This document shows positions 1 through 64,000 of a DNA stretch of 64,000 nt, in pieces. The position numbers and the translations under genes are program-made. Each line of letters opens with the position of its first letter. Positions within the stretch are counted from its first letter, which is position 1. This DNA is from Salegentibacter salegens (GTDB lineage: Bacteria > Bacteroidota > Bacteroidia > Flavobacteriales > Flavobacteriaceae). The stretch lies in assembly GCF_900142975.1 (NCBI RefSeq), contig NZ_LT670848.1, positions 3,906,001 to 3,970,000 on the forward strand, in the 5' to 3' direction. The notes beneath the pieces were generated by a model that was not told where the DNA came from, did no database searches, and worked only from the letters and a program-made list of their open reading frames with translations.

Positions 1-1
1 A

Positions 2-511
2 GATATCAAAATTGCAGAAGAGCTTTCCAAAGACCCAAAAGAGCAATCTGAAAACGTGATGATTGTAGACCTGGTGCGAAACGACCTTTCTAAAATTGCC
101 AAAAAGGCTAGTGTAAATGTAGATGAACTTTGCAAGGTTTATTCCTTTAAACAAGTGCATCAAATGATCTCTACGATTTCTGCTGAAATTGATGATGGCA
201 TTCCGCCAGTAGAAGCTTTGCGCGCAACATTTCCTATGGGAAGTATGACGGGCGCTCCAAAAATTTCAGCAATGAAAATTATCGAAGAGCTGGAAGAAAC
301 AAAACGCGGACTCTACAGTGGGGCCGTAGGTTATTTCACTCCAAACGGAGATTTTGATTTCAACGTGGTAATACGAAGTATTCTTTATAATTCAGCTAAA
401 AAATATGTGTCTTTTTCGGTTGGAGGGGCGATTACTGCGGGTTCTAAACCGGAGAAAGAATATGAGGAATGCCTACTAAAAGCAGCCGCAATGCGACAGG
501 CTTTAAAATAA
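2..511 (+). CDS. pabB: Aminodeoxychorismate synthase component I (PabB-type chorismate-binding enzyme), 5' truncated
   Basis: The frame is open from base 2, so the N-terminus lies outside the window. The visible 169 residues are the C-terminal part of the chorismate-binding fold shared by PabB, TrpE and isochorismate synthases. They carry ENVMIVDLVRNDLS and then GSMTGAPKISAMKIIEELE, the metal and chorismate-binding core. The family makes 4-amino-4-deoxychorismate for folate or, for TrpE, anthranilate. No trp genes follow and tilS comes next, so I favour PabB, but the fragment alone cannot exclude TrpE. The stop is at 509-511. The 71-bp gap before tilS holds an imperfect tandem repeat built on CTGCCAACTG. 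Confidence 0.8.
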   Translation, partial: DIKIAEELSKDPKEQSENVMIVDLVRNDLSKIAKKASVNVDELCKVYSFKQVHQMISTISAEIDDGIPPVEALRATFPMGSMTGAPKISAMKIIEELEETKRGLYSGAVGYFTPNGDFDFNVVIRSILYNSAKKYVSFSVGGAITAGSKPEKEYEECLLKAAAMRQALK

Positions 512-582
512 TTTTTTCGGAATAAAATTTCGCAAACTGCCAACTGAAACACTGCCAACTGTTTTCGTATCTTTGATTTCCT

Positions 583-1893
583 ATGGAAAAAGCCTTCAAA
601 AACGAGATCAAGTTACAGTTTCCTTATTTGTGCAACGCTAAGCTTTTACTGGCGGTAAGCGGTGGGGTAGACAGCGTGGTGCTTGCTCATTTGTGTAAAA
701 CAGCTAAGCTTGATTTCGCCCTGGCACATTGCAATTTTAATCTGAGGGATGAAGAAAGTGATGCCGATGAAGATTTCGTGACCGATCTGGCAAAAAAGCT
801 AAAAGTGAAGCTTTTTGTAGAGAATTTTGATACCGAGCAATACGCTAAAGACAATGGTCTATCTATTCAAATGGCGGCACGTGATCTTCGGTACGAATGG
901 TTTGAGGAATTACGCCTTAAACATCAATTTGATTATACCTTAACCGCGCACCACGCCAACGATAGCCTGGAAACTTTTTTTATTAACCTATTGCGTGGTG
1001 CCGGTTTGGAAGGTTTAAGTGGCATTAATTCTGATAGCAACAAAATAATAAGGCCTTTATTGAATTTCTCCCGAAAGGAAATCGCAGCTTTTGCCGAAGA
1101 AAATAATATTTCGTGGCGGGAAGATAGCACGAATGCGTCTACAAAATATCTTCGGAATAAAATTAGGCACGAGCTTGTTCCGATTTTGGAAGACCTGAAT
1201 CCACAGTTTTTGGAAACTTTTTTAAAAACTCAATCTCATTTAAAAGAAAATGAGGAATTGGTAGAGGATTATATGAGTTTGCTCTACCCGAAAATTATAG
1301 GTAAAACAAAATACGGTTACAGCCTGGATATAAATTATCTTAAAAAAGTACCGAATACTTCAGCCATTTTATACCAATTGCTTAAATCTTTCGGCTTTAC
1401 CGAATGGAACGATGTCTATAATTTAATGGACGCCCAGCCCGGAAAAATGGTTTTTTCAGCATCGCATAGATTAATAAAAGATCGTGAGCATTTGCTGCTT
1501 ACCGAAATTGATAGAACTGAAAATAAAACATATAAAATCGCGAAAGATGAAGACTTTGCAATGCTGCCAATGGGAACTTTTTCCTTTTCTGAAGTTAAAG
1601 AAATCAAGGAAAAAACTCCAAATTGTATTTATGTAGATCCTCAAAAACTTGATTATCCGCTCACAGTCAGAAAACGGCAGGAGGGCGATTTGTTTTATCC
1701 ATTTGGGATGAAAGGAAAGAAGAAGTTAAGCGACTTCTTTAAAGACAAAAAATTATCTTTGCCCGAGAAAGAAAACAGCTGGTTGCTGTGTTCCGGAGAT
1801 AAAATTGTTTGGGTGATTAATCAGCGCGCCGATAGGCGATTTTCAATTACATCTCCCGGTCAAAAAATTATAAAAATTACCTTCAGTTTATGA
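583..1893 (+). CDS. tilS: tRNA(Ile)-lysidine synthetase
   Basis: This 436-residue cytosolic enzyme attaches lysine to C34 of tRNA-Ile(CAU), changing its decoding from AUG to AUA. The PP-loop ATP motif SGGVDS is at residues 26-31. HCNFNLRDEESDADEDFV and TAHHANDSLETFF are typical of the N-terminal catalytic domain. The C-terminal part contains VRKRQEGDLFYPFGMKGKKK, which matches the TilS C-terminal domain. Length is normal. The stop overlaps the start of the DsbD-like gene by four bases (ATGA), so the two are probably translationally coupled. Confidence 0.95.
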   Translation: MEKAFKNEIKLQFPYLCNAKLLLAVSGGVDSVVLAHLCKTAKLDFALAHCNFNLRDEESDADEDFVTDLAKKLKVKLFVENFDTEQYAKDNGLSIQMAARDLRYEWFEELRLKHQFDYTLTAHHANDSLETFFINLLRGAGLEGLSGINSDSNKIIRPLLNFSRKEIAAFAEENNISWREDSTNASTKYLRNKIRHELVPILEDLNPQFLETFLKTQSHLKENEELVEDYMSLLYPKIIGKTKYGYSLDINYLKKVPNTSAILYQLLKSFGFTEWNDVYNLMDAQPGKMVFSASHRLIKDREHLLLTEIDRTENKTYKIAKDEDFAMLPMGTFSFSEVKEIKEKTPNCIYVDPQKLDYPLTVRKRQEGDLFYPFGMKGKKKLSDFFKDKKLSLPEKENSWLLCSGDKIVWVINQRADRRFSITSPGQKIIKITFSL

Positions 1894-3908
1894 AATACCT
1901 GGCGAGTCTGCTTTTATTCGTAATCCCTTTACTTCAATTACAGGCACAATATTTTAACGATGGGAGCGAAGATTCCCAAATGTCCGATCCTATAAGCTGG
2001 GAGGCTTCCGTAGAAAAGGAAAACGACAGTATTTTTACCCTGGTTTTTACTGCAAACCTTGAAGAAGGCTGGCATTTATATTCGCAAAAAGAGGCTGATA
2101 TTGATATCGCGCCAATCGCCACAACGTTCTCTTATAATAATGCTGAAGAAAATTTTGAGCTTATTGGGGAAACTACAGAGCCAGATATAGAACCCATTTA
2201 CGATCAGGTTTTTGAAGCCGATATCACCTATTTTGAAGACGAAGCGGTTTTTACCCAGAAAATAAAAGTACTTGCTGAATCCAAGCCCCAAATTATTGCC
2301 GAAATATATTTTTCGGTTTGTGATGATGAAAAGTGTCTGCCTCCGGAAACCGAACGCTTTACAATCTCACTTGAAGAAAATGAAGTAACCGAAGGTTTTA
2401 CCGATCTGGAAATTTCAGAAAAAGATAAAGAACTTACTGAAGCTTTAAATATCGAAGTTTCTGGAATGGAAAAATTTGCGCCTGAAAAGGAGGAAGGCAA
2501 CAACTTCCTGAGTATTTTTCTACTTGGTTTTGTGGGAGGTTTAATCGCCTTGCTTACACCTTGTGTATTTCCAATGATTCCGCTAACAGTTTCCTTTTTT
2601 ACAAAAGGCGCTAAAAACCGGCAAAAAGGGCTGGTAAACGCAATTCTGTATGGTTTCTTTATTTTTGTGATCTATCTTTTACTTAGTTTGCCTTTTCATT
2701 TACTAGATAGTGTAAATCCTGAAATTCTCAATAATATCTCCACCAATGTTACGCTGAATATTATTTTCTTTATCATTTTTATCATTTTCGCCTTCTCCTT
2801 TTTTGGCTATTACGAGATTACTTTGCCGAGTTCCTGGAGCAATAAAATGGATGATAAAGCTTCTAGCGTAGGCGGTTTTGTAGGCATCTTTTTTATGGCG
2901 CTTACTTTAGCTTTGGTTTCTTTTTCCTGCACCGGGCCAATTTTAGGTTCGCTACTTGGCGGGTCGCTTACCAGCGATGGTGGTGCTATGCAACTTTCTA
3001 TGGGAATGGCCGGTTTTGGTCTTGCCCTCGCGCTTCCTTTCGCACTTTTCGCCTTATTTCCTAATTGGCTTAATTCGTTGCCAAAGAGCGGTGGTTGGCT
3101 TAATACAGTGAAAGTAACTTTAGGGTTTATAGAATTAGGCCTGGCTTTTAAATTTCTTTCTAATGCCGATCTTGTACAGCACTGGGGAATTTTAAAACGC
3201 GAAATTTTCCTCGGAATCTGGATCCTGGTTGGTTTGGGACTTATGGCTTATTTATTCGGACTTATTCGTTTTCCGCACGATGGGCCTAAAAAGAAAATTA
3301 GTAAAGCCAGGTTTGGTGTAGGGGTAATTACCTTCTTTTTTGTACTTTATTTAATTCCCGGTTTAACCAATACGTCTACAGCGAATCTTAAACTACTTAG
3401 CGGATTTCCACCACCATTATTTTATAGTATCTATGATAAAGGTACCGAAGCTCCTTTAGGTTTAGAAGCTTATAAAGATTGGGATAAAGGCCTGGAAGCC
3501 GCGCGGGAACAAAATAAACCTATAATCCTTGATTTTACAGGTTGGGCTTGCGTTAATTGCCGAAAAATGGAAGAACAGGTTTGGAGTAATCCCGAAGTTT
3601 TTGATGTTTTAAATGAAGAATATATTCTCATTTCCCTGTATGTAGACGATAGAAAGGAACTCCCGGAAGAAGCACAGTTTAATTATCTAAAACCAAAAGG
3701 CGGAATAAAACCTATTGAAACCATTGGCGATAAATGGGCAACCTTCCAAACCCTTAATTTTCAGAATAATTCCCAACCGTTTTACGTGTTGCTGGATAAT
3801 GATGTAAACCTCCTAAACGAACCGGTTGGTTACACGCCAAACGAGGCTGAATATCTAAGCTGGCTTAACGAAGGACTTGCTAAATTTCAAGAGACAGCGA
3901 AAAAGTGA
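1890..3908 (+). CDS. dsbD: DsbD-like thiol:disulfide interchange protein
   Basis: This 672-residue membrane protein should carry electrons from cytosolic thioredoxin to periplasmic thiols. A signal peptide (residues 1-20, cut after LQAQ) precedes a periplasmic alpha domain with a Cys pair at C144 and C149 (CDDEKC). The eight-helix transmembrane domain starts near residue 205 and has the redox motif LLTPCVFPMIP (C225) and a partner Cys in SFSCTGP. A C-terminal thioredoxin-like domain has the CxxC motif CVNC (C554, C557). All three DsbD modules are therefore present in order. It overlaps tilS by four bases. About 150 bp downstream of it show no clear terminator. Confidence 0.92.
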   Translation: MKYLASLLLFVIPLLQLQAQYFNDGSEDSQMSDPISWEASVEKENDSIFTLVFTANLEEGWHLYSQKEADIDIAPIATTFSYNNAEENFELIGETTEPDIEPIYDQVFEADITYFEDEAVFTQKIKVLAESKPQIIAEIYFSVCDDEKCLPPETERFTISLEENEVTEGFTDLEISEKDKELTEALNIEVSGMEKFAPEKEEGNNFLSIFLLGFVGGLIALLTPCVFPMIPLTVSFFTKGAKNRQKGLVNAILYGFFIFVIYLLLSLPFHLLDSVNPEILNNISTNVTLNIIFFIIFIIFAFSFFGYYEITLPSSWSNKMDDKASSVGGFVGIFFMALTLALVSFSCTGPILGSLLGGSLTSDGGAMQLSMGMAGFGLALALPFALFALFPNWLNSLPKSGGWLNTVKVTLGFIELGLAFKFLSNADLVQHWGILKREIFLGIWILVGLGLMAYLFGLIRFPHDGPKKKISKARFGVGVITFFFVLYLIPGLTNTSTANLKLLSGFPPPLFYSIYDKGTEAPLGLEAYKDWDKGLEAAREQNKPIILDFTGWACVNCRKMEEQVWSNPEVFDVLNEEYILISLYVDDRKELPEEAQFNYLKPKGGIKPIETIGDKWATFQTLNFQNNSQPFYVLLDNDVNLLNEPVGYTPNEAEYLSWLNEGLAKFQETAKK

Positions 3909-4058
3909 ACTACCTTAGAGTTCGCCAGGAATTTAGAGCGGGAGTAATTTTGAATTAAGAGTTATGTCTTAGAGTTTTAAAATCTAGATTATCGAGTAAA
4001 ATTCCTTTAGGTTTATCGGGGTAATTTCTATCTTAGGGGCTTAAAATATCTCATACCT

Positions 4059-5906
4059 ATGAAATTATTCCGGTTTAGTCTTATCCTTTTGTTTTTAAGT
4101 TTTTTACCTGTTCAAATTATTGCGCAGGAAGAATATGATGTCAAAGAACATTACAATAAAACAGAAGTAGATATCCCAATGCGAGACGGGACTTTGCTGC
4201 ACACTACAATCTATTCCCCGAAAGATACTTCTAAAGAATACCCTATTTTAATGCAACGCACGCCCTATAGTTCCAGGCCGTATGGGGAAGACCAGTTTCG
4301 ATCCCTTATTAGCCCTAACGAGTATTTGATGAAAGAAGGGAATATAGTTGTTTACCAGGATGTGCGTGGCCGTTGGATGAGTGAAGGGAAATACGATAAT
4401 ATGCGAGCGATAATCCCGAATAAATCGGGAGATGAATTTGATGAATCCAGCGACACTTATGATACCATTGAATGGCTTATTGAAAATGTAGATAATAATA
4501 ATGGAAGAGTAGGCACCTGGGGAATTTCTTATCCTGGCCATTATGCAGTTGCTTCTTTAGTAGATGCGCATCCGGCCTTAAAAGCTTCTTCGCCACAGGC
4601 AGGAATTGGAGATTTCTTTTTTGATGATTTTCATCATAATGGCGCATATTTATTGAGCTACTGGAGAGTAACAGCGCTTTTCGGATATGACAAAACCGGC
4701 CCAACCACAGAGAGCTGGTACGATTTGCCAGATTTAGGCACACAAGACCAGTATCAATTCTTCTTAGATGTTGGTCCGTTAAGTAATCTAGATGAATATT
4801 ATGGCGAAGACAATGTATTTTGGCAACAACTAAAGGAACATCCCAATTATGATGAATTCTGGAAAAGTCGCGGGATTATTCAGCATTTAGAAGATATTAA
4901 ACCTGCGGTAATGGTTGTAGGCGGATTGTTCGATGCGGAAGATCTTTACGGACCCTTCAATACTTACAAGAAAATTGAAGAAACCAGTGATAATTATAAC
5001 ATTATGGTTTTTGGTCCCTGGAGTCACGGTGATTGGGCGAGACAAACCGAAAGACAGGCGGTAGGAAATGTATATTTTGGGGATAATCTTTCTGAAGATT
5101 ATCAGCGAAATATAGAAACCAAATTCTTTAATCATTTTCTAAAAGGAGACGGCGATGGCAATGTAGATCTTGCTGAAGCTTATGTGTATGATACCGGAGC
5201 TAGAAAATGGAATTCTTACGAAGCCTGGCCTCCAAAAAATACCGAAGAGAAGGTTTTTTACCTTGGGGATGATCAGGAATTAACCGCTGAAGCTACCAAT
5301 AATGAAGAAAGTTTTGTAAGCGATCCCGAAAAACCGGTTTCTTATAACGATGAAATTAAGGCGGTTTTCACTCCAAGAGAATATATGACGGGCGACCAGC
5401 GTTTTGGCGCCAGGAGACCAGATGTTTTGGTTTTTGAAACCGAAGTACTGGAAGAAGATATGAAACTTACCGGTGAAATTTTGGCACGTTTAAACGTTGC
5501 TACAACAGGAACTTCGGCAGATTGGGTGGTAAAAGTAATAGATGTTTACCCACCTGATGCCGAGGATTACGAAGAAACCATGGAACATCTTGATATGGAT
5601 AACTACCATATGATGGTGCGTAGCGAGGTGATGCGTGGCCGGTTTAGAAACAGCTTTGAAAACCCCGAGCCGTTTGAACCTAATAAGAAAACTTCGGTAA
5701 ATATTACGCTTCAGGATATTAACCATACATTTAAAAAAGGGCACAAATTGCAAATTCAGGTGCAAAGTACCTGGTTCCCGCTTATAGATAGGAATCCGCA
5801 AACTTTTGTTCCCAATATTTTTGAAGCGGAAGAAGAAGATTTTCAGAAGCAAACCCATACCGTTTTTGGAGATTCTGCAATAGAATTTTCAGTATTAAAA
5901 GAATAG
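4059..5906 (+). CDS. Secreted CocE/NonD-family (X-Pro dipeptidyl-peptidase-like) serine hydrolase
   Basis: This 615-residue exported alpha/beta hydrolase has a signal peptide (residues 1-22, ending IIAQ). DVRGRWMSEG is typical of CocE and alpha-amino-acid ester hydrolases. The nucleophile elbow GISYPG places the serine at S157. GGLFDAED and FGPWSHGDW supply the likely Asp and His of the triad. The C-terminal third is the jelly-roll domain of X-Pro dipeptidyl-peptidase C-terminal type. Family members cleave acyl, ester or amide bonds of small substrates, often beta-lactams or amino-acid esters. The natural substrate cannot be read from sequence. The DUF885 gene follows after 3 bp, so both may act on extracellular peptides. 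Confidence 0.88.
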   Translation: MKLFRFSLILLFLSFLPVQIIAQEEYDVKEHYNKTEVDIPMRDGTLLHTTIYSPKDTSKEYPILMQRTPYSSRPYGEDQFRSLISPNEYLMKEGNIVVYQDVRGRWMSEGKYDNMRAIIPNKSGDEFDESSDTYDTIEWLIENVDNNNGRVGTWGISYPGHYAVASLVDAHPALKASSPQAGIGDFFFDDFHHNGAYLLSYWRVTALFGYDKTGPTTESWYDLPDLGTQDQYQFFLDVGPLSNLDEYYGEDNVFWQQLKEHPNYDEFWKSRGIIQHLEDIKPAVMVVGGLFDAEDLYGPFNTYKKIEETSDNYNIMVFGPWSHGDWARQTERQAVGNVYFGDNLSEDYQRNIETKFFNHFLKGDGDGNVDLAEAYVYDTGARKWNSYEAWPPKNTEEKVFYLGDDQELTAEATNNEESFVSDPEKPVSYNDEIKAVFTPREYMTGDQRFGARRPDVLVFETEVLEEDMKLTGEILARLNVATTGTSADWVVKVIDVYPPDAEDYEETMEHLDMDNYHMMVRSEVMRGRFRNSFENPEPFEPNKKTSVNITLQDINHTFKKGHKLQIQVQSTWFPLIDRNPQTFVPNIFEAEEEDFQKQTHTVFGDSAIEFSVLKE

Positions 5907-5909
5907 CCC

Positions 5910-7730
5910 ATGATTAGATTTATTCATAAATTTTTTTTTATCAGTCTGCTTTTTATGGTCATTTCCTGTGATCAAAAGGAAGAGAATTATTCCAAAGAAG
6001 AAATCGCAGAACATTCCGCAGCATTGAACGAATATTTTGAAGAAGAATTTCAAAAAGATCTTGAAGAATCGCCAATGATGCAAACCCAATTGGGGCAAAA
6101 AACCAATTACGGTAAGTGGGACGATTTTTCACACCTTAAATATGCCGAAGATCGTAAGAAAGCAAAAAACCGGTTGGAATATCTAAAAAAGGTAGATGTT
6201 TCTGCTCTAAATGAACAAACACGTTTAAGCTACGATTTATACCGGCAGAAGTTAGAAAATGAATTAGCCGATTATGATTACCGGTTTTATAATTACCCGG
6301 TAAACCAAATGTTTGGTTACCACGCCGAGCTGCCTGCTTTTTTAATCAATATGCACCGAATAGATTCGGTAAGCGACGCCGAAGCTTATATTGCCAGGCT
6401 GAAAGGTATTCCAAAGGTGATGGAAGAGGTTATCGGAAATCTAAAAATCAGGGAACAAAATGGGATTGTCCCACCGGTTTTTGTTTTTGACAGAGTTTTG
6501 GAATCCAGTAGAAATGTGATTAAAGGCAAGCCCTTTGGGAAATCTTTAGAAAACAGTGCGTTACTAAGCGATTTTAAATCTAAAATAGCCGACCTGGAGA
6601 TTTCAAAAGAGCAAGAAAAAGAACTCATTTTCAATGCTGAAAATGTCCTGGTTAAAGAAGTGAAGCCTGCTTACGAAAATTTAATTTCTTTTCTTGAAAC
6701 TCAGCAGAAACGTGCAAATAATGACGCCGGTGCCTGGAAGTTTCCAAAAGGAGATGAATTTTATGCCAGCGCCCTAAAAAGAACAACTACAACTAACCTT
6801 TCAGCCCAGGAGATTCATCAAATTGGTCTCGATGAGGTAGCGCGTATTCATGGTGAAATGGAAACAATTAAGGAAGATGTTGGCTTTGAAGGAACACTGC
6901 AGGATTTCTTTGAATTTATGCGTACAGATGAGCAATTTTATTACGCCAGCGATTCTATAGGCAGACAAAAATATCTTGCTGAAGCTACCGATATTATAAA
7001 TACAATGAAGGCTAACTTAGATGAACTCTTTATAACTAAACCTGAAGCAGCATTAGTGGTGAAAGCGGTTGAACCTTTTAGAGAGAAAAGCGCCGGAAAA
7101 GCATTCTATCAGCAACCCGCAAAAGATGGTTCAAGGCCGGGAACTTATTATGCTAATCTATATGATATGGCGGCTATGCCTACTTACCAAATGGAAGCTT
7201 TGGCATATCATGAGGGTATCCCAGGGCATCATATGCAAATTGCCATAGCTCAGGAATTGGAGGATATTCCGCAGTTTAGAAAGTTTAGTTTTTATACCGC
7301 TTATGTAGAAGGCTGGGGGCTTTATAGCGAATTTCTGCCAAAGGAAATAGGCTATTATAAAGATCCTTATTCCGATTTTGGTAGGTTGGCGATGGAACTT
7401 TGGCGTTCCTGCAGGCTCGTGGTGGACACGGGAATTCACGCTAAAAAATGGACCCGCCAGGAAGGTATAGAATACTATAAGCAAAATACTCCAAATGCTG
7501 AAAGTGATTGTGTGAAAATGGTAGAACGGCATATTGTTATGCCCGGCCAGGCTACGGCTTATAAAATTGGAATGAACAAAATACTTGAATTAAGAGGAGA
7601 AGCAGAAGAGAAATTGGGTGAAGATTTTGATATAAGGGAATTCCACGAGGTGATTCTATTAGACGGAGCTTTACCTTTAAACATTCTCGAAGAAAAAGTA
7701 GATGACTGGATTTCCGGTAAAACCAACTAA
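5910..7730 (+). CDS. DUF885 family lipoprotein (putative zinc metallopeptidase)
   Basis: The protein has 606 residues. The N-terminus has a short hydrophobic segment followed by the lipobox VISC at about residue 20, so it should be a lipoprotein. The motif HEGIPGHHMQ is the hallmark of DUF885 and resembles an HExxH-type zinc site. A conserved YVEGWGLYSE helix follows and would supply a further ligand. Length fits the family. Members are predicted metallopeptidases with few tested functions. It lies 3 bp after the CocE-type hydrolase, suggesting one operon. Its 3' end overlaps the annotated start of the mutarotase gene by 29 bp. Confidence 0.88.
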   Translation: MIRFIHKFFFISLLFMVISCDQKEENYSKEEIAEHSAALNEYFEEEFQKDLEESPMMQTQLGQKTNYGKWDDFSHLKYAEDRKKAKNRLEYLKKVDVSALNEQTRLSYDLYRQKLENELADYDYRFYNYPVNQMFGYHAELPAFLINMHRIDSVSDAEAYIARLKGIPKVMEEVIGNLKIREQNGIVPPVFVFDRVLESSRNVIKGKPFGKSLENSALLSDFKSKIADLEISKEQEKELIFNAENVLVKEVKPAYENLISFLETQQKRANNDAGAWKFPKGDEFYASALKRTTTTNLSAQEIHQIGLDEVARIHGEMETIKEDVGFEGTLQDFFEFMRTDEQFYYASDSIGRQKYLAEATDIINTMKANLDELFITKPEAALVVKAVEPFREKSAGKAFYQQPAKDGSRPGTYYANLYDMAAMPTYQMEALAYHEGIPGHHMQIAIAQELEDIPQFRKFSFYTAYVEGWGLYSEFLPKEIGYYKDPYSDFGRLAMELWRSCRLVVDTGIHAKKWTRQEGIEYYKQNTPNAESDCVKMVERHIVMPGQATAYKIGMNKILELRGEAEEKLGEDFDIREFHEVILLDGALPLNILEEKVDDWISGKTN

Positions 7731-8736
7731 AAAATTGAATTTGAAAACTTTAAAAGAAGATCTAAAGACAGTAAATCTTGTTAATAATCAGGGAAGCGAA
7801 CTCCAGGTTCTTAATTATGGCGCTGCTGTGCTAAGCCTAAAAATAAAAGACAAGGCTGGGAATAAAGTGAATGTAGTGGTTAGCCCTCGGGCTGAAGAAT
7901 TTATTACTTCAGTTTACAAAGAGCATAACAAATGTTTTGGAGCTTCAGTAGGGCGGTATGCCGGCAGAATTTCCAATGGAGAATTTCAACTGGATAATAC
8001 TACTTATAAGTTATTTCAAAAGAACGATGTGCATCTTCACGGTGGTGATAATGGGTTTCAATATAAAATATGGAAAGTTGAAGAAGAGGAAGCTGCGCCC
8101 AATCCTTCGGTGAAACTAAGTTATTTTAGCCAGGATGGTGAAGAATATTATCCCGGAAATTTACAGGTTGAGGTTAAGTATACCCTTACCGAAAATGATG
8201 AATTACTTATAGAATATTCGGCCAAAACCGATAAAAAAACAGTGATTAATCTTACCAATCATACTTATTTTAATCTAAATGGCGCCGGGAGTATAAGTGA
8301 TCATTTTTTAAAGATTAAAGCTGAAAAGATCCTTGAAGTAAATAAGAATTTATTACCTACTGGCAACTTAACCAAGCTTAAAAAGCATCCTAAAAATTTT
8401 ATCGAAGGTAAATTAATAGGAAACCGAAGTCTGGATGACACCTACGTTTTAAAATCTGATAAAGAAGAAGCTGCAGCAAGACTTTTTGCTCCTTTAACAG
8501 GCATAAAAATGGAGGTGAAAACCAATCAAAAAGCCCTGGTTGCTTATGCTCCTGAAAATCTGCCCGACGACTTGAATTACCATACCGAAATTGCAGAAGA
8601 ATATCCTTCGCTATGTTTAGAGGCACAAAATTTCCCTGATGCACCTAATTTCAGAAACTTTCCCGAAGCGGTTTTAAAACCGGGAGAACAATACTACAAT
8701 TGGATTGCCTATAAATTTTCGGTTGGCGGTCAATAA
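7702..8736 (+). CDS. galM: Aldose 1-epimerase (galactose mutarotase)
   Basis: This enzyme interconverts alpha and beta anomers of aldoses. Family marks are RYAGRISNGEF, HLHGGDNGFQYKIW, the catalytic His region NLTNHTYFNLNG, and the catalytic Glu region LEAQNFPDAPNF near the C-terminus. No signal peptide is seen, so it should be cytosolic. The ATG at 7702 gives 344 residues and overlaps the DUF885 gene by 29 bp. A TTG at 7735, just past the upstream stop, would give 333 residues and also fits the family, so the start is open. The symporter gene follows after 70 bp. Confidence 0.9.
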   Translation: MTGFPVKPTKKLNLKTLKEDLKTVNLVNNQGSELQVLNYGAAVLSLKIKDKAGNKVNVVVSPRAEEFITSVYKEHNKCFGASVGRYAGRISNGEFQLDNTTYKLFQKNDVHLHGGDNGFQYKIWKVEEEEAAPNPSVKLSYFSQDGEEYYPGNLQVEVKYTLTENDELLIEYSAKTDKKTVINLTNHTYFNLNGAGSISDHFLKIKAEKILEVNKNLLPTGNLTKLKKHPKNFIEGKLIGNRSLDDTYVLKSDKEEAAARLFAPLTGIKMEVKTNQKALVAYAPENLPDDLNYHTEIAEEYPSLCLEAQNFPDAPNFRNFPEAVLKPGEQYYNWIAYKFSVGGQ

Positions 8737-8806
8737 GAAGTTTAAGGCCGAAATAGGATTAACTCTATTATAAAATTTTATATTTAACAAAATTTTTAAA
8801 TAAGCT

Positions 8807-10396
8807 ATGGTTGGAATTTTATCGTTCGTTGGTTTTACTCTTTTAGTCGCAATAATTGCCTATTTAGCTACAAGAAAAACTGATGAAAGTACAAGTGATG
8901 GGTATTTCCTTGGAGGAAGAAGTCTTACTGCTGGAGTTATTGCAGGTTCAGTTTTACTCACAAATCTATCTACAGAGCAAATTGTAGGCCTTAATGGTCA
9001 GGCTTTTAGTGAAGGAATTTTAGTAATGGCGTGGGAAACCCTTGCAGCTATCGCTATAGTAATAACCGCATTATTTTTATTACCACGGTATTTAAAAGGC
9101 GGTCTAACCACGGTCCCGCAATTTCTTGAAAAACGATTTGATAAAGGAACCAAAACCCTGGTTTCTGCGCTATTCCTTTCGGGATATATGATTATTTTCC
9201 TGCCTATTGTTTTGTATTCTGGTGCATTAGCGATTAGTACAATGTTCGGAATTCCTGAAATGTTGGGAGTTAGTGCAAATACAGCGCTATGGCTTACAGT
9301 TTGGGGCATTGGAATTATAGGATCTATTTACGCAATTTTTGGTGGCTTAAAAGCTGTTGCCGTTTCAGATACTATTAATGCTGTAGGTTTACTTGTTGGG
9401 GGTCTATTAATTCCCATTTTTGGGCTTATGGCTATTGGAGATGGCGGAATTATTAATGGTCTGGAAGTTTTAGTAGATTCCAACCCCGAAAAGTTTAACT
9501 CGATTGGAGGGCCTGATGCTTCGGTACCTTTTTCAACCATATTTACCGGGATGATGCTGGTTCAATTATTTTACTGGGGAACCAACCAGGCGATTATTCA
9601 AAGAGCTTTAGCAGCGAAAAACCTTCGCGAAGGTCAAAAAGGTTTAATGCTGGCTGCTTTTATTAAAATCCTGGGACCAATTATTGTGGTTCTCCCCGGT
9701 ATTATTGCCTGGCATATGTTTCAGGGAGATTTAGATAATGCCGATCAGGCGTATCCTGCATTGGTAAATGCGGTACTTCCGCCGGTGCTTACAGGATTTT
9801 TTGCAGCTGTACTTTTTGGTGCAATTTTAAGCTCTTTCAATTCAGCATTAAATAGTTCGGTCACCCTTTTTGGGATAGATATCTACAAGCAGTATTTTAA
9901 CCAGGAAGCCAGTGAAGCTAAAGTGGTGAAACAGGGAAAACGCTTCGGAATATTTCTGGCAATTGGTGCTATGCTAATAGCGCCTTTTATTGCTAACGCT
10001 CCACAAGGTCTTTTCGGCTATTTGCAGGAGGTAAACGGGAGTTACAGTATTCCTATTTTAACTATTGTAATTGTAGGTTACCTAACTAAAAGAATTCCGG
10101 CCATTGCTGCAAAAGTGGCAATCTTTAGTGGTGTTGGTTTCTACTTAATTTATTTAGGGTTGAAGTATTTTGTGGTTGGCGAGGATGCCTTACCACATTA
10201 TCTTCACGTAATGGCTATTTTATTCGTGCTAAATGTTCTTATTATGTTCATAATCGGGAAATGGAAGCCAAGAATTGAGCCTTTTATTTTAGATTACACC
10301 AGGCAGGTAGATATTCAGCCGTGGAAGGTGGTAAAACCGGTTGGCCTGGGAATTGTGGTGCTTGTGGTATTTATCTATGCTTATTTTGCCCAGTAA
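8807..10396 (+). CDS. Sodium:solute symporter (SSS family, sugar type)
   Basis: This 529-residue inner-membrane protein is predicted to be almost entirely transmembrane helices. GYFLGGRSL in the first cytoplasmic loop and SVLLTNLSTEQIVGLNGQAF in helix 1 are typical of SGLT/vSGLT-like symporters. YWGTNQAIIQRALAAKN is the conserved segment found in sugar-transporting members. It lies between a mutarotase and a Nudix-type regulator, with a GH5-like enzyme nearby. This suggests uptake of a monosaccharide or small glycoside released by that enzyme. The sugar itself cannot be named from sequence. Confidence 0.9.
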   Translation: MVGILSFVGFTLLVAIIAYLATRKTDESTSDGYFLGGRSLTAGVIAGSVLLTNLSTEQIVGLNGQAFSEGILVMAWETLAAIAIVITALFLLPRYLKGGLTTVPQFLEKRFDKGTKTLVSALFLSGYMIIFLPIVLYSGALAISTMFGIPEMLGVSANTALWLTVWGIGIIGSIYAIFGGLKAVAVSDTINAVGLLVGGLLIPIFGLMAIGDGGIINGLEVLVDSNPEKFNSIGGPDASVPFSTIFTGMMLVQLFYWGTNQAIIQRALAAKNLREGQKGLMLAAFIKILGPIIVVLPGIIAWHMFQGDLDNADQAYPALVNAVLPPVLTGFFAAVLFGAILSSFNSALNSSVTLFGIDIYKQYFNQEASEAKVVKQGKRFGIFLAIGAMLIAPFIANAPQGLFGYLQEVNGSYSIPILTIVIVGYLTKRIPAIAAKVAIFSGVGFYLIYLGLKYFVVGEDALPHYLHVMAILFVLNVLIMFIIGKWKPRIEPFILDYTRQVDIQPWKVVKPVGLGIVVLVVFIYAYFAQ

Positions 10397-10447
10397 ATTT
10401 AGGTCCGTAAACATTTTTATATCTTAGTTTAAACTTCAATATTTTTA

Positions 10448-11152
10448 ATGAAACCGTTTCAAAAGGATTTCTACAGTCAGGAAGATAAGATGTACGTAGC
10501 AACAGACTGCGTAATTTTTGGATTCGATGAAGGAAACCTGAAACTTTTAATTTTTAAAAGAAGGGTTAAACCACTTATGGGAACCTGGTCTCTTATAGGA
10601 AGTTTTGTAAAACTGGATGAGGACGTTAAAGAAGCCGCAAAACGTGTTTTAAAGGAAATAACCGGCCTGGAAAACGTTTTTATGGAAGAACTAAAAACGT
10701 ATGGCACCACATTTCGGGATCCTGGTTACCGCACTATTTCTATCGCCCAGTACGCTTTAATAAGAATTGGTGAGTATGATAAGGAATTAGTAGAAAGACA
10801 TGGGGCGCATTGGTATGATATAGAAGATGTACCTGATCTAGTGTTAGAACATAACCAAATGGTAAAGGATGCTCTAATTCGAATTCGCAGAAAGGCGAGA
10901 TATAAACCAATTGGGTTTGAATTACTTCCAGAGAAATTTACAATTCCGCAATTACAAAGGCTTTATGAGGCTGTTTATCATAAAGAAATCGATGCCCGTA
11001 ACTTCAGAAAAAAAGTACTTTCCTTAAATGTGCTTGTTAAATTAGATGAAAAAGATATGTCTACCTCTCGCCGGGGCGCTTTTTTATACAAATTTGACCG
11101 AAATAAATACCTGAAACTTCAAGATTCAGGATTCAATTTTGAAATTGGATAA
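10448..11152 (+). CDS. Nudix-fold transcriptional regulator (NrtR/AraR-like), catalytic box degraded
   Basis: The protein has 234 residues. An N-terminal Nudix domain (about 15-150) is followed by a C-terminal winged helix (about 165-230, with LPEKFTIPQLQRLYEAVY and FRKKVL). This is the architecture of NrtR and of the Bacteroidetes AraR-type sugar regulators. In the Nudix box (residues 52-74) the REUxEE core reads RVLKEI, so two of the metal-binding glutamates are Val and Ile. The fold is therefore probably a ligand sensor and not a hydrolase. It sits 51 bp after the symporter gene and upstream of the isomerase and GH5 genes, which are its likely targets. Confidence 0.85.
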   Translation: MKPFQKDFYSQEDKMYVATDCVIFGFDEGNLKLLIFKRRVKPLMGTWSLIGSFVKLDEDVKEAAKRVLKEITGLENVFMEELKTYGTTFRDPGYRTISIAQYALIRIGEYDKELVERHGAHWYDIEDVPDLVLEHNQMVKDALIRIRRKARYKPIGFELLPEKFTIPQLQRLYEAVYHKEIDARNFRKKVLSLNVLVKLDEKDMSTSRRGAFLYKFDRNKYLKLQDSGFNFEIG

Positions 11153-11210
11153 TAGAAGTTTTCCTACCTTAAATATGTTAAGAAAAATTTAAAAAATTTA
11201 TTCTAAAAAA

Positions 11211-11240
11211 TTTGTTTTCTGAAAAATAATTGTAAATTTT
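11211..11240 (+). promoter_or_regulatory. Candidate promoter for the isomerase/GH5 pair
   Basis: TTTG at 11211-11214 is followed after 18 bp by TAAATTTT at 11233-11240. This resembles the Bacteroidetes -33 TTTG and -7 TAnnTTTG elements. It would give a leader of about 115 nt before the ATG at 11361. The region is very AT-rich, so chance matches are likely. Confidence 0.3.
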
Positions 11241-11360
11241 ACGTTTATAATAATTTACTAAGAAAAGAAAGTTATAGAAACCATTTTTAATTTTTGATCT
11301 GGCTTTTTCTTTAGCCTAATTAGGTGCTATACTTTATTGTACCAACTTAATATATAAATA

Positions 11361-12257
11361 ATGGATAAGAAATTTACAAGACGCAATGCGCTAAAGAGTA
11401 TAGCCATTGGTTCAGGAATCCTAAGCCTTGGGGGAGTAGCATCTTCTTTTGCTGCTATGAATTATATTGATAATAATACATTACCCAATAGAAAAAAGAA
11501 CAATATTAAGCATTCAGTTTGTCGTTGGTGTTTTCAGGATATTCCCTTAGATGAATTTGCAAAAACCTGTGCCAATATGGGAATTCAGGCTATAGATCTT
11601 TTAAAACCATCAGAATGGGATACTGTAGAGAAATATGGATTGGTGTGCTCTATGGCTACCGATGATTTTGCCAATATTGAAAATGGATTTAACGAGCCTA
11701 AAAATCATAAAGATCTTCAGGAAAGATACAAGGGTTTAATTGATAAGGCTGCAAAACACAACATAAAAAATGTAATTGTATTCTCCGGAAACCGGCGTGG
11801 AATGGATGAGCAAACCGGAATTAAAAATTGTTCCAGGGGCTTAAAACCGCTGCTTAAATACGCAAAAAAGAAAAATATAACCCTGGTTATGGAATTACTC
11901 AATAGCAAAGTAAATCATCCCGATTATATGGCAGACCATACCGAATGGGGTGTGGCGCTGGCCGTAGAAATGGGAGTAGAGAACTTTAAACTGCTTTACG
12001 ATATCTACCATATGCAGGTTATGGAGGGAGATATTATTGCTACAATTAAAAAACATCATAAGCACATTAATCATTACCACACTGCAGGAGTTCCCGGGAG
12101 AAATGAAATTGACGATTCTCAGGAATTATTTTATCCTGCAATTATGAAAGCCATTGTGGAAACCGGTTTTGAAGGATTTGTAGCGCAAGAGTTTATTCCT
12201 ACCAATCCTGATGAAATTGCTTCATTAAAGAAAGCTATTGAAATTTGTGATGTCTAA
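11361..12257 (+). CDS. Tat-exported sugar phosphate isomerase/epimerase family protein (hydroxypyruvate isomerase-like)
   Basis: The protein has 298 residues. FTRRNALKSIAIGSGILSLG at residues 5-24 is a twin-arginine signal, so it should be exported folded. The rest is a xylose-isomerase-like TIM barrel. VMELLNSKVNHPDY and HYHTAGVPGRNEIDD resemble hydroxypyruvate isomerase (Hyi), with metal-ligand Glu, Asp and His at the strand ends. Many Bacteroidetes Tat-exported members of this family lie in polysaccharide loci and have no proven reaction. The GH5-like gene follows after 9 bp, so the two are probably co-transcribed and act together in the periplasm. Confidence 0.83.
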   Translation: MDKKFTRRNALKSIAIGSGILSLGGVASSFAAMNYIDNNTLPNRKKNNIKHSVCRWCFQDIPLDEFAKTCANMGIQAIDLLKPSEWDTVEKYGLVCSMATDDFANIENGFNEPKNHKDLQERYKGLIDKAAKHNIKNVIVFSGNRRGMDEQTGIKNCSRGLKPLLKYAKKKNITLVMELLNSKVNHPDYMADHTEWGVALAVEMGVENFKLLYDIYHMQVMEGDIIATIKKHHKHINHYHTAGVPGRNEIDDSQELFYPAIMKAIVETGFEGFVAQEFIPTNPDEIASLKKAIEICDV

Positions 12258-12266
12258 GTTTTATTT

Positions 12267-14837
12267 ATGAGAAAGAATATTTTTTTAATCTTTTTAATTG
12301 GGGTTATAGGTTTCGCAGGATTTTCCCAGGAAAAACAAGATGCATACGTAGATGATGAGGGCCTAATGCGCTGGGGCCATAATGATGAGGAAGTAAAAGG
12401 CTTTGGGGCAAATTATTCGGTGCCTTTTGCACACGGGTACCGTAGCGGCCAGAAATTGAATGTAGCTCTAAAAGAAGCTATAGATAAGGATGTTTACCAT
12501 TTTTCAAGATTAGGTTTTGATCTTTATCGAATTCACGTTTGGGATACCGAAATCAGCGATGAAGAAGGAAATCTTCTGGAAAATGAACATCTGGAATTAT
12601 TCGATTATTTACTGAAAAAGCTCAAGGAGCGTGACATAAATTTCGTGATCACGCCCATCGCATATTGGGGAAATGGCTGGCCGGAACCCGATGAAGATAC
12701 CCCTGGATTTTCTAATAAATACGGAAAAGCAGGAAGCCTTATTGAACCCGGCGCTATTAAAGCACAGGAAAATTATTTGGCACAATTTCTAAATCATGTG
12801 AATCCGCATACCGGTGTGGCTTATAAAAATGACCCAAACCTCATTGCTTTTGAAATTAGCAACGAACCGCACCATAAAGGGGAGCCTGAAGAAGTGCAGG
12901 AGTTTATAGAAAAAATGGTTTCGGCTATGAAAAGCACCGGTTCTGAGAAACCAATTTTCTATAATGTAAGCCATAGTATTCATCTTGCCGAATCTTATTT
13001 TGATGCTGGAATAGACGGCGGAACTTTCCAGTGGTATCCCACCGGACTGGGATTTCAGAAGGAATTGGAAGGAAATTTGTTACCCAATGTAAACGATTAT
13101 CATATTCCGTTCAATGATGTAATTGAAAAAAATAACGCCGCAAAATTGGTTTACGAATTTGATGCTGCCGATGTGATGAAATCTTATATCTATCCCGCAA
13201 TGGCTAGAAGTTTTCGGGAAGCCGGAATCCAGATTGGAACTCACTTTGCTTACGATCCTACCTACTTAGCGCCCGGAAATACCGAGTACAACACGCATTA
13301 TATGAACCTGGCCTACACGCCGCAAAAAGCTCTGGCTTTAATGATTGCCGGCGAGGTTTTTCATCAGGTTCCTGTAAATAGTGATTTTGGTGTTTATCCA
13401 GAAAACCTGGAATTTCAGGATTTTCAGATCAATTATGAGAAAGACCTGGCAGTATTAAATTCTGAAGAAAAATTTATTTATACGAATACTAACGAAATTC
13501 AGCCAAAATCCTTTAAAAACCTTAAACAAATTGCCGGTTTTGGTGATTCTGAAGTTGTAAAATATGAAGGAAAAGGCGCCTATTTTCTCGATAAATTAGA
13601 AGACGGAGTTTGGCGACTGGAAGTGATGCCCGACGCTATTTTGGTAGATAATCCTTTTGGAAGTAACAGCCTCGAAAAAACCGTGGCTGTAATTAAGTGG
13701 GATGAATGGGAAATGAGTTTAGATCTTGCCGGTTTGGATGAAAACTTCAGCCTGGAAGCTTTAAATAAAGACAACGAATTTACTCCAAAGATAGAAGCGA
13801 AATCCTTTAAAATTCGTCCTGGAACTTATCTTCTGAAAACTAAAGGAGCTGAATTTGATAAAAATTCAGACTTAGATTTAAGGTTCGAATTGGAAGAATT
13901 TACTGCCCCGGAAAGTACTGTAGAAAAAACTTATGTACTACATCAGCCAATAAATGAACTTACCGAGAATTCTTCAGCAGAGATTACTGCAGAGATCGTT
14001 TCAAATAAAGAAATAGAAAAAGTAGAAGCCTGGTTGCAAAATGCCAATACTTATGAAGCTATCGAACTTGAAAATAGCAGCGCTTATAATTATTCGGCAG
14101 AAATTCCAGAAAATATGCTTAAAAATGGATTTCTGAAGTATAGAATCATAGCAACTACGGATAAAGGAAAAGAAACTTTTCCCGGTGAAGTGTCAGGCAG
14201 CCCTGAAGATTGGGATTTTTATTCTGAAGAGATGTTTACCACACAGATTGTAAAAGAGAGCAAACCGCTTTATATTTTTAATGCTGCAGAAGACGAAGAT
14301 TATGTAGTAGGCGAGTGGAGCCCTGAAAATAACCTGGTGCCAACCAATAATCCTGCGGAAGCAGAATACCAGGTAAAAGTGGAAAAACTTTTTGAAGAAG
14401 ATGTCGAAAACCCGGAAGCAGAACCAGTTTATGATTATTCGTTTAGATATAATTTCAATAGAAAAATTGCAGGCAGAAAAGCCGAGTTGAATTCCAAAGA
14501 TAGCCTGATGATAAAGGCCAGAAGTTTAACCGCGAGCACAGATAAACTTCAAATTGCTTTGGTGATGAAAAACGGAGCCTCCTTTGGAACATCAATAGAT
14601 CTAACCCAGGAAACCAAAACTTATAAAATTGATCTATCCTCTTTAAAACCGGTTAAAACGGTGAGTCTGCCAAGACCTTATCCTTCATTTTTACCATATT
14701 ATTTTAAGCATTCTTATAAAGGCGATTTTGAGTTAGAAAATGCAGAAGCTTTGCAATTTTCAATCGGCCCGGGAATTGAAAATAATGAGTTGGAAAATCC
14801 GCATGGTGTGGGGATTATTTCGGTGAGTTTGGAATAA
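12267..14837 (+). CDS. Secreted GH5-like glycoside hydrolase with long C-terminal region
   Basis: The protein has 856 residues. A signal peptide (residues 1-20, ending GFSQ) is followed by a (beta/alpha)8 domain to about residue 400. FEISNEPHH places the acid/base at E200. LVYEFDAAD places a likely nucleophile at E297. Both positions fit clan GH-A, family 5. VYHFSRLGFDLYRIHVWD is the usual early strand. The remaining 450 residues are beta-rich with an Ig-like part near 540-640 and no recognised carbohydrate module. Some family members lack activity or have unusual specificity, so the substrate (mannan, glucan or other) is unknown. The gene ends at a strong terminator. Confidence 0.8.
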   Translation: MRKNIFLIFLIGVIGFAGFSQEKQDAYVDDEGLMRWGHNDEEVKGFGANYSVPFAHGYRSGQKLNVALKEAIDKDVYHFSRLGFDLYRIHVWDTEISDEEGNLLENEHLELFDYLLKKLKERDINFVITPIAYWGNGWPEPDEDTPGFSNKYGKAGSLIEPGAIKAQENYLAQFLNHVNPHTGVAYKNDPNLIAFEISNEPHHKGEPEEVQEFIEKMVSAMKSTGSEKPIFYNVSHSIHLAESYFDAGIDGGTFQWYPTGLGFQKELEGNLLPNVNDYHIPFNDVIEKNNAAKLVYEFDAADVMKSYIYPAMARSFREAGIQIGTHFAYDPTYLAPGNTEYNTHYMNLAYTPQKALALMIAGEVFHQVPVNSDFGVYPENLEFQDFQINYEKDLAVLNSEEKFIYTNTNEIQPKSFKNLKQIAGFGDSEVVKYEGKGAYFLDKLEDGVWRLEVMPDAILVDNPFGSNSLEKTVAVIKWDEWEMSLDLAGLDENFSLEALNKDNEFTPKIEAKSFKIRPGTYLLKTKGAEFDKNSDLDLRFELEEFTAPESTVEKTYVLHQPINELTENSSAEITAEIVSNKEIEKVEAWLQNANTYEAIELENSSAYNYSAEIPENMLKNGFLKYRIIATTDKGKETFPGEVSGSPEDWDFYSEEMFTTQIVKESKPLYIFNAAEDEDYVVGEWSPENNLVPTNNPAEAEYQVKVEKLFEEDVENPEAEPVYDYSFRYNFNRKIAGRKAELNSKDSLMIKARSLTASTDKLQIALVMKNGASFGTSIDLTQETKTYKIDLSSLKPVKTVSLPRPYPSFLPYYFKHSYKGDFELENAEALQFSIGPGIENNELENPHGVGIISVSLE

Positions 14838-14855
14838 GAAAATTATATGAGTATT

Positions 14856-14891
14856 AAACCTCACAGGTCTTCGAGACCTGTGAGGTTTTTT
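14856..14891 (+). terminator. Rho-independent terminator after the GH5-like gene
   Basis: A perfect stem of about 15 bp (arms AAACCTCACAGGTCT and AGACCTGTGAGGTTT, loop TCG) is followed by a run of T. It lies 19 bp after the GH5 stop. The arm sequence belongs to a hairpin family common between genes in this group. Confidence 0.8.
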
Positions 14892-14904
14892 GTGGTGAAA
14901 TGTG

Positions 14905-14958
14905 CCGCTCCGATGGAGCTGTCTCTAGTTTCTATAAATATATCGCTCCTACGGAGCT
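14905..14958. repeat. Paired short palindromes (GCTCCGATGGAGC / GCTCCTACGGAGC)
   Basis: Two 13-bp imperfect palindromes with GCTCC/GGAGC arms lie 25 bp apart in the convergent gap between the GH5-like gene and nrdJ. No coding frame is supported here. They look like a dispersed REP-type repeat. Confidence 0.55.
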
Positions 14959-15019
14959 TAAAAAGATTGTGGATTTTGATCTTTTAAATTCTCTCCTGCA
15001 AGGTTTTGTTTTTTGTATG

Positions 15020-15098
15020 CGTCATTCTGAATTCATTTCAGAATCTAAGATGTTAATAATCAGAATAAGTTAGAAGCTGAAACAAGTTCAGCTTGACG
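15020..15098. repeat. REP-like intergenic repeat
   Basis: The element starts CGTCATTCTGAA and ends TTCAGCTTGACG. Each end contains a small stem (TTCTGAATTCATTTCAGAA, and GCTGAAACAAGTTCAGC). The two ends also pair with each other. The same plan recurs in at least ten intergenic places in this window. Confidence 0.8.
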
Positions 15099-15128
15099 AA
15101 AGCTAAGAAACATTTCCCTTCTACAAAC

Positions 15129-15163
15129 AAAAAGGCCTTTTGGATTTCCAAAAGGCCTTTTTT
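15129..15163. terminator. Bidirectional terminator between GH5-like gene and nrdJ
   Basis: Arms AAAAAGGCCTTTTGGA and TCCAAAAGGCCTTTTT form a stem of up to 16 bp with A and T runs outside. It can end transcription on both strands. Its main client is nrdJ on the minus strand, whose stop is 24 bp away. Confidence 0.85.
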
Positions 15164-15186
15164 ATCTAATCTAACAAGAGTCTATG

Positions 15187-17742
15187 CTATCCACATTTGG
15201 AAGAACCACAATCCTGACAGGTAAGGCAGCCTTCCTGATAGATAAGATTAGATGAATTACAATTTGTACATTTTTGTTTCTTGGCAACGGTACCATCGGC
15301 GATGAAGCGTTTCAGCGCCCTGGCAACTCCGTTTTTCCAGGTGTTAATAGATTCACTGTCTAACTGCAGACTGCTTATTAAATCTACTACCTTTTCAATT
15401 GGCATACCGTGTCTAAGCGTGGTAGAGATCAATTTAGCATAATTCCAGTATTCAGGGTTGAATTTATGCGATAAGCCTTCTATAGTTGTTTTGTAACCTC
15501 GTTTGTTTTCATACTGGAAATCGTAACGAGAAGTTCCATCTTCATTTCTGGCTTTTATAATAGTCCCTTCAGTCACCCAACGCGGAAGCAAAATCCCTTC
15601 TTCATCATCGGCAAAACCGGTAAAGATCTCGTAAGGTCTATCGTCAATTAAGCCAATAAATGCAATCCATTTGTCTTTGTTATTCTGGAAACGAACCACA
15701 TCTGCGGTTAAACTTTGTGGGCGCGTGGTTGGGAATGGCGTATTATTTTCTTCTTCAGCCTCTTCTTTTTTCTCTTCGTTAGAAATTAGAACTCCAGAGC
15801 GAGAACCATCACGATACACGGTAACTCCTTTACAACCGGCCTGCCAGGCTTCTAAATATAGTTGACCAACCAATTCTTCGGTAGCATCATTTGGTAAGTT
15901 AATGGTCACACTAATAGAGTGATCTACCCATTTTTGTACTGCTCCCTGCATTCTTACTTTACTCAACCAGTCAACATCGTTAGAAGTGGCTTTGTAGTAG
16001 GGAGAAGCTTTTACAAGTTTGTCCAGTTCGGCTTGTGTATAATCATCGGTTATTTCGTGGCCGTTAACCTTCATCCATTCTTTAAATCGATGATGGAAAA
16101 CCACGTATTCTTCCCAGGAATCGCCAACTTCATCTACAAAATCTACACGGGAATCTTTATCGTTAGGATTTACTTTTCTTCTTCGCTTGTAAACAGGCAT
16201 AAATACCGGCTCAATTCCAGAACTGGTTTGCGTCATTAAACTGGTAGTTCCCGTAGGGGCAATGGTAAGTAAGGCAATATTACGGCGGCCGTATTCCAGC
16301 ATATCGTAATACAATTTCTCATCGGCCTCTTTAAGTCGAAGGATAAACGGATTTTCTTTTTCTCTTTCTGAATCAAAAATTCCGAAAGCACCTCTTTCTT
16401 TTGCTGCATAAACTGAAGCTCTGTAAGCTTCAATAGCGATGTTTTTATGAATTTTCACTGAAAAATCCACACCTTCATCGCTTCCGTATTTAATACCTAA
16501 AGCTGCTAACATATCGCCTTCTGCAGTGATGCCAATTCCGGTTCTTCTACCTTCTTTTGCTTTAGTTTGAATATTTTTCCAAAGATTATATTCTACACCT
16601 TTAATTTCTGAACCTTCAGGATCTGCTTCAATTTTAGCAAGAATTGCATCAATTTTCTCTAATTCAAGATCAATAATATCGTCCATAATACGCTGTGCAG
16701 CGGCGATATGTTTTTTGAAAAGTTCAAAATTGAAAGAAGCATCTTTAGTAAACGGATTTTCTACATAAGAGAATAGGTTTATGGCAAGTAATCTACAGGA
16801 ATCATAAGGACAAAGCGGAATCTCACCACAAGGATTGGTAGAAACCGTTTTATAACCAAGATCTGCATAACAATCTGGCACCGATTCGTTAATTACGGTA
16901 TCCCAGAAAAGGATTCCCGGCTCAGCCGATTTCCAGGCGTTATGTACTATTTTTTTCCAAAGCTTATTAGCTTCGATCTCTTTAGATTTCGTTGGATTTT
17001 CGCTAAAAATTGGATATTTCTGAACGTAATTGCGATCTTCTTTAACCGAACGCATAAATTCGTCGTCTATTCTCACTGAAACATTGGCGCCGGTTACTTT
17101 TCCCTGCTCCATTTTAGCGTCTATAAAATCTTCAGAATCTGGGTGATTAATAGAAACTGAAAGCATTAGCGCTCCACGACGCCCATCCTGGGCAACTTCC
17201 CGAGTGGAGTTAGAGTAACGTTCCATAAAAGGAACAATACCGGTAGAAGTAAGGGCAGAGTTTTTTACCGCCGAACCTTTTGGACGAATGTGGGAAAGGT
17301 CATGGCCAACACCGCCACGGCGTTTCATAAGCTGAACCTGTTCCTGGTCTATTTTCATAATCCCTCCATAAGAATCTGAATCGCCATCGTTACCAATTAC
17401 GAAACAGTTAGAAAGAGAAGCAATTTGATAAGGGTTACCTATACCGGCCATTGGGCTACCTTGAGGAACAATATATTTAAAGTCTTTTATAAGGTCAAAA
17501 ACTTCATTTTCTTTCATTGGGTTTGGGTAGCGTTGCTCTACACGGGCAATTTCTTTTGCAATTCTACGATGCATATCGTTTGGCGTAAGCTCATAAAGGT
17601 TCCCCTGGGAATCTTTAAGCGCATACTTGTTTACCCACACCCGTGCGGCTAAATCATCTCCTTTAAAATAGTCTAACGAAGCTTTAAAAGCCTCATCCTG
17701 GCTATAGGTCTTAGGAGCGGCGGTAGTAGTGTTCACACCCAT
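15187..17742 (-). CDS. nrdJ: Adenosylcobalamin-dependent (class II) ribonucleoside-diphosphate reductase
   Basis: This enzyme makes deoxyribonucleotides using coenzyme B12, without needing oxygen. NPCGEIPL is the finger-loop with active-site Cys and Glu. SNCFVIGNDGDSDSYGG holds a redox Cys. APTGTTSLMTQTSSGIEP is the phosphate-binding segment. The C-terminus has a Cys-rich tail (CTNCNSSN, then CLTCQDCGSSKCG) with the zinc-ribbon plan of long NrdJ proteins. I start at the ATG at 17740-17742 (MGVNTTTAAPK), giving 851 residues. The open frame extends 22 codons further upstream, but that part has no family-like sequence. No cobalamin riboswitch is visible upstream. Confidence 0.93.
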   Translation of the reverse strand: MGVNTTTAAPKTYSQDEAFKASLDYFKGDDLAARVWVNKYALKDSQGNLYELTPNDMHRRIAKEIARVEQRYPNPMKENEVFDLIKDFKYIVPQGSPMAGIGNPYQIASLSNCFVIGNDGDSDSYGGIMKIDQEQVQLMKRRGGVGHDLSHIRPKGSAVKNSALTSTGIVPFMERYSNSTREVAQDGRRGALMLSVSINHPDSEDFIDAKMEQGKVTGANVSVRIDDEFMRSVKEDRNYVQKYPIFSENPTKSKEIEANKLWKKIVHNAWKSAEPGILFWDTVINESVPDCYADLGYKTVSTNPCGEIPLCPYDSCRLLAINLFSYVENPFTKDASFNFELFKKHIAAAQRIMDDIIDLELEKIDAILAKIEADPEGSEIKGVEYNLWKNIQTKAKEGRRTGIGITAEGDMLAALGIKYGSDEGVDFSVKIHKNIAIEAYRASVYAAKERGAFGIFDSEREKENPFILRLKEADEKLYYDMLEYGRRNIALLTIAPTGTTSLMTQTSSGIEPVFMPVYKRRRKVNPNDKDSRVDFVDEVGDSWEEYVVFHHRFKEWMKVNGHEITDDYTQAELDKLVKASPYYKATSNDVDWLSKVRMQGAVQKWVDHSISVTINLPNDATEELVGQLYLEAWQAGCKGVTVYRDGSRSGVLISNEEKKEEAEEENNTPFPTTRPQSLTADVVRFQNNKDKWIAFIGLIDDRPYEIFTGFADDEEGILLPRWVTEGTIIKARNEDGTSRYDFQYENKRGYKTTIEGLSHKFNPEYWNYAKLISTTLRHGMPIEKVVDLISSLQLDSESINTWKNGVARALKRFIADGTVAKKQKCTNCNSSNLIYQEGCLTCQDCGSSKCG

Positions 17743-18113
17743 ATTAATTTTAGATTTTGGATTAGTATTCGTTTCAAGCGGAATGTAAATATAGACAAAG
17801 ATGTACAAGAATATAAAATCTTGTTAAAAAAAGTTATCAAACAAAAATTGTTAATAAGCTTATTATCAGTCTAATATGAATTTATCAACATTAGAAAGTT
17901 GACAAATTTGTAAAAAAAGATAAATAAAGTTTGTGTAGGAGTAAACTGCTGAAGCTGAAGTAGAGAAAACTATTTCCTGTTAGTTTTGCTACGAATTCAC
18001 GAATATTTTAGGATTGAAATGCGCAAAAATCTTAACGGAAATCTAAGTCTGAAACCAGGAATAAATTTGATACAATTAAATGTGGCTGGAAGAATAAAAG
18101 CTGAATTGTTATA
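17743..18113. other. Intergenic region upstream of nrdJ
   Basis: This AT-rich stretch shows no coding frame I can support. On the minus strand TATATTTA near 17790-17797 resembles a -7 element for nrdJ, but no good -33 partner was found. At 17986-18000 it holds TTGCTACGAATTCAC, the reverse complement of a short repeat also seen at 48958 and 61182. No B12 box or other riboswitch core is visible. Confidence 0.4.
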
Positions 18114-18145
18114 AAAAAAGAGGCTGGTTGAATTAACAACCAGCC
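18114..18145 (-). terminator. Terminator of the amylase gene
   Basis: On the minus strand, GGCTGGTTG and CAACCAGCC form a 9-bp stem with a TTAATT loop, followed by a run of seven T. It lies about 40 bp past the amylase stop. Confidence 0.8.
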
Positions 18146-18184
18146 AGTCTTTGAATTAACACCTATGAAAATTCAAAATAAAAC

Positions 18185-19642
18185 CTATTTCGTGATGGAA
18201 TATATTGAATATCCATTCGCCGGAGCTTCAATTGTTACCATTCCGTTTTCATCGGAGGTAGGGGTGTATGTTGTGTTACCACTATAATCTAAAAGGGTAA
18301 CGTTATTCCAATTAGTTTGGACGTTTCTACGCTTGGTAGTGCTGCCGGTGCTAATATATAGAATTAATCCGGGGTTTTCAGCATTCCCTTCTCTTTTCAT
18401 TACATATTCGTCATTATCTACATGAAGCACTTCTACGTCCCCAAGTGCCAGACTGTTATGAATCTCGATTAACAGCTTAATTTCCTCGTTAAAAGCTTCA
18501 TTTTCGTAATCTGAGTAGAAAATTGTAGGATATCCGTCGTGTGTTAAAATATAGGCATAAGCCTTCATTTTATTTTCTGTAGCGATGCGATTGTCTTCAT
18601 TTTCGTCTTTTTCGGTGTCATGATTCGCTACAAATGTCACTGCTTTGTCGGGATAAACCTTACGCAGTGTATTTCCGTCTAAATAATTTAGGTCATCAAA
18701 ACGATCAAAAGCTTCTTCCATTTTATAGAATGCAGCAAAATCGAAAGCTGAAACTCCGGTGGCGTCAACCCAGTCTACTAAAACATCGGCATTTCCATTA
18801 AAATTCTCTCCCACGGCAAATCCGCCAACTTCGTTCATCCAGTCTTCAATTACCCAGGTTCCAAAACCTTTCACGTAATCAAATCGCCATCCGTCAAAGC
18901 CCATTTCATTTTTGTAATATTTCGCAACAGAATTTTCATTTTTCCAAAGCCAATCCTGTACATAAGGAACATCGTGATCTACATCCTGTTCAGAAAAGAA
19001 AAGATCGCCCTCATCACTTTGGCTTATATCATTTGGATGGAAATGCTCGTAACTTCTATTGAACATCCCAGAGGCATTTCCGTTTTCCTCATCAAAATTA
19101 GTGTAGGTTTCTTTATCACGATACGGATTGTATTCCAGGCCACCACCAGAATTATGGTTTAAAACAATATCTGCAATAACCTCTAAGCCCAGATCGTGAG
19201 ATTTAGAGATAAGATTTTCCAGCTCTTCGCGCGTTCCAAAACGTGTAGGAACAGTCCCGTGCTGATCGTATTCTCCAAAATCAAAATAATCTGAAGGATC
19301 GTACCCCATAGAGTAACCGCCAGATTGGCCTTTGGTAGCCACTGGAAGCCATAACCTGTCTATCCCGGCATCTGCCCAGCCCTCAACTTTATCTGAAAGG
19401 TTGTTCCACCACTCAAAACGAGGTTCTACATCCCAGTAAAAAGTTTGCATCATTACTTTTTGCCCGCTGGAATATAGCGAAAGATCTAATGCTTCAGGAT
19501 CTTGTGGAGTAGGTGCTTCCGGTTCTTCACCGCCGGTTATATCATCTGTCTCATCAACAACTTCGTCGTCGTCTTTAGAACAGCCAGATATCACTAAAAG
19601 TAAGCTGAAAAGAAAAGGAAATAAAATTTTAGTTTTTTTCAT
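18185..19642 (-). CDS. Outer-membrane alpha-amylase lipoprotein (GH13, SusG-like role)
   Basis: The 485-residue protein has lipobox VISGC (C21) and then an acidic linker, which suggests surface display. The four GH13 regions are present: DIVLNHN, GWRFDYVKG (nucleophile D255), VGENFNG (acid E279) and FVANHDTE (D342). It should cut alpha-1,4-glucans at the cell surface so that SusCDE can bind and import the fragments. It follows susE by 163 bp. That gap holds a nested inverted repeat that could end or weaken transcription from the sus genes. Confidence 0.92.
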   Translation of the reverse strand: MKKTKILFPFLFSLLLVISGCSKDDDEVVDETDDITGGEEPEAPTPQDPEALDLSLYSSGQKVMMQTFYWDVEPRFEWWNNLSDKVEGWADAGIDRLWLPVATKGQSGGYSMGYDPSDYFDFGEYDQHGTVPTRFGTREELENLISKSHDLGLEVIADIVLNHNSGGGLEYNPYRDKETYTNFDEENGNASGMFNRSYEHFHPNDISQSDEGDLFFSEQDVDHDVPYVQDWLWKNENSVAKYYKNEMGFDGWRFDYVKGFGTWVIEDWMNEVGGFAVGENFNGNADVLVDWVDATGVSAFDFAAFYKMEEAFDRFDDLNYLDGNTLRKVYPDKAVTFVANHDTEKDENEDNRIATENKMKAYAYILTHDGYPTIFYSDYENEAFNEEIKLLIEIHNSLALGDVEVLHVDNDEYVMKREGNAENPGLILYISTGSTTKRRNVQTNWNNVTLLDYSGNTTYTPTSDENGMVTIEAPANGYSIYSITK

Positions 19643-19661
19643 AATAAATAAGAATTAAAAA

Positions 19662-19788
19662 GGGCTGTCTGAAAAGTTATTAGATCGTCATTCTGAATTT
19701 ATTTCAGAATCTAAGTTTTTGATTATCAAAACAAGTTAGAAGCTGAAACCAGTTTAGCTTGACGGTAATTGAACTTTCCAGGCAGCCC
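19662..19788. repeat. Nested inverted-repeat element (outer CTGTCTGAAAAGTT arms around a REP-like core)
   Basis: Outer arms GGGCTGTCTGAAAAGTT (19662-19678) and its near complement ending GGCAGCCC (to 19788) enclose a REP-like core at 19686-19764. On the minus strand the last arm is followed by TTTTT, so it may also act as a terminator after susE. A second copy is at 28299-28451. Confidence 0.75.
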
Positions 19789-19805
19789 TTAAGTTAATTT
19801 AGTCT

Positions 19806-20945
19806 TTACTCTTCCCCTTGAGGGATAAAGATATATCGACCATCCAGAGTGTTAAACCACACATTGTAAGTTCCTGCGCTCACCGGAATATTTGGTCCAG
19901 CTACTGTAGTTTCCCCGCTTACCGGAGTTGCTCCACCCCAATCAAGGTCCCAGGCATCATCTGCTCTAAACTTAGCTTCACCATCAGTTAATTCAATTCC
20001 TTCGATATACCAGATATGCGGGTTGAATTCAGACTGAGTCATATCAGTATCATCATCCCATGCACCAGGAGTAGCATCGCCAATTATCCCAATGTTTGTT
20101 TGAACTTCGGCTTCGGTTTCATCTATTTCTTCCCAGGTATATGTCATTTCATCAACATTCACCATTAAAGAATAGTAAGCATCGTTTTCTACCGGGAACG
20201 CATCAGGATCATCACCTAAGAGATCACTATTAGTAAGTTCACCATTAGAAATTCCCCATTGTGGTTGCCACTCGGTAGTTTCTAAAAATTTGAAACCTTC
20301 AATATCTGCTCCTCCGGCAAATCTTCCTTCAAAGTAGTAGATAGCTTCGTTTTCACCATCTCTAAATAAAGGAGTATTATTATTGGCTGGATCCCATCCG
20401 GCTTCAGTAGCATCTCCTACAAGGTACAGCTGCATTTTAGGTGCTTCACCCTCTTCTTCAGCTTCTGGTAACTCTACATTAAGGCCAATAGTTTCAGAAA
20501 ATTCTTCTAAAGCGTTTCCTTCACCGTCACCTGCAAAAGCACGAACTTTAAAGTAAATAGTGCCTGCATTGGGCATTTCGGTTTCAGGATCGTTATCAAG
20601 ATCTGCATCTTCAGCAAGTTCTCGCATTTGGCCAATGGTTACACCAAGGTTATTGCTATCTGTGCTTCCTATTAACATAAGGTCTCCAAAAGTTTCATCT
20701 GCTGATCCCTGAAGCTCATAAGTAATAGTGGTAGGGGCATCAAAATCTACTTCATTCCAAACAAATCTTTCGGCAAGATTATCTGGGTTTCCGGCCGGTA
20801 ACACATAGGTGCTTTGAAATGAATTGCTAAACTGAATTCCTTCCGGGTCTGGTTGTGCAACGAAAACAATATCGTCGTCTTGTGTACACGCGTTAAAACT
20901 TAGTAGCGCGACAAATGCTAATAATAAAATTGAAAATTTCTTCAT
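19806..20945 (-). CDS. susE: SusE-like starch-binding outer-membrane lipoprotein
   Basis: The 379-residue protein has lipobox FNAC (C20). The N-terminal domain (about 25-170) matches the SusE/SusF immunoglobulin-like domain, with QSTYVLPAGNP and FVWNEVDFD. Two starch-binding modules follow, near 175-275 (LYLVGDATEAGWDP) and 285-375 (IGIIGDATPGAWDDD). Both keep aromatic residues suited to stacking on glucan rings. It should hold starch at the surface and has no catalytic motif. It starts 18 bp after susD in the same operon. Confidence 0.88.
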   Translation of the reverse strand: MKKFSILLLAFVALLSFNACTQDDDIVFVAQPDPEGIQFSNSFQSTYVLPAGNPDNLAERFVWNEVDFDAPTTITYELQGSADETFGDLMLIGSTDSNNLGVTIGQMRELAEDADLDNDPETEMPNAGTIYFKVRAFAGDGEGNALEEFSETIGLNVELPEAEEEGEAPKMQLYLVGDATEAGWDPANNNTPLFRDGENEAIYYFEGRFAGGADIEGFKFLETTEWQPQWGISNGELTNSDLLGDDPDAFPVENDAYYSLMVNVDEMTYTWEEIDETEAEVQTNIGIIGDATPGAWDDDTDMTQSEFNPHIWYIEGIELTDGEAKFRADDAWDLDWGGATPVSGETTVAGPNIPVSAGTYNVWFNTLDGRYIFIPQGEE

Positions 20946-20963
20946 TTTAATTCTTTTATAAAA

Positions 20964-22550
20964 TTAATATCCTGGATTTTGTTCTAAGTTGGTGTTCACT
21001 CCTAAATCTGAAGCCGGTATAGGCATTAGATCTCTATAACTCTGTGTAGTTGCTCCCTGCGGAACATCTCCTTTCCAGGGCCAAACTCCGTTTTCAGTAA
21101 ACTGGTTAAACCTTATAAGATCTGTTCTTCTATGAGCTTCCCAGTATAATTCGCGGGAGCGCTCATCTAATATAAAATCTAAGTTTAAATCTGATCCTCC
21201 AATTTGACCAGCACCAACGCGTTCTCTTAATTCATTAACGTAACCTAGCGCAGCCGATTGGCTACCGCCGCCACCTCTTAGGTGTGCTTCAGCATACATT
21301 AAGTAAGCATCTGCAAGTCTAAACATTGGGAAATCGGTATCTGGAAATTCTCCGGTATCATCAGATCCCTGTTCACCATCTACGGTAACATTTTTGAATT
21401 TAGTAATCGCAAAACCGTCGTTAAAACTAGAAATTTCGTCTATCTCTTTTGTTTGTCCTTCAGTAAAGAATAAGGCTCTGTTGTCTTCAGAATCTGCTCC
21501 ATTAGGAAATTTATCTACTAGCGCAGAAGTAGTTCTAAGACCGGCCCAGCCACTACTTACCCCAAAAGCTTCAGGATCCATATCGCCACCTACAGCAGCG
21601 TGAATAATAAATGCCATTCCGCCGTAAGACTGAGTTTGCTGCCCATCAAAAGTGATAGGGAAGATAACTTCAGATTGTGCTCCGTTAGTATTGTTATCTG
21701 CCAAGAATAAATTCTGATAATTATCTGCTAAACTGTAGTTCGCGTTAATTACTCTTTCAGAATAATCTAATGCTTCAGCATACTGGCCTTCACCGGTATA
21801 AACTTCAGCATTTAAATAAAGTTTAGAAAGAAGCATCCAAACTGCAGCCTGATCGGCACGACCGTATTCATTAGAATTTGCGCTTACAATTTCACTTTCT
21901 ATAGCCAAAAGTTCACTTTCTACAAAATCGTATAGTGCTGGTCTTTGAATTTGCTGCGGAAGAAAAGCTCCAACAGGATCTTCTTCTGTTACAAATGGCA
22001 CATTACCAAATAGATCTAAAGCGTGATAATAGTGTAGTGCTCTTAGAAATCTAGCCTCTGCACGGAACATTGCTATATTCTCTCTTTCTTCAGCGGCAAT
22101 GCCTCTAGATTCTAAAAGTTCTGGGGTGCTCTGTCTTAGAAATTCATTAGTAAGAGCCACCTGGTACATAATCCTTGAGTACATAGTTCTGATAAACTCG
22201 TTTCCTGCAGTCCAGTTTTGGGCGTGCAAATCTTGAATTGTACCATCGTTCCATCCAATTACAGCTTCATCTGTAGTAAGTTCCTGCATAGACCAGTATA
22301 ATCTTAAATACTGGGAGAAACCTTCGTCAAGACCTATAAGGTCTGGATCTCCGGCTGGACCTTCCTGGCCACTAACCGCAAGACCGGCATAAAGTTTAGC
22401 CAAAAACTGTTTGTAAGATGCTGGATCTTCAAAAGTAGTTTCGGCCGTGAGCCTGTTATCTTCAGGCTGCAAATCTAAATCGTCTTCACAAGACCAGAAG
22501 AAACCGGCACTTATAAATAAGATTAAGAATGGTTTTAGTGTTTTTAACAT
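20964..22550 (-). CDS. susD: SusD/RagB-family glycan-binding outer-membrane lipoprotein
   Basis: The 528-residue protein has lipobox FFWSC (C20) and the SusD fold of TPR-like helices. RAEARFLRALHYYHALDLFG is the conserved early helix pair. LRLADAYLMYAEAHLRGG and EAHRRTDLIRFNQFT mark the C-terminal part. It forms the lid of the SusC transporter and captures maltooligosaccharides. It lies 24 bp after susC. Confidence 0.93.
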   Translation of the reverse strand: MLKTLKPFLILFISAGFFWSCEDDLDLQPEDNRLTAETTFEDPASYKQFLAKLYAGLAVSGQEGPAGDPDLIGLDEGFSQYLRLYWSMQELTTDEAVIGWNDGTIQDLHAQNWTAGNEFIRTMYSRIMYQVALTNEFLRQSTPELLESRGIAAEERENIAMFRAEARFLRALHYYHALDLFGNVPFVTEEDPVGAFLPQQIQRPALYDFVESELLAIESEIVSANSNEYGRADQAAVWMLLSKLYLNAEVYTGEGQYAEALDYSERVINANYSLADNYQNLFLADNNTNGAQSEVIFPITFDGQQTQSYGGMAFIIHAAVGGDMDPEAFGVSSGWAGLRTTSALVDKFPNGADSEDNRALFFTEGQTKEIDEISSFNDGFAITKFKNVTVDGEQGSDDTGEFPDTDFPMFRLADAYLMYAEAHLRGGGGSQSAALGYVNELRERVGAGQIGGSDLNLDFILDERSRELYWEAHRRTDLIRFNQFTENGVWPWKGDVPQGATTQSYRDLMPIPASDLGVNTNLEQNPGY

Positions 22551-22574
22551 AACTAATTTATTATATATTTTTTC

Positions 22575-25493
22575 TTAAAATGAAAGATTTAAACCAAGTA
22601 CAATTGTTGTAGATCTTGGATAAAAATTGTTGTCTATACCGTTTGCAATTTCTGGATCTAAACCTTCATAATCGGTTATAGTCCATACATTGGTTGCGGT
22701 TAGTGAAGTTCTAATATCAAGCTCTTCTCCCGGGAATAAATATCCCACAGAAATGTTATCTAATTTCACAAAATCAGCCTTCTGAATATAATAGTCTGAG
22801 AAGAACTGGTTATTATTGAAATTACTTTCTAAAACATAGCTGTTAAAGTTAGAATAGTAAGGCTGTGGGGTAACTGTACCGGCACCAACAAACCCATTAC
22901 TAGACTGGGTATTGTTATACATGTAATTTCCGAAGTTACCTCTAAAGGTAAAGCTGAAATCAAGGTTTTTATACCTCATAGTATTAGTTAATCCCATAAA
23001 GTAATCTGGCGTAGCTTTTTTATAAGCAACCCTATCTTCTTCTGTAATTTCATTATCCCCGTTCACATCTACATAAGCACCTTCTATGGGTTGCCCATCT
23101 TCATTGTAAACCTGGCGGAAAACGTTGAAGGTTGTAGGATCGTAACCTTCTTTCCATAGTTGAATGTTGTTACCAACACCCCCGCTAATTTCTCCTTGCG
23201 GAATTTGAAAATTTGGATTGTCACCTAAGGTTAGGTTCGTAATTTCTAAATCCTGAAAAGTTAAATTGTAATTTACATCCCAGTTAAAATCTTCCTGCTG
23301 AATAATAGCACCATTAATTCCAAATTCAAGTCCTTTACTTACCGTGCTACCTACGTTGGTTACTAAAAGGTCAGTAAGGTTAGCTCCTGCCGGTACTGGT
23401 ACCGTTGCTAAAAGATCTTCTGTTTCCCGGTAATAAGCTTCTACCGTACCAGAGATTCTGTTATTAAAAAAACCGTAATCTATACCAACATTATATGTTT
23501 GTAATTCTTCCCATTTCAGGTCAGAATCATAAGCTTCAGGACGTAGAGTATTGTAGAATTGATTACCAAACTGGTAACGCGCGCCACCAACACTTGGATT
23601 ATAAGTTCCGAAGTAGCCATAATTTGGTCCAATTTCCTGGTTACCGGTTACCCCGTATCCTGCACGAAGTTTTAATTGGTTCAATACATTAGAATCGGCA
23701 AGGAAGTTTTCATTATGTAATTTCCAACCTACAGATAATGCAGGGAAAATACTCCATTTATTGTCTTCTCCAAATCTTGAAGAACCATCTCTACGTACAC
23801 TACCTGAAATCAGGTATTTATCGGCAATATCAAAACTGGCACGACCAAAATAAGATTCTAGTGCATTACGATCGGTATCTCGTGGGGACTCAAGAATATT
23901 ATTAGAAACTGTCTCAGTTGTTTTACTGGTGATAAAAAATTCCTGGTAAGAGTGTCCTGCAGTTAAATCAATTTCAGTATCCAGAAAATCTATATCATTT
24001 TTATAATTGAAATAGAAATCGAGTAGGGTATTTCTGTTGAAACCACCATAATCCTCAAAATAAGGAATATCCTGGTTGTTCGCAGCAGAAGTTAATGGTC
24101 TTCTATTGTAACCGTCGTTTTCTGAATAATCAAAACCGGCATTTACATTAAATTTCAATTCCGGAAGAAAATGAAATTTATATTCTGCATTCAGGTTAGT
24201 AATGTTTCTTTTGGTAACCCCACGCCCGTCTAATTGCTCTAAAAGTGCTAAAGGGTTTCGTGTGGCCTGAATTTGCTGTTGTTGAGGGGAAAGGCTGTGT
24301 TCAAAATAGCCATCAAAGTAGCTTCCTTCCTCATAAACCGGTTTTGTAGGATCAAAACCTACAGCTGCGCCAATAGCACCCTGATCTGCAAAACGGTTTT
24401 CATCTACAATTCCTTTAGAAGTTAAAGATAATTTTAGGTGATTATCAAACAAATCCTGGTTAAGTGCAATATTAAGTGCATTTCTTTCATAAACATCGGT
24501 TTTTAAAACCCCTGTTTGTGAAGTATGGTTGTAATTTACACGGTAAGAGAAATTCTCGAAACCTTGAGTTGCCGTAAAGTTATGAATTGCTCCTACAGCA
24601 GTTTGGTAAATTTGATCCTGCCAGTCGGTGTTAGCATCTCCTAATAAAGAAGGGTCTGTTCCCGGAGTTTCGTTTATTAAGGTACGAAATTGATCGGCAT
24701 CCAATACATCTACTTTATCTATAATTCTCCCGGCTGATACTTTAAGATCGTAACTTAAAGCAAACGGAGAATCTTTTTTACCAGTTTTGGTAGTAATTAA
24801 AATCACACCGTTAGAAGCCCTGGAACCATAAATCGAAGTTGCAGCAGCATCTTTTAGTATTATAAAATCCTCAATTTCGTTTGGGTTAATAGAGTTTAAT
24901 TGGTTTCTAACCCCTTGAACTCCACGTTGGTCTAAGGGCACACCGTCTACAACAATTAGTGGAGAGTTGTTACCTGATAGGGAAGAACCACCACGAATTC
25001 TAATTTCAGAGCCGCCACCGGGTTCTCCGCTTCCGGGAGTAATTCTAACTCCGGCCGATTTACCTGCAATTAACTGTTCTGGCGAAACAACAGCTCCCTG
25101 GTTAAAACTTTCCGAAGAAATCTTTTCTACAGATCCTGTTGCATCCTGCTCTGAAGTACTACCATAACCAATTAAAACTACCTCTTCTAAAGTAGCCTGA
25201 TCTTCGTCTAACTGAACATCTAAAGTTTCCTGCCCTTCAAAAGGAATTTCCTGACTGGCAAAACCCAGAAAAGAAAAGACAAGAATATCGTCTTCACTAA
25301 CGTTTTGAATGGTATAATTACCATCAAAATCTGTGACTGCACCATTAGTTGTTCCTTTCACAATAACGTTTGCACCGGGAATTGGAAGGCCGGTTGCGCT
25401 CTCGCTAACAACCCCGCTCACAGTCTCCTGCGCAAAAAAGCTCATTGGCAGCATTAAGAGCAACATCAACGTGCTTTTAAATAGTGTTTTCAT
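22575..25493 (-). CDS. susC: SusC/RagA-family TonB-dependent outer-membrane transporter
   Basis: The 972-residue protein has a signal peptide (residues 1-21, ending FFAQ). A carboxypeptidase-regulatory-like domain (about 22-105) is followed by a plug domain with the SusC signature (IRIRGGSSLSGNNSPLIVVD and KDAAATSIYGSRASNGVILI). A 22-strand barrel ends at LGLNLSF. It imports the glucan fragments held by SusD and is powered by TonB. It is the first gene of the minus-strand operon and is transcribed divergently from the LacI gene. A palindrome at 25606 lies in the shared control region. Confidence 0.94.
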   Translation of the reverse strand: MKTLFKSTLMLLLMLPMSFFAQETVSGVVSESATGLPIPGANVIVKGTTNGAVTDFDGNYTIQNVSEDDILVFSFLGFASQEIPFEGQETLDVQLDEDQATLEEVVLIGYGSTSEQDATGSVEKISSESFNQGAVVSPEQLIAGKSAGVRITPGSGEPGGGSEIRIRGGSSLSGNNSPLIVVDGVPLDQRGVQGVRNQLNSINPNEIEDFIILKDAAATSIYGSRASNGVILITTKTGKKDSPFALSYDLKVSAGRIIDKVDVLDADQFRTLINETPGTDPSLLGDANTDWQDQIYQTAVGAIHNFTATQGFENFSYRVNYNHTSQTGVLKTDVYERNALNIALNQDLFDNHLKLSLTSKGIVDENRFADQGAIGAAVGFDPTKPVYEEGSYFDGYFEHSLSPQQQQIQATRNPLALLEQLDGRGVTKRNITNLNAEYKFHFLPELKFNVNAGFDYSENDGYNRRPLTSAANNQDIPYFEDYGGFNRNTLLDFYFNYKNDIDFLDTEIDLTAGHSYQEFFITSKTTETVSNNILESPRDTDRNALESYFGRASFDIADKYLISGSVRRDGSSRFGEDNKWSIFPALSVGWKLHNENFLADSNVLNQLKLRAGYGVTGNQEIGPNYGYFGTYNPSVGGARYQFGNQFYNTLRPEAYDSDLKWEELQTYNVGIDYGFFNNRISGTVEAYYRETEDLLATVPVPAGANLTDLLVTNVGSTVSKGLEFGINGAIIQQEDFNWDVNYNLTFQDLEITNLTLGDNPNFQIPQGEISGGVGNNIQLWKEGYDPTTFNVFRQVYNEDGQPIEGAYVDVNGDNEITEEDRVAYKKATPDYFMGLTNTMRYKNLDFSFTFRGNFGNYMYNNTQSSNGFVGAGTVTPQPYYSNFNSYVLESNFNNNQFFSDYYIQKADFVKLDNISVGYLFPGEELDIRTSLTATNVWTITDYEGLDPEIANGIDNNFYPRSTTIVLGLNLSF

Positions 25494-25526
25494 AAATTAT
25501 TTTATTGATTTTTACTAAAAATTATG

Positions 25527-25544
25527 CTTATATTTTTACTTCCT
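25527..25544. promoter_or_regulatory. 18-nt motif shared by the susC and MFS-transporter upstream regions
   Basis: CTTATATTTTTACTTCCT occurs here, 34 bp upstream of the susC start, and again exactly at 26804-26821 before the MFS gene. The orientation relative to the gene is opposite in the two places. It could be a control site or chance in AT-rich DNA. Confidence 0.35.
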
Positions 25545-25605
25545 GAGGTTAAAAGTATGTAAACAGAATGTAAAGAAATAGGCATTCCCTTTCCAGTATT
25601 TTGCG

Positions 25606-25615
25606 CAAACGTTTG
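25606..25615. promoter_or_regulatory. Putative LacI-family operator between susC and lacI
   Basis: The perfect palindrome CAAACGTTTG has the central CG typical of LacI-family operators. It lies 113 bp from the susC start and 104 bp from the regulator start. Related palindromes precede the MFS gene (26858) and pfkA (35264). Confidence 0.55.
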
Positions 25616-25718
25616 AGTGTTGAAAACTTTTAAATTTTACGGGTATAGCGTAATTTTTATGGTATTTTTACGACATCTTAAAAATAATCCCTGAGTTATT
25701 TCTAAATAATAGATTTTT

Positions 25719-26741
25719 ATGAAACCAAAGTTGACTTTAAAACAGATTGCAAGAGAGTTGGACGTGTCAATTTCTACTGTTTCAAAAGCCCTAAGAGACA
25801 GTTCTGAAATTGGGGAAGAAACCCGTAAGAAAATCAAGGCTTTTGCCAAATTATATAACTACAGGCCAAATAATATTGCCCTCAGTCTTAAAAATCGAAA
25901 AACAAAAACTATTGGGATTATTATTCCAGAGATTGTACATTATTTCTTTACTACCGTGATTAGTGGTGTAGAGCAGGTTGCTAACGAAATGGGATATAAT
26001 GTAATTGTTTGTCTTTCTAACAATTCTTTTGATAAAGAAGTGCTAAACCTGGAAATGCTGGCCAATGGCAGTACCGATGGTTTTATTCTCTCTATGGCAA
26101 AAGAAACTATGCAAAAAGAGGATTATCACCACCTTACCGAAGTAACTAACCAGGGAATGCCAGTGGTTTTATTTGATAGAGTCGTAGACGAAATTCATTG
26201 CGATAAAGTAATTATTGACGATGTAATTGGCGCAAAAAAGGCAGTACAGTATTTATTAGATAAAGGAGCAAAGAAAATCGGACTAGTTTCTACGGTAGAT
26301 TATGTGAGTGTAGGTAAATTAAGGACTCGTGGTTATCTTGAAGTTTTAAGAGATAATAATGTAGAAATTGATGAAAATCTTATCCTTAAAATAGAAGATA
26401 TGGATAATAGTGAAGCCGAAATAAAGGATTTCATTAATAAAAATGAAGTAGACGCGGTATTTGCTGTAAATGAACACTTCGCTATTCACGCTATAAAAGC
26501 TATACAGGAAAAAGGTTTAAAAGTTCCAGAAGATGTCTCTGTAATTGGTTTTACCGATGGAGAACTTTCAAAGAGGTTTATTCCAAGTCTTACTACGGTA
26601 AGTCAGCACGGCGAGCGAATGGGAGCTGAAGCTGCAAGGCTTTTAATAGATAAACTGGAAAGAAAACCAGAGGAAGAAGAATCTTACAGAACAGTGATCG
26701 TAGAAACCAGTTTAATAGAAAGAAATTCTACCAAATCGTAA
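25719..26741 (+). CDS. LacI-family transcriptional regulator of the alpha-glucan locus
   Basis: The protein has 340 residues. An N-terminal helix-turn-helix (about 5-50: LTLKQIARELDVSISTVSKA) and hinge helix (YRPNNIALSLKNRKTKTIG) precede a periplasmic-binding-like sugar domain with IGIIIPEIVHYFF and VDAVFAVNEHFAIHAIKAI. It is transcribed divergently from susCDE and followed by the MFS gene. It is therefore the likely maltose or maltooligosaccharide sensor of this locus. MalR is a fair guess for the name, but I do not assign it. Confidence 0.92.
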   Translation: MKPKLTLKQIARELDVSISTVSKALRDSSEIGEETRKKIKAFAKLYNYRPNNIALSLKNRKTKTIGIIIPEIVHYFFTTVISGVEQVANEMGYNVIVCLSNNSFDKEVLNLEMLANGSTDGFILSMAKETMQKEDYHHLTEVTNQGMPVVLFDRVVDEIHCDKVIIDDVIGAKKAVQYLLDKGAKKIGLVSTVDYVSVGKLRTRGYLEVLRDNNVEIDENLILKIEDMDNSEAEIKDFINKNEVDAVFAVNEHFAIHAIKAIQEKGLKVPEDVSVIGFTDGELSKRFIPSLTTVSQHGERMGAEAARLLIDKLERKPEEEESYRTVIVETSLIERNSTKS

Positions 26742-26803
26742 TTTTTGATTCTCATCTTTAAAATTTTATATATATTTACCCCAGCTTAGTTAATTTATCA
26801 GAA

Positions 26804-26821
26804 CTTATATTTTTACTTCCT
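26804..26821. promoter_or_regulatory. Second copy of the 18-nt shared motif
   Basis: CTTATATTTTTACTTCCT is identical to 25527-25544. It lies 55 bp upstream of the MFS start. Confidence 0.35.
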
Positions 26822-26857
26822 ACCTAAAATAAGTTTTGATAAGCCTTACGCTTATCG

Positions 26858-26867
26858 TAAACGTTAA
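26858..26867. promoter_or_regulatory. Putative LacI-family operator before the MFS transporter
   Basis: TAAACGTTAA is a near palindrome on the core AACGTT. It ends 9 bp before the ATG at 26877, so a bound repressor could block early transcription. Confidence 0.4.
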
Positions 26868-26876
26868 TTGTACGAT

Positions 26877-28223
26877 ATGCAAAAACGTAGATTAAGTTTC
26901 TGGGAGATCTGGAACATGAGTTTCGGTTTTCTTGGAATTCAAATGGGGTTCGCACTCCAAAATGCCAACGCAAGTAGAATTTTACAAATTTTTGGTGCCG
27001 ATATTCACGAGCTTTCGTGGTTTTGGTTGGTCGCGCCAGTTACCGGTTTAATCGTTCAGCCAATTATTGGCTACTATAGCGATAGAACCTGGACCGGTCT
27101 TGGCCGTAGGCGTCCATTCTTTCTTACAGGAGCAATTTTAGCAGCAATAGGCTTGATTTTAATGCCTAATGCCGATTGGTTTATAGCAATCCTTCCTTCC
27201 CTTTGGGTGGGTGCGGGGATGCTATTTATAATGGATGCTTCTTTTAATGTCGCGATGGAACCCTTTCGCGCCCTGGTGGCCGATAAACTACCTTCAGATC
27301 AACGAACCCTTGGCTTTAGTGTGCAAACCGTTTTAATAGGAATTGGGGCTGTAATTGGTTCCTGGTTGCCTTATGTACTGGCCAATTGGTTTGATATTAG
27401 TAATAGAACGGTAGTAGGTGAAGTTCCGTTAAACCTCTTGCTTTCTTTTGTAATTGGTGCGGCTATCCTTGTAGGAAGTATTCTGGTAACGGTAATTACT
27501 ACCAAAGAATATTCTCCCGAAGAACTGGAAAAAATGGACGACCACGTTGAAGAACCGGTCGATGAAAAGGAGAAATCCAGTTTAATGGATATCTTCTCAG
27601 ATTTTGCCAAAATGCCCGGGACTATGCGGCAACTTAGCTGGGTCCAATTCTTTTCGTGGTTTGGGCTTTTTGGAATGTGGGTTTTTTCGACTCCCGCAAT
27701 TGCCCATCATATTTATGGATTGCCACTTTCAGATAGTAGCAGCGAAACTTACCAGGATGCCGGCGATTGGGTTGGTGTACTTTTCGGGGTTTATAATGCT
27801 GTTTCAGCGGTTTTTGCATTTTTTCTTCCGGCTATCGCCTTAAAAATTGGAAGGAAAAGTACACATATCGTTTCGTTATTTATTGGCGCCTTAGGAATGC
27901 TTTCCATTTATATAATGCCAAACGAATATTGGCTTTTGCTTTCTATGTTCGGAATTGGAATTGGCTGGGCCAGTATTTTGGCAATGCCTTACGCTATTCT
28001 TGCCGGTTCTATTCCGGCGAAAAAAATGGGGGTTTATATGGGGATTTTTAACTTTTTTATTGTGATCCCCCAAATTGTAAACGCACTGTTGGGCGGATTA
28101 ATGGTAAAATATCTTTACGACGGAAACCCTATTTACGCCTTAGTTACCAGCGGAATCGCCTTCTTAATTGCGGCTATACTAACTTTTAGAATAGACGATG
28201 TAGACGAACCCGTAAAAGCATAG
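26877..28223 (+). CDS. MFS sugar transporter (SLC45 / maltose permease type)
   Basis: The protein has 448 residues and about 12 predicted transmembrane helices. LQNANASRILQIFGA in helix 1-2 and the loop SDRTWTGLGRRRPF match the SLC45-like sucrose/maltose symporters found in Bacteroidetes alpha-glucan loci. I use the ATG at 26877. A TTG nine bases upstream keeps the frame open but adds nothing family-like. It should move maltose from periplasm to cytosol for the phosphorylase encoded downstream. pgmB follows after a 319-bp gap with a nested repeat. Confidence 0.9.
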   Translation: MQKRRLSFWEIWNMSFGFLGIQMGFALQNANASRILQIFGADIHELSWFWLVAPVTGLIVQPIIGYYSDRTWTGLGRRRPFFLTGAILAAIGLILMPNADWFIAILPSLWVGAGMLFIMDASFNVAMEPFRALVADKLPSDQRTLGFSVQTVLIGIGAVIGSWLPYVLANWFDISNRTVVGEVPLNLLLSFVIGAAILVGSILVTVITTKEYSPEELEKMDDHVEEPVDEKEKSSLMDIFSDFAKMPGTMRQLSWVQFFSWFGLFGMWVFSTPAIAHHIYGLPLSDSSSETYQDAGDWVGVLFGVYNAVSAVFAFFLPAIALKIGRKSTHIVSLFIGALGMLSIYIMPNEYWLLLSMFGIGIGWASILAMPYAILAGSIPAKKMGVYMGIFNFFIVIPQIVNALLGGLMVKYLYDGNPIYALVTSGIAFLIAAILTFRIDDVDEPVKA

Positions 28224-28298
28224 AAGGAGAATATCAGTTCGAGTAGATTTAATTAAAACAAAGTGATAATCAAATCGTATCAAAAACTTCTCAATAAA

Positions 28299-28451
28299 GA
28301 GACTGTCTGAAAAGTTTTTAAAACCGTCATCTTGAATTTATTTCAGAGCCTGCTCCGAAATTTATTCGGAGATCTAAAATAATGATAATCAAAACATGTT
28401 AGAAGCTGAAACAAGTTCAGCTTGACGAAACTAGACTTTTCAGACAGCCTC
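28299..28451. repeat. Nested inverted-repeat element, second copy
   Basis: Outer arms GAGACTGTCTGAAAAGT (from 28299) and its near complement ending CAGACAGCCTC (to 28451) enclose a REP-like core (CGTCATCTTGAA to GCTTGACG). The core has an extra small hairpin, CTCCGAAATTTATTCGGAG. The outer arms match those at 19662-19788. The rest of the 319-bp gap between the MFS gene and pgmB shows nothing I can name. Confidence 0.75.
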
Positions 28452-28542
28452 CATTCAAAGTGATGGCATTATAGCATACGTGAACTCGATAATGGAGATG
28501 CTGAAAATATAAAAGGAAAAGAATTAGAGATAATTTAAAACG

Positions 28543-29202
28543 ATGGAAACAAACAAAGGAGTAATATTCGATTTAGACGGCGTAATTGTAGATACCGCAA
28601 AATTTCACTTTTTGGCCTGGAGAAAACTGGCTAACGATTTGGGTTTCGATTTTACCGAAGAGCAAAACGAGCAGCTTAAAGGCGTTAGCAGGGTAGAATC
28701 CCTTAAAAAAATACTGGAGTGGGGAGAATTAGAACTTTCCAAAACAGAGTTTAAACGTCAAATGGCGCTTAAAAACGAAAATTATCTCTCTTATGTTGCT
28801 AAAATGGATGAGGACGAAATTCTTCCCGGAGTTCAAAAAGTGATAGATTATTTAATTGAAAATAATATTCCTTTCGCTTTGGGATCTGCCAGTAAAAACG
28901 CACGTAACATCTTAAAAAAGATCAATTTGCTGGAAAAATTTGACGCCATTGTTGATGGAAATGATGTTAGCAAAGCAAAACCCGATCCTGAGGTATTTCT
29001 TATTGCTGCAGAAAAAATTAACATTAAACCAGAAAACAGTATCGTTTTTGAAGATTCTGTAGCCGGAGTTCAGGCTGCCAACAATGCAAAAATGATAAGC
29101 ATTGGAATAGGGGAACAAAAAACACTGGGCGAAGCCGATTATGTGTTTAATGATTTCACCGAAATAGACATAGATTTTATAAAGAAATTACTCAATAATT
29201 GA
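28543..29202 (+). CDS. pgmB: Beta-phosphoglucomutase
   Basis: This 219-residue HAD-superfamily enzyme converts beta-glucose-1-phosphate to glucose-6-phosphate. FDLDGVIVDTA (residues 9-19) carries the nucleophile Asp and the acid/base Asp. GSASKNA is motif II. KAKPDPEVFL and VFEDSVAGVQAA are motifs III and IV. The cap contains GVSRVESLKKIL, the usual substrate loop of this enzyme. It is paired with the GH65 maltose phosphorylase, whose product it uses. Confidence 0.95.
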   Translation: METNKGVIFDLDGVIVDTAKFHFLAWRKLANDLGFDFTEEQNEQLKGVSRVESLKKILEWGELELSKTEFKRQMALKNENYLSYVAKMDEDEILPGVQKVIDYLIENNIPFALGSASKNARNILKKINLLEKFDAIVDGNDVSKAKPDPEVFLIAAEKINIKPENSIVFEDSVAGVQAANNAKMISIGIGEQKTLGEADYVFNDFTEIDIDFIKKLLNN

Positions 29203-29283
29203 GATAATTTCTTTCAATAATACAACTTAAACCTATGGGCTGGTCCCGGGTTAATCAATTAGAAATTAGACAGAAATAAAGCA

Positions 29284-31590
29284 ATGAACCAAGATTATAT
29301 ACAAGCTAACGAGTGGTCTATTCTGGAAGAAGGATTTGATGGAGAACGCGTAAAATCGTCTGAAAGCCTTTTTAGTATCGGTAACGGCGTGATGGGCCAG
29401 CGAGCCAATTTTGAAGAACACTATTCCGGGCCAAGTTTCCAGGGAAGCTACATTGGCGGGGTTTATTATCCCGATAAAACTAAAGTAGGCTGGTGGAAAA
29501 ACGGCTACCCAGAATATTTTGCCAAGGTATTGAATGCACCTAATTGGATTGGGATAAATGTATTTGTGAACGATGAAGCTTTAGACCTTTTCACCTGTAA
29601 AAAAGTTGAAGGTTTTAAGCGTGAGCTTAATATGAAAGAAGGTTTTCACCGCCGCAGTTTCATAGCAACTTTACCAAACGACATTGAAATTTCGGTAAAA
29701 GCCACCCGTTTTCTTTCTATTGTTGAAGATGAACTTGGCGCAATAGATTTTGAAATTGAAGTTTTAAATAGTGATGCTGAAGTTAGATTTGAGCCCTATC
29801 TCGATGGCGGAATTACCAATACTGATGCCAATTGGGAAGAGCGTTTTTGGAAGACTTTAGAAGTAAAATCTGAAGCGAATAAAGGTTTTGTACTCTCTAA
29901 AACCCTGAAAACCGAATTTCACGTGAACACCTATATGCAGTCTGAAGTTTTGCTAAACGGCGAAAAACAGAATGTAGATTTCACAGAAACGAAAACCGAA
30001 AATCAACTTACTTTTTCCTATGCGCTTAAAGCTGAAAAAGGACAGAAATTAAGTCTTAGAAAATACGCCGGCTATGTAACCGATATGAATCATAAACGTT
30101 CAGATTTGGTGGAAGCGGCGAGCAAAGTTTTAGATTATGCAACCAAAGCTGGATTTTCCAAATTACTTCAGGAGCAAAAAGAAGCCTGGGCGAAAATATG
30201 GGAAATGGCCGATATTACTATTGAAGGTGATGTAAAAGCCCAACAGGGAATTCGCTTTAATATTTTTCAGCTAAATCAAACTTATTTAGGGAAAGATGAG
30301 CGTTTAAATATTGGCCCAAAAGGTTTTACCGGAGAGAAATATGGAGGTAGCACCTATTGGGATACCGAGGCTTACTGTATTCCATTTTATATGGCGACCA
30401 AAGATCAGCAGGTAGCCAGGAATTTATTAACTTATCGCTACAATCATTTAGATAAAGCTATAGAAAATGCCGAAAAACTTGGTTTTCCCAATGGCGCGGC
30501 GCTTTATCCAATGGTAACAATGAATGGCGAGGAAAGCCATAACGAATGGGAAATTACTTTCGAGGAAATTCATAGAAATGGCGCAATGGTTTATGCCATT
30601 TATAATTACGTGCGTTACACCGGCGATTTCGATTATATTCCTGAAAAAGGCCTGGAAGTAATGATCGCGATTGCAAGATTTTGGCAGCAAAGAGTCAATT
30701 TCAGCAAAGACAGGAATAAATACGTAATGCTGGGAGTAACCGGGCCAAACGAGTACGAAAATAACGTACACAACAACTGGTACACTAACTATTTGGCGAA
30801 ATGGTGTATTGAATATTGCCTGGAAACCATTGAAAAAGTTAAGGATGCTTATGCCGAAGATTATGAGCGTGTAATGGGTAAAACCAAGATTAATGAAGGC
30901 GAACTGGCCAAGTGGAAAGAAGTTGCTGAAAATATGTATTTCCCATATTCTGAAGAACACGAAGTTTTCCTTCAGCAAGACGGATTTTTAGATAAAGAGA
31001 TCGTACCAATCGCCGAATTGGATAAATCTCAACGGCCAATTAACCAGAAATGGAGCTGGGATAGAATTTTGCGTTCCTGCTATATCAAGCAGGCCGATGT
31101 ACTACAAGGATTCTACTTTTTTGAAGATCATTTTAGCAAAAAAGAGCTTGAAAAACATTTTGATTATTACGAACCAATTACCGTTCACGAATCCTCGCTT
31201 TCACCTTGTGTGCACAGTATTCAAGCGGCTTTATTGGGGAGAACTAAACAAGCGTATGATTTCTATTTGCGTACTTCAAGATTAGATTTAGACGACTACA
31301 ATAAAGAAGTAGAGCAGGGCTGCCATATTACCAGTATGGCCGGGACCTGGATGAGTATTGTAGAAGGTTTTGGTGGAATGCGGGTTAAAGACGATCAACT
31401 TTCTTTTAATCCAACAATTCCGGAGGACTGGAAATCCTACTCTTTTAAAGTGAATTTCAGGGACCAGATTCTAAAAGTAAAAGTTTCTGCGGAAAATACG
31501 ATTTTTCATTTGGAAGGCGAAAATTTAATTGAAATCAACGTAAATGGTAAAGCTGTGGAAGTGCAGCCAAACCAGGAATTTGCGGTATAA
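29284..31590 (+). CDS. Maltose phosphorylase (GH65)
   Basis: The 768-residue cytosolic enzyme splits maltose with phosphate into glucose and beta-glucose-1-phosphate. VTGPNEYENNVHNNWYTN contains the general acid (E490), and NEYENNV is typical of maltose phosphorylases. The order is an N-terminal beta-sandwich, a helical (alpha/alpha)6 barrel (about 300-680) and a small C-terminal beta domain. HESSLSPCVHSIQAALLG and GCHITSMAGTWMSIV are further barrel motifs. No signal peptide is present. It lies between pgmB and a GH13 enzyme, and the pathway fits both. Other disaccharide specificities such as kojibiose or trehalose are less likely given the context. Confidence 0.93.
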   Translation: MNQDYIQANEWSILEEGFDGERVKSSESLFSIGNGVMGQRANFEEHYSGPSFQGSYIGGVYYPDKTKVGWWKNGYPEYFAKVLNAPNWIGINVFVNDEALDLFTCKKVEGFKRELNMKEGFHRRSFIATLPNDIEISVKATRFLSIVEDELGAIDFEIEVLNSDAEVRFEPYLDGGITNTDANWEERFWKTLEVKSEANKGFVLSKTLKTEFHVNTYMQSEVLLNGEKQNVDFTETKTENQLTFSYALKAEKGQKLSLRKYAGYVTDMNHKRSDLVEAASKVLDYATKAGFSKLLQEQKEAWAKIWEMADITIEGDVKAQQGIRFNIFQLNQTYLGKDERLNIGPKGFTGEKYGGSTYWDTEAYCIPFYMATKDQQVARNLLTYRYNHLDKAIENAEKLGFPNGAALYPMVTMNGEESHNEWEITFEEIHRNGAMVYAIYNYVRYTGDFDYIPEKGLEVMIAIARFWQQRVNFSKDRNKYVMLGVTGPNEYENNVHNNWYTNYLAKWCIEYCLETIEKVKDAYAEDYERVMGKTKINEGELAKWKEVAENMYFPYSEEHEVFLQQDGFLDKEIVPIAELDKSQRPINQKWSWDRILRSCYIKQADVLQGFYFFEDHFSKKELEKHFDYYEPITVHESSLSPCVHSIQAALLGRTKQAYDFYLRTSRLDLDDYNKEVEQGCHITSMAGTWMSIVEGFGGMRVKDDQLSFNPTIPEDWKSYSFKVNFRDQILKVKVSAENTIFHLEGENLIEINVNGKAVEVQPNQEFAV

Positions 31591-31628
31591 CACGTCATCC
31601 TGTCCCAAAATTTGTTGTGATATAAAAC

Positions 31629-31657
31629 ACCTGCAAGGTTTTCAAAACCTTGTAGGT
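31629..31657. repeat. Palindromic hairpin repeat (ACCTGCAAGGTTTT arms)
   Basis: Arms ACCTGCAAGGTTTT and AAAACCTTGTAGGT form a 14-bp stem with one G-T pair. It is close kin to the hairpin at 42475-42501. It may help end transcription after the GH65 gene, but there is no clear T run. Confidence 0.6.
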
Positions 31658-31663
31658 TTAAAA

Positions 31664-31738
31664 CGTCATTACGATCCCGATTTTTATCGGGAGAAGTAAT
31701 CTGCCAATTAGAAGATTGCTTCGTTCCTCGCAATGACG
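31664..31738. repeat. REP-like repeat, CGTCATTACGA / CGCAATGACG type
   Basis: The ends CGTCATTACGA and TCGCAATGACG are near inverted repeats around an internal hairpin (TCCCGATTTTTATCGGGA). The same type occurs at 61062-61151. It fills the gap between the GH65 gene and the next GH13 gene. Confidence 0.7.
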
Positions 31739-31771
31739 TAGAGGAGAATATAACTACTTAAAATAATAATC

Positions 31772-33628
31772 ATGAAAAAAATACTAATCACATTTATGCT
31801 CCTGGCCGGTTTTACCGGTTTTGCGCAAATTGAACGTATAGAGCCGCCAAACTGGTGGACGGGTTTTGAAGAAACCGAACTCCAGTTAATGGTTTACGGT
31901 GAAAATATTGGAAATGCGACTCCAATTATCGATTACCCGGGCGTTAGCATCGGCAATGTGAAAAAAGCCGATAGCCAAAATTACTTGTTTATCGATTTGG
32001 AAATTGGAAACGCAGAAGCCGGAACTTTTGATATTACATTTCAGTTGGAAGATGGTTCAGAAGAAGTTTATGAGTATGAATTGAAAAACCGGGAAAAACC
32101 TGCTTCAGAATATGTAGGTTTTGATAATACCGATGCGCTTTATTTAATCACCCCAGACCGATTTGCAAATGGGGATAAATCTAATGACAGCTTTGATTTT
32201 TTAAATGAAAAAACAAAGAACCGTGAAGATGATTATGGTCGCCACGGGGGAGATATCCGCGGAATCATAGATCATTTAGATTATATAGACGAAATGGGCT
32301 TTACTGCAATTTGGCCTTCACCTTTGGTGATAAACGATATGAATTCGGGTTCTTATCACGGTTACGCAATGACCGATTTTTATAAGGTAGATCCGCGGTT
32401 TGGAACTTTAGAAGAATATAGGGAACTGGCCGACAAAGCTGCCGATCGTGGAATAAAACTGGTTATGGATCAAGTTGCTAACCACGCCGGTGTAGAGCAT
32501 TGGTGGATGGAAGATCTACCTTTTGAAGATTGGATTAACTTCCAGGAGAAATTTGAAAATGGAGAAGAGTTGGTGTATTCCAATCATCGTAGAACTACCA
32601 ACCAGGATTTATATGCTTCAGAAAGCGATAAAAAAGGAATGACTGAAGGTTGGTTTGTAGAAACCATGCCAGATTTAAACCAGGAAAATCCGTTTATGGC
32701 CAAATACCTTATTCAGAATAGTATTTGGTGGATAGAAACCCTTGGTTTGGGTGGAATTCGCCAGGATACTTATCCTTATCCCGATAAGGAATTTATGAGC
32801 GAATGGGCCGGTGCGATAATGACGGAATATCCTAATTTTAATATTGTAGGTGAGGAGTGGAGCTTAAATCCGCTGCTTATTCGCTATTGGCAGGATGGCG
32901 TTGATAATGGCTATGATTCTAACCTGAAATCTACCATGGATTTCGCGATGCAGGAAAAAATTGTAACCGGTTTAAAAGCCGAGGAAACCTGGGGCACAGG
33001 GCTCGTAGAAATTTACGAAGGCCTCTCCAATGATTTTGCTTACGCCGATCCGGAAAACATAATGATCTTTCCCGATAATCACGATAAAAGCCGAATTTAT
33101 ACCCAACTTGGAGAAAGTGTAGCCAAAACCAAAATGACCATCGCTTATATGTCGGTTTTGCCGAGAATTTTCCAAATGTATTACGGTACGGAAATTTTAA
33201 TGGACGATACCGAAAATCCAGGCGATCACGGTTTAATTAGAACCGAATTCCCCGGCGGTTGGGACGATAGCGAAGTGAATGCTTTTACCGGTGAAGGACT
33301 TTCAGACGAAAAGGCTGATATGCAGGAATTCGTTAAAAAAGTGATGAATTATCGCAAAAACAGTGAGGCAATTCATTCAGGAGAGACCAAACATTTTGCT
33401 CCGGAAGACGGTACTTATCTAATTACAAGAAAATCTGGAGATGAGGTTGTAGTATTAATTCTGAATAAAAGTGAAGAAGCAGTTAGTCTAGACCTGGAAC
33501 GTTTCAGCGAATTGAATTTAGCAGGAAAAACTTTTAAAAATCTGATTTCAGAAGAAACTTTTGAGTGGGAAAACTCTCTGGAATTAAGTGAAGAAGGGGT
33601 TTCTTTCTTTACCACGAAAATGGAGTAA
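31772..33628 (+). CDS. Periplasmic GH13 enzyme, neopullulanase/cyclomaltodextrinase type (SusA-like role)
   Basis: The 618-residue protein has a signal peptide (residues 1-19, ending GFAQ) but no lipobox, so it should be periplasmic. The N-terminal Ig-like domain (about 22-120) is of cyclomaltodextrinase type. The GH13 barrel has MDQVANHAG, GIRQDTYPYPD (nucleophile D332), VGEEWS (E361) and FPDNHDKSR (D438). A C-terminal beta domain follows. It should cut imported maltooligosaccharides or cyclic dextrins to maltose for the MFS transporter. It lies 181 bp after the GH65 gene. Confidence 0.9.
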   Translation: MKKILITFMLLAGFTGFAQIERIEPPNWWTGFEETELQLMVYGENIGNATPIIDYPGVSIGNVKKADSQNYLFIDLEIGNAEAGTFDITFQLEDGSEEVYEYELKNREKPASEYVGFDNTDALYLITPDRFANGDKSNDSFDFLNEKTKNREDDYGRHGGDIRGIIDHLDYIDEMGFTAIWPSPLVINDMNSGSYHGYAMTDFYKVDPRFGTLEEYRELADKAADRGIKLVMDQVANHAGVEHWWMEDLPFEDWINFQEKFENGEELVYSNHRRTTNQDLYASESDKKGMTEGWFVETMPDLNQENPFMAKYLIQNSIWWIETLGLGGIRQDTYPYPDKEFMSEWAGAIMTEYPNFNIVGEEWSLNPLLIRYWQDGVDNGYDSNLKSTMDFAMQEKIVTGLKAEETWGTGLVEIYEGLSNDFAYADPENIMIFPDNHDKSRIYTQLGESVAKTKMTIAYMSVLPRIFQMYYGTEILMDDTENPGDHGLIRTEFPGGWDDSEVNAFTGEGLSDEKADMQEFVKKVMNYRKNSEAIHSGETKHFAPEDGTYLITRKSGDEVVVLILNKSEEAVSLDLERFSELNLAGKTFKNLISEETFEWENSLELSEEGVSFFTTKME

Positions 33629-33641
33629 AGAAATCTTGATA

Positions 33642-33721
33642 CGTCATCCTGAACTTGTTTCAGGATCTAACATGTTTGAATTTAATATCACATTAGAAGC
33701 TGAAACAAGTTCAGCTTGACG
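33642..33721. repeat. REP-like intergenic repeat
   Basis: It begins CGTCATCCTGAACTTG and ends TTCAGCTTGACG, with a small stem in each half. It lies between the two plus-strand GH13 genes. Confidence 0.75.
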
Positions 33722-33760
33722 TTAAAAAAAGAATACCAATCAAATATCAAATAAATAAAA

Positions 33761-35200
33761 ATGAAAAAAACATTAATAATACTGCTGGCTTGTACGGCCT
33801 TGTTTTCTTGTAAAGACAATGAGAAAAAGGAACAGCCAGAGCAAAAAGAAGAACAAAAAGCGATAGATCCCGTTTCTAACGAGTCTCTAGAATCAGCAGT
33901 GATTTATGAGGCAAATATTCGCCAGTATTCACCGGAAGGAACCTTTGATGCTTTTACCAAAGATATTCCGCAGTTAAAAGAATTGGGAGTAAAGGTAATT
34001 TGGTTAATGCCTGTTTATCCTATTTCTATGAAAAATAGAAAGGCAACTGGAGATCTTTCCGTAGAAGATATTGAAGATGCGGAAGAGAGAGAAAAATATC
34101 TTGGCAGTTATTATGCGATTTCAGATTATACCGATGTTAACCCTGAATTCGGGGATTTTGAAGATTTCGAGGAACTGGTAGAAACTGCCCACGAAAACGG
34201 GATGTATGTAATCCTGGATTGGGTGGCGAACCATACCGGTTGGGATCACAAATGGATAGAAGAGAACCCTGATTACTATCATAAAAATTCTAAAGGCGAA
34301 GTTACCGATCCTATAAATCCTGCAACAGGGGAGTCCTGGGGCTGGACCGATGTGGCTCACCTAAATTTTGAAAATAAAGAGCTTCTCGAAGCTATGGGTG
34401 AAGAAATGAAGTTCTGGGTAGAAGAATATAATATAGACGGCTTTAGAGCTGATGTTGCCGGGGAAGTACCAACCGAATTCTGGGAAAGCATTGTTCCTCA
34501 ATTAAAGGAAATTAAGCCAATTTTCATGTTGGCAGAGTCAGAAGACAAAGATCTTTTTGAAAATGCTTTTGATATGGGTTATAACTGGGAAGGTCACCAT
34601 ATAATGAATGAAATGGCACAGGGTAAAAAGACTGCTAAAGATTGGGATGCTTATATGCATAAAATAGATTCCACTTACCAGGAAGATGATTATTTGATGA
34701 GTTTTGTAACCAACCACGATGAGAATTCCTGGAATGGTACTGTAAAGGAGAGGATGGGAGATGCTTCAGAAGCTATGATGGCACTTACTTATACTTTACC
34801 GGGAATGCCATTAATATACAGTGGGCAGGAATATGATATGGACAAAAGGCTTTTATTTTTTGAAAAAGATACTATTCCGAAGGAAAAAGGTAAAGTTTGG
34901 CCTTTATTGGAAAAACTCGGTGAGTTAAAAAATGAAAATAAAGCCCTTCACGGTGCAAAAGAAGCCGCTTCTTATGAGAATATTGAAACTTCAGAAGAAG
35001 AAAAAGTTCTTGCTTTCAAAAGGGAAAAAGATGGTGCAGAGCTGATTTATATTGCTAATATGAGCGATGAAAATACCAGTTTCAGCATTCAATTAAATGG
35101 GACTTTTGAAAACTATTTATCAGGTGAAACATTAGAAATTTCAGAAGATAAAAATATGGATTTGGAGTCCTGGCAGTACTTTATCTTAATAAATAAGTAA
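33761..35200 (+). CDS. GH13 alpha-amylase-family lipoprotein
   Basis: The 479-residue protein has lipobox LFSC (C17) and a charged Lys/Glu linker, then a GH13 barrel. The motifs are DWVANHTG, GFRADVAGE (nucleophile D231), LAESEDKD (E259) and FVTNHDENSW (D320). It differs clearly from the SusA-like and SusG-like enzymes nearby, so the locus carries three GH13 types. Whether it faces the periplasm or the outside cannot be told. A terminator follows at once, which marks the end of the sugar transcript. Confidence 0.9.
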   Translation: MKKTLIILLACTALFSCKDNEKKEQPEQKEEQKAIDPVSNESLESAVIYEANIRQYSPEGTFDAFTKDIPQLKELGVKVIWLMPVYPISMKNRKATGDLSVEDIEDAEEREKYLGSYYAISDYTDVNPEFGDFEDFEELVETAHENGMYVILDWVANHTGWDHKWIEENPDYYHKNSKGEVTDPINPATGESWGWTDVAHLNFENKELLEAMGEEMKFWVEEYNIDGFRADVAGEVPTEFWESIVPQLKEIKPIFMLAESEDKDLFENAFDMGYNWEGHHIMNEMAQGKKTAKDWDAYMHKIDSTYQEDDYLMSFVTNHDENSWNGTVKERMGDASEAMMALTYTLPGMPLIYSGQEYDMDKRLLFFEKDTIPKEKGKVWPLLEKLGELKNENKALHGAKEAASYENIETSEEEKVLAFKREKDGAELIYIANMSDENTSFSIQLNGTFENYLSGETLEISEDKNMDLESWQYFILINK

Positions 35201-35218
35201 TAAATTTACTAAAATACT

Positions 35219-35248
35219 AAAAACAGCCCTCTCGAAAGGGCTGTTTTT
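35219..35248 (+). terminator. Terminator after the third GH13 gene
   Basis: Arms AAAAACAGCCCT and AGGGCTGTTTTT form a 12-bp stem around CTCGAA and end in five T. It separates the glycan genes from pfkA. Confidence 0.88.
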
Positions 35249-35263
35249 GTTAGTTATTAACCG

Positions 35264-35273
35264 AAAACGTTTT
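35264..35273. promoter_or_regulatory. Putative LacI-family operator upstream of pfkA
   Basis: AAAACGTTTT is a perfect 10-bp palindrome with a central CG, 51 bp before the pfkA ATG and just past the terminator. It resembles the palindrome between susC and lacI. A TAGATTTG at 35312-35319 matches the -7 consensus but lies only 5 bp before the ATG. Confidence 0.45.
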
Positions 35274-35324
35274 AGTTTTTTAGGAAATTAGGTTATATTG
35301 TAGAATTAAAATAGATTTGGCCTA

Positions 35325-36311
35325 ATGGCAAAAAAAATCAATAAAATTGCAGTCTTAACATCTGGGGGTGATGCACCCGGAATGAACGCCGCTATAAGGG
35401 CGGTTGTTAGATCTTGTTCATACTATAATCTGGAATGTGTTGGTGTTTACCGCGGGTTCCAGGGACTTATAGAGGCAGATTTTGAACCACTTAACGCAAG
35501 ATCTGTTAGAAACATCATTAATAAAGGAGGAACTTTTCTAAAATCTTCCCGATCGGAAGAATTTAAAACCAAAGAAGGAAGGGCTAAAGCTCATAAAAAT
35601 CTTGTCGATGCCGGTATAGATGCTTTGGTAGTGATTGGGGGAGACGGAACTTTTACCGGAGGCCTTTATTTTAACAACGAGTTTAATTTTCCAATTGTGG
35701 GCATTCCCGCAACTATAGATAACGATATTAACGGTACCGATTATACCCTGGGTTACGACACCGCTTTAAATACGGTGGTAGAAGCCATAGATAAAATTCG
35801 GGATACCGCGAGTTCTCATAACCGATTATTCTTAATTGAAGTTATGGGTCGGGATGCAGGTGATATTGCTTTAAATAGTGGTATTGGTGCAGGAGCCGAA
35901 GAAATATTGCTTCCGGAAGAAGACCAGGGGATTCAACGTATGATGGATTCTTTGGAAAAAAGTAAAAAATCTGGAAAAACCTCCAGCATTATCGTGGTGG
36001 CTGAAGGTGAAAAGAGCGGAAAGAATATTTTTCAGTTAGCTGAATTCATTTCGCAAAGCCACGAAGAATATGACATTAAAGTCTCTGTATTGGGTCATAT
36101 TCAAAGAGGAGGTTCTCCAAGTTGTTTTGATCGTGTTCTGGCCAGTAAGCTTGGTGTTGGTGCGGTTGAAGCATTAACCGATGGTAAAACCAATATCATG
36201 TTAGGCGTGCACCATCAAAAAGTGGTACACGTGCCTTTGGAAACTGCTTTAAAAGAAGACAGGGAATTTGATCAGGAATTAAGAAGGGTGGCAAACATCA
36301 CTTCAGTGTAA
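35325..36311 (+). CDS. pfkA: ATP-dependent 6-phosphofructokinase
   Basis: This 328-residue glycolytic enzyme phosphorylates fructose-6-phosphate. GGDAPGMNAAIRAVVR (15-30), GGDGTFTG and PATIDNDINGTDYTLGYDTA are the ATP, metal and substrate motifs of the bacterial ATP-dependent group. HIQRGGSPS is the C-terminal substrate loop. It starts a two-gene unit with gapA, 18 bp apart, just after the glycan locus. A LacI-type palindrome lies upstream. Confidence 0.96.
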   Translation: MAKKINKIAVLTSGGDAPGMNAAIRAVVRSCSYYNLECVGVYRGFQGLIEADFEPLNARSVRNIINKGGTFLKSSRSEEFKTKEGRAKAHKNLVDAGIDALVVIGGDGTFTGGLYFNNEFNFPIVGIPATIDNDINGTDYTLGYDTALNTVVEAIDKIRDTASSHNRLFLIEVMGRDAGDIALNSGIGAGAEEILLPEEDQGIQRMMDSLEKSKKSGKTSSIIVVAEGEKSGKNIFQLAEFISQSHEEYDIKVSVLGHIQRGGSPSCFDRVLASKLGVGAVEALTDGKTNIMLGVHHQKVVHVPLETALKEDREFDQELRRVANITSV

Positions 36312-36326
36312 ATTTTTAAAATTTAA

Positions 36327-37328
<1,002 letters not shown>

Positions 37329-37341
37329 TATTTTATTTTAG

Positions 37342-37402
37342 AGCCTGAAGAAAGCTATGCTTAGATTATTTTAATCTTTTAGCGCTTTCCTCAGGCTTTT
37401 TA
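37342..37402 (+). terminator. Terminator of the pfkA-gapA unit
   Basis: AGCCTGAAGAAAGC pairs with GCTTTCCTCAGGCT with one mismatch. A larger loop contains a second small stem, and the end is TTTTTAA. Confidence 0.8.
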
Positions 37403-37424
37403 ATTAAACCATATTCACACACAC

Positions 37425-38285
37425 ATGATATTAATAGCGGACGGTGGCTCTACAAAATGTGACTGGATTTTACTTAGTGCAACGGGGGAAGAATTACTTA
37501 GAACCCGCACAAAAGGATTAAATCCGGCAGTATTTCCCGAGGGAGTATTGGAAGAACGTATTGAAGAAAATGCCGATTTAAGAGAAGTAAAAGACAAAGT
37601 AGAACGCGTGCATTTTTACGGCGCCGGTTGTGGTACCGAAACGCCTAAAAAATTACTGGAGGGAATTTTCACTAATTTCTTTACCAATGTAGAAGAAGTC
37701 ATAATTCTTGAAGATATGGTAGCCGCGGTTTACGCCGCCACTACAGAGCCAGGAATTGTATGTATTCTTGGTACCGGTTCTAACAGTTGTTACTTTGATG
37801 GCAAGGATATTCACCAGGCCGTTCATTCCCTGGGTTATATTCTTATGGATGAAGCTAGTGGAAATTACTTCGGAAAAAGACTAATTAGGGATTACTACTA
37901 CAAAAGAATGCCTCCCGAACTTGCGGTAGAATTTGGTAAGTTATATAATATGGAGTCTGATGAGATTAAGAAAAATCTCTATCGTAAAGAAAATCCAAAT
38001 ACCTATCTCGCTTCTTTTGCTGAATTTATATTCTCTAACGAGCGTAATGGCTATTTCTACAAATTAGTACACGAAGGAATTACCGATTTTATTCATTCCC
38101 GTGTAATGTGCTACAAACAAGCCCAAAATACACCTGTACATTTTATTGGTACCATAGCTTATTTTAGCGAAGATATAATTCGTGCAGTTGCCCAACCTTA
38201 TGGGATTGAAATTGGAAATATTGTGCGTAGACCAATTGATGCATTAATAGAATATTATAGAAAAGAAGTACTTACGCCTAATTAA
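37425..38285 (+). CDS. BadF/BadG-family ATPase, N-acetylglucosamine kinase-like
   Basis: This 286-residue cytosolic protein belongs to the ASKHA fold. DGGSTKCDW (phosphate 1) is at residues 5-13. FYGAGCGTE, LEDMVAAVYA and LGTGSNSCYFDG (phosphate 2) follow. FIGTIAYFSEDIIRAVA is the adenosine region. Members phosphorylate GlcNAc, glucosamine or other small sugars. It lies 96 bp after gapA with the terminator between, so it is probably a separate unit. A hexose kinase role for the glucose freed by maltose phosphorylase is possible, but nothing here proves it. Confidence 0.8.
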   Translation: MILIADGGSTKCDWILLSATGEELLRTRTKGLNPAVFPEGVLEERIEENADLREVKDKVERVHFYGAGCGTETPKKLLEGIFTNFFTNVEEVIILEDMVAAVYAATTEPGIVCILGTGSNSCYFDGKDIHQAVHSLGYILMDEASGNYFGKRLIRDYYYKRMPPELAVEFGKLYNMESDEIKKNLYRKENPNTYLASFAEFIFSNERNGYFYKLVHEGITDFIHSRVMCYKQAQNTPVHFIGTIAYFSEDIIRAVAQPYGIEIGNIVRRPIDALIEYYRKEVLTPN

Positions 38286-38332
38286 TTACTATTTTTCATA
38301 AATTTTAGTACATTTAAGAAATTTACACTTAA

Positions 38333-39871
38333 ATGCTTATAAAGGTTTATGGAAGTGCCGTATTTGGGGTAGAGGCAACTACAATTACTATAGAGGTAAA
38401 TGTAGCAACCGGCATTGGGTATCACTTAGTGGGATTACCCGATAATGCGGTTAGGGAAAGCAGTTTTAGAATTGCTGCCGCCCTTCAAAATAATGGCTAT
38501 AAATTTCCCGGTAAAAAGATTATCGTAAATATGGCGCCGGCCGATCTTAGAAAAGAAGGTTCGGCTTACGATCTTAGTTTAAGCCTCGGGATTCTGGCCG
38601 CTTCAGGCCAAATTAAAGCAGAAAATATATCAGAATATCTTATTATGGGTGAGCTTTCGTTAGACGGAAGCTTGCAACCCATAAAAGGTGCATTGCCTAT
38701 TGCGATAAAAGCAAAAGAAGAAGGTTTTAAAGGTTTTATCCTTCCGAAGCAAAATGCTAAAGAAGCTGCCATAGTAAGTGGACTCGAAGTTTACGGAGTG
38801 GAAAATATTACTGAAGTAATCAACTTTTTCGATAAAGATGAAGCTTTAGAGCGAACCATAATTAATACCCGAGAAGAATTCTACAAAAACCTGGACCACC
38901 CTGAACACGATTTTGCCGATGTTAAGGGTCAGGAATCTATTAAGCGTTGTATGGAAATTGCCGCAGCAGGTGGTCATAATATAATTCTTATTGGTCCGCC
39001 TGGAGCCGGGAAAACCATGCTTGCAAAACGATTGCCCAGTATTTTACCGCCAATGACCTTGCACGAGGCGCTGGAAACAACAAAAATTCATAGTGTTGTT
39101 GGCCGGGTAAAAGAACATGTGGGTTTAATGTGTCAAAGGCCTTTTAGAAGCCCTCATCACACAATATCAGACGTTGCACTTGTCGGCGGTGGGGCGTATC
39201 CGCAACCGGGAGAAATTTCTTTATCACATAATGGCGTCTTATTTTTAGATGAATTACCAGAATTTAAACGCGGCGTATTAGAAGTGATGCGTCAACCTCT
39301 AGAAGATCGTGAGGTAACTATTTCCCGTGCTAAATTTACGGTAACCTATCCATCCAGTTTTATGCTGGTAGCAAGTATGAACCCAAGCCCCAGTGGTTAT
39401 TTTAACGACCCTGATGCACCTGCAACTTCCTCTCCAGCTGAAATGCAACGCTATTTAAGTAAGATTAGCGGCCCGCTATTAGACAGGATAGATATCCATA
39501 TTGAAGTCACTCCAGTTCCTTTTGAAAAATTGAGTGAAGAACGTCGTGGGGAAAGTAGCGTTGAAATTAGGAAAAGAGTTACGCAGGCACGCCAGTTTCA
39601 AACCGAGCGTTTTGCGGAATCTGATTCAGTGCATTATAATGCGCAAATGAGTGTAAGGCAAATTCGTAAATTTTGTGCTTTAGATGAAGCTTCAAAAGCA
39701 TTGCTTAAAACCGCAATGGAGCGTTTAAATCTTTCTGCCAGGGCTTACGATCGTATTTTAAAAGTGTCCCGCACCATCGCCGATTTGGAGAATTCAAAGG
39801 ATATAAAAGGAAATCATATTAGTGAGGCTATCCAATATAGAAGCCTGGACCGAGATGGCTGGTTGGGGTAA
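38333..39871 (+). CDS. YifB/ComM-family Mg-chelatase-like AAA ATPase
   Basis: The 512-residue protein has an N-terminal Lon-protease-like domain (about 1-170, with GLPDNAVRESSFRIAAAL). An AAA+ core carries Walker A GPPGAGKTMLAKRLP and Walker B GVLFLDELPEF. A C-terminal Mg-chelatase helical domain ends DGWLG. ComM homologues are helicases that extend branches during natural transformation. This is the ordinary full-length form. Confidence 0.92.
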   Translation: MLIKVYGSAVFGVEATTITIEVNVATGIGYHLVGLPDNAVRESSFRIAAALQNNGYKFPGKKIIVNMAPADLRKEGSAYDLSLSLGILAASGQIKAENISEYLIMGELSLDGSLQPIKGALPIAIKAKEEGFKGFILPKQNAKEAAIVSGLEVYGVENITEVINFFDKDEALERTIINTREEFYKNLDHPEHDFADVKGQESIKRCMEIAAAGGHNIILIGPPGAGKTMLAKRLPSILPPMTLHEALETTKIHSVVGRVKEHVGLMCQRPFRSPHHTISDVALVGGGAYPQPGEISLSHNGVLFLDELPEFKRGVLEVMRQPLEDREVTISRAKFTVTYPSSFMLVASMNPSPSGYFNDPDAPATSSPAEMQRYLSKISGPLLDRIDIHIEVTPVPFEKLSEERRGESSVEIRKRVTQARQFQTERFAESDSVHYNAQMSVRQIRKFCALDEASKALLKTAMERLNLSARAYDRILKVSRTIADLENSKDIKGNHISEAIQYRSLDRDGWLG

Positions 39872-40073
39872 ATTTCTTTTATTTTAAGTTAATTTTGATA
39901 TTTTTGAACAGCTTGTAGGTTTAAATATGTCAACTTTTAAATTTATATTTACTCGATAATCGAGATTTAATGCTGCGAGGTAGTTTAATTTGAAAAATTA
40001 GAATCAAATAATTCTTTTTTAATGCCTTGTGAAGAATTGAGTTCCGGGCCCAGTTTACTAAGACCAAATTACT

Positions 40074-41225
40074 ATGAAAAAAAGTTTACTTCTTCTTATT
40101 GCCGTTTCCGTATTGGCGTGTAAAGGAGAACCAGAGGTTAAAGAAGTTTCCGAAATGGAGAGTGATACTATTAAAGAAGAAAATTCTTCAACCGGAAATT
40201 TTTTGGGTGAAGACCGTGTGGAATTTACTAAAGAGGAAGCCAATAGGTTAGCCGAACTTCCGCTAAATTGTATTAATACCGAATATCCTAATAAACTTAA
40301 TCAAACCCTGGAAAATGAAGAAGCTTTAGGCGAACCTTCAGATTTACATCCTGCATTTTACGGTTGTTTCGATTGGCATTCGTCTGTGCATGCGCATTGG
40401 TCTATGTTGAGTTTACTCAAGCAATTTCCCGGTTTGGAGAAAGCTGAAACCATTAAAGAAAAACTAAAGGAATCGCTTTCTGCCGAAAATATTCAGGGTG
40501 AAGTAGCTTATTTTAATCGGGAACAAAGTGATTCTTTTGAACGTACTTATGGATGGGCGTGGCTACTGAAACTCGCTGAAGAAATTGAAACCTGGAACGA
40601 CCCTCTTGCTAAAGAATTAAAACAAAATTTAGATCCGCTTACCAATCTTATTGTGAATAAATACCTGGAGTTTCTTCCAAAACTGAATTATCCAATTAGA
40701 GTTGGGGAACACGCCAATACCGCTTTTGGATTAAGTTTTGCACACGATTATGCCGTTGCAACAGAAAATACAGAGCTCCAGGAACTAATTTCAAAACGAG
40801 CAAAAGATTTTTATTTAAAAGATGATGATTGCCCTATAACCTGGGAACCGGGTGGGTTCGACTTCTTGTCGCCTTGTTTGGAAGAAGTGAATATTATGCG
40901 CCGCGTTTTGCCAAAAAATGCTTTTGAAATGTGGTTGGAAGACTTTCTCCCACAGCTAAAATCTGAAGATTTTGAGATGGAAGTTGGGGAAGTTTCAGAT
41001 AGAACCGATGGAAAACTTGTGCATCTTGACGGACTTAACTTTAGCCGTGCCTGGGTTTTCTACGGACTAATAAATCAATATCCCGATAAATTTTCTCATT
41101 TACAGGAAATCGCCGATAGGCATGTAGCATATTCTTTTCCGAATTTAGTTGGTGACAGTTACGAAGGCGGCCACTGGCTTGGCAGCTTCGCTCTTTATGC
41201 CCTGCAGGAATCTAAAGATATGTAG
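40074..41225 (+). CDS. DUF2891 family lipoprotein
   Basis: The protein has 383 residues. The lipobox VLAC (C16) predicts a lipoprotein. HPAFYGCFDWHSSVHAHW (near 87-104) is the signature of DUF2891, and RTYGWAWLLKLAEE and EHANTAFGLSFAHDYA also fit. The fold is probably an all-helical toroid. No reaction is established. The stop overlaps the GTG start of the NRAMP-like gene by one base, which implies co-translation and a link to that transporter. Confidence 0.85.
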   Translation: MKKSLLLLIAVSVLACKGEPEVKEVSEMESDTIKEENSSTGNFLGEDRVEFTKEEANRLAELPLNCINTEYPNKLNQTLENEEALGEPSDLHPAFYGCFDWHSSVHAHWSMLSLLKQFPGLEKAETIKEKLKESLSAENIQGEVAYFNREQSDSFERTYGWAWLLKLAEEIETWNDPLAKELKQNLDPLTNLIVNKYLEFLPKLNYPIRVGEHANTAFGLSFAHDYAVATENTELQELISKRAKDFYLKDDDCPITWEPGGFDFLSPCLEEVNIMRRVLPKNAFEMWLEDFLPQLKSEDFEMEVGEVSDRTDGKLVHLDGLNFSRAWVFYGLINQYPDKFSHLQEIADRHVAYSFPNLVGDSYEGGHWLGSFALYALQESKDM

Positions 41226-42445
41226 TGCGAAATTTTCTTAACAATCTTGGTCCGGGAATCCTGGTTTCGGCCGCTTTTATTGGGCCGGGAACGGTTACCG
41301 TTTGTACGCTTGCCGGGGTTGAATTTGGTTACAGCTTACTTTGGGCCTTATTACTTTCTATATTTTCCTGTATTATTTTACAGGAAATGGCAGCGCGACT
41401 TGGCGTGGTTTCGCAAAAAGGCTTAAGCGATGTTATCCGCGAAGAAATCAAAAAACCGCTATTCAGGGTTTTAGCCATAATTCTTATTTTTTCAGCAATA
41501 GTTATCGGTAATGCCGCTTATGAGGCGGGGAATATTACCGGTGCTGTTCTTGGTGCTGAAGCTATCTTCGGAATTCAAAATCTCCAGTTAGGCGATTTTA
41601 CGCTCAATTTATGGAGTATTTTTATTGGCGCCGTCGCGTTTATACTTTTATTCACCGGAAGCTACAAAACCCTCGAAAAGATCTTTATAGGCCTGGTTTT
41701 ATTAATGAGTATAAGTTTTGTGCTTACTGCCATTCTTACCAAACCTGATATTCTAGAGATTTTAAACGGACTTATTCCAAAAAGCAATGCTGCCGGATTG
41801 CTTACGGTGATGGCTATCGTAGGTACTACCGTTGTTCCGTATAACTTGTTTTTACATGCTTCTCTCGTTAGTGAAAAATGGAAAGAAGCTTCTTATTTGC
41901 CAATTGCCAGGAAAGAACTTATAGTTTCTATAATTCTTGGTGGTACGGTTTCTATGGCAATTTTAATAAGCGCGGCTTCTTCGGGTTTGACTAATGTGAA
42001 TTCAGCTGCAGATATGGCTGTAAGCCTGGAACCGCTTTTCGGGAAATTTGCCACCTGGTTTATGTCTTTGGGACTTTTAGCCGCAGGGATTACTTCTTCT
42101 ATTACCGCTCCTTTAGCAGCCGCTTACGTAGTAAAAGGCTGCTTTGGTTGGAAAGGAGGAATGAAGTCAGCGAAATTTAAAACGGTCTGGGCCGTGGTTC
42201 TTATTTTGGGTGTTTTCTTCTCTTCCCTGCAAATTAATCCTATTGAGATTATACGCTTCGCCCAAATTGCCAATGGAATTCTATTGCCTGTAATTGCGAT
42301 TTTCTTATTTTGGGTAGTCAACAAAGCCTCTGTTTTGGGCAAACATCGCAATTCTAAACTTCAAAATACACTGGGAGTGCTTGTTATTGCGCTTTCTGTA
42401 TTTTTAGGAATTAAAGCCATTCTAAGCGTTCTACAGAGTTTTTAA
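41225..42445 (+). CDS. NRAMP-fold transporter lacking the canonical metal site (candidate 5-oxoproline/organic acid transporter)
   Basis: The 406-residue protein is predicted to have about 11 transmembrane helices and starts at GTG, overlapping the preceding stop. Helix 1 reads LGPGILVSAAFIGPGTVTVC, so the NRAMP metal motif DPGN is GPGT (residues 20-23). Helix 6 reads VGTTVVPYNLFLHASLV, so the MPH motif is VPY. The Asp, Asn and Met ligands of manganese transporters are thus absent. pxpABC follows. Bacillus subtilis has a similar arrangement, with ycsG beside ycsF and kipI-kipA. I infer transport of pyroglutamate or a related substrate, not a divalent metal. Confidence 0.8.
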   Translation: MRNFLNNLGPGILVSAAFIGPGTVTVCTLAGVEFGYSLLWALLLSIFSCIILQEMAARLGVVSQKGLSDVIREEIKKPLFRVLAIILIFSAIVIGNAAYEAGNITGAVLGAEAIFGIQNLQLGDFTLNLWSIFIGAVAFILLFTGSYKTLEKIFIGLVLLMSISFVLTAILTKPDILEILNGLIPKSNAAGLLTVMAIVGTTVVPYNLFLHASLVSEKWKEASYLPIARKELIVSIILGGTVSMAILISAASSGLTNVNSAADMAVSLEPLFGKFATWFMSLGLLAAGITSSITAPLAAAYVVKGCFGWKGGMKSAKFKTVWAVVLILGVFFSSLQINPIEIIRFAQIANGILLPVIAIFLFWVVNKASVLGKHRNSKLQNTLGVLVIALSVFLGIKAILSVLQSF

Positions 42446-42474
42446 TAACTTGTATAGATTATCTATTTTATCTT

Positions 42475-42501
42475 CCTACAAGGTTTCTAAAACCTTGTAG
42501 G
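42475..42501. repeat. Palindromic hairpin repeat (CCTACAAGGTTT arms)
   Basis: This perfect 12-bp stem with loop CTA resembles the hairpin at 31629-31657. It lies between the NRAMP-like gene and pxpA. There is no T run after it, so it need not stop transcription. Confidence 0.65.
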
Positions 42502-42558
42502 TATAAAGTTCCTGATATTGTATAGAAGTTTAATTAGTAGAAAATTGCATAATTTAAA

Positions 42559-43308
42559 ATGAAAAAGATAAAAGAAATCCATATAAACTGCGATTTAGGC
42601 GAAGGCGGCGATTTTGACGCCGAGCTAATGCCGCATATCTCAGCCTGCAATATTGCTTGCGGCGGTCACGCCGGAAACCTGGACACCATGCTGCAAACTA
42701 TTAAACTTGCTGTGGAGCATGGAGTAGAAATAGGAGCGCATCCTTCGTATCCTGATAAGGAGAATTTTGGGAGAAAACCAATGAAGATTTCTGCGGAAGG
42801 ATTGCAGCGTTCTATAGTTGCGCAAATTTTAAGTTTGAAACAATTGGCGGAAGCAGAAGGGATAAAACTCACTCATGTAAAACCTCATGGAGCACTTTAT
42901 AACGAAGCCGCGAAAGATGAAAAAACAGCTAAAATTATCATTGATTCTTTACTGGAATTAGATCAAAATTTAGCACTATTTTGTCCGCCAAAATCATTAA
43001 TTTCTGAACTTGCAAAAGGTCAAATCCCAATCGTTTTTGAAGCATTTGCAGACCGGAATTATGAGCCTGATTTAAGCCTGGTTTCACGTTCAAAATCTAA
43101 CGCCTTGATAAGCGAAAAAGAGGCTGTTTATGAACATCTTTTTTCTATGTTTTCTGAAAGGAAAATTACTTGTGCAAACGGTGCTAAAATTAGTTGTAAC
43201 GCCACTACTTTTTGCCTGCATAGTGATACTCCAAATTCAGTTGAAATTATTAAATTTTTAAAGCAAAAATTTGCTGAACACAACATAAAAATTAAGAATA
43301 CAAAATGA
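42559..43308 (+). CDS. pxpA: 5-oxoprolinase subunit A (LamB/YcsF family)
   Basis: The 249-residue protein carries the family signature INCDLGEG (residues 9-16) and ACNIACGGHAGN. HVKPHGALYNEA and FADRNYEPDLSLVSRS are other conserved blocks. With PxpB and PxpC it opens 5-oxoproline (pyroglutamate) to glutamate using ATP. It overlaps pxpB by four bases. Confidence 0.95.
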   Translation: MKKIKEIHINCDLGEGGDFDAELMPHISACNIACGGHAGNLDTMLQTIKLAVEHGVEIGAHPSYPDKENFGRKPMKISAEGLQRSIVAQILSLKQLAEAEGIKLTHVKPHGALYNEAAKDEKTAKIIIDSLLELDQNLALFCPPKSLISELAKGQIPIVFEAFADRNYEPDLSLVSRSKSNALISEKEAVYEHLFSMFSERKITCANGAKISCNATTFCLHSDTPNSVEIIKFLKQKFAEHNIKIKNTK

Positions 43309-44036
43309 GCGATTTTCCTAAAATAATGCCGATGGGGGAGCGGGGGATTCTGATAGAATTTGAGCCTGAGATTAATGAAAAGCTTCTGGAAAAGCTTCTT
43401 TTTTATAGGGAAAAATTGGAAGAATTTTATAATGAAGTAAATGTTGAAGTAATCAATACATACAACTCGTTGTTAATTAGTTATATGTTTAGTATAGAAA
43501 ACCTCTATGGCGAGGTTTCGGCGGTTAAAGAGTTGTTTGGTGAAGCTAAGATAGGAAAAATAAATAACCAACAAATTTTCCATTTGCCGGTTTGCTATGA
43601 AGATGAATTCGGTTGGGATCTGGAACACATCTCCAAAGAAAAAAACCTCTCAAAAGAAGAAATTATTGAGCTTCATACCAAAGCATTTTACACGGTTTAT
43701 TTTACCGGTTTCTTACCCGGATTTCTATACCTGGGAGGACTGGATAAGAAGCTTCAAATTTCCCGTAAAAGCCAGCCCCGAATGAAGATCGAAAAAGGAG
43801 CTGTTGGCATAGGTGAAAACCAGACCGGGATTTATCCAAAATCCAGTCCCGGCGGATGGCAAATTTTAGGCAATTGTCCGGTTCAATTTTTTGATAAAAA
43901 TAACGATCCGCCCTGTGAAATTTCTGCCGGTGATAAAGTGAAATTTTATTCGGTTTCTAAAGAACAATTTGAAGAAATTTCGAAGCAAATTTCCAAAGGT
44001 ACTTTTCAACTAAAAAAAGAAAATTATGAAGGCTGA
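43305..44036 (+). CDS. pxpB: 5-oxoprolinase subunit B (KipI-like)
   Basis: The 243-residue protein matches the allophanate-hydrolase subunit 1 / KipI family. FTGFLPGFLYLGGLD and GAVGIGENQTGIYPKSSPGG form the conserved cyclophilin-like core. It is the second of three overlapping subunits. KipI of Bacillus also inhibits a sporulation kinase, but a kinase role is unlikely in this organism. It overlaps pxpC by 11 bp. Confidence 0.94.
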   Translation: MSDFPKIMPMGERGILIEFEPEINEKLLEKLLFYREKLEEFYNEVNVEVINTYNSLLISYMFSIENLYGEVSAVKELFGEAKIGKINNQQIFHLPVCYEDEFGWDLEHISKEKNLSKEEIIELHTKAFYTVYFTGFLPGFLYLGGLDKKLQISRKSQPRMKIEKGAVGIGENQTGIYPKSSPGGWQILGNCPVQFFDKNNDPPCEISAGDKVKFYSVSKEQFEEISKQISKGTFQLKKENYEG

Positions 44037-44883
44037 AGTTGAAATTTTACATCCGGGATTATTTTCAACAATCCAGGATTTTGGTCGTCGTGGATTTCAA
44101 AAATACGGAGTTCCTTTAAGCGGAGTGATGGACAGAATCGCTTTAAAAACCGCCAACCTTATTTTGCAAAATCAGGCCGATGCCGCGGTGATGGAAATTA
44201 CCCAAATGGGACCAAAGCTCAAATTTTCAGCTGCCACAAAAATTGCGATTAGCGGCGCTAATCTTTCTCCAAAATTAAATGATGAAGAAATTGAAAATAA
44301 TGAAGTAGTAAAAATTAGGGAAGGAGATATTTTATCTTTTGGAAGGCCAGAACTTGGAATGCGTTCTTATTTAGCAATTCTCAACGGATTTAAAACTGAA
44401 AAGGTCCTGGGAAGCCGAAGTTGGTACGAAGACATTACCAGCCATGAAAAGCTCGAGAAAGGAATGCAACTGCAATACGAAGCTTCTGAGGAAGAAAAAT
44501 ACGAGACTCACGCTGCGATAAAGTTTGATGACGAATATTTGAATTCTGTAGAAATTGAAGTTTTTGTTGGCCCAGAGTTTAATAAACTCACCGAGACTCT
44601 AAAAAGTCATTTACGACAGAGTAATTTCAGCATAGATAAAAATAATAATAGAATGGCGATCCAGCTTAGTGAGATCTTAGAAAACGAACTGGAACCTATT
44701 ATTACCGGTCCGGTGCTTCCCGGCACGGTTCAACTTACTCCCGGCGGAAAATTAATCGTTCTTATGCGCGATTGCCAAACTACGGGTGGTTATCCAAGGG
44801 TTTTGCAGTTAAGCGAGAAAGGAATTAATATGATGTCGCAGAAAAAGGCAGGGGATAAGATTAGGTTTTTGTTTAAATGGTGA
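44026..44883 (+). CDS. pxpC: 5-oxoprolinase subunit C (KipA-like)
   Basis: The 285-residue protein matches the allophanate-hydrolase subunit 2 / KipA family. GLFSTIQDFGRRGFQKYGVP is the N-terminal signature. FVGPEFNKL and the TGG-containing segment DCQTTGGYPRVLQLSEKG follow. It completes the PxpABC complex. After the stop the long repeat block begins. Confidence 0.94.
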   Translation: MKAEVEILHPGLFSTIQDFGRRGFQKYGVPLSGVMDRIALKTANLILQNQADAAVMEITQMGPKLKFSAATKIAISGANLSPKLNDEEIENNEVVKIREGDILSFGRPELGMRSYLAILNGFKTEKVLGSRSWYEDITSHEKLEKGMQLQYEASEEEKYETHAAIKFDDEYLNSVEIEVFVGPEFNKLTETLKSHLRQSNFSIDKNNNRMAIQLSEILENELEPIITGPVLPGTVQLTPGGKLIVLMRDCQTTGGYPRVLQLSEKGINMMSQKKAGDKIRFLFKW

Positions 44884-44895
44884 TCTTTCTTAAAA

Positions 44896-44957
44896 CGTCT
44901 TGCTGAATTTATTTCAGCATCTAACATGGTAGACCCTGAAACAAGTTCAGGGTGACG
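44896..44957. repeat. REP-like repeat, first of three in the gene-free block
   Basis: It runs from CGTCTTGCTGAATTTATTTC to CAAGTTCAGGGTGACG and contains two small stems (GCTGAATTTATTTCAGC, CCTGAAACAAGTTCAGG). Close copies follow at 45198 and 45711. Confidence 0.8.
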
Positions 44958-44993
44958 AGATATTTGAAGGAGAAGATAAGAGGATAAATAAAA

Positions 44994-45323
44994 ATTCCCC
45001 TTTGGGGGCTAGGGGGCTTTTTACTAATAAAAAAGTGCCGTCGTGGTTTACTAGAAGCCTGATTACCCTACCAATCAGACTCCTCACCATTGACGACACT
45101 TTTTTGCCCCAAAACATTTTAGCTAACTAAAATGACTATGTCAAATGTAGAAGATAAGAATCCTCGTCACAAGGGGAAAAATCCCCTTTCTTCAAAACGT
45201 CATGCTGAAATTATTTCAGCATCTAACATGTGAGACCCTGAAACAAGTTCAGGGTGACGAACTATTTGAAGGAGAAGATAAGAGAATAATGAAAAATTCC
45301 CCCTTTGGGGATTAGGGGGCTTT
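44994..45323. repeat. Composite repeat module, copy 1
   Basis: The order is a C/G-tract palindrome (TCCCCTTTGGGGGCTAGGGGG), then a nested hairpin at 45029-45105. Next come a small hairpin (CATTTTAGCTAACTAAAATG, 45115-45134), an AAGGGG/CCCCTT hairpin and a REP at 45198-45259. A tail ACTATTTGAAGGAGAAGATA and a second C/G-tract palindrome close the module. The same order recurs at 45507-45835. I see no coding frame. Confidence 0.75.
45029..45105. ncRNA. Nested hairpin of unknown function (copy 1)
   Basis: Outer arms AAAAAAGTG and CACTTTTTT close the element. Inside them CGTC/GACG and TGGT/ACCA continue the stem. An inner hairpin CTGATT-ACCCTACC-AATCAG sits at the centre. A and T runs at the ends would allow termination on either strand. 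Whether it is a structured RNA or the end of a mobile element cannot be told from one genome. Confidence 0.35.
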
Positions 45324-45506
45324 TATCCCGATGTAAAATCGGGATTAGTTTGCTCTAGAATATTCATTGCGGACCAAGGCCTTAGAAGAAATATTTTTAA
45401 TTCCGAGGCAAGCCTCGGATGATTAAATCGCGATTATTGAGTAAAACTTCAAGACTCTTAATGACTAAATCTGTAGTTTAATTGTACGATTCAGAAGATA
45501 AATAAC
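45324..45506. other. Spacer between the two repeat modules
   Basis: It contains two short hairpins, ATCCCGATGTAAAATCGGGAT (45325-45345) and TCCGAGGCAAGCCTCGGA (45402-45419). There is no coding frame of note. Confidence 0.5.
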
Positions 45507-45835
45507 ATTCCCCCTTCGGGGGTTAGGGGGCTTTTCACTAATAAAAAAGTGCCGCCCGGTTTACGAAAAACCTGATTACCCTACCAATCAGATTTTCCAC
45601 CATTGACGACACTTTTTTGCCCCAAAACACTTTAGCTAACTAAAATGACTATATCAAAAGTAGAGGATAACTACACTTTTTACAAGGGGAAAAACCCCCT
45701 TTTTTCAGAACGTCATGCTGAATTTATTTCAGCATCTAACATGTTAGACCCTGAAACAAGTTCAGGGTGACGAACTATTTGAAGAGGAAGATAATAGGAT
45801 GCATAAAAACAACCTCTTTGGAGACTAGGGGGCTT
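45507..45835. repeat. Composite repeat module, copy 2
   Basis: It has the same order as 44994-45323: C/G-tract palindrome, nested hairpin at 45543-45618, TTTAGCTAACTAAA hairpin, AAGGGG/CCCCTT hairpin, REP at 45711-45772, tail and a degraded C/G tract. The inner 20 nt CTGATTACCCTACCAATCAG is identical in both copies, while the left outer arm has diverged. Confidence 0.75.
45543..45618. ncRNA. Nested hairpin of unknown function (copy 2)
   Basis: The outer AAAAAAGTG/CACTTTTTT arms and the inner CTGATT/AATCAG hairpin are kept. The middle stem is weaker than in copy 1 because GTCGTGG has become GCCCGG. It may be a decaying copy. Confidence 0.3.
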
Positions 45836-46009
45836 TCCTGCGCACAGTGACTTGAAAAAAATTTTCATGTATTCGTGGCAAGCCTTAACACCAACACTAA
45901 ACAACAAACGAAAAACAAAGAACTGCTAATCAAAGATTTGCCAAACAGAAAAATTCCCCTAAATTTACCTTAACAAAAAATTAAGTTTTAACCAACCAAC
46001 CAACTTAAA

Positions 46010-46396
46010 ATGAAAAAACCAAAAAAATGTATTAGCGTTAAAGAAGCGCGTAAGGAACAGGACGAATGGGTGAAGACCCGTGGAAAAGATATTAGGGACG
46101 CCGAGGGTTATGAAGATACCCGCGAATTCTGGTATAGCCTAGACGAATTACAGGAATACCTTGATTACGTAAAGGAGAAATCTAAAGAACAGGGTATAGA
46201 GAAACCGGGAATTCGGTTTTATTTAGGGGCTTATCCTAAAACTAAAGAGAAAAAAAGTTATACGACCATGTTTCTCTCGCCCACCAAAGAAGCCAAGGGT
46301 GAAACTGAAACGGCTGAGAAAGATTCTGACCCTAATAATTATGAAATTGAGCCTTATAATACTATTACTTCAGGCTGGCCTCCAAACAATTATTAA
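46010..46396 (+). CDS. Small charged protein of unknown function
   Basis: The 128-residue soluble protein is rich in Lys, Glu and Asp. There is no signal peptide and no motif I recognise. Residues 35-65 (TREFWYSLDELQEYLDYVKE) are probably helical. IRFYLGAYP and YTTMFLSPTK suggest a small beta sheet. The last 30 residues are acidic and then proline and asparagine rich. Its stop overlaps the ATG of the membrane protein by one base, so it belongs with the two-component genes that follow. The ATG follows an AT-rich leader with no clear ribosome site, as is usual here. Confidence 0.75.
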   Translation: MKKPKKCISVKEARKEQDEWVKTRGKDIRDAEGYEDTREFWYSLDELQEYLDYVKEKSKEQGIEKPGIRFYLGAYPKTKEKKSYTTMFLSPTKEAKGETETAEKDSDPNNYEIEPYNTITSGWPPNNY

Positions 46397-47112
46397 TGCA
46401 AATTCTTATATTTCTGGTAATTTTGCTCGAAGGTTTTGCGGCAATCTCAGGCCTTTATTATTATAAGAAAAAGCCGACCGATAAAGGGGTCGGCTTTTTT
46501 GCTTATTTTTTACTACTAACATACTTTATTGAAATCATAGGAACAATTCCAACAATAATCTATTGGAATGAACCGCTACATTACCTTAAGGGAACCTTTT
46601 GGTATCAAAACTTTTGGCTGCATAATCCTCATCTGATTATAAGTTTTGTTGTTTATATACTTTATTTTAAGTGGAATATTTCAAGTAATAAAACAAGAAA
46701 ATTTATTGATAAAGCTTTATTATTATATGTGATAATTTGCATTATTAATTTAATATTTTCAGATGTATTTTTCCAGAGTAATTCAGTTGTTACTTATTTA
46801 TTGGGAAGTTTTTTTCTGCTGGGAGTTATTTTCTATTATTACTTTGAAATTTTACTGAGTTCTAAAATTCTAAATATCAAAAGGGAAATTAGTTTCTATA
46901 TTTCCTTTCCTGCACTTCTGTTTTTTTTAACTACAACTCCTATCATTATTTATTTTAAATATTTTAATAATAAAAGTCCGGAATTTGTGGAGATGAGTGG
47001 TTCGGTTATGATCGCAATGAATATATTTATGTATAGTGCTTATAGTATTGCCTTTTTATGGTTGGCCAATAAGAGAAAACCAACTTCTAAGAATTTAAAA
47101 AATGCTTTCTAA
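46396..47112 (+). CDS. Polytopic membrane protein of unknown function, upstream of a two-component pair
   Basis: The 238-residue protein has about seven predicted transmembrane helices joined by short loops. No known domain is recognised. It overlaps the histidine kinase start by 11 bp. The kinase has only one membrane helix and no sensor domain, so this protein may be the signal receiver. Near its 5' end (46468-46500) the coding sequence contains a strong terminator-like hairpin. Confidence 0.75.
   Translation: MQILIFLVILLEGFAAISGLYYYKKKPTDKGVGFFAYFLLLTYFIEIIGTIPTIIYWNEPLHYLKGTFWYQNFWLHNPHLIISFVVYILYFKWNISSNKTRKFIDKALLLYVIICIINLIFSDVFFQSNSVVTYLLGSFFLLGVIFYYYFEILLSSKILNIKREISFYISFPALLFFLTTTPIIIYFKYFNNKSPEFVEMSGSVMIAMNIFMYSAYSIAFLWLANKRKPTSKNLKNAF
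46468..46500 (+). terminator. Terminator-like hairpin inside the membrane-protein gene
   Basis: Arms AAAAAGCCGACC and GGTCGGCTTTTT form a perfect 12-bp stem with an 8-nt loop and end in six T. It starts 72 nt after the start codon. The frame reads through it as KKKPTDKGVGFF, so it is both coding and a possible intrinsic terminator. Confidence 0.55.
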
Positions 47113-47890
47113 AGAAGAAATTTTACTCATTATCTATTTTGTGGTAGTCATCTTGCTGCTAACAGCCTTTGTGATCGTTTTTTTTGTGGTGTACCAAAGG
47201 CGTAAAAATAAAATGCTGCAAGAGCAATTTGAGGCTAAACAGCGTTTTGAGCGGGAAATTTCCCAATCGCGTTTAGAAATGCAGGAACAAACTTTAAAGA
47301 ATGTAGGTTGGGAGTTGCATGATAATATTGGTCAGTTACTTTCTGTTGCCAAAATGCAGCTCAATATTTATTCAAAAAAGCTACCTGCAGCCGAGCAAAA
47401 CTCTGTTTCAGAAATTAAAGAAACCGTGGCGAATTCGCTTCAGGAAGTGCGATCGCTTTCAAAATCCTTAAACAACCAGGTGATTGGTTATGCCGGTTTG
47501 GTGGTTTCGGTAGAAAATGAACTGGCAAGGTTTCAGCGTATGGGCGTTATCGAAACTCAGTTGGAAATAACCGGCGAAAAACAGGAAATTCCGCAGCAAC
47601 ACAGCATTATTTTATTCAGGATACTTCAGGAATTCTTTTCTAACGTGATCAAGCACGCGAAGGCTTCAGCATTAAGTGTCCATATTACTTTTGCTTCCGA
47701 AGAAATTATTATTACTGCAAAAGATAACGGGCAGGGGTTTGATATGGAAGCGGTGAAGAAGAATTCAGGATTATTCAATATGGAAAGCAGGGCAGTGCTG
47801 ATACAGGCAAAGTTTAAGATGGAAACTTCTATAGGCGTGGGAACTTCCTTATCTTTACGTTATTCTTTAAAGGGGCAACAAGATGAATAA
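47102..47890 (+). CDS. Sensor histidine kinase (HisKA_3 / NarX-DesK type)
   Basis: The protein has 262 residues. One transmembrane helix (about 8-31) and a short coiled coil (36-65) lead to the dimerisation and phosphoacceptor motif WELHDNIGQLLSVAKMQL, with H73. The ATPase domain has ILQEFFSNVIKHAKA (N box) and DNGQGF (G1). No sensor domain is present, so sensing probably comes from the membrane protein encoded just upstream. It overlaps the response-regulator gene by 8 bp. Confidence 0.92.
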   Translation: MLSKEEILLIIYFVVVILLLTAFVIVFFVVYQRRKNKMLQEQFEAKQRFEREISQSRLEMQEQTLKNVGWELHDNIGQLLSVAKMQLNIYSKKLPAAEQNSVSEIKETVANSLQEVRSLSKSLNNQVIGYAGLVVSVENELARFQRMGVIETQLEITGEKQEIPQQHSIILFRILQEFFSNVIKHAKASALSVHITFASEEIIITAKDNGQGFDMEAVKKNSGLFNMESRAVLIQAKFKMETSIGVGTSLSLRYSLKGQQDE

Positions 47891-48515
47891 TACGGTAGCA
47901 ATTGTAGACGATCACACCTTATTTGCGCAATCCTTAAAAAATATGGTGAACTCGTTTCCGGAATATGAAGTGGCGGGAATTCATAAAAATGGCAAGGAAT
48001 TGGTCACCCAATTTGAGGCGAACCAACCCAAACCAGACCTGGTTTTACTGGATATTAGGATGCCAATAATGGATGGCCCTGAAACGATGAGTTGGCTTAA
48101 AGAAAATTTTCCCGACCAAAAAGTTTTGGCGCTTACTATGGAAGACGATGAGGAAACCGTGACTTTTATGGTGAAATTGGGTTGTCGCGGTTATTTGTTA
48201 AAAGATATAGATCCCGATGAGTTTAAGTTTGCCCTGGATGAAGTGATAAAAGAAGGCTTTTTCTATAGCGATGCGGTTTCTGAAGCCATTAAAAATAAGA
48301 ATAAAGAAAATAAACTCGTTAACCTTACCAAACGTGAACTGGAATTTCTTAGCTTGGCTTGTTCTGAAATGACCTATAAAGAAGTGGCGAACGAAATGAA
48401 CCTTAGCCCAAAAACCATAGATGGATATCGTGAAAGTTTGTTTCATAAACTAAACGTAAGAAGTCGAACCGGTTTGGTTTTGTATGCTATTAAACACAGG
48501 ATTTTGTTGTTGTAA
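47883..48515 (+). CDS. Response regulator (NarL/FixJ family)
   Basis: The protein has 210 residues. The receiver domain has the acidic pair D9-D10, phosphoacceptor D57 in LLDIRMP and a conserved Lys in LLKDID. A C-terminal LuxR-type helix-turn-helix (about 145-205, LTKRELEFLSLACSEMTYKE and SPKTIDGYRESLFHKL) binds DNA. It is the partner of the kinase encoded upstream. Its targets are not evident, but the four-gene unit itself is a candidate. Confidence 0.94.
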   Translation: MNNTVAIVDDHTLFAQSLKNMVNSFPEYEVAGIHKNGKELVTQFEANQPKPDLVLLDIRMPIMDGPETMSWLKENFPDQKVLALTMEDDEETVTFMVKLGCRGYLLKDIDPDEFKFALDEVIKEGFFYSDAVSEAIKNKNKENKLVNLTKRELEFLSLACSEMTYKEVANEMNLSPKTIDGYRESLFHKLNVRSRTGLVLYAIKHRILLL

Positions 48516-48537
48516 GCTTCTTGCACCTCTATTTTAA

Positions 48538-48662
48538 CGTCATGCTGAACTCGTTTCAGACTTTATCCCGAATTTTCTTCGGGAATCCAGGAATGAAATA
48601 AGTGAGCTGTATTTTTTGAGAATTAAAAACAGCCTATACCCTGAAATAAATTCAGGGTGACG
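48538..48662. repeat. REP-like repeat with internal hairpin
   Basis: It runs from CGTCATGCTGAACTCGTTTC to ATTCAGGGTGACG. TCCCGAATTTTCTTCGGGA lies inside it. It is the first of three such units in the gap between the response regulator and the GNAT-nitrilase gene. Nothing else is seen in this gap. Confidence 0.75.
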
Positions 48663-48669
48663 AATTCCA

Positions 48670-48768
48670 CGTCATGCTGAACTGGTTTCAGCATCTAACA
48701 TGATTTGTGTTCTCCACAACTTAGACCTCCGAATAAATTTCGGAGCAGGCTCTGAAATCAATGTGACG
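48670..48768. repeat. REP-like repeat
   Basis: It begins CGTCATGCTGAACTGGTTTC and ends at ATGTGACG, with the inner hairpin CTCCGAATAAATTTCGGAG. It is the middle unit of three. Confidence 0.7.
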
Positions 48769-48821
48769 TGCGTGAGATTCTTTTTTCACCTCTTGTTGAA
48801 CTCATTTTTAATATTTTTCCA

Positions 48822-48902
48822 CGTCATGCTGAACTTATTTCAGCATCTAAGATGAAAAGTAGTTAAGCTCTACTTAGACCCTGAAACAAGTTCAGGGTGA
48901 CG
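48822..48902. repeat. REP-like repeat
   Basis: It runs from CGTCATGCTGAACTTATTTC to AAGTTCAGGGTGACG. A partial half, AAGGGTGACG, follows at 48911-48920. The motif GTGAATTCGTGGCAA lies just beyond at 48958-48972. Confidence 0.75.
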
Positions 48903-49037
48903 TCAAACTTAAGGGTGACGTTTAACGCAGATAGGACACAATTCCGAAAAATTATCCGTGAATTCGTGGCAAATCACTTTCCCATTTTTAAACCATTACT
49001 TTCTGCTGTATCTTCGCAATCTCAAAAAAATAATGTC

Positions 49038-50561
49038 GTGAACGAAACTCCCAAAATTGAACTTCGAAATTTAAAGCTTAAAGATTATCAGGAACTTAAA
49101 GTTTCTATGATAAAGAGCTACCAGAAAATGCCAGAGGAATACTGGAGTAAAGACGAAATTAGGAACCTGGTCAATAAATTTCCCGAAGGGCAGTTTTGCA
49201 TAATTATAGACAATAAAATTGCCGGCTGTGCACTTTCTATCATTATCGATTCTAAAAAGTTTGATGAAGATCATACTTACGATGAAATTATTGGTGGTGA
49301 AAATTTTTCTACCCACACTAAAAACGGTGATATTTTATACGGAATAGATGTTTTTATTCATCCAGATTACCGCGGAATGCGCTTGGGAAGACGTTTATAC
49401 GAAGCCCGAAAAGAGGTTTGTGAGCAGCTTAATCTAAAATCTATTGTGTTTGGTGGGCGTATTCCTAATTACGCGACATATTCTAAAGAACTCACCCCTA
49501 AAAAATATATTGAGAAAGTAAAACTGCAGGAAATTCATGATCCTGTGTTGTCTTTTCAGCTTTCTAACGATTTTCACGTAAAAAAAGTAATTAAAGGCTA
49601 TTTGCCCGGTGATGCCGAAAGTAAGGAATATGCGGTATTAATGGAGTGGAATAATATTTACTACACCAAAACCACTAAATTGATTGATACGCCCAAAACC
49701 GTAGTTCGGCTTGGTTTGGTACAATGGCAAATGCGACTTTTTAAGGATTATGATGCGCTGGTTTCACAAATTGAATTCTTTGTAGATGCGGTAAGTGATT
49801 ATCAGAGTGATTTTATTCTTTTTCCTGAATTGTTCAACGCGCCACTTATGGCCGAATTTAACGAGTTAACTGAACCTGAGGCTATCCGTGGACTTTCAAC
49901 GTATACCGAACGTTTGCTGGAAACCTTCCAGGAATTTGCGGTGAATTACAATATAAATATCATCACCGGAAGTATGCCTATGGTGATTGGTGAACATATG
50001 TATAATGTTGGTTTTTTATGTCGCCGCGACGGAAGTTATGAGCGTTATGAAAAATTACATATTACTCCGGCTGAAGAATCGGCCTGGGGAATGAAGGGCG
50101 GTAGCAAACTCCAAACCTTTGATACCGATTGCGGAAAAATTGGTGTACTAATTTGTTATGATATTGAATTTCCTGAAGTTGGCCGAATTTTAGCCGAAGA
50201 AGGAATGAATATTCTTTTTGTTCCATTTATGACCGATACGCAAAACGGATATTCTCGTGTAAAAATATGCGCACAGGCCAGGGCGGTAGAAAATGAATGT
50301 TATGTTGCCATTGCAGGATCTGTAGGGAATTTACCCAAAGTAAATAATATGGACATCCAGTATGCTCAAAGCGCGGTATTAACGCCTTCAGATTTCGCAT
50401 TTCCCGTAAACGGAATAAAAGCCGAAGCCACCCCAAATACTGAAAGTACCTTATTAGTAGATGTAGACCTGGATCTACTAAAAGAGCTGCACGCTTTTGG
50501 AAGTGTTAGAAATATGAAAGACAGGAGGAAGGATTTGTATTCTTTAAAGAAGAAAAAGTAG
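49038..50561 (+). CDS. GNAT acetyltransferase fused to a carbon-nitrogen hydrolase (nitrilase superfamily)
   Basis: The protein has 507 residues from the GTG at 49038. The N-terminal GNAT domain (about 5-190) has the acetyl-CoA loop HPDYRGMRLGRRLYEAR. The C-terminal nitrilase domain (about 220-500) has the Glu-Lys-Cys triad in LFPELFNAP, YEKLHITPAEE and GVLICYDIEFPEV. The open frame runs upstream to 48897, but that part lies in a REP repeat and contains nothing family-like, so I reject the longer start. The fusion is known as a family in many bacteria, with the joint reaction untested. One domain may make an acyl-amine that the other cuts, or the reverse. Confidence 0.88.
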   Translation: MNETPKIELRNLKLKDYQELKVSMIKSYQKMPEEYWSKDEIRNLVNKFPEGQFCIIIDNKIAGCALSIIIDSKKFDEDHTYDEIIGGENFSTHTKNGDILYGIDVFIHPDYRGMRLGRRLYEARKEVCEQLNLKSIVFGGRIPNYATYSKELTPKKYIEKVKLQEIHDPVLSFQLSNDFHVKKVIKGYLPGDAESKEYAVLMEWNNIYYTKTTKLIDTPKTVVRLGLVQWQMRLFKDYDALVSQIEFFVDAVSDYQSDFILFPELFNAPLMAEFNELTEPEAIRGLSTYTERLLETFQEFAVNYNINIITGSMPMVIGEHMYNVGFLCRRDGSYERYEKLHITPAEESAWGMKGGSKLQTFDTDCGKIGVLICYDIEFPEVGRILAEEGMNILFVPFMTDTQNGYSRVKICAQARAVENECYVAIAGSVGNLPKVNNMDIQYAQSAVLTPSDFAFPVNGIKAEATPNTESTLLVDVDLDLLKELHAFGSVRNMKDRRKDLYSLKKKK

Positions 50562-50760
50562 GTTTCAGTAAGCAGTCTCAGTTTTCAGTAGGCAGTTTTG
50601 CTCGTTATCGAGAGCGCGGAACGAGCGCGGCGATCTGCCCTTAGAAGGAAGGGTTTTTCTCAATAGATTGCTTCAGTTGTCCCTCCTTCGCAATGAAGCT
50701 TGTTTTTTTCTGCACTTAGCGAGGCCAGGGCCGTGGTAATCTCTTCTGAAAAAGATAGTG
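50562..50760. repeat. Degraded intergenic repeats
   Basis: The stretch just after the GNAT-nitrilase stop contains CAGTAAGCAGTCTCAGTTTT and CAGTAGGCAGTTTT, in the same family as the CTGCCAACTG repeats at 530-560. Pieces of the AGATTGCTTC / TTCGCAATGA repeat follow. No coding frame is supported. Confidence 0.5.
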
Positions 50761-50857
50761 ATCTTCGAGGATCGGGTGGAATTATCAAATTATTAGAAAT
50801 TCACCCGAAAACACTCAAAAAACAAAAAATACCCTAATAAATTAAGAATACTTCAAT

Positions 50858-50888
50858 AGCCCGAAATTCTTGAAATTTTGGGCTTTTT
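50858..50888 (+). terminator. Terminator-like hairpin upstream of the ilv operon
   Basis: AGCCCGAAATT pairs with AATTTTGGGCT with small imperfections and is followed by TTTTT. It lies about 190 bp before ilvD. It may end transcription from upstream, or be part of ilv control if the promoter lies before it. Confidence 0.6.
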
Positions 50889-50980
50889 AGTATTGAAATT
50901 TTTCCTCTCCAAAAAGTCTTTTCAGCTATCGTAATTAAAACAGGTTTAAAATACTGATAAACAGCTATTTAAATCTGTTA

Positions 50981-51022
50981 TTTTTATTCCGAAAGTAGTG
51001 CTTTTTATTCCGAAAATACTGC
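50981..51022 (+). repeat. Two tandem 21-bp repeats upstream of ilvD
   Basis: Units 50981-51001 and 51002-51022 both start TTTTTATTCCGAAA and differ at only two of 21 positions. The spacing is two helical turns and also exactly seven codons. They end 57 bp before the ilvD ATG. Confidence 0.75.
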
Positions 51023-51027
51023 CTTGA
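50998..51027 (+). CDS. Possible branched-chain-rich leader peptide of the ilv operon
   Basis: From the GTG at 50998 the frame reads M-L-F-I-P-K-I-L-P-stop. The same frame is open back to 50950 and, across the tandem repeat, reads I-F-I-P-K-V-V-L-F-I-P-K-I-L-P. No ATG is present in that frame, and the start is therefore weak. The two differences between the repeats change GTA to ATA and GTG to CTG, that is Val to Ile and Val to Leu. Branched-chain leader peptides control ilv operons in enterobacteria. No clear terminator follows before ilvD. Confidence 0.35.
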   Translation: MLFIPKILP

Positions 51028-51079
51028 CAACTTATCGGCTTACTTTTAATCTTTAAATCACACGAAGAAGAAATAAGTA

Positions 51080-52753
51080 ATGCATAACAAATTCAGTAAA
51101 GTTTTAACACAAAGCGATTCGCAACCGGCATCACAGGCAATGTTGCACGCAATAGGTTTAACCAAAGAAGATTTTAAAAAACCATTTGTTGGTATTGCCA
51201 GTACCGGTTACGAGGGCAATCCGTGTAATATGCACCTTAACGATTTGGCTAAATTGGTTAAAAAGGGCGCTAATGAGAATGAGCTTGTTGGTTTAATTTT
51301 TAATACCATCGGTGTTAGTGACGGGATTTCTATGGGAACCCCGGGAATGCGATATTCGCTGCCATCTCGCGATATTATTGCTGATTCTATGGAAACGGTA
51401 ATTCACGCGATGTCTTACGATGCATTGATCACCGTGGTGGGATGCGATAAAAATATGCCCGGTGCGCTTATGGCAATGTTAAGAATTAACCGTCCGTCAA
51501 TTTTGGTTTATGGTGGTACAATTGCTTCCGGTTGTCATGACGGTAAAAAACTGGATGTAGTTTCCGCTTTTGAAGCCTGGGGTGCAAAAACTGCTGGAGA
51601 TATAGATAAAGAAGAATACGAAAGCATTATAGAAAAAGCTTGTCCCGGCGCAGGTGCCTGCGGTGGGATGTACACCGCGAATACCATGGCTTCGGCTATT
51701 GAAGCTTTGGGGATGGCTTTACCCTATAATTCTTCTAATCCAGCGGTGGGTGAAGAAAAGAAAACCGAGAGCGAAGAAGCAGGAAAGGCGGTTCGTTTAC
51801 TAATTGAAAAAGATATTAAACCCCGCGATATAGTGAATCGTAAATCGCTGGAAAATGCTATTCGATTACTTACCGTTTTAGGTGGATCTACAAATGCGGT
51901 ATTACACTTTTTGGCTATCGCGAAATCAGCTGAGGTTGATTTTAACTTAACCGATTTTGAAAAAATATGTGATAGTACCCCGTTTTTGGCTGATCTAAAA
52001 CCAAGCGGAAAGTACGCGATGGAAGATGTTCATAGAATAGGCGGAATTCCCGCGGTTCTAAAATATATGCTGAAAAACGATATGCTTCACGGCGACTGTT
52101 TGACCGTAACCGGAAAGAGCTTAGCTGAAAACCTGGCTGATGTTCCAGATATGGAAGAAGGCCAGGATGTATTTAGACCTTTGGATAACCCGATAAAGAA
52201 AACCGGGCATATCAGGATTCTCTACGGAAACCTTGCTGAAGGCGGTTCTGTGGCGAAAATTACCGGAAAAGAAGGTTTGCAATTTACCGGAACAGCTAAA
52301 GTATTTAATAGTGAATATGATGCTAACGATGGAATTTCAGAAGGAAAAGTAAAAAAAGGAGATGTCGTCGTCATTCGGTATGAGGGCCCAAAAGGTGGTC
52401 CTGGAATGCCGGAAATGCTTAAGCCTACTTCAGCAATAATGGGTGCGAAACTCGGCAAAGATGTGGCTTTGATTACTGATGGAAGATTTTCAGGCGGAAC
52501 CCACGGTTTTGTCGTCGGGCATATTACCCCGGAAGCCCAGGAAGGTGGTTTGCTGGCATTCCTGAAAGATGGAGACCAGATTACCATAAATGCTGAAACT
52601 AATAAAATTGAAGTTGCGCTTTCAGCAGAAGAAATAGAGAAAAGAAAAGAAAATTGGAAAGCCCCCGCTTTAAAATTTAATAAGGGTGTGCTTTACAAAT
52701 ATGCAAGAACGGTTTCATCGGCCTCACAAGGTTGTGTTACCGACGAATTTTAA
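51080..52753 (+). CDS. ilvD: Dihydroxy-acid dehydratase
   Basis: The 557-residue Fe-S enzyme carries out the third common step of valine and isoleucine synthesis. Cluster-ligand regions are [13 protein letters not shown] and [34 protein letters not shown] is the C-terminal substrate signature. It is first in the ilvDBNCA operon, and ilvB follows after 11 bp. The upstream region holds the tandem repeat and candidate leader peptide. Confidence 0.96.
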
Positions 52754-52764
52754 TAAGGTGAATT

Positions 52765-54498
52765 ATGGAAGTTAAAACAGCTAGTTTCGAAAAAACAGCT
52801 TCTCCAAAAACAACCACGGTTTCAGGAGCTGAAGCGGTGATAAAATGTTTGTTGGAGGAAGGGGTTGATACGCTTTACGGCTATCCCGGCGGAGCAATTA
52901 TGCCCGTCTACGATGAATTGTACAAATACCAAACCCAAATTCACCACGTCCTCACGCGCCACGAACAAGGCGCTACTCACGCTGCACAGGGTTATGCCAG
53001 GGTAAGCGGGAAAGTAGGTGTTGCTATGGCGACTTCGGGTCCCGGAGCCACCAATTTGGTGACAGGAATTGCCGATGCACAAATAGATTCTACACCCATG
53101 GTATGTATCACCGGGCAGGTAGGTTCACATTTACTGGGAAGCGATGCTTTTCAGGAAACCGATATTATTGGGATTTCCACACCAATCACCAAGTGGAATT
53201 ATCAGGTGACTAAAGCTGAAGAAATTCCGGAAGTTTTAGCAAAAGCTTTTTTTATAGCACGTTCAGGAAGACCGGGACCTGTGTTGATTGATATTACAAA
53301 AGACGCGCAGTTTGCTACGCTAGATTTTTCATATAAAAAATGTTCAGGGATTAGAAGTTATAAACCTAAACCTGAAATTAATCTATTAGAAGTAGAAAGA
53401 GCTGCCGAAGCGATAAATAATGCCAAAAAACCTATGATCATTTTTGGTCAGGGAGTGATTTTAGGCGGTGCCGAAGAACTTTTTAAACAGGTAGTAGAGA
53501 AATCGGGTATTCCCGCTGCGTGGACCATTTTAGGACTGTCAGCTATGCCAACAGATCATCCGTTGAATGTGGGAATGGTTGGAATGCACGGCAATTATGG
53601 TCCGAATGTATTAACCAACGAATGTGATGTTTTAATCGCTATCGGGATGCGTTTTGACGACAGGGTAACCGGAAATTTGGAGAAATATGCCAAACAGGCT
53701 AAAGTGATTCATTTTGAAATAGATCCGGCTGAAATTAATAAAAACGTTTACGCCGATATTCCGGTTTTGGGGAACGTAAATGAAACCCTAAAAATCTTAT
53801 TGGAGCTTTTAAAACCGAATAAACACGAGGCCTGGCATCAAAAGTTTAAAGATTATTATCAAATTGAATTCGATAAAATCATTAAAAATGATTTAAATGC
53901 TGAGCGTGGAAAAATCGGAATGGCAGAAGTTATTGATGAGATCAATAAATGCTCAAAAGGAGATGCTGTAATCGTTTCAGATGTTGGTCAGCATCAAATG
54001 GTGGCCTGTAGGTATTCAAAATTCAATCAAACCAGGAGTAATGTTACTTCCGGTGGACTTGGAACTATGGGATTTGCACTTCCAGCTGCAATTGGTGCTA
54101 AAATGGGTGCGCCAGAACGCGATGTGGTAGCAGTAATTGGCGATGGTGGTTACCAAATGACTATCCAGGAATTAGGAACTATTTTTCAAACAAAAGTTCC
54201 GGTAAAAATCGTGGTTTTAAATAACGATTTCCTCGGAATGGTGCGCCAGTGGCAACAGTTGTTTTTCGAAAAGCGATATGCTTCCACAGAAATGGTAAAT
54301 CCCGATTTTATAACGATTGCCAAAGGATATCATATTAAAGCCAAACAGGTAAGTGAGCGTGAAAATTTGAAAGATGCGGTTAAGGAAATGATGGATTCTA
54401 AAGAAGCTTATTTCCTTGAAGTAAAAGTTGAACAGGAAGAAAATGTATTCCCAATGGTGCCTACCGGGGCTTCAGTTTCTGAAATAAGATTAGAGTAA
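52765..54498 (+). CDS. ilvB: Acetolactate synthase large subunit
   Basis: The 577-residue thiamine-diphosphate enzyme condenses pyruvate with pyruvate or 2-oxobutyrate. RHEQGATHAAQGYAR contains the catalytic Glu. VIGDGGYQMTIQELGT is the start of the ThDP/Mg motif, with LNNDFLGMVRQWQ after it. The order of N-terminal, FAD-binding and ThDP domains is normal. A short N-terminal extension (about 20 residues) precedes the conserved GAEAVIKCLLEEGVD. The stop overlaps the ilvN start by one base. Confidence 0.96.
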   Translation: MEVKTASFEKTASPKTTTVSGAEAVIKCLLEEGVDTLYGYPGGAIMPVYDELYKYQTQIHHVLTRHEQGATHAAQGYARVSGKVGVAMATSGPGATNLVTGIADAQIDSTPMVCITGQVGSHLLGSDAFQETDIIGISTPITKWNYQVTKAEEIPEVLAKAFFIARSGRPGPVLIDITKDAQFATLDFSYKKCSGIRSYKPKPEINLLEVERAAEAINNAKKPMIIFGQGVILGGAEELFKQVVEKSGIPAAWTILGLSAMPTDHPLNVGMVGMHGNYGPNVLTNECDVLIAIGMRFDDRVTGNLEKYAKQAKVIHFEIDPAEINKNVYADIPVLGNVNETLKILLELLKPNKHEAWHQKFKDYYQIEFDKIIKNDLNAERGKIGMAEVIDEINKCSKGDAVIVSDVGQHQMVACRYSKFNQTRSNVTSGGLGTMGFALPAAIGAKMGAPERDVVAVIGDGGYQMTIQELGTIFQTKVPVKIVVLNNDFLGMVRQWQQLFFEKRYASTEMVNPDFITIAKGYHIKAKQVSERENLKDAVKEMMDSKEAYFLEVKVEQEENVFPMVPTGASVSEIRLE

Positions 54499-55028
54499 TG
54501 GAAAAGAAAAATTTCACCGTTTCGATTTATACCGAAAACAACATAGGCCTTTTGAGTCGTATTGCGGCTATTTTTCAGAAAAGGCATATTAATATTGAGA
54601 GCATTACCGCTTCTAGAAGTGAAGTAAACGGGGTGATGCGCTTTATAATCGTAGTACAGGTCACAGAAGATCAGGTAAAAAAGATCGTTGGACAAATTGA
54701 AAAGCAAATAGAAGTAATTAAAGCTTTTTACCATACCGATGATGAAATGATCTACCAGGAAACCGCCTTGTATAAAGTAAATTCAGCCGATTTTGTTGAA
54801 GATCTTAATATTCAGGATTTTATAAAAGGATCTAACGCACGCATCGTGACGGTTACCCCAAAGTTTTTTGTCATTGAAAAAACTGGAAAACGTCATGAAA
54901 CCGATAGTCTTTACGAAAAATTAAAACCTTATGGATTGATGCAGTTCGTACGCTCTGGCACTATTGCAGTGACCAAGAACGAAATGCCAATCTCGAACAT
55001 TTTAGAACAATTTGATACAACCAATTAA
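54498..55028 (+). CDS. ilvN: Acetolactate synthase small (regulatory) subunit
   Basis: The 176-residue protein has an N-terminal ACT domain (FTVSIYTENNIGLLSRIAAI, residues 5-24) that binds the feedback inhibitor, usually valine. A C-terminal domain follows (RIVTVTPKFFVIEKTGKRHE). It is co-translated with ilvB. Length is typical. Confidence 0.95.
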   Translation: MEKKNFTVSIYTENNIGLLSRIAAIFQKRHINIESITASRSEVNGVMRFIIVVQVTEDQVKKIVGQIEKQIEVIKAFYHTDDEMIYQETALYKVNSADFVEDLNIQDFIKGSNARIVTVTPKFFVIEKTGKRHETDSLYEKLKPYGLMQFVRSGTIAVTKNEMPISNILEQFDTTN

Positions 55029-55034
55029 ATAAAA

Positions 55035-56513
55035 GTGATGACGAATTATTTTAACAGTCTTTCTTTACGTGAACAATTAGCCCAACTGGGAACCTGTAGG
55101 TTTATGGGTAGTGATGAATTCAGCGACGGAGTGGCTGCTTTAAAAGGAAAAAAAATAGTAATTGTGGGCTGTGGTGCGCAAGGCTTAAATCAAGGTTTAA
55201 ATATGCGCGATAGCGGACTGGATATTTCTTATGCGCTTCGGGAAGGAGCCATCAAAGAAAAACGCCAGTCTTTTAAAAACGCCTCAGAAAATAATTTTAA
55301 AGTTGGGACCTATGAAGAATTGATCCCAACCGCCGATCTGGTGATTAACCTTACGCCAGATAAGCAACATACCTCGGTAATAAAAGCCATCCAACCGCAT
55401 ATTAAAAAAGATGCGGTGCTTTCTTATTCTCACGGCTTTAATATCGTGGAAGAAGGAATGAAAATTCGGGAAGATATTACCGTAATTATGGTGGCGCCAA
55501 AATGCCCTGGAAGTGAAGTTCGTGAAGAATATAAACGTGGTTTTGGAGTGCCGACTTTAATTGCGGTACATCCTGAAAACGATGCGCAGGGAATTGGTTT
55601 TGAATGGGCTAAAGCTTATGCCGTAGCCACCGGAGGAGATAAAGCCGGGGTTTTGGAATCTTCTTTTGTAGCTGAAGTAAAATCTGATTTAATGGGGGAA
55701 CAAACCATTTTATGCGGAGTGCTGCAAACTGGATCTATCCTGAGTTTTGATAAAATGGTGGCTGAAGGAGCAGAACCTGCTTACGCTGCGAAATTGATTC
55801 AGTATGGTTGGGAAACTATTACCGAAGCTTTAAAGCACGGTGGGATCACCAATATGATGGACAGGCTTTCAAATCCTGCCAAGATCAAGGCCGATGAGAT
55901 TTCCGAAGAATTAAAAGAAATTATGCGTCCACTTTTTCAAAAGCATATGGATGATATTATTTCTGGAGCCTTTAGCAGCAGAATGATGGAAGACTGGGCA
56001 AACGGCGATAAAGAATTGTTGGAATGGCGCGCTGCAACCGGGGAAACTGCTTTTGAAAAAACTGAAGCGACTTCAGCAGAAATAAAAGAACAGGAATATT
56101 TTGATAAAGGAGTATTGTTGGTAGCCTTTGTAAAATCGGGCGTGGAACTGGCTTTTGAAACTATGGTAGAAGCAGGAATTATTGCCGATTCGGCTTATTA
56201 CGAATCGCTGCACGAAACTCCGCTAATCGCCAATACCATTGCGAGAAAGAAATTGTTTGAAATGAACAGGATAATTTCTGATACCGCGGAATATGGTTGC
56301 TATTTATTTGATCATTCGGCAAAACCTTTAATTAAAGATTATGTAAATGCTTTACCAAAAGAGGTGATAGGCCATTCTTTTGGAACCGATTATACCGGAG
56401 TGGATAATCAGCAGTTAATAGCCATTAATGATGAAATTAGGCAACACCCTGTGGAAAAAGTAGGAGGAAAGCTTAGAAAAGCGATGACTGCAATGAAAAA
56501 AATACAGGAATAA
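55035..56513 (+). CDS. ilvC: Ketol-acid reductoisomerase (class II, long form)
   Basis: The 492-residue enzyme isomerises and reduces acetohydroxy acids. [20 protein letters not shown] is the NADPH-binding segment. [20 protein letters not shown] and the duplicated C-terminal knotted domain mark the long class II type found in enterobacteria and plants. Class I enzymes have about 330 residues. It starts 6 bp after ilvN. Confidence 0.96.
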
Positions 56514-56516
56514 ATT

Positions 56517-57791
56517 ATGGATACTTTGCTGGCAGATAAAAAAATATACAAACCTCAATTAGCGGCGGTTAAAGAAGCAGCTGAGCGGATTTCTAAAGTG
56601 GTGGTAAAAACACCCTTGATGCAATCTTTTACCTATAGCAAAAAGTTTTCAGCTAATGTTATGCTGAAAAGGGAAGATTTGCAACAGGTGCGTTCTTATA
56701 AAATTCGCGGGGCTTACAATAAAATCTCGAGTCTTCCGCAAGATCAGTTAGCTAAAGGGGTGATTTGTGCCAGCGCCGGAAATCATGCGCAAGGTGTAGC
56801 TTTTGCTTGTAATAAATTGCAGGTGAAAGGCGTAATCTATATGCCAATTACCACACCCAGGCAAAAAGTAGAACAAACAAATATGTTTGGTGGCGAGTGG
56901 GTTAAAGTGGTTTTAAAAGGGGATACTTTTGATGATTCTTATAAAAGTGCTATTAAACATGGTGATAAAAAAGGATTGGTTTTTATACATCCTTTTGATG
57001 ATGAAAAAGTGATTGAAGGCCAGGCCACTATTGGGCTGGAAATCTTGGAACAGGCAACTGAACCTATAGATTATGTTTTCGCCCCACTTGGGGGTGGCGG
57101 ACTTTTAGCCGGATTGTCATCAATGTTTAAAGAACTATCACCAAATACAAAGATAATTGGTGTAGAGCCGGAGGGCGCACCTTCTATGACCTCTTCTTTA
57201 AAAGAAGGAAAATTGGTAGAATTAAAATCTATTGAACGGTTTGTAGATGGTGCCGCGGTGCAAAAAGTGGGAACCCGAAATTTTGAGATTTGTAAAGAAA
57301 ATCTTGATCACATGATCACGGTACCTGAAGGTAAGATTTGCCAAAGTATCCTGGATCTTTATAACCAGGATGCAATTGTGGTAGAGCCAGCGGGAGCTAT
57401 GGCGATAAGTGCGCTCGATTTTTTTGCCGAAGATATTAAAGGTAAAAACGTGGTATGTATTGTAAGCGGCAGCAATAACGATATTACCCGAACTGCAGAG
57501 ATTAAAGAACGGGCTCTTTTATATGCCGGTTTAAAGCACTATTTTGTAATAAGTTTCCCACAGCGTGCAGGTGCTCTGAAAGATTTTCTGGATAAGGTTT
57601 TAGGTCCTAAAGACGATATTACACATTTTGAATACTCAAAGAAGCATCATCGTGAAAATGCCCCAGCAGTTGTGGGGATAGAATTAAACGATCCTGCAGA
57701 TTTTGAGCCATTGGTTGCCAGGATGAAAGCGAAGAATTTTTACGGGGAATATCTCAACGATAAGCCTAATTTGTTTCAATATTTAGTATAA
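56517..57791 (+). CDS. ilvA: Threonine dehydratase (biosynthetic)
   Basis: The 424-residue PLP enzyme makes 2-oxobutyrate for isoleucine. RSYKIRGAYNKI contains the Schiff-base Lys, and CASAGNHAQGVA and GGGGLLAG bind PLP. One ACT-like regulatory region (about 335-424, with FPQRAGALKDFLDKVLG) is present, compared with two in the E. coli enzyme. It is the last gene of ilvDBNCA, and leu genes are not in the window. Confidence 0.94.
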   Translation: MDTLLADKKIYKPQLAAVKEAAERISKVVVKTPLMQSFTYSKKFSANVMLKREDLQQVRSYKIRGAYNKISSLPQDQLAKGVICASAGNHAQGVAFACNKLQVKGVIYMPITTPRQKVEQTNMFGGEWVKVVLKGDTFDDSYKSAIKHGDKKGLVFIHPFDDEKVIEGQATIGLEILEQATEPIDYVFAPLGGGGLLAGLSSMFKELSPNTKIIGVEPEGAPSMTSSLKEGKLVELKSIERFVDGAAVQKVGTRNFEICKENLDHMITVPEGKICQSILDLYNQDAIVVEPAGAMAISALDFFAEDIKGKNVVCIVSGSNNDITRTAEIKERALLYAGLKHYFVISFPQRAGALKDFLDKVLGPKDDITHFEYSKKHHRENAPAVVGIELNDPADFEPLVARMKAKNFYGEYLNDKPNLFQYLV

Positions 57792-57795
57792 ATAT

Positions 57796-57825
57796 TTTGT
57801 TGGTTAAAATAATTATGTACATTTA
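57796..57825 (+). promoter_or_regulatory. Candidate promoter of the arginine operon, with overlapping palindrome
   Basis: TTTG (57796-57799) and TACATTTA (57818-57825) are spaced by 18 bp, close to the Bacteroidetes -33/-7 pair. TGTACATTTACA (57816-57827) overlaps the -7 element and is an inverted repeat TGTA-N4-TACA, a possible operator, for example for an ArgR-type repressor. A transcript would start within or just before the first leader ORF. Confidence 0.4.
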
Positions 57826-57829
57826 CAAT

Positions 57830-57892
57830 ATGCTTTCAATGAAACAAATAATATTTCCCGTTTTTCGCTTCTTCCCGCGCCGCCGCAGGTAA
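57830..57892 (+). CDS. Arginine-rich leader peptide 1
   Basis: This 20-codon ORF starts at ATG 57830 (a second ATG at 57839 would give 17 codons). It ends F-R-F-F-P-R-R-R-R-stop, with CGC three times and then AGG just before TAA. It is too short for usual gene callers. Its place between a candidate promoter and the arginine biosynthesis genes, and four terminal Arg codons in a row, fit a leader peptide whose translation senses charged tRNA-Arg. No intrinsic terminator is visible after it, so the readout would be translational or Rho-based. This is inference from sequence only. Confidence 0.6.
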   Translation: MLSMKQIIFPVFRFFPRRRR

Positions 57893-57941
57893 GAAGTAAA
57901 ACTATTATTCTATTTTAATATTATTTGATTTTAATTATAAC

Positions 57942-58046
57942 TTGAAAGATCCACAAAACATACCAGCCAATTTAAATTTCAGAATTACTTCTGAAATCAC
58001 ACCAATTCGCCGCCGCTTCCCGCGTCGCACGTTTGTGCGTGTATAA
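57942..58046 (+). CDS. Possible arginine-rich leader peptide 2
   Basis: This 34-codon frame starts at TTG 57942, and no ATG is available in it. It contains P-I-R-R-R-F-P-R-R-T-F-V-R-V before TAA, so six Arg codons fall in the last 12. The DNA segment CTTCCCGCGYCGC is shared with leader 1, and both encode Phe-Pro-Arg-Arg. A perfect 9-bp hairpin (ATTTCAGAA/TTCTGAAAT, 57976-57997) lies before the Arg codons. CGCAC/GTGCG (58026-58039) lies over the end. The weak start makes translation uncertain. Confidence 0.4.
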   Translation: MKDPQNIPANLNFRITSEITPIRRRFPRRTFVRV

Positions 58047-58050
58047 TTTA

Positions 58051-58065
58051 ATGGAACTTAGGTGA
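58051..58065 (+). CDS. Possible four-codon minigene Met-Glu-Leu-Arg
   Basis: ATG-GAA-CTT-AGG-TGA starts 4 bp after the leader 2 stop and ends in an AGG arginine codon, like leader 1. So short an ORF can easily be chance. I list it because it is the third reading frame in a row here with an arginine codon at or near its end. Confidence 0.2.
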   Translation: MELR

Positions 58066-58126
58066 GTCCGGTTCCCCTTTCAAAAAGAACAAATCAAATT
58101 TTATTTTCTCATTAATTCTTTAGCTA

Positions 58127-58762
58127 ATGAAGATTATCATTGCTAATAAATCTCACGCTCAATACGCTGAGATTATTTGTACCACTATAGAAGAATCTGC
58201 AAAGGTTCGAGGCACCGGCATCGCCCGGCGAACTCCCGAATACATCATTGGAAAAATGGAAAAGGGGAATGCAGTTATCGCTTTAGACGGCGATAAATTC
58301 GCCGGATTCTGCTACATCGAAACCTGGAGCCACGATAGGTATGTGGCCAATTCCGGACTTATTGTACATCCCGATTATAGAAATCAGGGGTTAGCCAAAG
58401 AGATCAAGGAAGTGGTTTTTAACCATTCCAGGAAAATGTATCCAAATGCTAAAATCTTCGGGATCACTACCGGTCTGGCGGTGATGAAAATAAATTACGA
58501 GCTGGGATATCAGCCTGTAACCTTTTCTGAGTTAACCGATGATGAAACTTTTTGGAAAGGTTGCCAAACCTGTAAAAATTACGATATCCTTACCAGGACC
58601 GAACGAAAAATGTGCCTCTGTACCGGGATGATGTATGACCCTGAAAGAAAAAAAGATTCCAAACAAACGCAGAAAAAGGAAAGTTTGAATGATAAAGCTT
58701 TTAAAAGGTTAAAGAATATAAAACAAACCTTGTTTTATAAAAAGGAGAAAAACGACAGTTAG
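58127..58762 (+). CDS. GNAT acetyltransferase, probable N-acetylglutamate synthase of the arginine operon
   Basis: The protein has 211 residues. The GNAT core (about 1-135) contains SGLIVHPDYRNQGLAKEIKE with the acetyl-CoA loop. A Cys pattern CX2C-X13-CXC (C146, C149, C163, C165) follows and could bind a metal. The last 40 residues are Lys-rich. It is first in the operon, ahead of argG, and no argA or argJ is seen. This suggests it acetylates (or acylates) glutamate for the first step. The assignment rests on context. Confidence 0.75.
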   Translation: MKIIIANKSHAQYAEIICTTIEESAKVRGTGIARRTPEYIIGKMEKGNAVIALDGDKFAGFCYIETWSHDRYVANSGLIVHPDYRNQGLAKEIKEVVFNHSRKMYPNAKIFGITTGLAVMKINYELGYQPVTFSELTDDETFWKGCQTCKNYDILTRTERKMCLCTGMMYDPERKKDSKQTQKKESLNDKAFKRLKNIKQTLFYKKEKNDS

Positions 58763-58779
58763 AAATTAAATTTATTGAT

Positions 58780-58863
58780 CGTCAAGCTGAACCTGTCACT
58801 TCGAGCGTAGTCGAGAAGTCAGCTTCTAAGCTAGTTAGATCCTGAAATAAGTTCAGGATGACG
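58780..58863. repeat. REP-like repeat within the arginine operon
   Basis: It runs from CGTCAAGCTGAACCTG to AGTTCAGGATGACG, with TTCGAGCGTAGTCGAGAA as an extra internal hairpin. It lies between the GNAT gene and argG. Confidence 0.7.
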
Positions 58864-58884
58864 TTAACATAGTAAATCAGTCAA

Positions 58885-60072
58885 ATGAAAAAAGTAGTTA
58901 TAGCATACAGTGGAGGTTTAGACACTTCTTACTGCGCAAAATATTTATCTAAAGAAGAAAATTTTGAAGTCCACGCAGTTAGTGTAAATACCGGGGGATT
59001 TTCAGAAGAAGAGATTAAAAAAATTGGAGAAAACGCGCAAAAAATTGGGGCAAAGACCTATAAGAATATTGATGCGGTTTCCTCATTTTACCAGAAAGTG
59101 GTAAAATATTTAATCTTCGGAAATGTCTTGAAAAACAATACCTATCCGTTATCAGTAAGTGCAGAAAGGATTGTACAGGCCATCGAGATCGTGAATTATG
59201 CGAAAAAGATCGATGCGAAATATATTGCCCACGGTAGTACAGGTGCTGGAAACGACCAGGTGAGGTTTGATATGATCTTTCAGATTATCGCTCCGGAAAT
59301 TGAGATAATCACTCCTATTAGGGATAAGCAACTTAGCCGTCAGGAAGAGATTGAATACCTGAAACAAAATGGCGTGGAAATGAATTGGGAAAAGTCGAAA
59401 TATTCGGTAAACAAAGGCCTTTGGGGAACCAGCGTAGGGGGAGCCGAAACGCTCACTTCAGAAAAACCTTTGCCTGAAAGTGCCTATCCTTCCCAACTAC
59501 AGGAAAAAGAACCAAAACAGATAAGTTTAAAGTTTACCAAAGGGGAACTTTCCGCAGTAAATGGAAAAGAAAATACGCCTGAAAAAAATATTGAAATTCT
59601 TGAAAATATCGCTTCAAAATATGCGATAGGCAGGGATATTCACGTGGGCGATACGATTATAGGGATTAAAGGAAGGGTTGGTTTTGAAGCTGCTGCGGCC
59701 TTAATCACTATCAAAGCACATCATTTGCTGGAAAAGCACACGCTTAGCAAATGGCAACTGCAGCACAAGGATTATATGGCCAATTGGTACGGCACACACC
59801 TTCACGAAGGTTTGTATCTGGATCCCGTAATGCGCAATCTGGAAGCCTTTTTACAAAGTTCGCAGGAGCAGGTGAACGGTGATGTATTCGTGACTTTGCA
59901 TCCTTACCGATTTACTTTAGACGGAATTTCTTCGGAAAACGATTTAATGAACAGCGGATTTGGAAATTACGGCGAAGAAAATAAAGCATGGACTGCAGAT
60001 GATGCAAAAGGATTTATCAAAATTCTATCGAATGCCGGGAAAATTTACCAACACGTAAAAGAAGGGAAATGA
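58885..60072 (+). CDS. argG: Argininosuccinate synthase
   Basis: The 395-residue enzyme joins citrulline and aspartate using ATP. YSGGLDTSYCAKYL at the N-terminus is the P-loop of the N-type ATP pyrophosphatases. AHGSTGAGNDQVRFD binds citrulline and aspartate. KYSVNKGLWGTSVGGAET is also typical. It overlaps argC by four bases. Confidence 0.95.
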   Translation: MKKVVIAYSGGLDTSYCAKYLSKEENFEVHAVSVNTGGFSEEEIKKIGENAQKIGAKTYKNIDAVSSFYQKVVKYLIFGNVLKNNTYPLSVSAERIVQAIEIVNYAKKIDAKYIAHGSTGAGNDQVRFDMIFQIIAPEIEIITPIRDKQLSRQEEIEYLKQNGVEMNWEKSKYSVNKGLWGTSVGGAETLTSEKPLPESAYPSQLQEKEPKQISLKFTKGELSAVNGKENTPEKNIEILENIASKYAIGRDIHVGDTIIGIKGRVGFEAAAALITIKAHHLLEKHTLSKWQLQHKDYMANWYGTHLHEGLYLDPVMRNLEAFLQSSQEQVNGDVFVTLHPYRFTLDGISSENDLMNSGFGNYGEENKAWTADDAKGFIKILSNAGKIYQHVKEGK

Positions 60073-61031
60073 TTAAAGCAGGAATAATTGGAGGTGCGGG
60101 GTATACGGCCGGCGAACTTATCAGGATACTAATAAACCACCCTGAAACTGAACTGGATTTTGTTTACAGCACTTCCCAGCCCGGAAAACCTGTGGCAGGA
60201 GTACACCAGGATTTACTTGGTGAAACTGAGCTTCAATTCAGCGGCGAGATCAACAAAAATGCAGATGTGGTTTTTCTATGTTTAGGACATGGAAATTCGA
60301 TAAAATTCCTTGCTGAAAATCAGTTCTCAGAAAAGACTAAAATCGTAGATCTAAGCACTGATTACAGGATGAGCGGCGAACATTCCTTTGTGTACGGTCT
60401 TCCTGAATATAATAAAGGAAAGATCAAAAAAGCTAGTTTTATAGCCAATCCCGGTTGTTTTGCCACGGCTATTAGCTTAGCTATTCTACCACTTGCCAAA
60501 GCTGGATTATTGCATGATGATGTTCATATCAATGCGGTTACCGGGGCAACGGGTGCTGGCACCTCACTTTCTGCAACTACGCATTTCACCTGGAGGGATA
60601 ATAATTTTTCCAGTTACAAGGCTTTCGAACATCAACATTTAAATGAAATAGGGCAGAGCCTAAAACTACTTCAGAATTTTAAACTCCCGGAAATTAATTT
60701 TATACCGAACAGGGGAAATTTTTCAAGGGGAATCCATGCTACAGCTTACACAAAATTTGAAGGCAGCCTGGAGGAAGTAAAAGCGATATATGCTGAAGCT
60801 TATCAGGATTCGGCTTTTACGTTTGTTGTTGAAGAAGATTTACATTTAAAGCAAGTAGTGAATACCAATAAATGTCTCTTGCAATTACAGAAATTCGGCG
60901 ATAAGATTTTGATTACCAGTGTGATTGATAATTTACTGAAAGGTGCTTCAGGACAGGCTGTTCAAAATATGAATTTGATGTTTGGTTTTGAAGAAACCGC
61001 CGGCTTAAAATTAAAAGCGAGTTATTTTTAA
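60069..61031 (+). CDS. argC: N-acetyl-gamma-glutamyl-phosphate reductase
   Basis: The 320-residue enzyme reduces acylglutamyl phosphate to the semialdehyde. GIIGGAGYTAGELIRIL is the NADP-binding start, and NPGCFATAISLAILPL carries the catalytic Cys. HQHLNEIGQ is near the catalytic His. The gap to proC (189 bp) holds a repeat. Confidence 0.95.
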   Translation: MIKAGIIGGAGYTAGELIRILINHPETELDFVYSTSQPGKPVAGVHQDLLGETELQFSGEINKNADVVFLCLGHGNSIKFLAENQFSEKTKIVDLSTDYRMSGEHSFVYGLPEYNKGKIKKASFIANPGCFATAISLAILPLAKAGLLHDDVHINAVTGATGAGTSLSATTHFTWRDNNFSSYKAFEHQHLNEIGQSLKLLQNFKLPEINFIPNRGNFSRGIHATAYTKFEGSLEEVKAIYAEAYQDSAFTFVVEEDLHLKQVVNTNKCLLQLQKFGDKILITSVIDNLLKGASGQAVQNMNLMFGFEETAGLKLKASYF

Positions 61032-61061
61032 TGAGATATGCCACTAATACACGAATTTAAA

Positions 61062-61151
61062 CGTCATTACGAACGCAGTGAAGTAATCTCACAATTTATA
61101 ACTAGTAATTGGAGATTGCTTCTCCCGATAAAAATCGGGATCGCAATGACG
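61062..61151. repeat. REP-like repeat, CGTCATTACGA / CGCAATGACG type
   Basis: The ends CGTCATTACGAACG and GGGATCGCAATGACG pair imperfectly, with AGATTGCTTCTCCCGAT inside. It is the same type as at 31664. GTGAATTCGTGGCAA follows at 61182-61196. Confidence 0.7.
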
Positions 61152-61220
61152 AGTTTTATAAAGGTTTTTTACAGAATATTAGTGAATTCGTGGCAAGAAT
61201 AACCAACTAAAACCAAAAAA

Positions 61221-62015
61221 ATGAAAATAGCTATTATAGGAGCTGGGAATCTCGGACTTTCCATTGCAAAAGGACTTATTGTAAACAATGCGTTTACCAC
61301 TTTGTACCTCACCAAAAGAAAAACTGAAGAAATTCAGGAGTATGAGGAATATGCCAAGGTTAAGGTCACAAGTGATAATAGGGAAGCGGTACAAAATTCA
61401 GACATCCTGATTTTTGCGGTGCAGCCTACACAAATGGAACGGATTCTGGAAGAAATTAAAGACGATCTTCATGAAAAGCACGTCTTAATATCTACAATTA
61501 CCGGATTTAAAATCGCTGCTATTGAAGCTATTGTTGGGGAAGAACAGTTTATTGTTCGCTCAATGCCCAACACGGCAATTGCGGTGGGAAAATCTATGAC
61601 CTGCCTTTGCAGTAACGAAAAAGGCAAGAAACGCATCGCTATTGCTGAAGCTATTTTTAATCGTTTGGGAAACATTATAATTATACCAGAAAATAAAATG
61701 CAGGCTGCCACGGTAATCTGTGCCAGTGGGATCGCATTTTGGATGCGGCTTATTCGCGCTACCACCCAGGGAGCGGTACAACTTGGTTTTGATGCAAAAG
61801 ATGCACAGCAACTGGCCATGCAAACCTGTTTGGGTGCTTCCAGCTTGCTTTTAGAATCTGGTAAACACCCCGAAGAAGAAATAGACAAAGTAACCACGCC
61901 ACGTGGCTGTACGATTGAAGGTTTGAATGAAATGGAACACAATGGCCTTAGCTCGTCTTTAATAAAAGGAATACAGGCTTCATTTAAAAAAATAAACACG
62001 ATAACAACCGATTAA
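61221..62015 (+). CDS. proC: Pyrroline-5-carboxylate reductase
   Basis: The protein has 264 residues. GAGNLGLSIAKGLIV (residues 7-21) is the NADPH-binding motif. VRSMPNTAIAVGKSMTCLC and TTPRGCTIEGLNEMEHNGL are the family signatures. It makes proline from pyrroline-5-carboxylate. It lies 2 bp before argD, inside the arginine operon, which links proline and ornithine metabolism. Confidence 0.93.
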   Translation: MKIAIIGAGNLGLSIAKGLIVNNAFTTLYLTKRKTEEIQEYEEYAKVKVTSDNREAVQNSDILIFAVQPTQMERILEEIKDDLHEKHVLISTITGFKIAAIEAIVGEEQFIVRSMPNTAIAVGKSMTCLCSNEKGKKRIAIAEAIFNRLGNIIIIPENKMQAATVICASGIAFWMRLIRATTQGAVQLGFDAKDAQQLAMQTCLGASSLLLESGKHPEEEIDKVTTPRGCTIEGLNEMEHNGLSSSLIKGIQASFKKINTITTD

Positions 62016-62017
62016 CT

Positions 62018-63151
62018 ATGGACTTATTTGATGTTTATCCGCTTTACGATATCACGCCGATAAAAGGTGATGGCGCTTATGTGTTTGATAAAGAGGATAG
62101 GAAATATCTTGACCTATATGGTGGTCACGCTGTAATCTCGATTGGTCATTCCCATCCGGCTTATTTAAATGCAATTTCTAAGCAAGTGTCGAAACTGGGT
62201 TTTTACTCCAATTCGGTTAAAAATCCTTTACAAAATAAACTTGCCGATAAGTTGGAAAAAGTTGCAGGAATAAAAGATTACAGCCTGTTTTTATGTAATT
62301 CGGGTGCTGAAGCAAACGAAAATGCTTTGAAAGTCGCTTCTTTTCAAACTGGGAAAGACCGGGTTATTTATTTTGAAAATGCTTTCCACGGAAGAACATC
62401 AGGAGTGGTTGCGGTGACCGATAATGAAAACATCAAAGCACCCTTCAATCAAAACCATAAAGCTACAAAACTTGCTTTTGAAGATATTGAAGCTCTTGAA
62501 AACGAGTTGAAAAAGGGCGATGTGGCTGCGGTTATTTTTGAGGTGATACAGGGAGTTGGTGGTTTGGATGAAGCTTCAACTGAGTTTTACCAAGAAACGG
62601 CTGAATTATGTAAAAAGTACCATTCGGTTTTAATTGCCGATGAAGTGCAGTCGGGTTACGGCAGGACCGGTGATTTTTTCGCTTTTCAGAAACATGAAAT
62701 TCAGCCTGATATTATTTCTATTGCGAAAGGAATGGGCAATGGTTTTCCCATTGGTGGGATTTTAATAGATAAAACTATTGAAGCAAAATCAGGAATGTTG
62801 GGAACTACTTTTGGAGGAAATCACCTGGCCTGCGCGGCAGGAATTTCGGTTTTGGATATTATTGAAAAGGAAAACCTTTTAAAAAATGCCAGCGAACTTT
62901 TTGAATATGTAAAAGAAAAAGCGGCTGAAAATCCACAGATAAAAAAGATCAAAGGTCGCGGATTGATGATTGGTTTAGAATTCGATTTTGAGATCGCGCA
63001 AATAAGAAAAGAGCTTTTATTTAAACATCAAATCTTTACGGGTGCTTCTGCCAACAAAAAGCTGTTGCGAATTTTACCGCCTTTAAATATTAAAAAGGAA
63101 CATTTTGATGAGTTATTTAAAGCTTTAAAGATTGTTTTAGACTTGAAATAA
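62018..63151 (+). CDS. argD: Acetylornithine aminotransferase family enzyme
   Basis: The 377-residue class III PLP aminotransferase carries LFLCNSGAEANENALK, VIFEVIQGVGG and IADEVQSGYGRTGDFFAF, with the Lys in ISIAKGMGNGFPIGG. In this operon it should convert the acylglutamate semialdehyde to acylornithine. Ornithine aminotransferases are close relatives and, with proC next door, a dual role is possible. Confidence 0.92.
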   Translation: MDLFDVYPLYDITPIKGDGAYVFDKEDRKYLDLYGGHAVISIGHSHPAYLNAISKQVSKLGFYSNSVKNPLQNKLADKLEKVAGIKDYSLFLCNSGAEANENALKVASFQTGKDRVIYFENAFHGRTSGVVAVTDNENIKAPFNQNHKATKLAFEDIEALENELKKGDVAAVIFEVIQGVGGLDEASTEFYQETAELCKKYHSVLIADEVQSGYGRTGDFFAFQKHEIQPDIISIAKGMGNGFPIGGILIDKTIEAKSGMLGTTFGGNHLACAAGISVLDIIEKENLLKNASELFEYVKEKAAENPQIKKIKGRGLMIGLEFDFEIAQIRKELLFKHQIFTGASANKKLLRILPPLNIKKEHFDELFKALKIVLDLK

Positions 63152-63178
63152 TACAAGAAGCGCTTTTAAAAAAAAAAT

Positions 63179-63277
63179 CGTCAAGCTGTCCCGAGGTTTC
63201 GGGATTGTTTCAGCTTCTAATATGTTAGATCTCCGAATAATTTCCGGAGCAGGCTCTGAAACAAGTTAAGGATGACG
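63179..63277. repeat. REP-like repeat between argD and the carbamoyltransferase gene
   Basis: It runs from CGTCAAGCTGTCCCGAGG to AAGTTAAGGATGACG and contains the hairpins TCCCGAGGTTTCGGGA and CTCCGAATAATTTCCGGAG. Confidence 0.7.
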
Positions 63278-63318
63278 AGGTTGAGAACTTTTAGATCGCT
63301 TGAAAAGAAGAAAATAAA

Positions 63319-64000
63319 ATGAAGAATTACACAGAATTATCAGATATAAAAGATTTGCAGCAATTAATCACCGAAGCGCTGGAGTTAAAAAAAGCTTCCT
63401 CTTCGCTGGAAATAGGCAAAGGGAAAACCCTGGGAATGCTGTTTTTTAATCCGAGTTTGCGAACGCGCTTAAGTACCGAAAAAGCGGGGAAATTGCTGGG
63501 TATGGATGTAATGGTAATGAATGCCGGAAGCGATAGTTGGAAACTGGAGTTTGAAGATGGAGCTATAATGGATTCTGATAAAGCTGAACATATTAAAGAA
63601 GCGGCCGCCGTATTATCGCAATATTGTGATATTATCGCGGTGAGGGCGTTTCCGGATTTAAATGATAAAGAAAAAGATGAAGCCGAAACGGTATTAAATA
63701 GTTTTAAAAATTATGCATCAGTACCCGTTGTAAATCTCGAGAGCGCTACAGGCCACCCATTGCAGGCACTTACCGATGCCATTACTATTACAGAATTAAA
63801 GAAAAAGGACAGGCCAAAAGTTGTGCTTAGCTGGGCGCCACATCCAAAAACTTTGCCGCAAAGTGTTCCAAATTCTTTTGCTGAAATAATGCAAAAGCTG
63901 GATGTTAATTTTGTGATCACCAATCCTGAGGGTTATGATTTGAATCCTGAAATCACGAAGAATATCCCGATAATCCATAATCAGGATGAAGCTTTAAAAG
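63319..64000 (+). CDS. argF: N-acetyl/N-succinylornithine carbamoyltransferase, 3' truncated by the window
   Basis: 227 residues are visible from the ATG at 63319, and the frame is open to the window end. NPSLRTRLSTEKA is the carbamoyl-phosphate motif (usually SxRT), and GHPLQALTDAIT holds HPxQ. The segment DSWKLEFEDGAIMDSDKAEH and FVITNPEGYDLNPE fit the Bacteroidetes acylornithine-type enzymes more than standard ornithine carbamoyltransferases. Whether the acyl group is acetyl or succinyl cannot be decided here. The symbol argF is used loosely for the acylornithine type. Confidence 0.85.
   Translation, partial: MKNYTELSDIKDLQQLITEALELKKASSSLEIGKGKTLGMLFFNPSLRTRLSTEKAGKLLGMDVMVMNAGSDSWKLEFEDGAIMDSDKAEHIKEAAAVLSQYCDIIAVRAFPDLNDKEKDEAETVLNSFKNYASVPVVNLESATGHPLQALTDAITITELKKKDRPKVVLSWAPHPKTLPQSVPNSFAEIMQKLDVNFVITNPEGYDLNPEITKNIPIIHNQDEALK

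Follow-up and report, generated by a model that had tools for sequence, protein, structure and literature searches.

Genes and features of the locus

The window, by which we mean the whole 64,000-nt stretch of DNA analyzed, sits in a 4.01-Mb single-contig genome, and all features described below are on its forward strand. The leader region (57792-58126) divides an upstream ilv cluster from the gene set GNAT-argG-argC-proC-argD-argF′. The upstream ORFs were assigned to ilvN, ilvC, and ilvA by reading their sequence alone, and the last of these ends at 57791. Downstream, family searches identified argG (58885-60072), argC (60069-61031), and proC (61221-62015). For argD (62018-63151), the best family scored below its cut-off. 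The argF-type acylornithine carbamoyltransferase gene (63319-63999) is cut by the window end, and its best family, N-acetylornithine carbamoyltransferase, likewise scored below the cut-off on the cut protein. This gene set is an arginine biosynthesis operon. Its first gene (58127-58762) encodes a putative GNAT-type acyltransferase that scored below the NCBIfam cut-off and is plausibly the missing first acyltransferase in the arginine pathway of this group. Among 109 loci, argG follows the GNAT gene on the same strand in 108, and in the remaining one the contig stops just past GNAT. The GNAT protein has a conserved Cys-rich C-terminal part and no NCBIfam equivalog above the cut-off. Additionally, repeat-like sequence (CTGAACCTGTCACTTCGAGCGTAGTCGAGAAG..., TCCTGAAATAAGTTCAGGATGAC) was noticed by eye in the gap between GNAT and argG (58775-58870).

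A predicted promoter of the Bacteroidetes type is located at 57796-57825, with TTTG at 57796-57799 and a -7 box (TACATTTA) at 57818-57825 that ends four bases upstream of the first leader ATG. The consensus for such promoters is TTTG/TANNTTTG (PMC6847099).

Two short ORFs with Arg-rich ends lie between this promoter and the GNAT gene. Leader ORF 1 (57830-57892; peptide MLSMKQIIFPVFRFFPRRRR) has an ATG start and 20 codons; the peptide ends in FFPRRRR, and the last codons are CGC CGC CGC AGG TAA. Leader ORF 2 (57942-58046; peptide LKDPQNIPANLNFRITSEITPIRRRFPRRTFVRV) has a TTG start and 34 codons, with six Arg among the last 12 (C-terminus IRRRFPRRTFVRV). The starts, lengths, and Arg-rich ends of both leaders agree on the DNA with the original prediction. 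The same holds for the 13-mer CTTCCCGCGYCGC that the leaders were said to have in common: it occurs only there, with exactly two copies in the window (57871 and 58016) and a mean of 0.00 copies in 100 shuffles. Short ORFs with Arg-rich tails are not above chance expectation, with two in the window compared with a mean of 2.2 in 20 Markov-1 windows. These two are leader 1 and an ORF located out of frame inside the GNAT gene, and leader 2 is not even among them. The significance of the leaders thus comes from conservation in relatives and not from the single sequence.

Conservation of the leaders in relatives

Searches for the GNAT gene were positive in 37 of 60 genomes and, within the family, in 168 of 249, with the window's own genome included in both counts. 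For the comparison, we used 190 upstream regions: 30 from the 60-genome search (including that of the window), 80 named ones, and 80 family-search matches. A hairpin that we refer to as P3 has the core pattern GGTGNGYCC, which is present in 183 of these regions; since some genomes are represented twice, the distinct regions with P3 number 174. The core is missing from L032, L056, L081, L157, L168, L183, and L190, the last of which retains the hairpin with GG/CC changed to GA/UC (read by eye).

Comparison of the upstream regions, as the original prediction had proposed, indicates that many genera retain the Arg-rich leaders. Of the 183 P3 loci, all except L029 (182) have at least two Arg in the last 14 codons of the frame that ends beside P3 or the preceding hairpin P2, and 138 have four to six. 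Over the last 14 codons of the 183 loci (2562 codons), the Arg totals of the three frames are 783, 255, and 70, a contrast that is flattered by the choice of the leader frame according to Arg content. By architecture, 90 of these loci have tandem leaders, 87 have a single leader, and six are unclear. Zobellia, for example, has P3 with one leader (L038). On the GNAT tree (110 rows), the tandem group requires nine changes compared with a shuffled mean of 36.8, and tandem versus single requires five; this clustering indicates that the pair is old and not a quirk of one genus.

Arg-rich leader 1 is present in 84 of the 174 distinct loci. These remained from 91 candidates after a filter that also called for a start-type codon at 29-37 or 40 codons ahead of the stop of leader 2; the seven excluded are six loci with spurious upstream frames and L029. 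In 68 of the 84 tandem loci, leader 2 has a start-type codon at a distance of 30, 31, or 34 codons from its stop, whereas positions 20-28 together contain only three such codons across all 84. The leader-2 starts taken were TTG in 53, GTG in 24, and ATG in seven. A loose pattern placed a promoter-like box ahead of leader 1 in 82 of the 84 loci. Among loci of the one-base-bulge class of P3 (see below), to which our listing of single leaders is confined, the leader is an ATG frame of 22-29 codons in 68, mostly behind a -7 box by eye; inspection of 65 distinct single-leader loci likewise placed a box ahead of the leader ATG in most.

The original prediction had also expected substitutions of the synonymous type, which is not what the differences in leader 1 look like. 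By codon position, they number 310/291/374 within the genus and 700/702/866 elsewhere, i.e., nearly even, which suggests that the Arg content is kept and not the peptide. With regard to leader translation, the clustered starts and frame-specific Arg are indirect observations, and the codon-position test came out nearly even.

Codon choice within the leaders is strongly biased. CGC and CGT together account for 92% of the 761 Arg codons in 172 leaders, compared with 36% (and 47% for AGA and AGG) in the 35 window ORFs of at least 250 aa. In leader 1 alone (80 distinct leaders), Arg makes up 23% of the codons, and 79% of these Arg codons are CGC or CGT. Part of the bias is forced by P2, but this applies neither to the codons upstream of P2 nor to those in leader 1. 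The excess favors the CGY-reading tRNA-Arg, which we take to be the ICG isoacceptor, as the likely sensor, such that the leaders may sense its charging.

Hairpin P3

In the window, P3 (GGAACT-TA-GG-TGAGT-CC-GGTTCC) is located at 58053-58075 and was not part of the original prediction. It has a 6-bp stem, a bulge that mostly ends in A, a GG/CC pair of base pairs, and a UGNGY loop; by best fit, the bulge is 1-3 nt in all but one of the 183 loci. Covariation was counted on 30 chosen from the 48 distinct sequences with a two-base bulge and on all 38 types with a one-base bulge. The former pair in 98.8% of cells, with five of the eight pairs changed on both sides; the latter pair in 95.1%, with six of eight changed on both sides. 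These scores are above those of all 500 shuffles and all slid-register controls. Relatedness alone can beat shuffles, but the slid controls retain relatedness. The predicted pairing probability is 0.64 in the 339-nt fold of the window's leader region and about 0.5 over relatives folded from leader 2 on.

The position of P3 relative to the GNAT gene is nearly fixed. From the P3 core to the GNAT start, the median distance is 65 nt with a MAD of 2 over 106 loci, of which four are at 87-112 nt; in the same loci, the GNAT-argG spacing has a MAD of 10. The 106 were taken from 109 loci, excluding L056 and L081 (without P3) and L062 (without argG, on a short contig). This near-constancy suggests that the GNAT start is either the target of P3 or the point from which it is measured. 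Furthermore, P3 does not look like a general element of the window's genome, as a search there returned one match at E up to 10, with 150 of 867 first-look candidates scored. P3 looks like a recognition element and is probably the key output element of the leader.

The comparison also bears on a third leader ORF, ATG-GAA-CTT-AGG-TGA, that had been proposed at 58051-58065 (ATGGAACTTAGGTGA). This proposal did not survive: across the 174 distinct loci, the start-type codon is ATG in 68, TTG in 62, and absent in 44, and the frame lengths scatter. Judged from these loci, the alleged ORF is the 5′ strand of P3.

Two further pairings that involve P3 were rejected. A loop pseudoknot found no support, as neither the upstream nor the downstream sequence contains a partner that matches the variable loop base of P3. 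An anti-P3 hairpin formed by the spacer and the P3 5′ arm scored -1.04, compared with -1.01 (sd 0.07) in 100 permutations. The loci tested gave no support to any alternative helix for P3.

Distribution of P3 and other leader designs

In a scan of the phylum with model R1, 17 of 296 genomes had a match at E up to 0.01, and 12 of these belong to the window's family. Of the six weakest-looking loci (L204-L209), three were viewed, and these look like coding sequence; one of them, the family match in genome G364, is not on the contig that carries the GNAT gene of that genome. Because R1 was built on members with a two-base bulge and misses those with a one-base bulge, the scan underestimates the spread of P3; for example, genome G015 has P3 by pattern yet no R1 match. 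Among 30 further loci picked mainly for having no R1 match or for being outside the family, three have the P3 core.

In the genus that we take to be Flavobacterium, the P3 core is absent from all 16 GNAT-bearing genomes (17 searched). Thirteen of the 16 GNAT loci (L210-L212 and L214-L223) share a different leader with the motif TCTCCCGAAGTACGG, in which one base is A or G. An example is MNKTSLHITSLSRTNRPTTSPEVRML, with two CGG codons and a small hairpin (ACTTCTCCCGAAGT) but no P3. In the five loci whose leader was inspected, a TACTTTTG box lies ahead of it. Three other Flavobacterium loci (L229, L230, and L233) have neither P3 nor the TCTCCCGAAGTACGG leader. The Flavobacterium leader is possibly a second design of arginine leader. 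Separately, a second GNAT paralogue that is 52-53% identical to that of the window was observed in four Flavobacterium genomes (L239 and further matches).

Arg-rich leaders with other terminal hairpins were also seen at six loci (L228, L234, L238, L231, L236, and L237), which represent either different families of the order, as for L228, L234, and L238, or distant relatives within the family. Between L228 and L234, a stem AATGGT/ACCATT changes to AATGAT/ATCATT around a fixed TACGT loop. Given such Arg leaders without P3 in other families and in Flavobacterium, the principle seems wider than P3.

Other helices and modelled folding

The leader region folds better than shuffled sequences (z = -3.39). 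Of the two hairpins in the original prediction, both exist as inverted repeats, but the folding agreed with only one of them. The hairpin within leader 2 (57976-57997; ATTTCAGAA TTAC TTCTGAAAT), located upstream of the Arg codons, has a probability of 1.00 in the window's 339-nt fold, and comparable hairpins were seen by eye in other genera. P2 (58026-58039; CGCAC GTTT GTGCG) has a probability of only 0.21 in the same fold and is replaced in the minimum-energy fold. Elsewhere, P2 is mostly CGCCC GTAA GGGTG, with mean predicted probabilities of 0.78 in 87 single-leader and 0.67 in 90 tandem loci when folding begins at leader 2. The last Arg codons of leader 2 lie within P2, such that the control codons overlap the hairpin. 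The covariation analysis that had been proposed for the region thus supported a hairpin that had been missed (P3), while for P2 it is thin: among 11 distinct sequences, a single pair is changed on both sides. The 11 are from a set of 12 types (one was misregistered) in 143 loci with a four-base loop; 38 loci have other loops, and in two of the 183 the P2 candidate was out of range. The spacer between P2 and P3 is 10-16 nt, mostly 12-13, over 164 distinct loci.

A long-range helix, P1, likewise absent from the original prediction, would join leader 1 (5′ arm CAAATAATATT, 57845-57855, codons 6-9) to the stretch before leader 2 (3′ arm AATATTATTTG, 57917-57927, 14 nt before the start codon). Its probability is 0.87 in the window's 339-nt fold. 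In 84 loci, own partners had a mean of -10.30, compared with -7.27 (sd 0.27) for foreign partners in 2000 permutations; excluding the genus, the values are -10.39 and -7.90. At a given locus, a median of 17% of foreign partners fit at least as well, and 19 of the 84 loci are in the best 5%. The AT-rich arms and the relatedness of the loci leave some doubt about the pairing of P1. By these comparisons, P1 and P2 pairing is weakly indicated.

As the original prediction had noted, no T-run terminator follows the leaders. We searched the leader region for a good U-run terminator and found none; the only terminator-like site is 58026-58039, which has a weak tail. Similarly, no mutually exclusive pair of an antiterminator with a U-run terminator or a start-site sequestrator was found at the leader loci. 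A translational readout had been considered possible, but one by sequestration of the GNAT start was not supported: the modelled states, which cover 87 single and 90 tandem loci, all leave the start region unpaired at 0.49-0.51, and placing a ribosome on the leader, whatever its position, does not alter the modelled accessibility.

Known regulators

A search of 60 genomes of the order, the window's own among them, returned no match to the arginine repressor ArgR (PF02863); of these genomes, 52 are at least 90% complete and at most 5% contaminated. A control search was positive in eight of 14 genomes, including Escherichia coli, Bacillus subtilis, and a Bacteroides. With Rfam covariance models, neither window positions 53000-64000 nor 18 selected loci gave a relevant match; the only two with E up to 1 (0.065 and 0.3) were below gathering and belong to unrelated families.

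PyrR homologues above the cut-off are present in 51 of the 60 genomes. Neither the PyrR loop nor the P3 core occurs within 600 nt upstream of pyrR in any of 16 loci. A PyrR-regulated leader was thus rejected, as the protein is present but the PyrR loop is absent upstream of its own gene and does not fit P3. The PyrR-family protein of the window's own genome (G000:C1:1111774-1112301) scored above the cut-off, and no PyrR loop pattern was seen upstream of it or in 15 relatives.

Possible mechanism and alternatives

Our preferred reading, to which we assign a probability of roughly 0.7, is that this leader system is a ribosome-mediated arginine attenuator. Sensing of tRNA-Arg charging by the ribosome is favored by the position of the leaders, the Arg codons, the codon choice, the pattern of start codons, and the finding of no ArgR. 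We infer the use of the promoter, the stalling of the ribosome, the sense of the regulation, and the relay between leaders as follows. Transcription would start a few bases before leader 1, which would be read by the first ribosome; in the tandem clade, leader 2 would be read as well. Both leaders end in runs of CGC/CGT that would be decoded by the CGY-reading tRNA-Arg. When arginine is plentiful, the ribosome would run through and leave, P2 could fold, and the operon would be low. When the tRNA is uncharged, the ribosome would stall on the Arg codons, in or just before the 5′ arm of P2, such that P2 is unable to fold and the operon is expressed. P3, 12-13 nt past P2 and at a near-fixed distance from the GNAT start, would be the output element. 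In tandem loci, P1 may form between early codons in leader 1 and the sequence that precedes the start of leader 2; ribosomes on leader 1 may then gate leader 2 through P1, with the leaders acting as a relay.

A more specific form of this attenuator is a two-stage sensor, in which two serial Arg leaders are coupled by P1, through which ribosomes on leader 1 would open the start of leader 2, and feed a lineage-specific operator, P3, that would act on GNAT from a nearly constant distance by way of an RNA-binding factor and not a terminator. We put this forward tentatively and consider it less than likely. If true, a family for which the search returned no ArgR would have its main arginine regulator here, and the sensor would read one tRNA-Arg isoacceptor.

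Several other explanations compete with attenuation by the ribosome. P3 may be an operator at which a trans factor, such as an RNA-binding protein, governs either the translation of GNAT or the fate of the transcript, with the leaders only tuning access. The conserved bulge, GG/CC, and UGNGY core with a covarying stem are as in protein-binding hairpins, one genomic copy and no loop partner were found, and the distance to the GNAT start varies far less than the GNAT-argG spacing (MAD of 2 versus 10 nt in the 106 loci). However, any binder is putative, PyrR homologues are present but with neither the PyrR loop nor the P3 core upstream of their gene (16 of 16 loci), and in some further families of the order the hairpins that accompany Arg leaders are of another kind. 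We consider this explanation possible but rather unlikely. The readout may also depend on pausing and Rho, with P2 as a pause hairpin, the polymerase halting 11-13 nt downstream, and Rho terminating when leader 2 is unoccupied. Hairpin-dependent pauses have a geometry of about 11 nt. This agrees with the P2-P3 spacer of mostly 12-13 nt and with the pyrimidine-G step that 119 of 164 loci have at 11-14 nt, but this step may be merely the first G of P3. Rho is used by one leader with Arg codons in Salmonella (PMC6386406). Still, evidence of the rut type is absent here, P2 is weak in the window's fold, and Rho would leave both P3 and its distance to GNAT unexplained, so we regard this version as doubtful.

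It is improbable that the Arg-rich C-terminus itself stalls the ribosome on binding free arginine, like the fungal arginine attenuator peptide. Basic C-termini and Pro-stop slow ribosomes, and leaders end in RRRP before the stop in many genera. However, the peptide sequences diverge strongly beyond the Arg run, the CC of P2 dictates the final Pro (which is Val in leader 2 of the window), the CGY choice points to the tRNA and not the amino acid, and arrest by the end product would have to switch output off. Finally, that the ORFs are untranslated by-products of GC-rich RNA structure is highly improbable: Arg-tailed short ORFs do arise by chance (2.2 per random window), P2 does force some CGC codons, and the codon-position differences are nearly even, but leader 1 and the sequence ahead of P2 are likewise full of Arg codons, these codons are specific to one frame, and the leaders have starts clustered at set distances and lie behind promoter-like boxes.

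Taken as a ribosome-mediated attenuator, this system hints at the way in which arginine synthesis may be controlled in a large and mainly marine family for which the search returned no ArgR. It would provide two leaders in natural tandem and a tRNA sensor specific to one codon box, and the covarying P3 with its conserved core offers a hairpin whose partner can be sought directly. It also bears on attenuation in bacteria without Shine-Dalgarno sequences.

Comparison with known systems

The trp, his, leu, and ilv leader-peptide attenuators of Proteobacteria are the classical systems. The arginine leader is like them in having a short ORF with a run of end-product codons that overlaps the first hairpin, and it differs in that the amino acid is arginine, two leaders often occur in series, the starts are of the flavobacterial type without Shine-Dalgarno sequences, and a conserved bulged hairpin (P3) takes the place of the U-run terminator and antiterminator helix, neither of which was found. 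It thus resembles leader-peptide attenuation without the defining terminator/antiterminator switch, which was sought and not found. The fungal arginine attenuator peptide (arg-2/CPA1) is similarly an upstream ORF tied to arginine synthesis; it is eukaryotic and senses free arginine via a conserved peptide that is not known to have an Arg run. P3 itself recalls the hairpins of MS2-type coat proteins and PyrR, which share a stem, a bulged base, two G-C pairs, and a small loop, whereas P3 has a UGNGY loop and its GG/CC is reversed relative to the PyrR loop.

Among bacterial leaders with Arg codons, one close system is orf34 of speF, also named SpeFL. This leader of Salmonella and relatives likewise has consecutive Arg codons and acts without an intrinsic terminator, but its target is ornithine decarboxylase and not arginine biosynthesis, the core of its peptide is conserved, and it occurs singly (PMC6386406). 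A 2010 survey (PMC2965389) stated that, to its knowledge and ermC aside, leader-peptide systems had previously been shown only in Proteobacteria and Actinobacteria, and it added its own case from Firmicutes. Within the same bacterial family as the window, the available text of a 2021 study (PMC9723704) describes strong clues for leader-peptide attenuation of F. psychrophilum amino-acid operons and new 5′ elements (pheA and hisG among others) without Rfam hits. The class of mechanism is the same as that favored here, and that portion of the account names no arginine leader, tandem leaders, or P3. Our literature search on leaders and PyrR, with most subscription journals outside its coverage, returned no description of this arginine leader, and no Rfam family matches it, in agreement with the original prediction that no leader of this form had been described. 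The general idea of attenuation is therefore known from other bacteria, while its arginine version and the P3 hairpin look undescribed.
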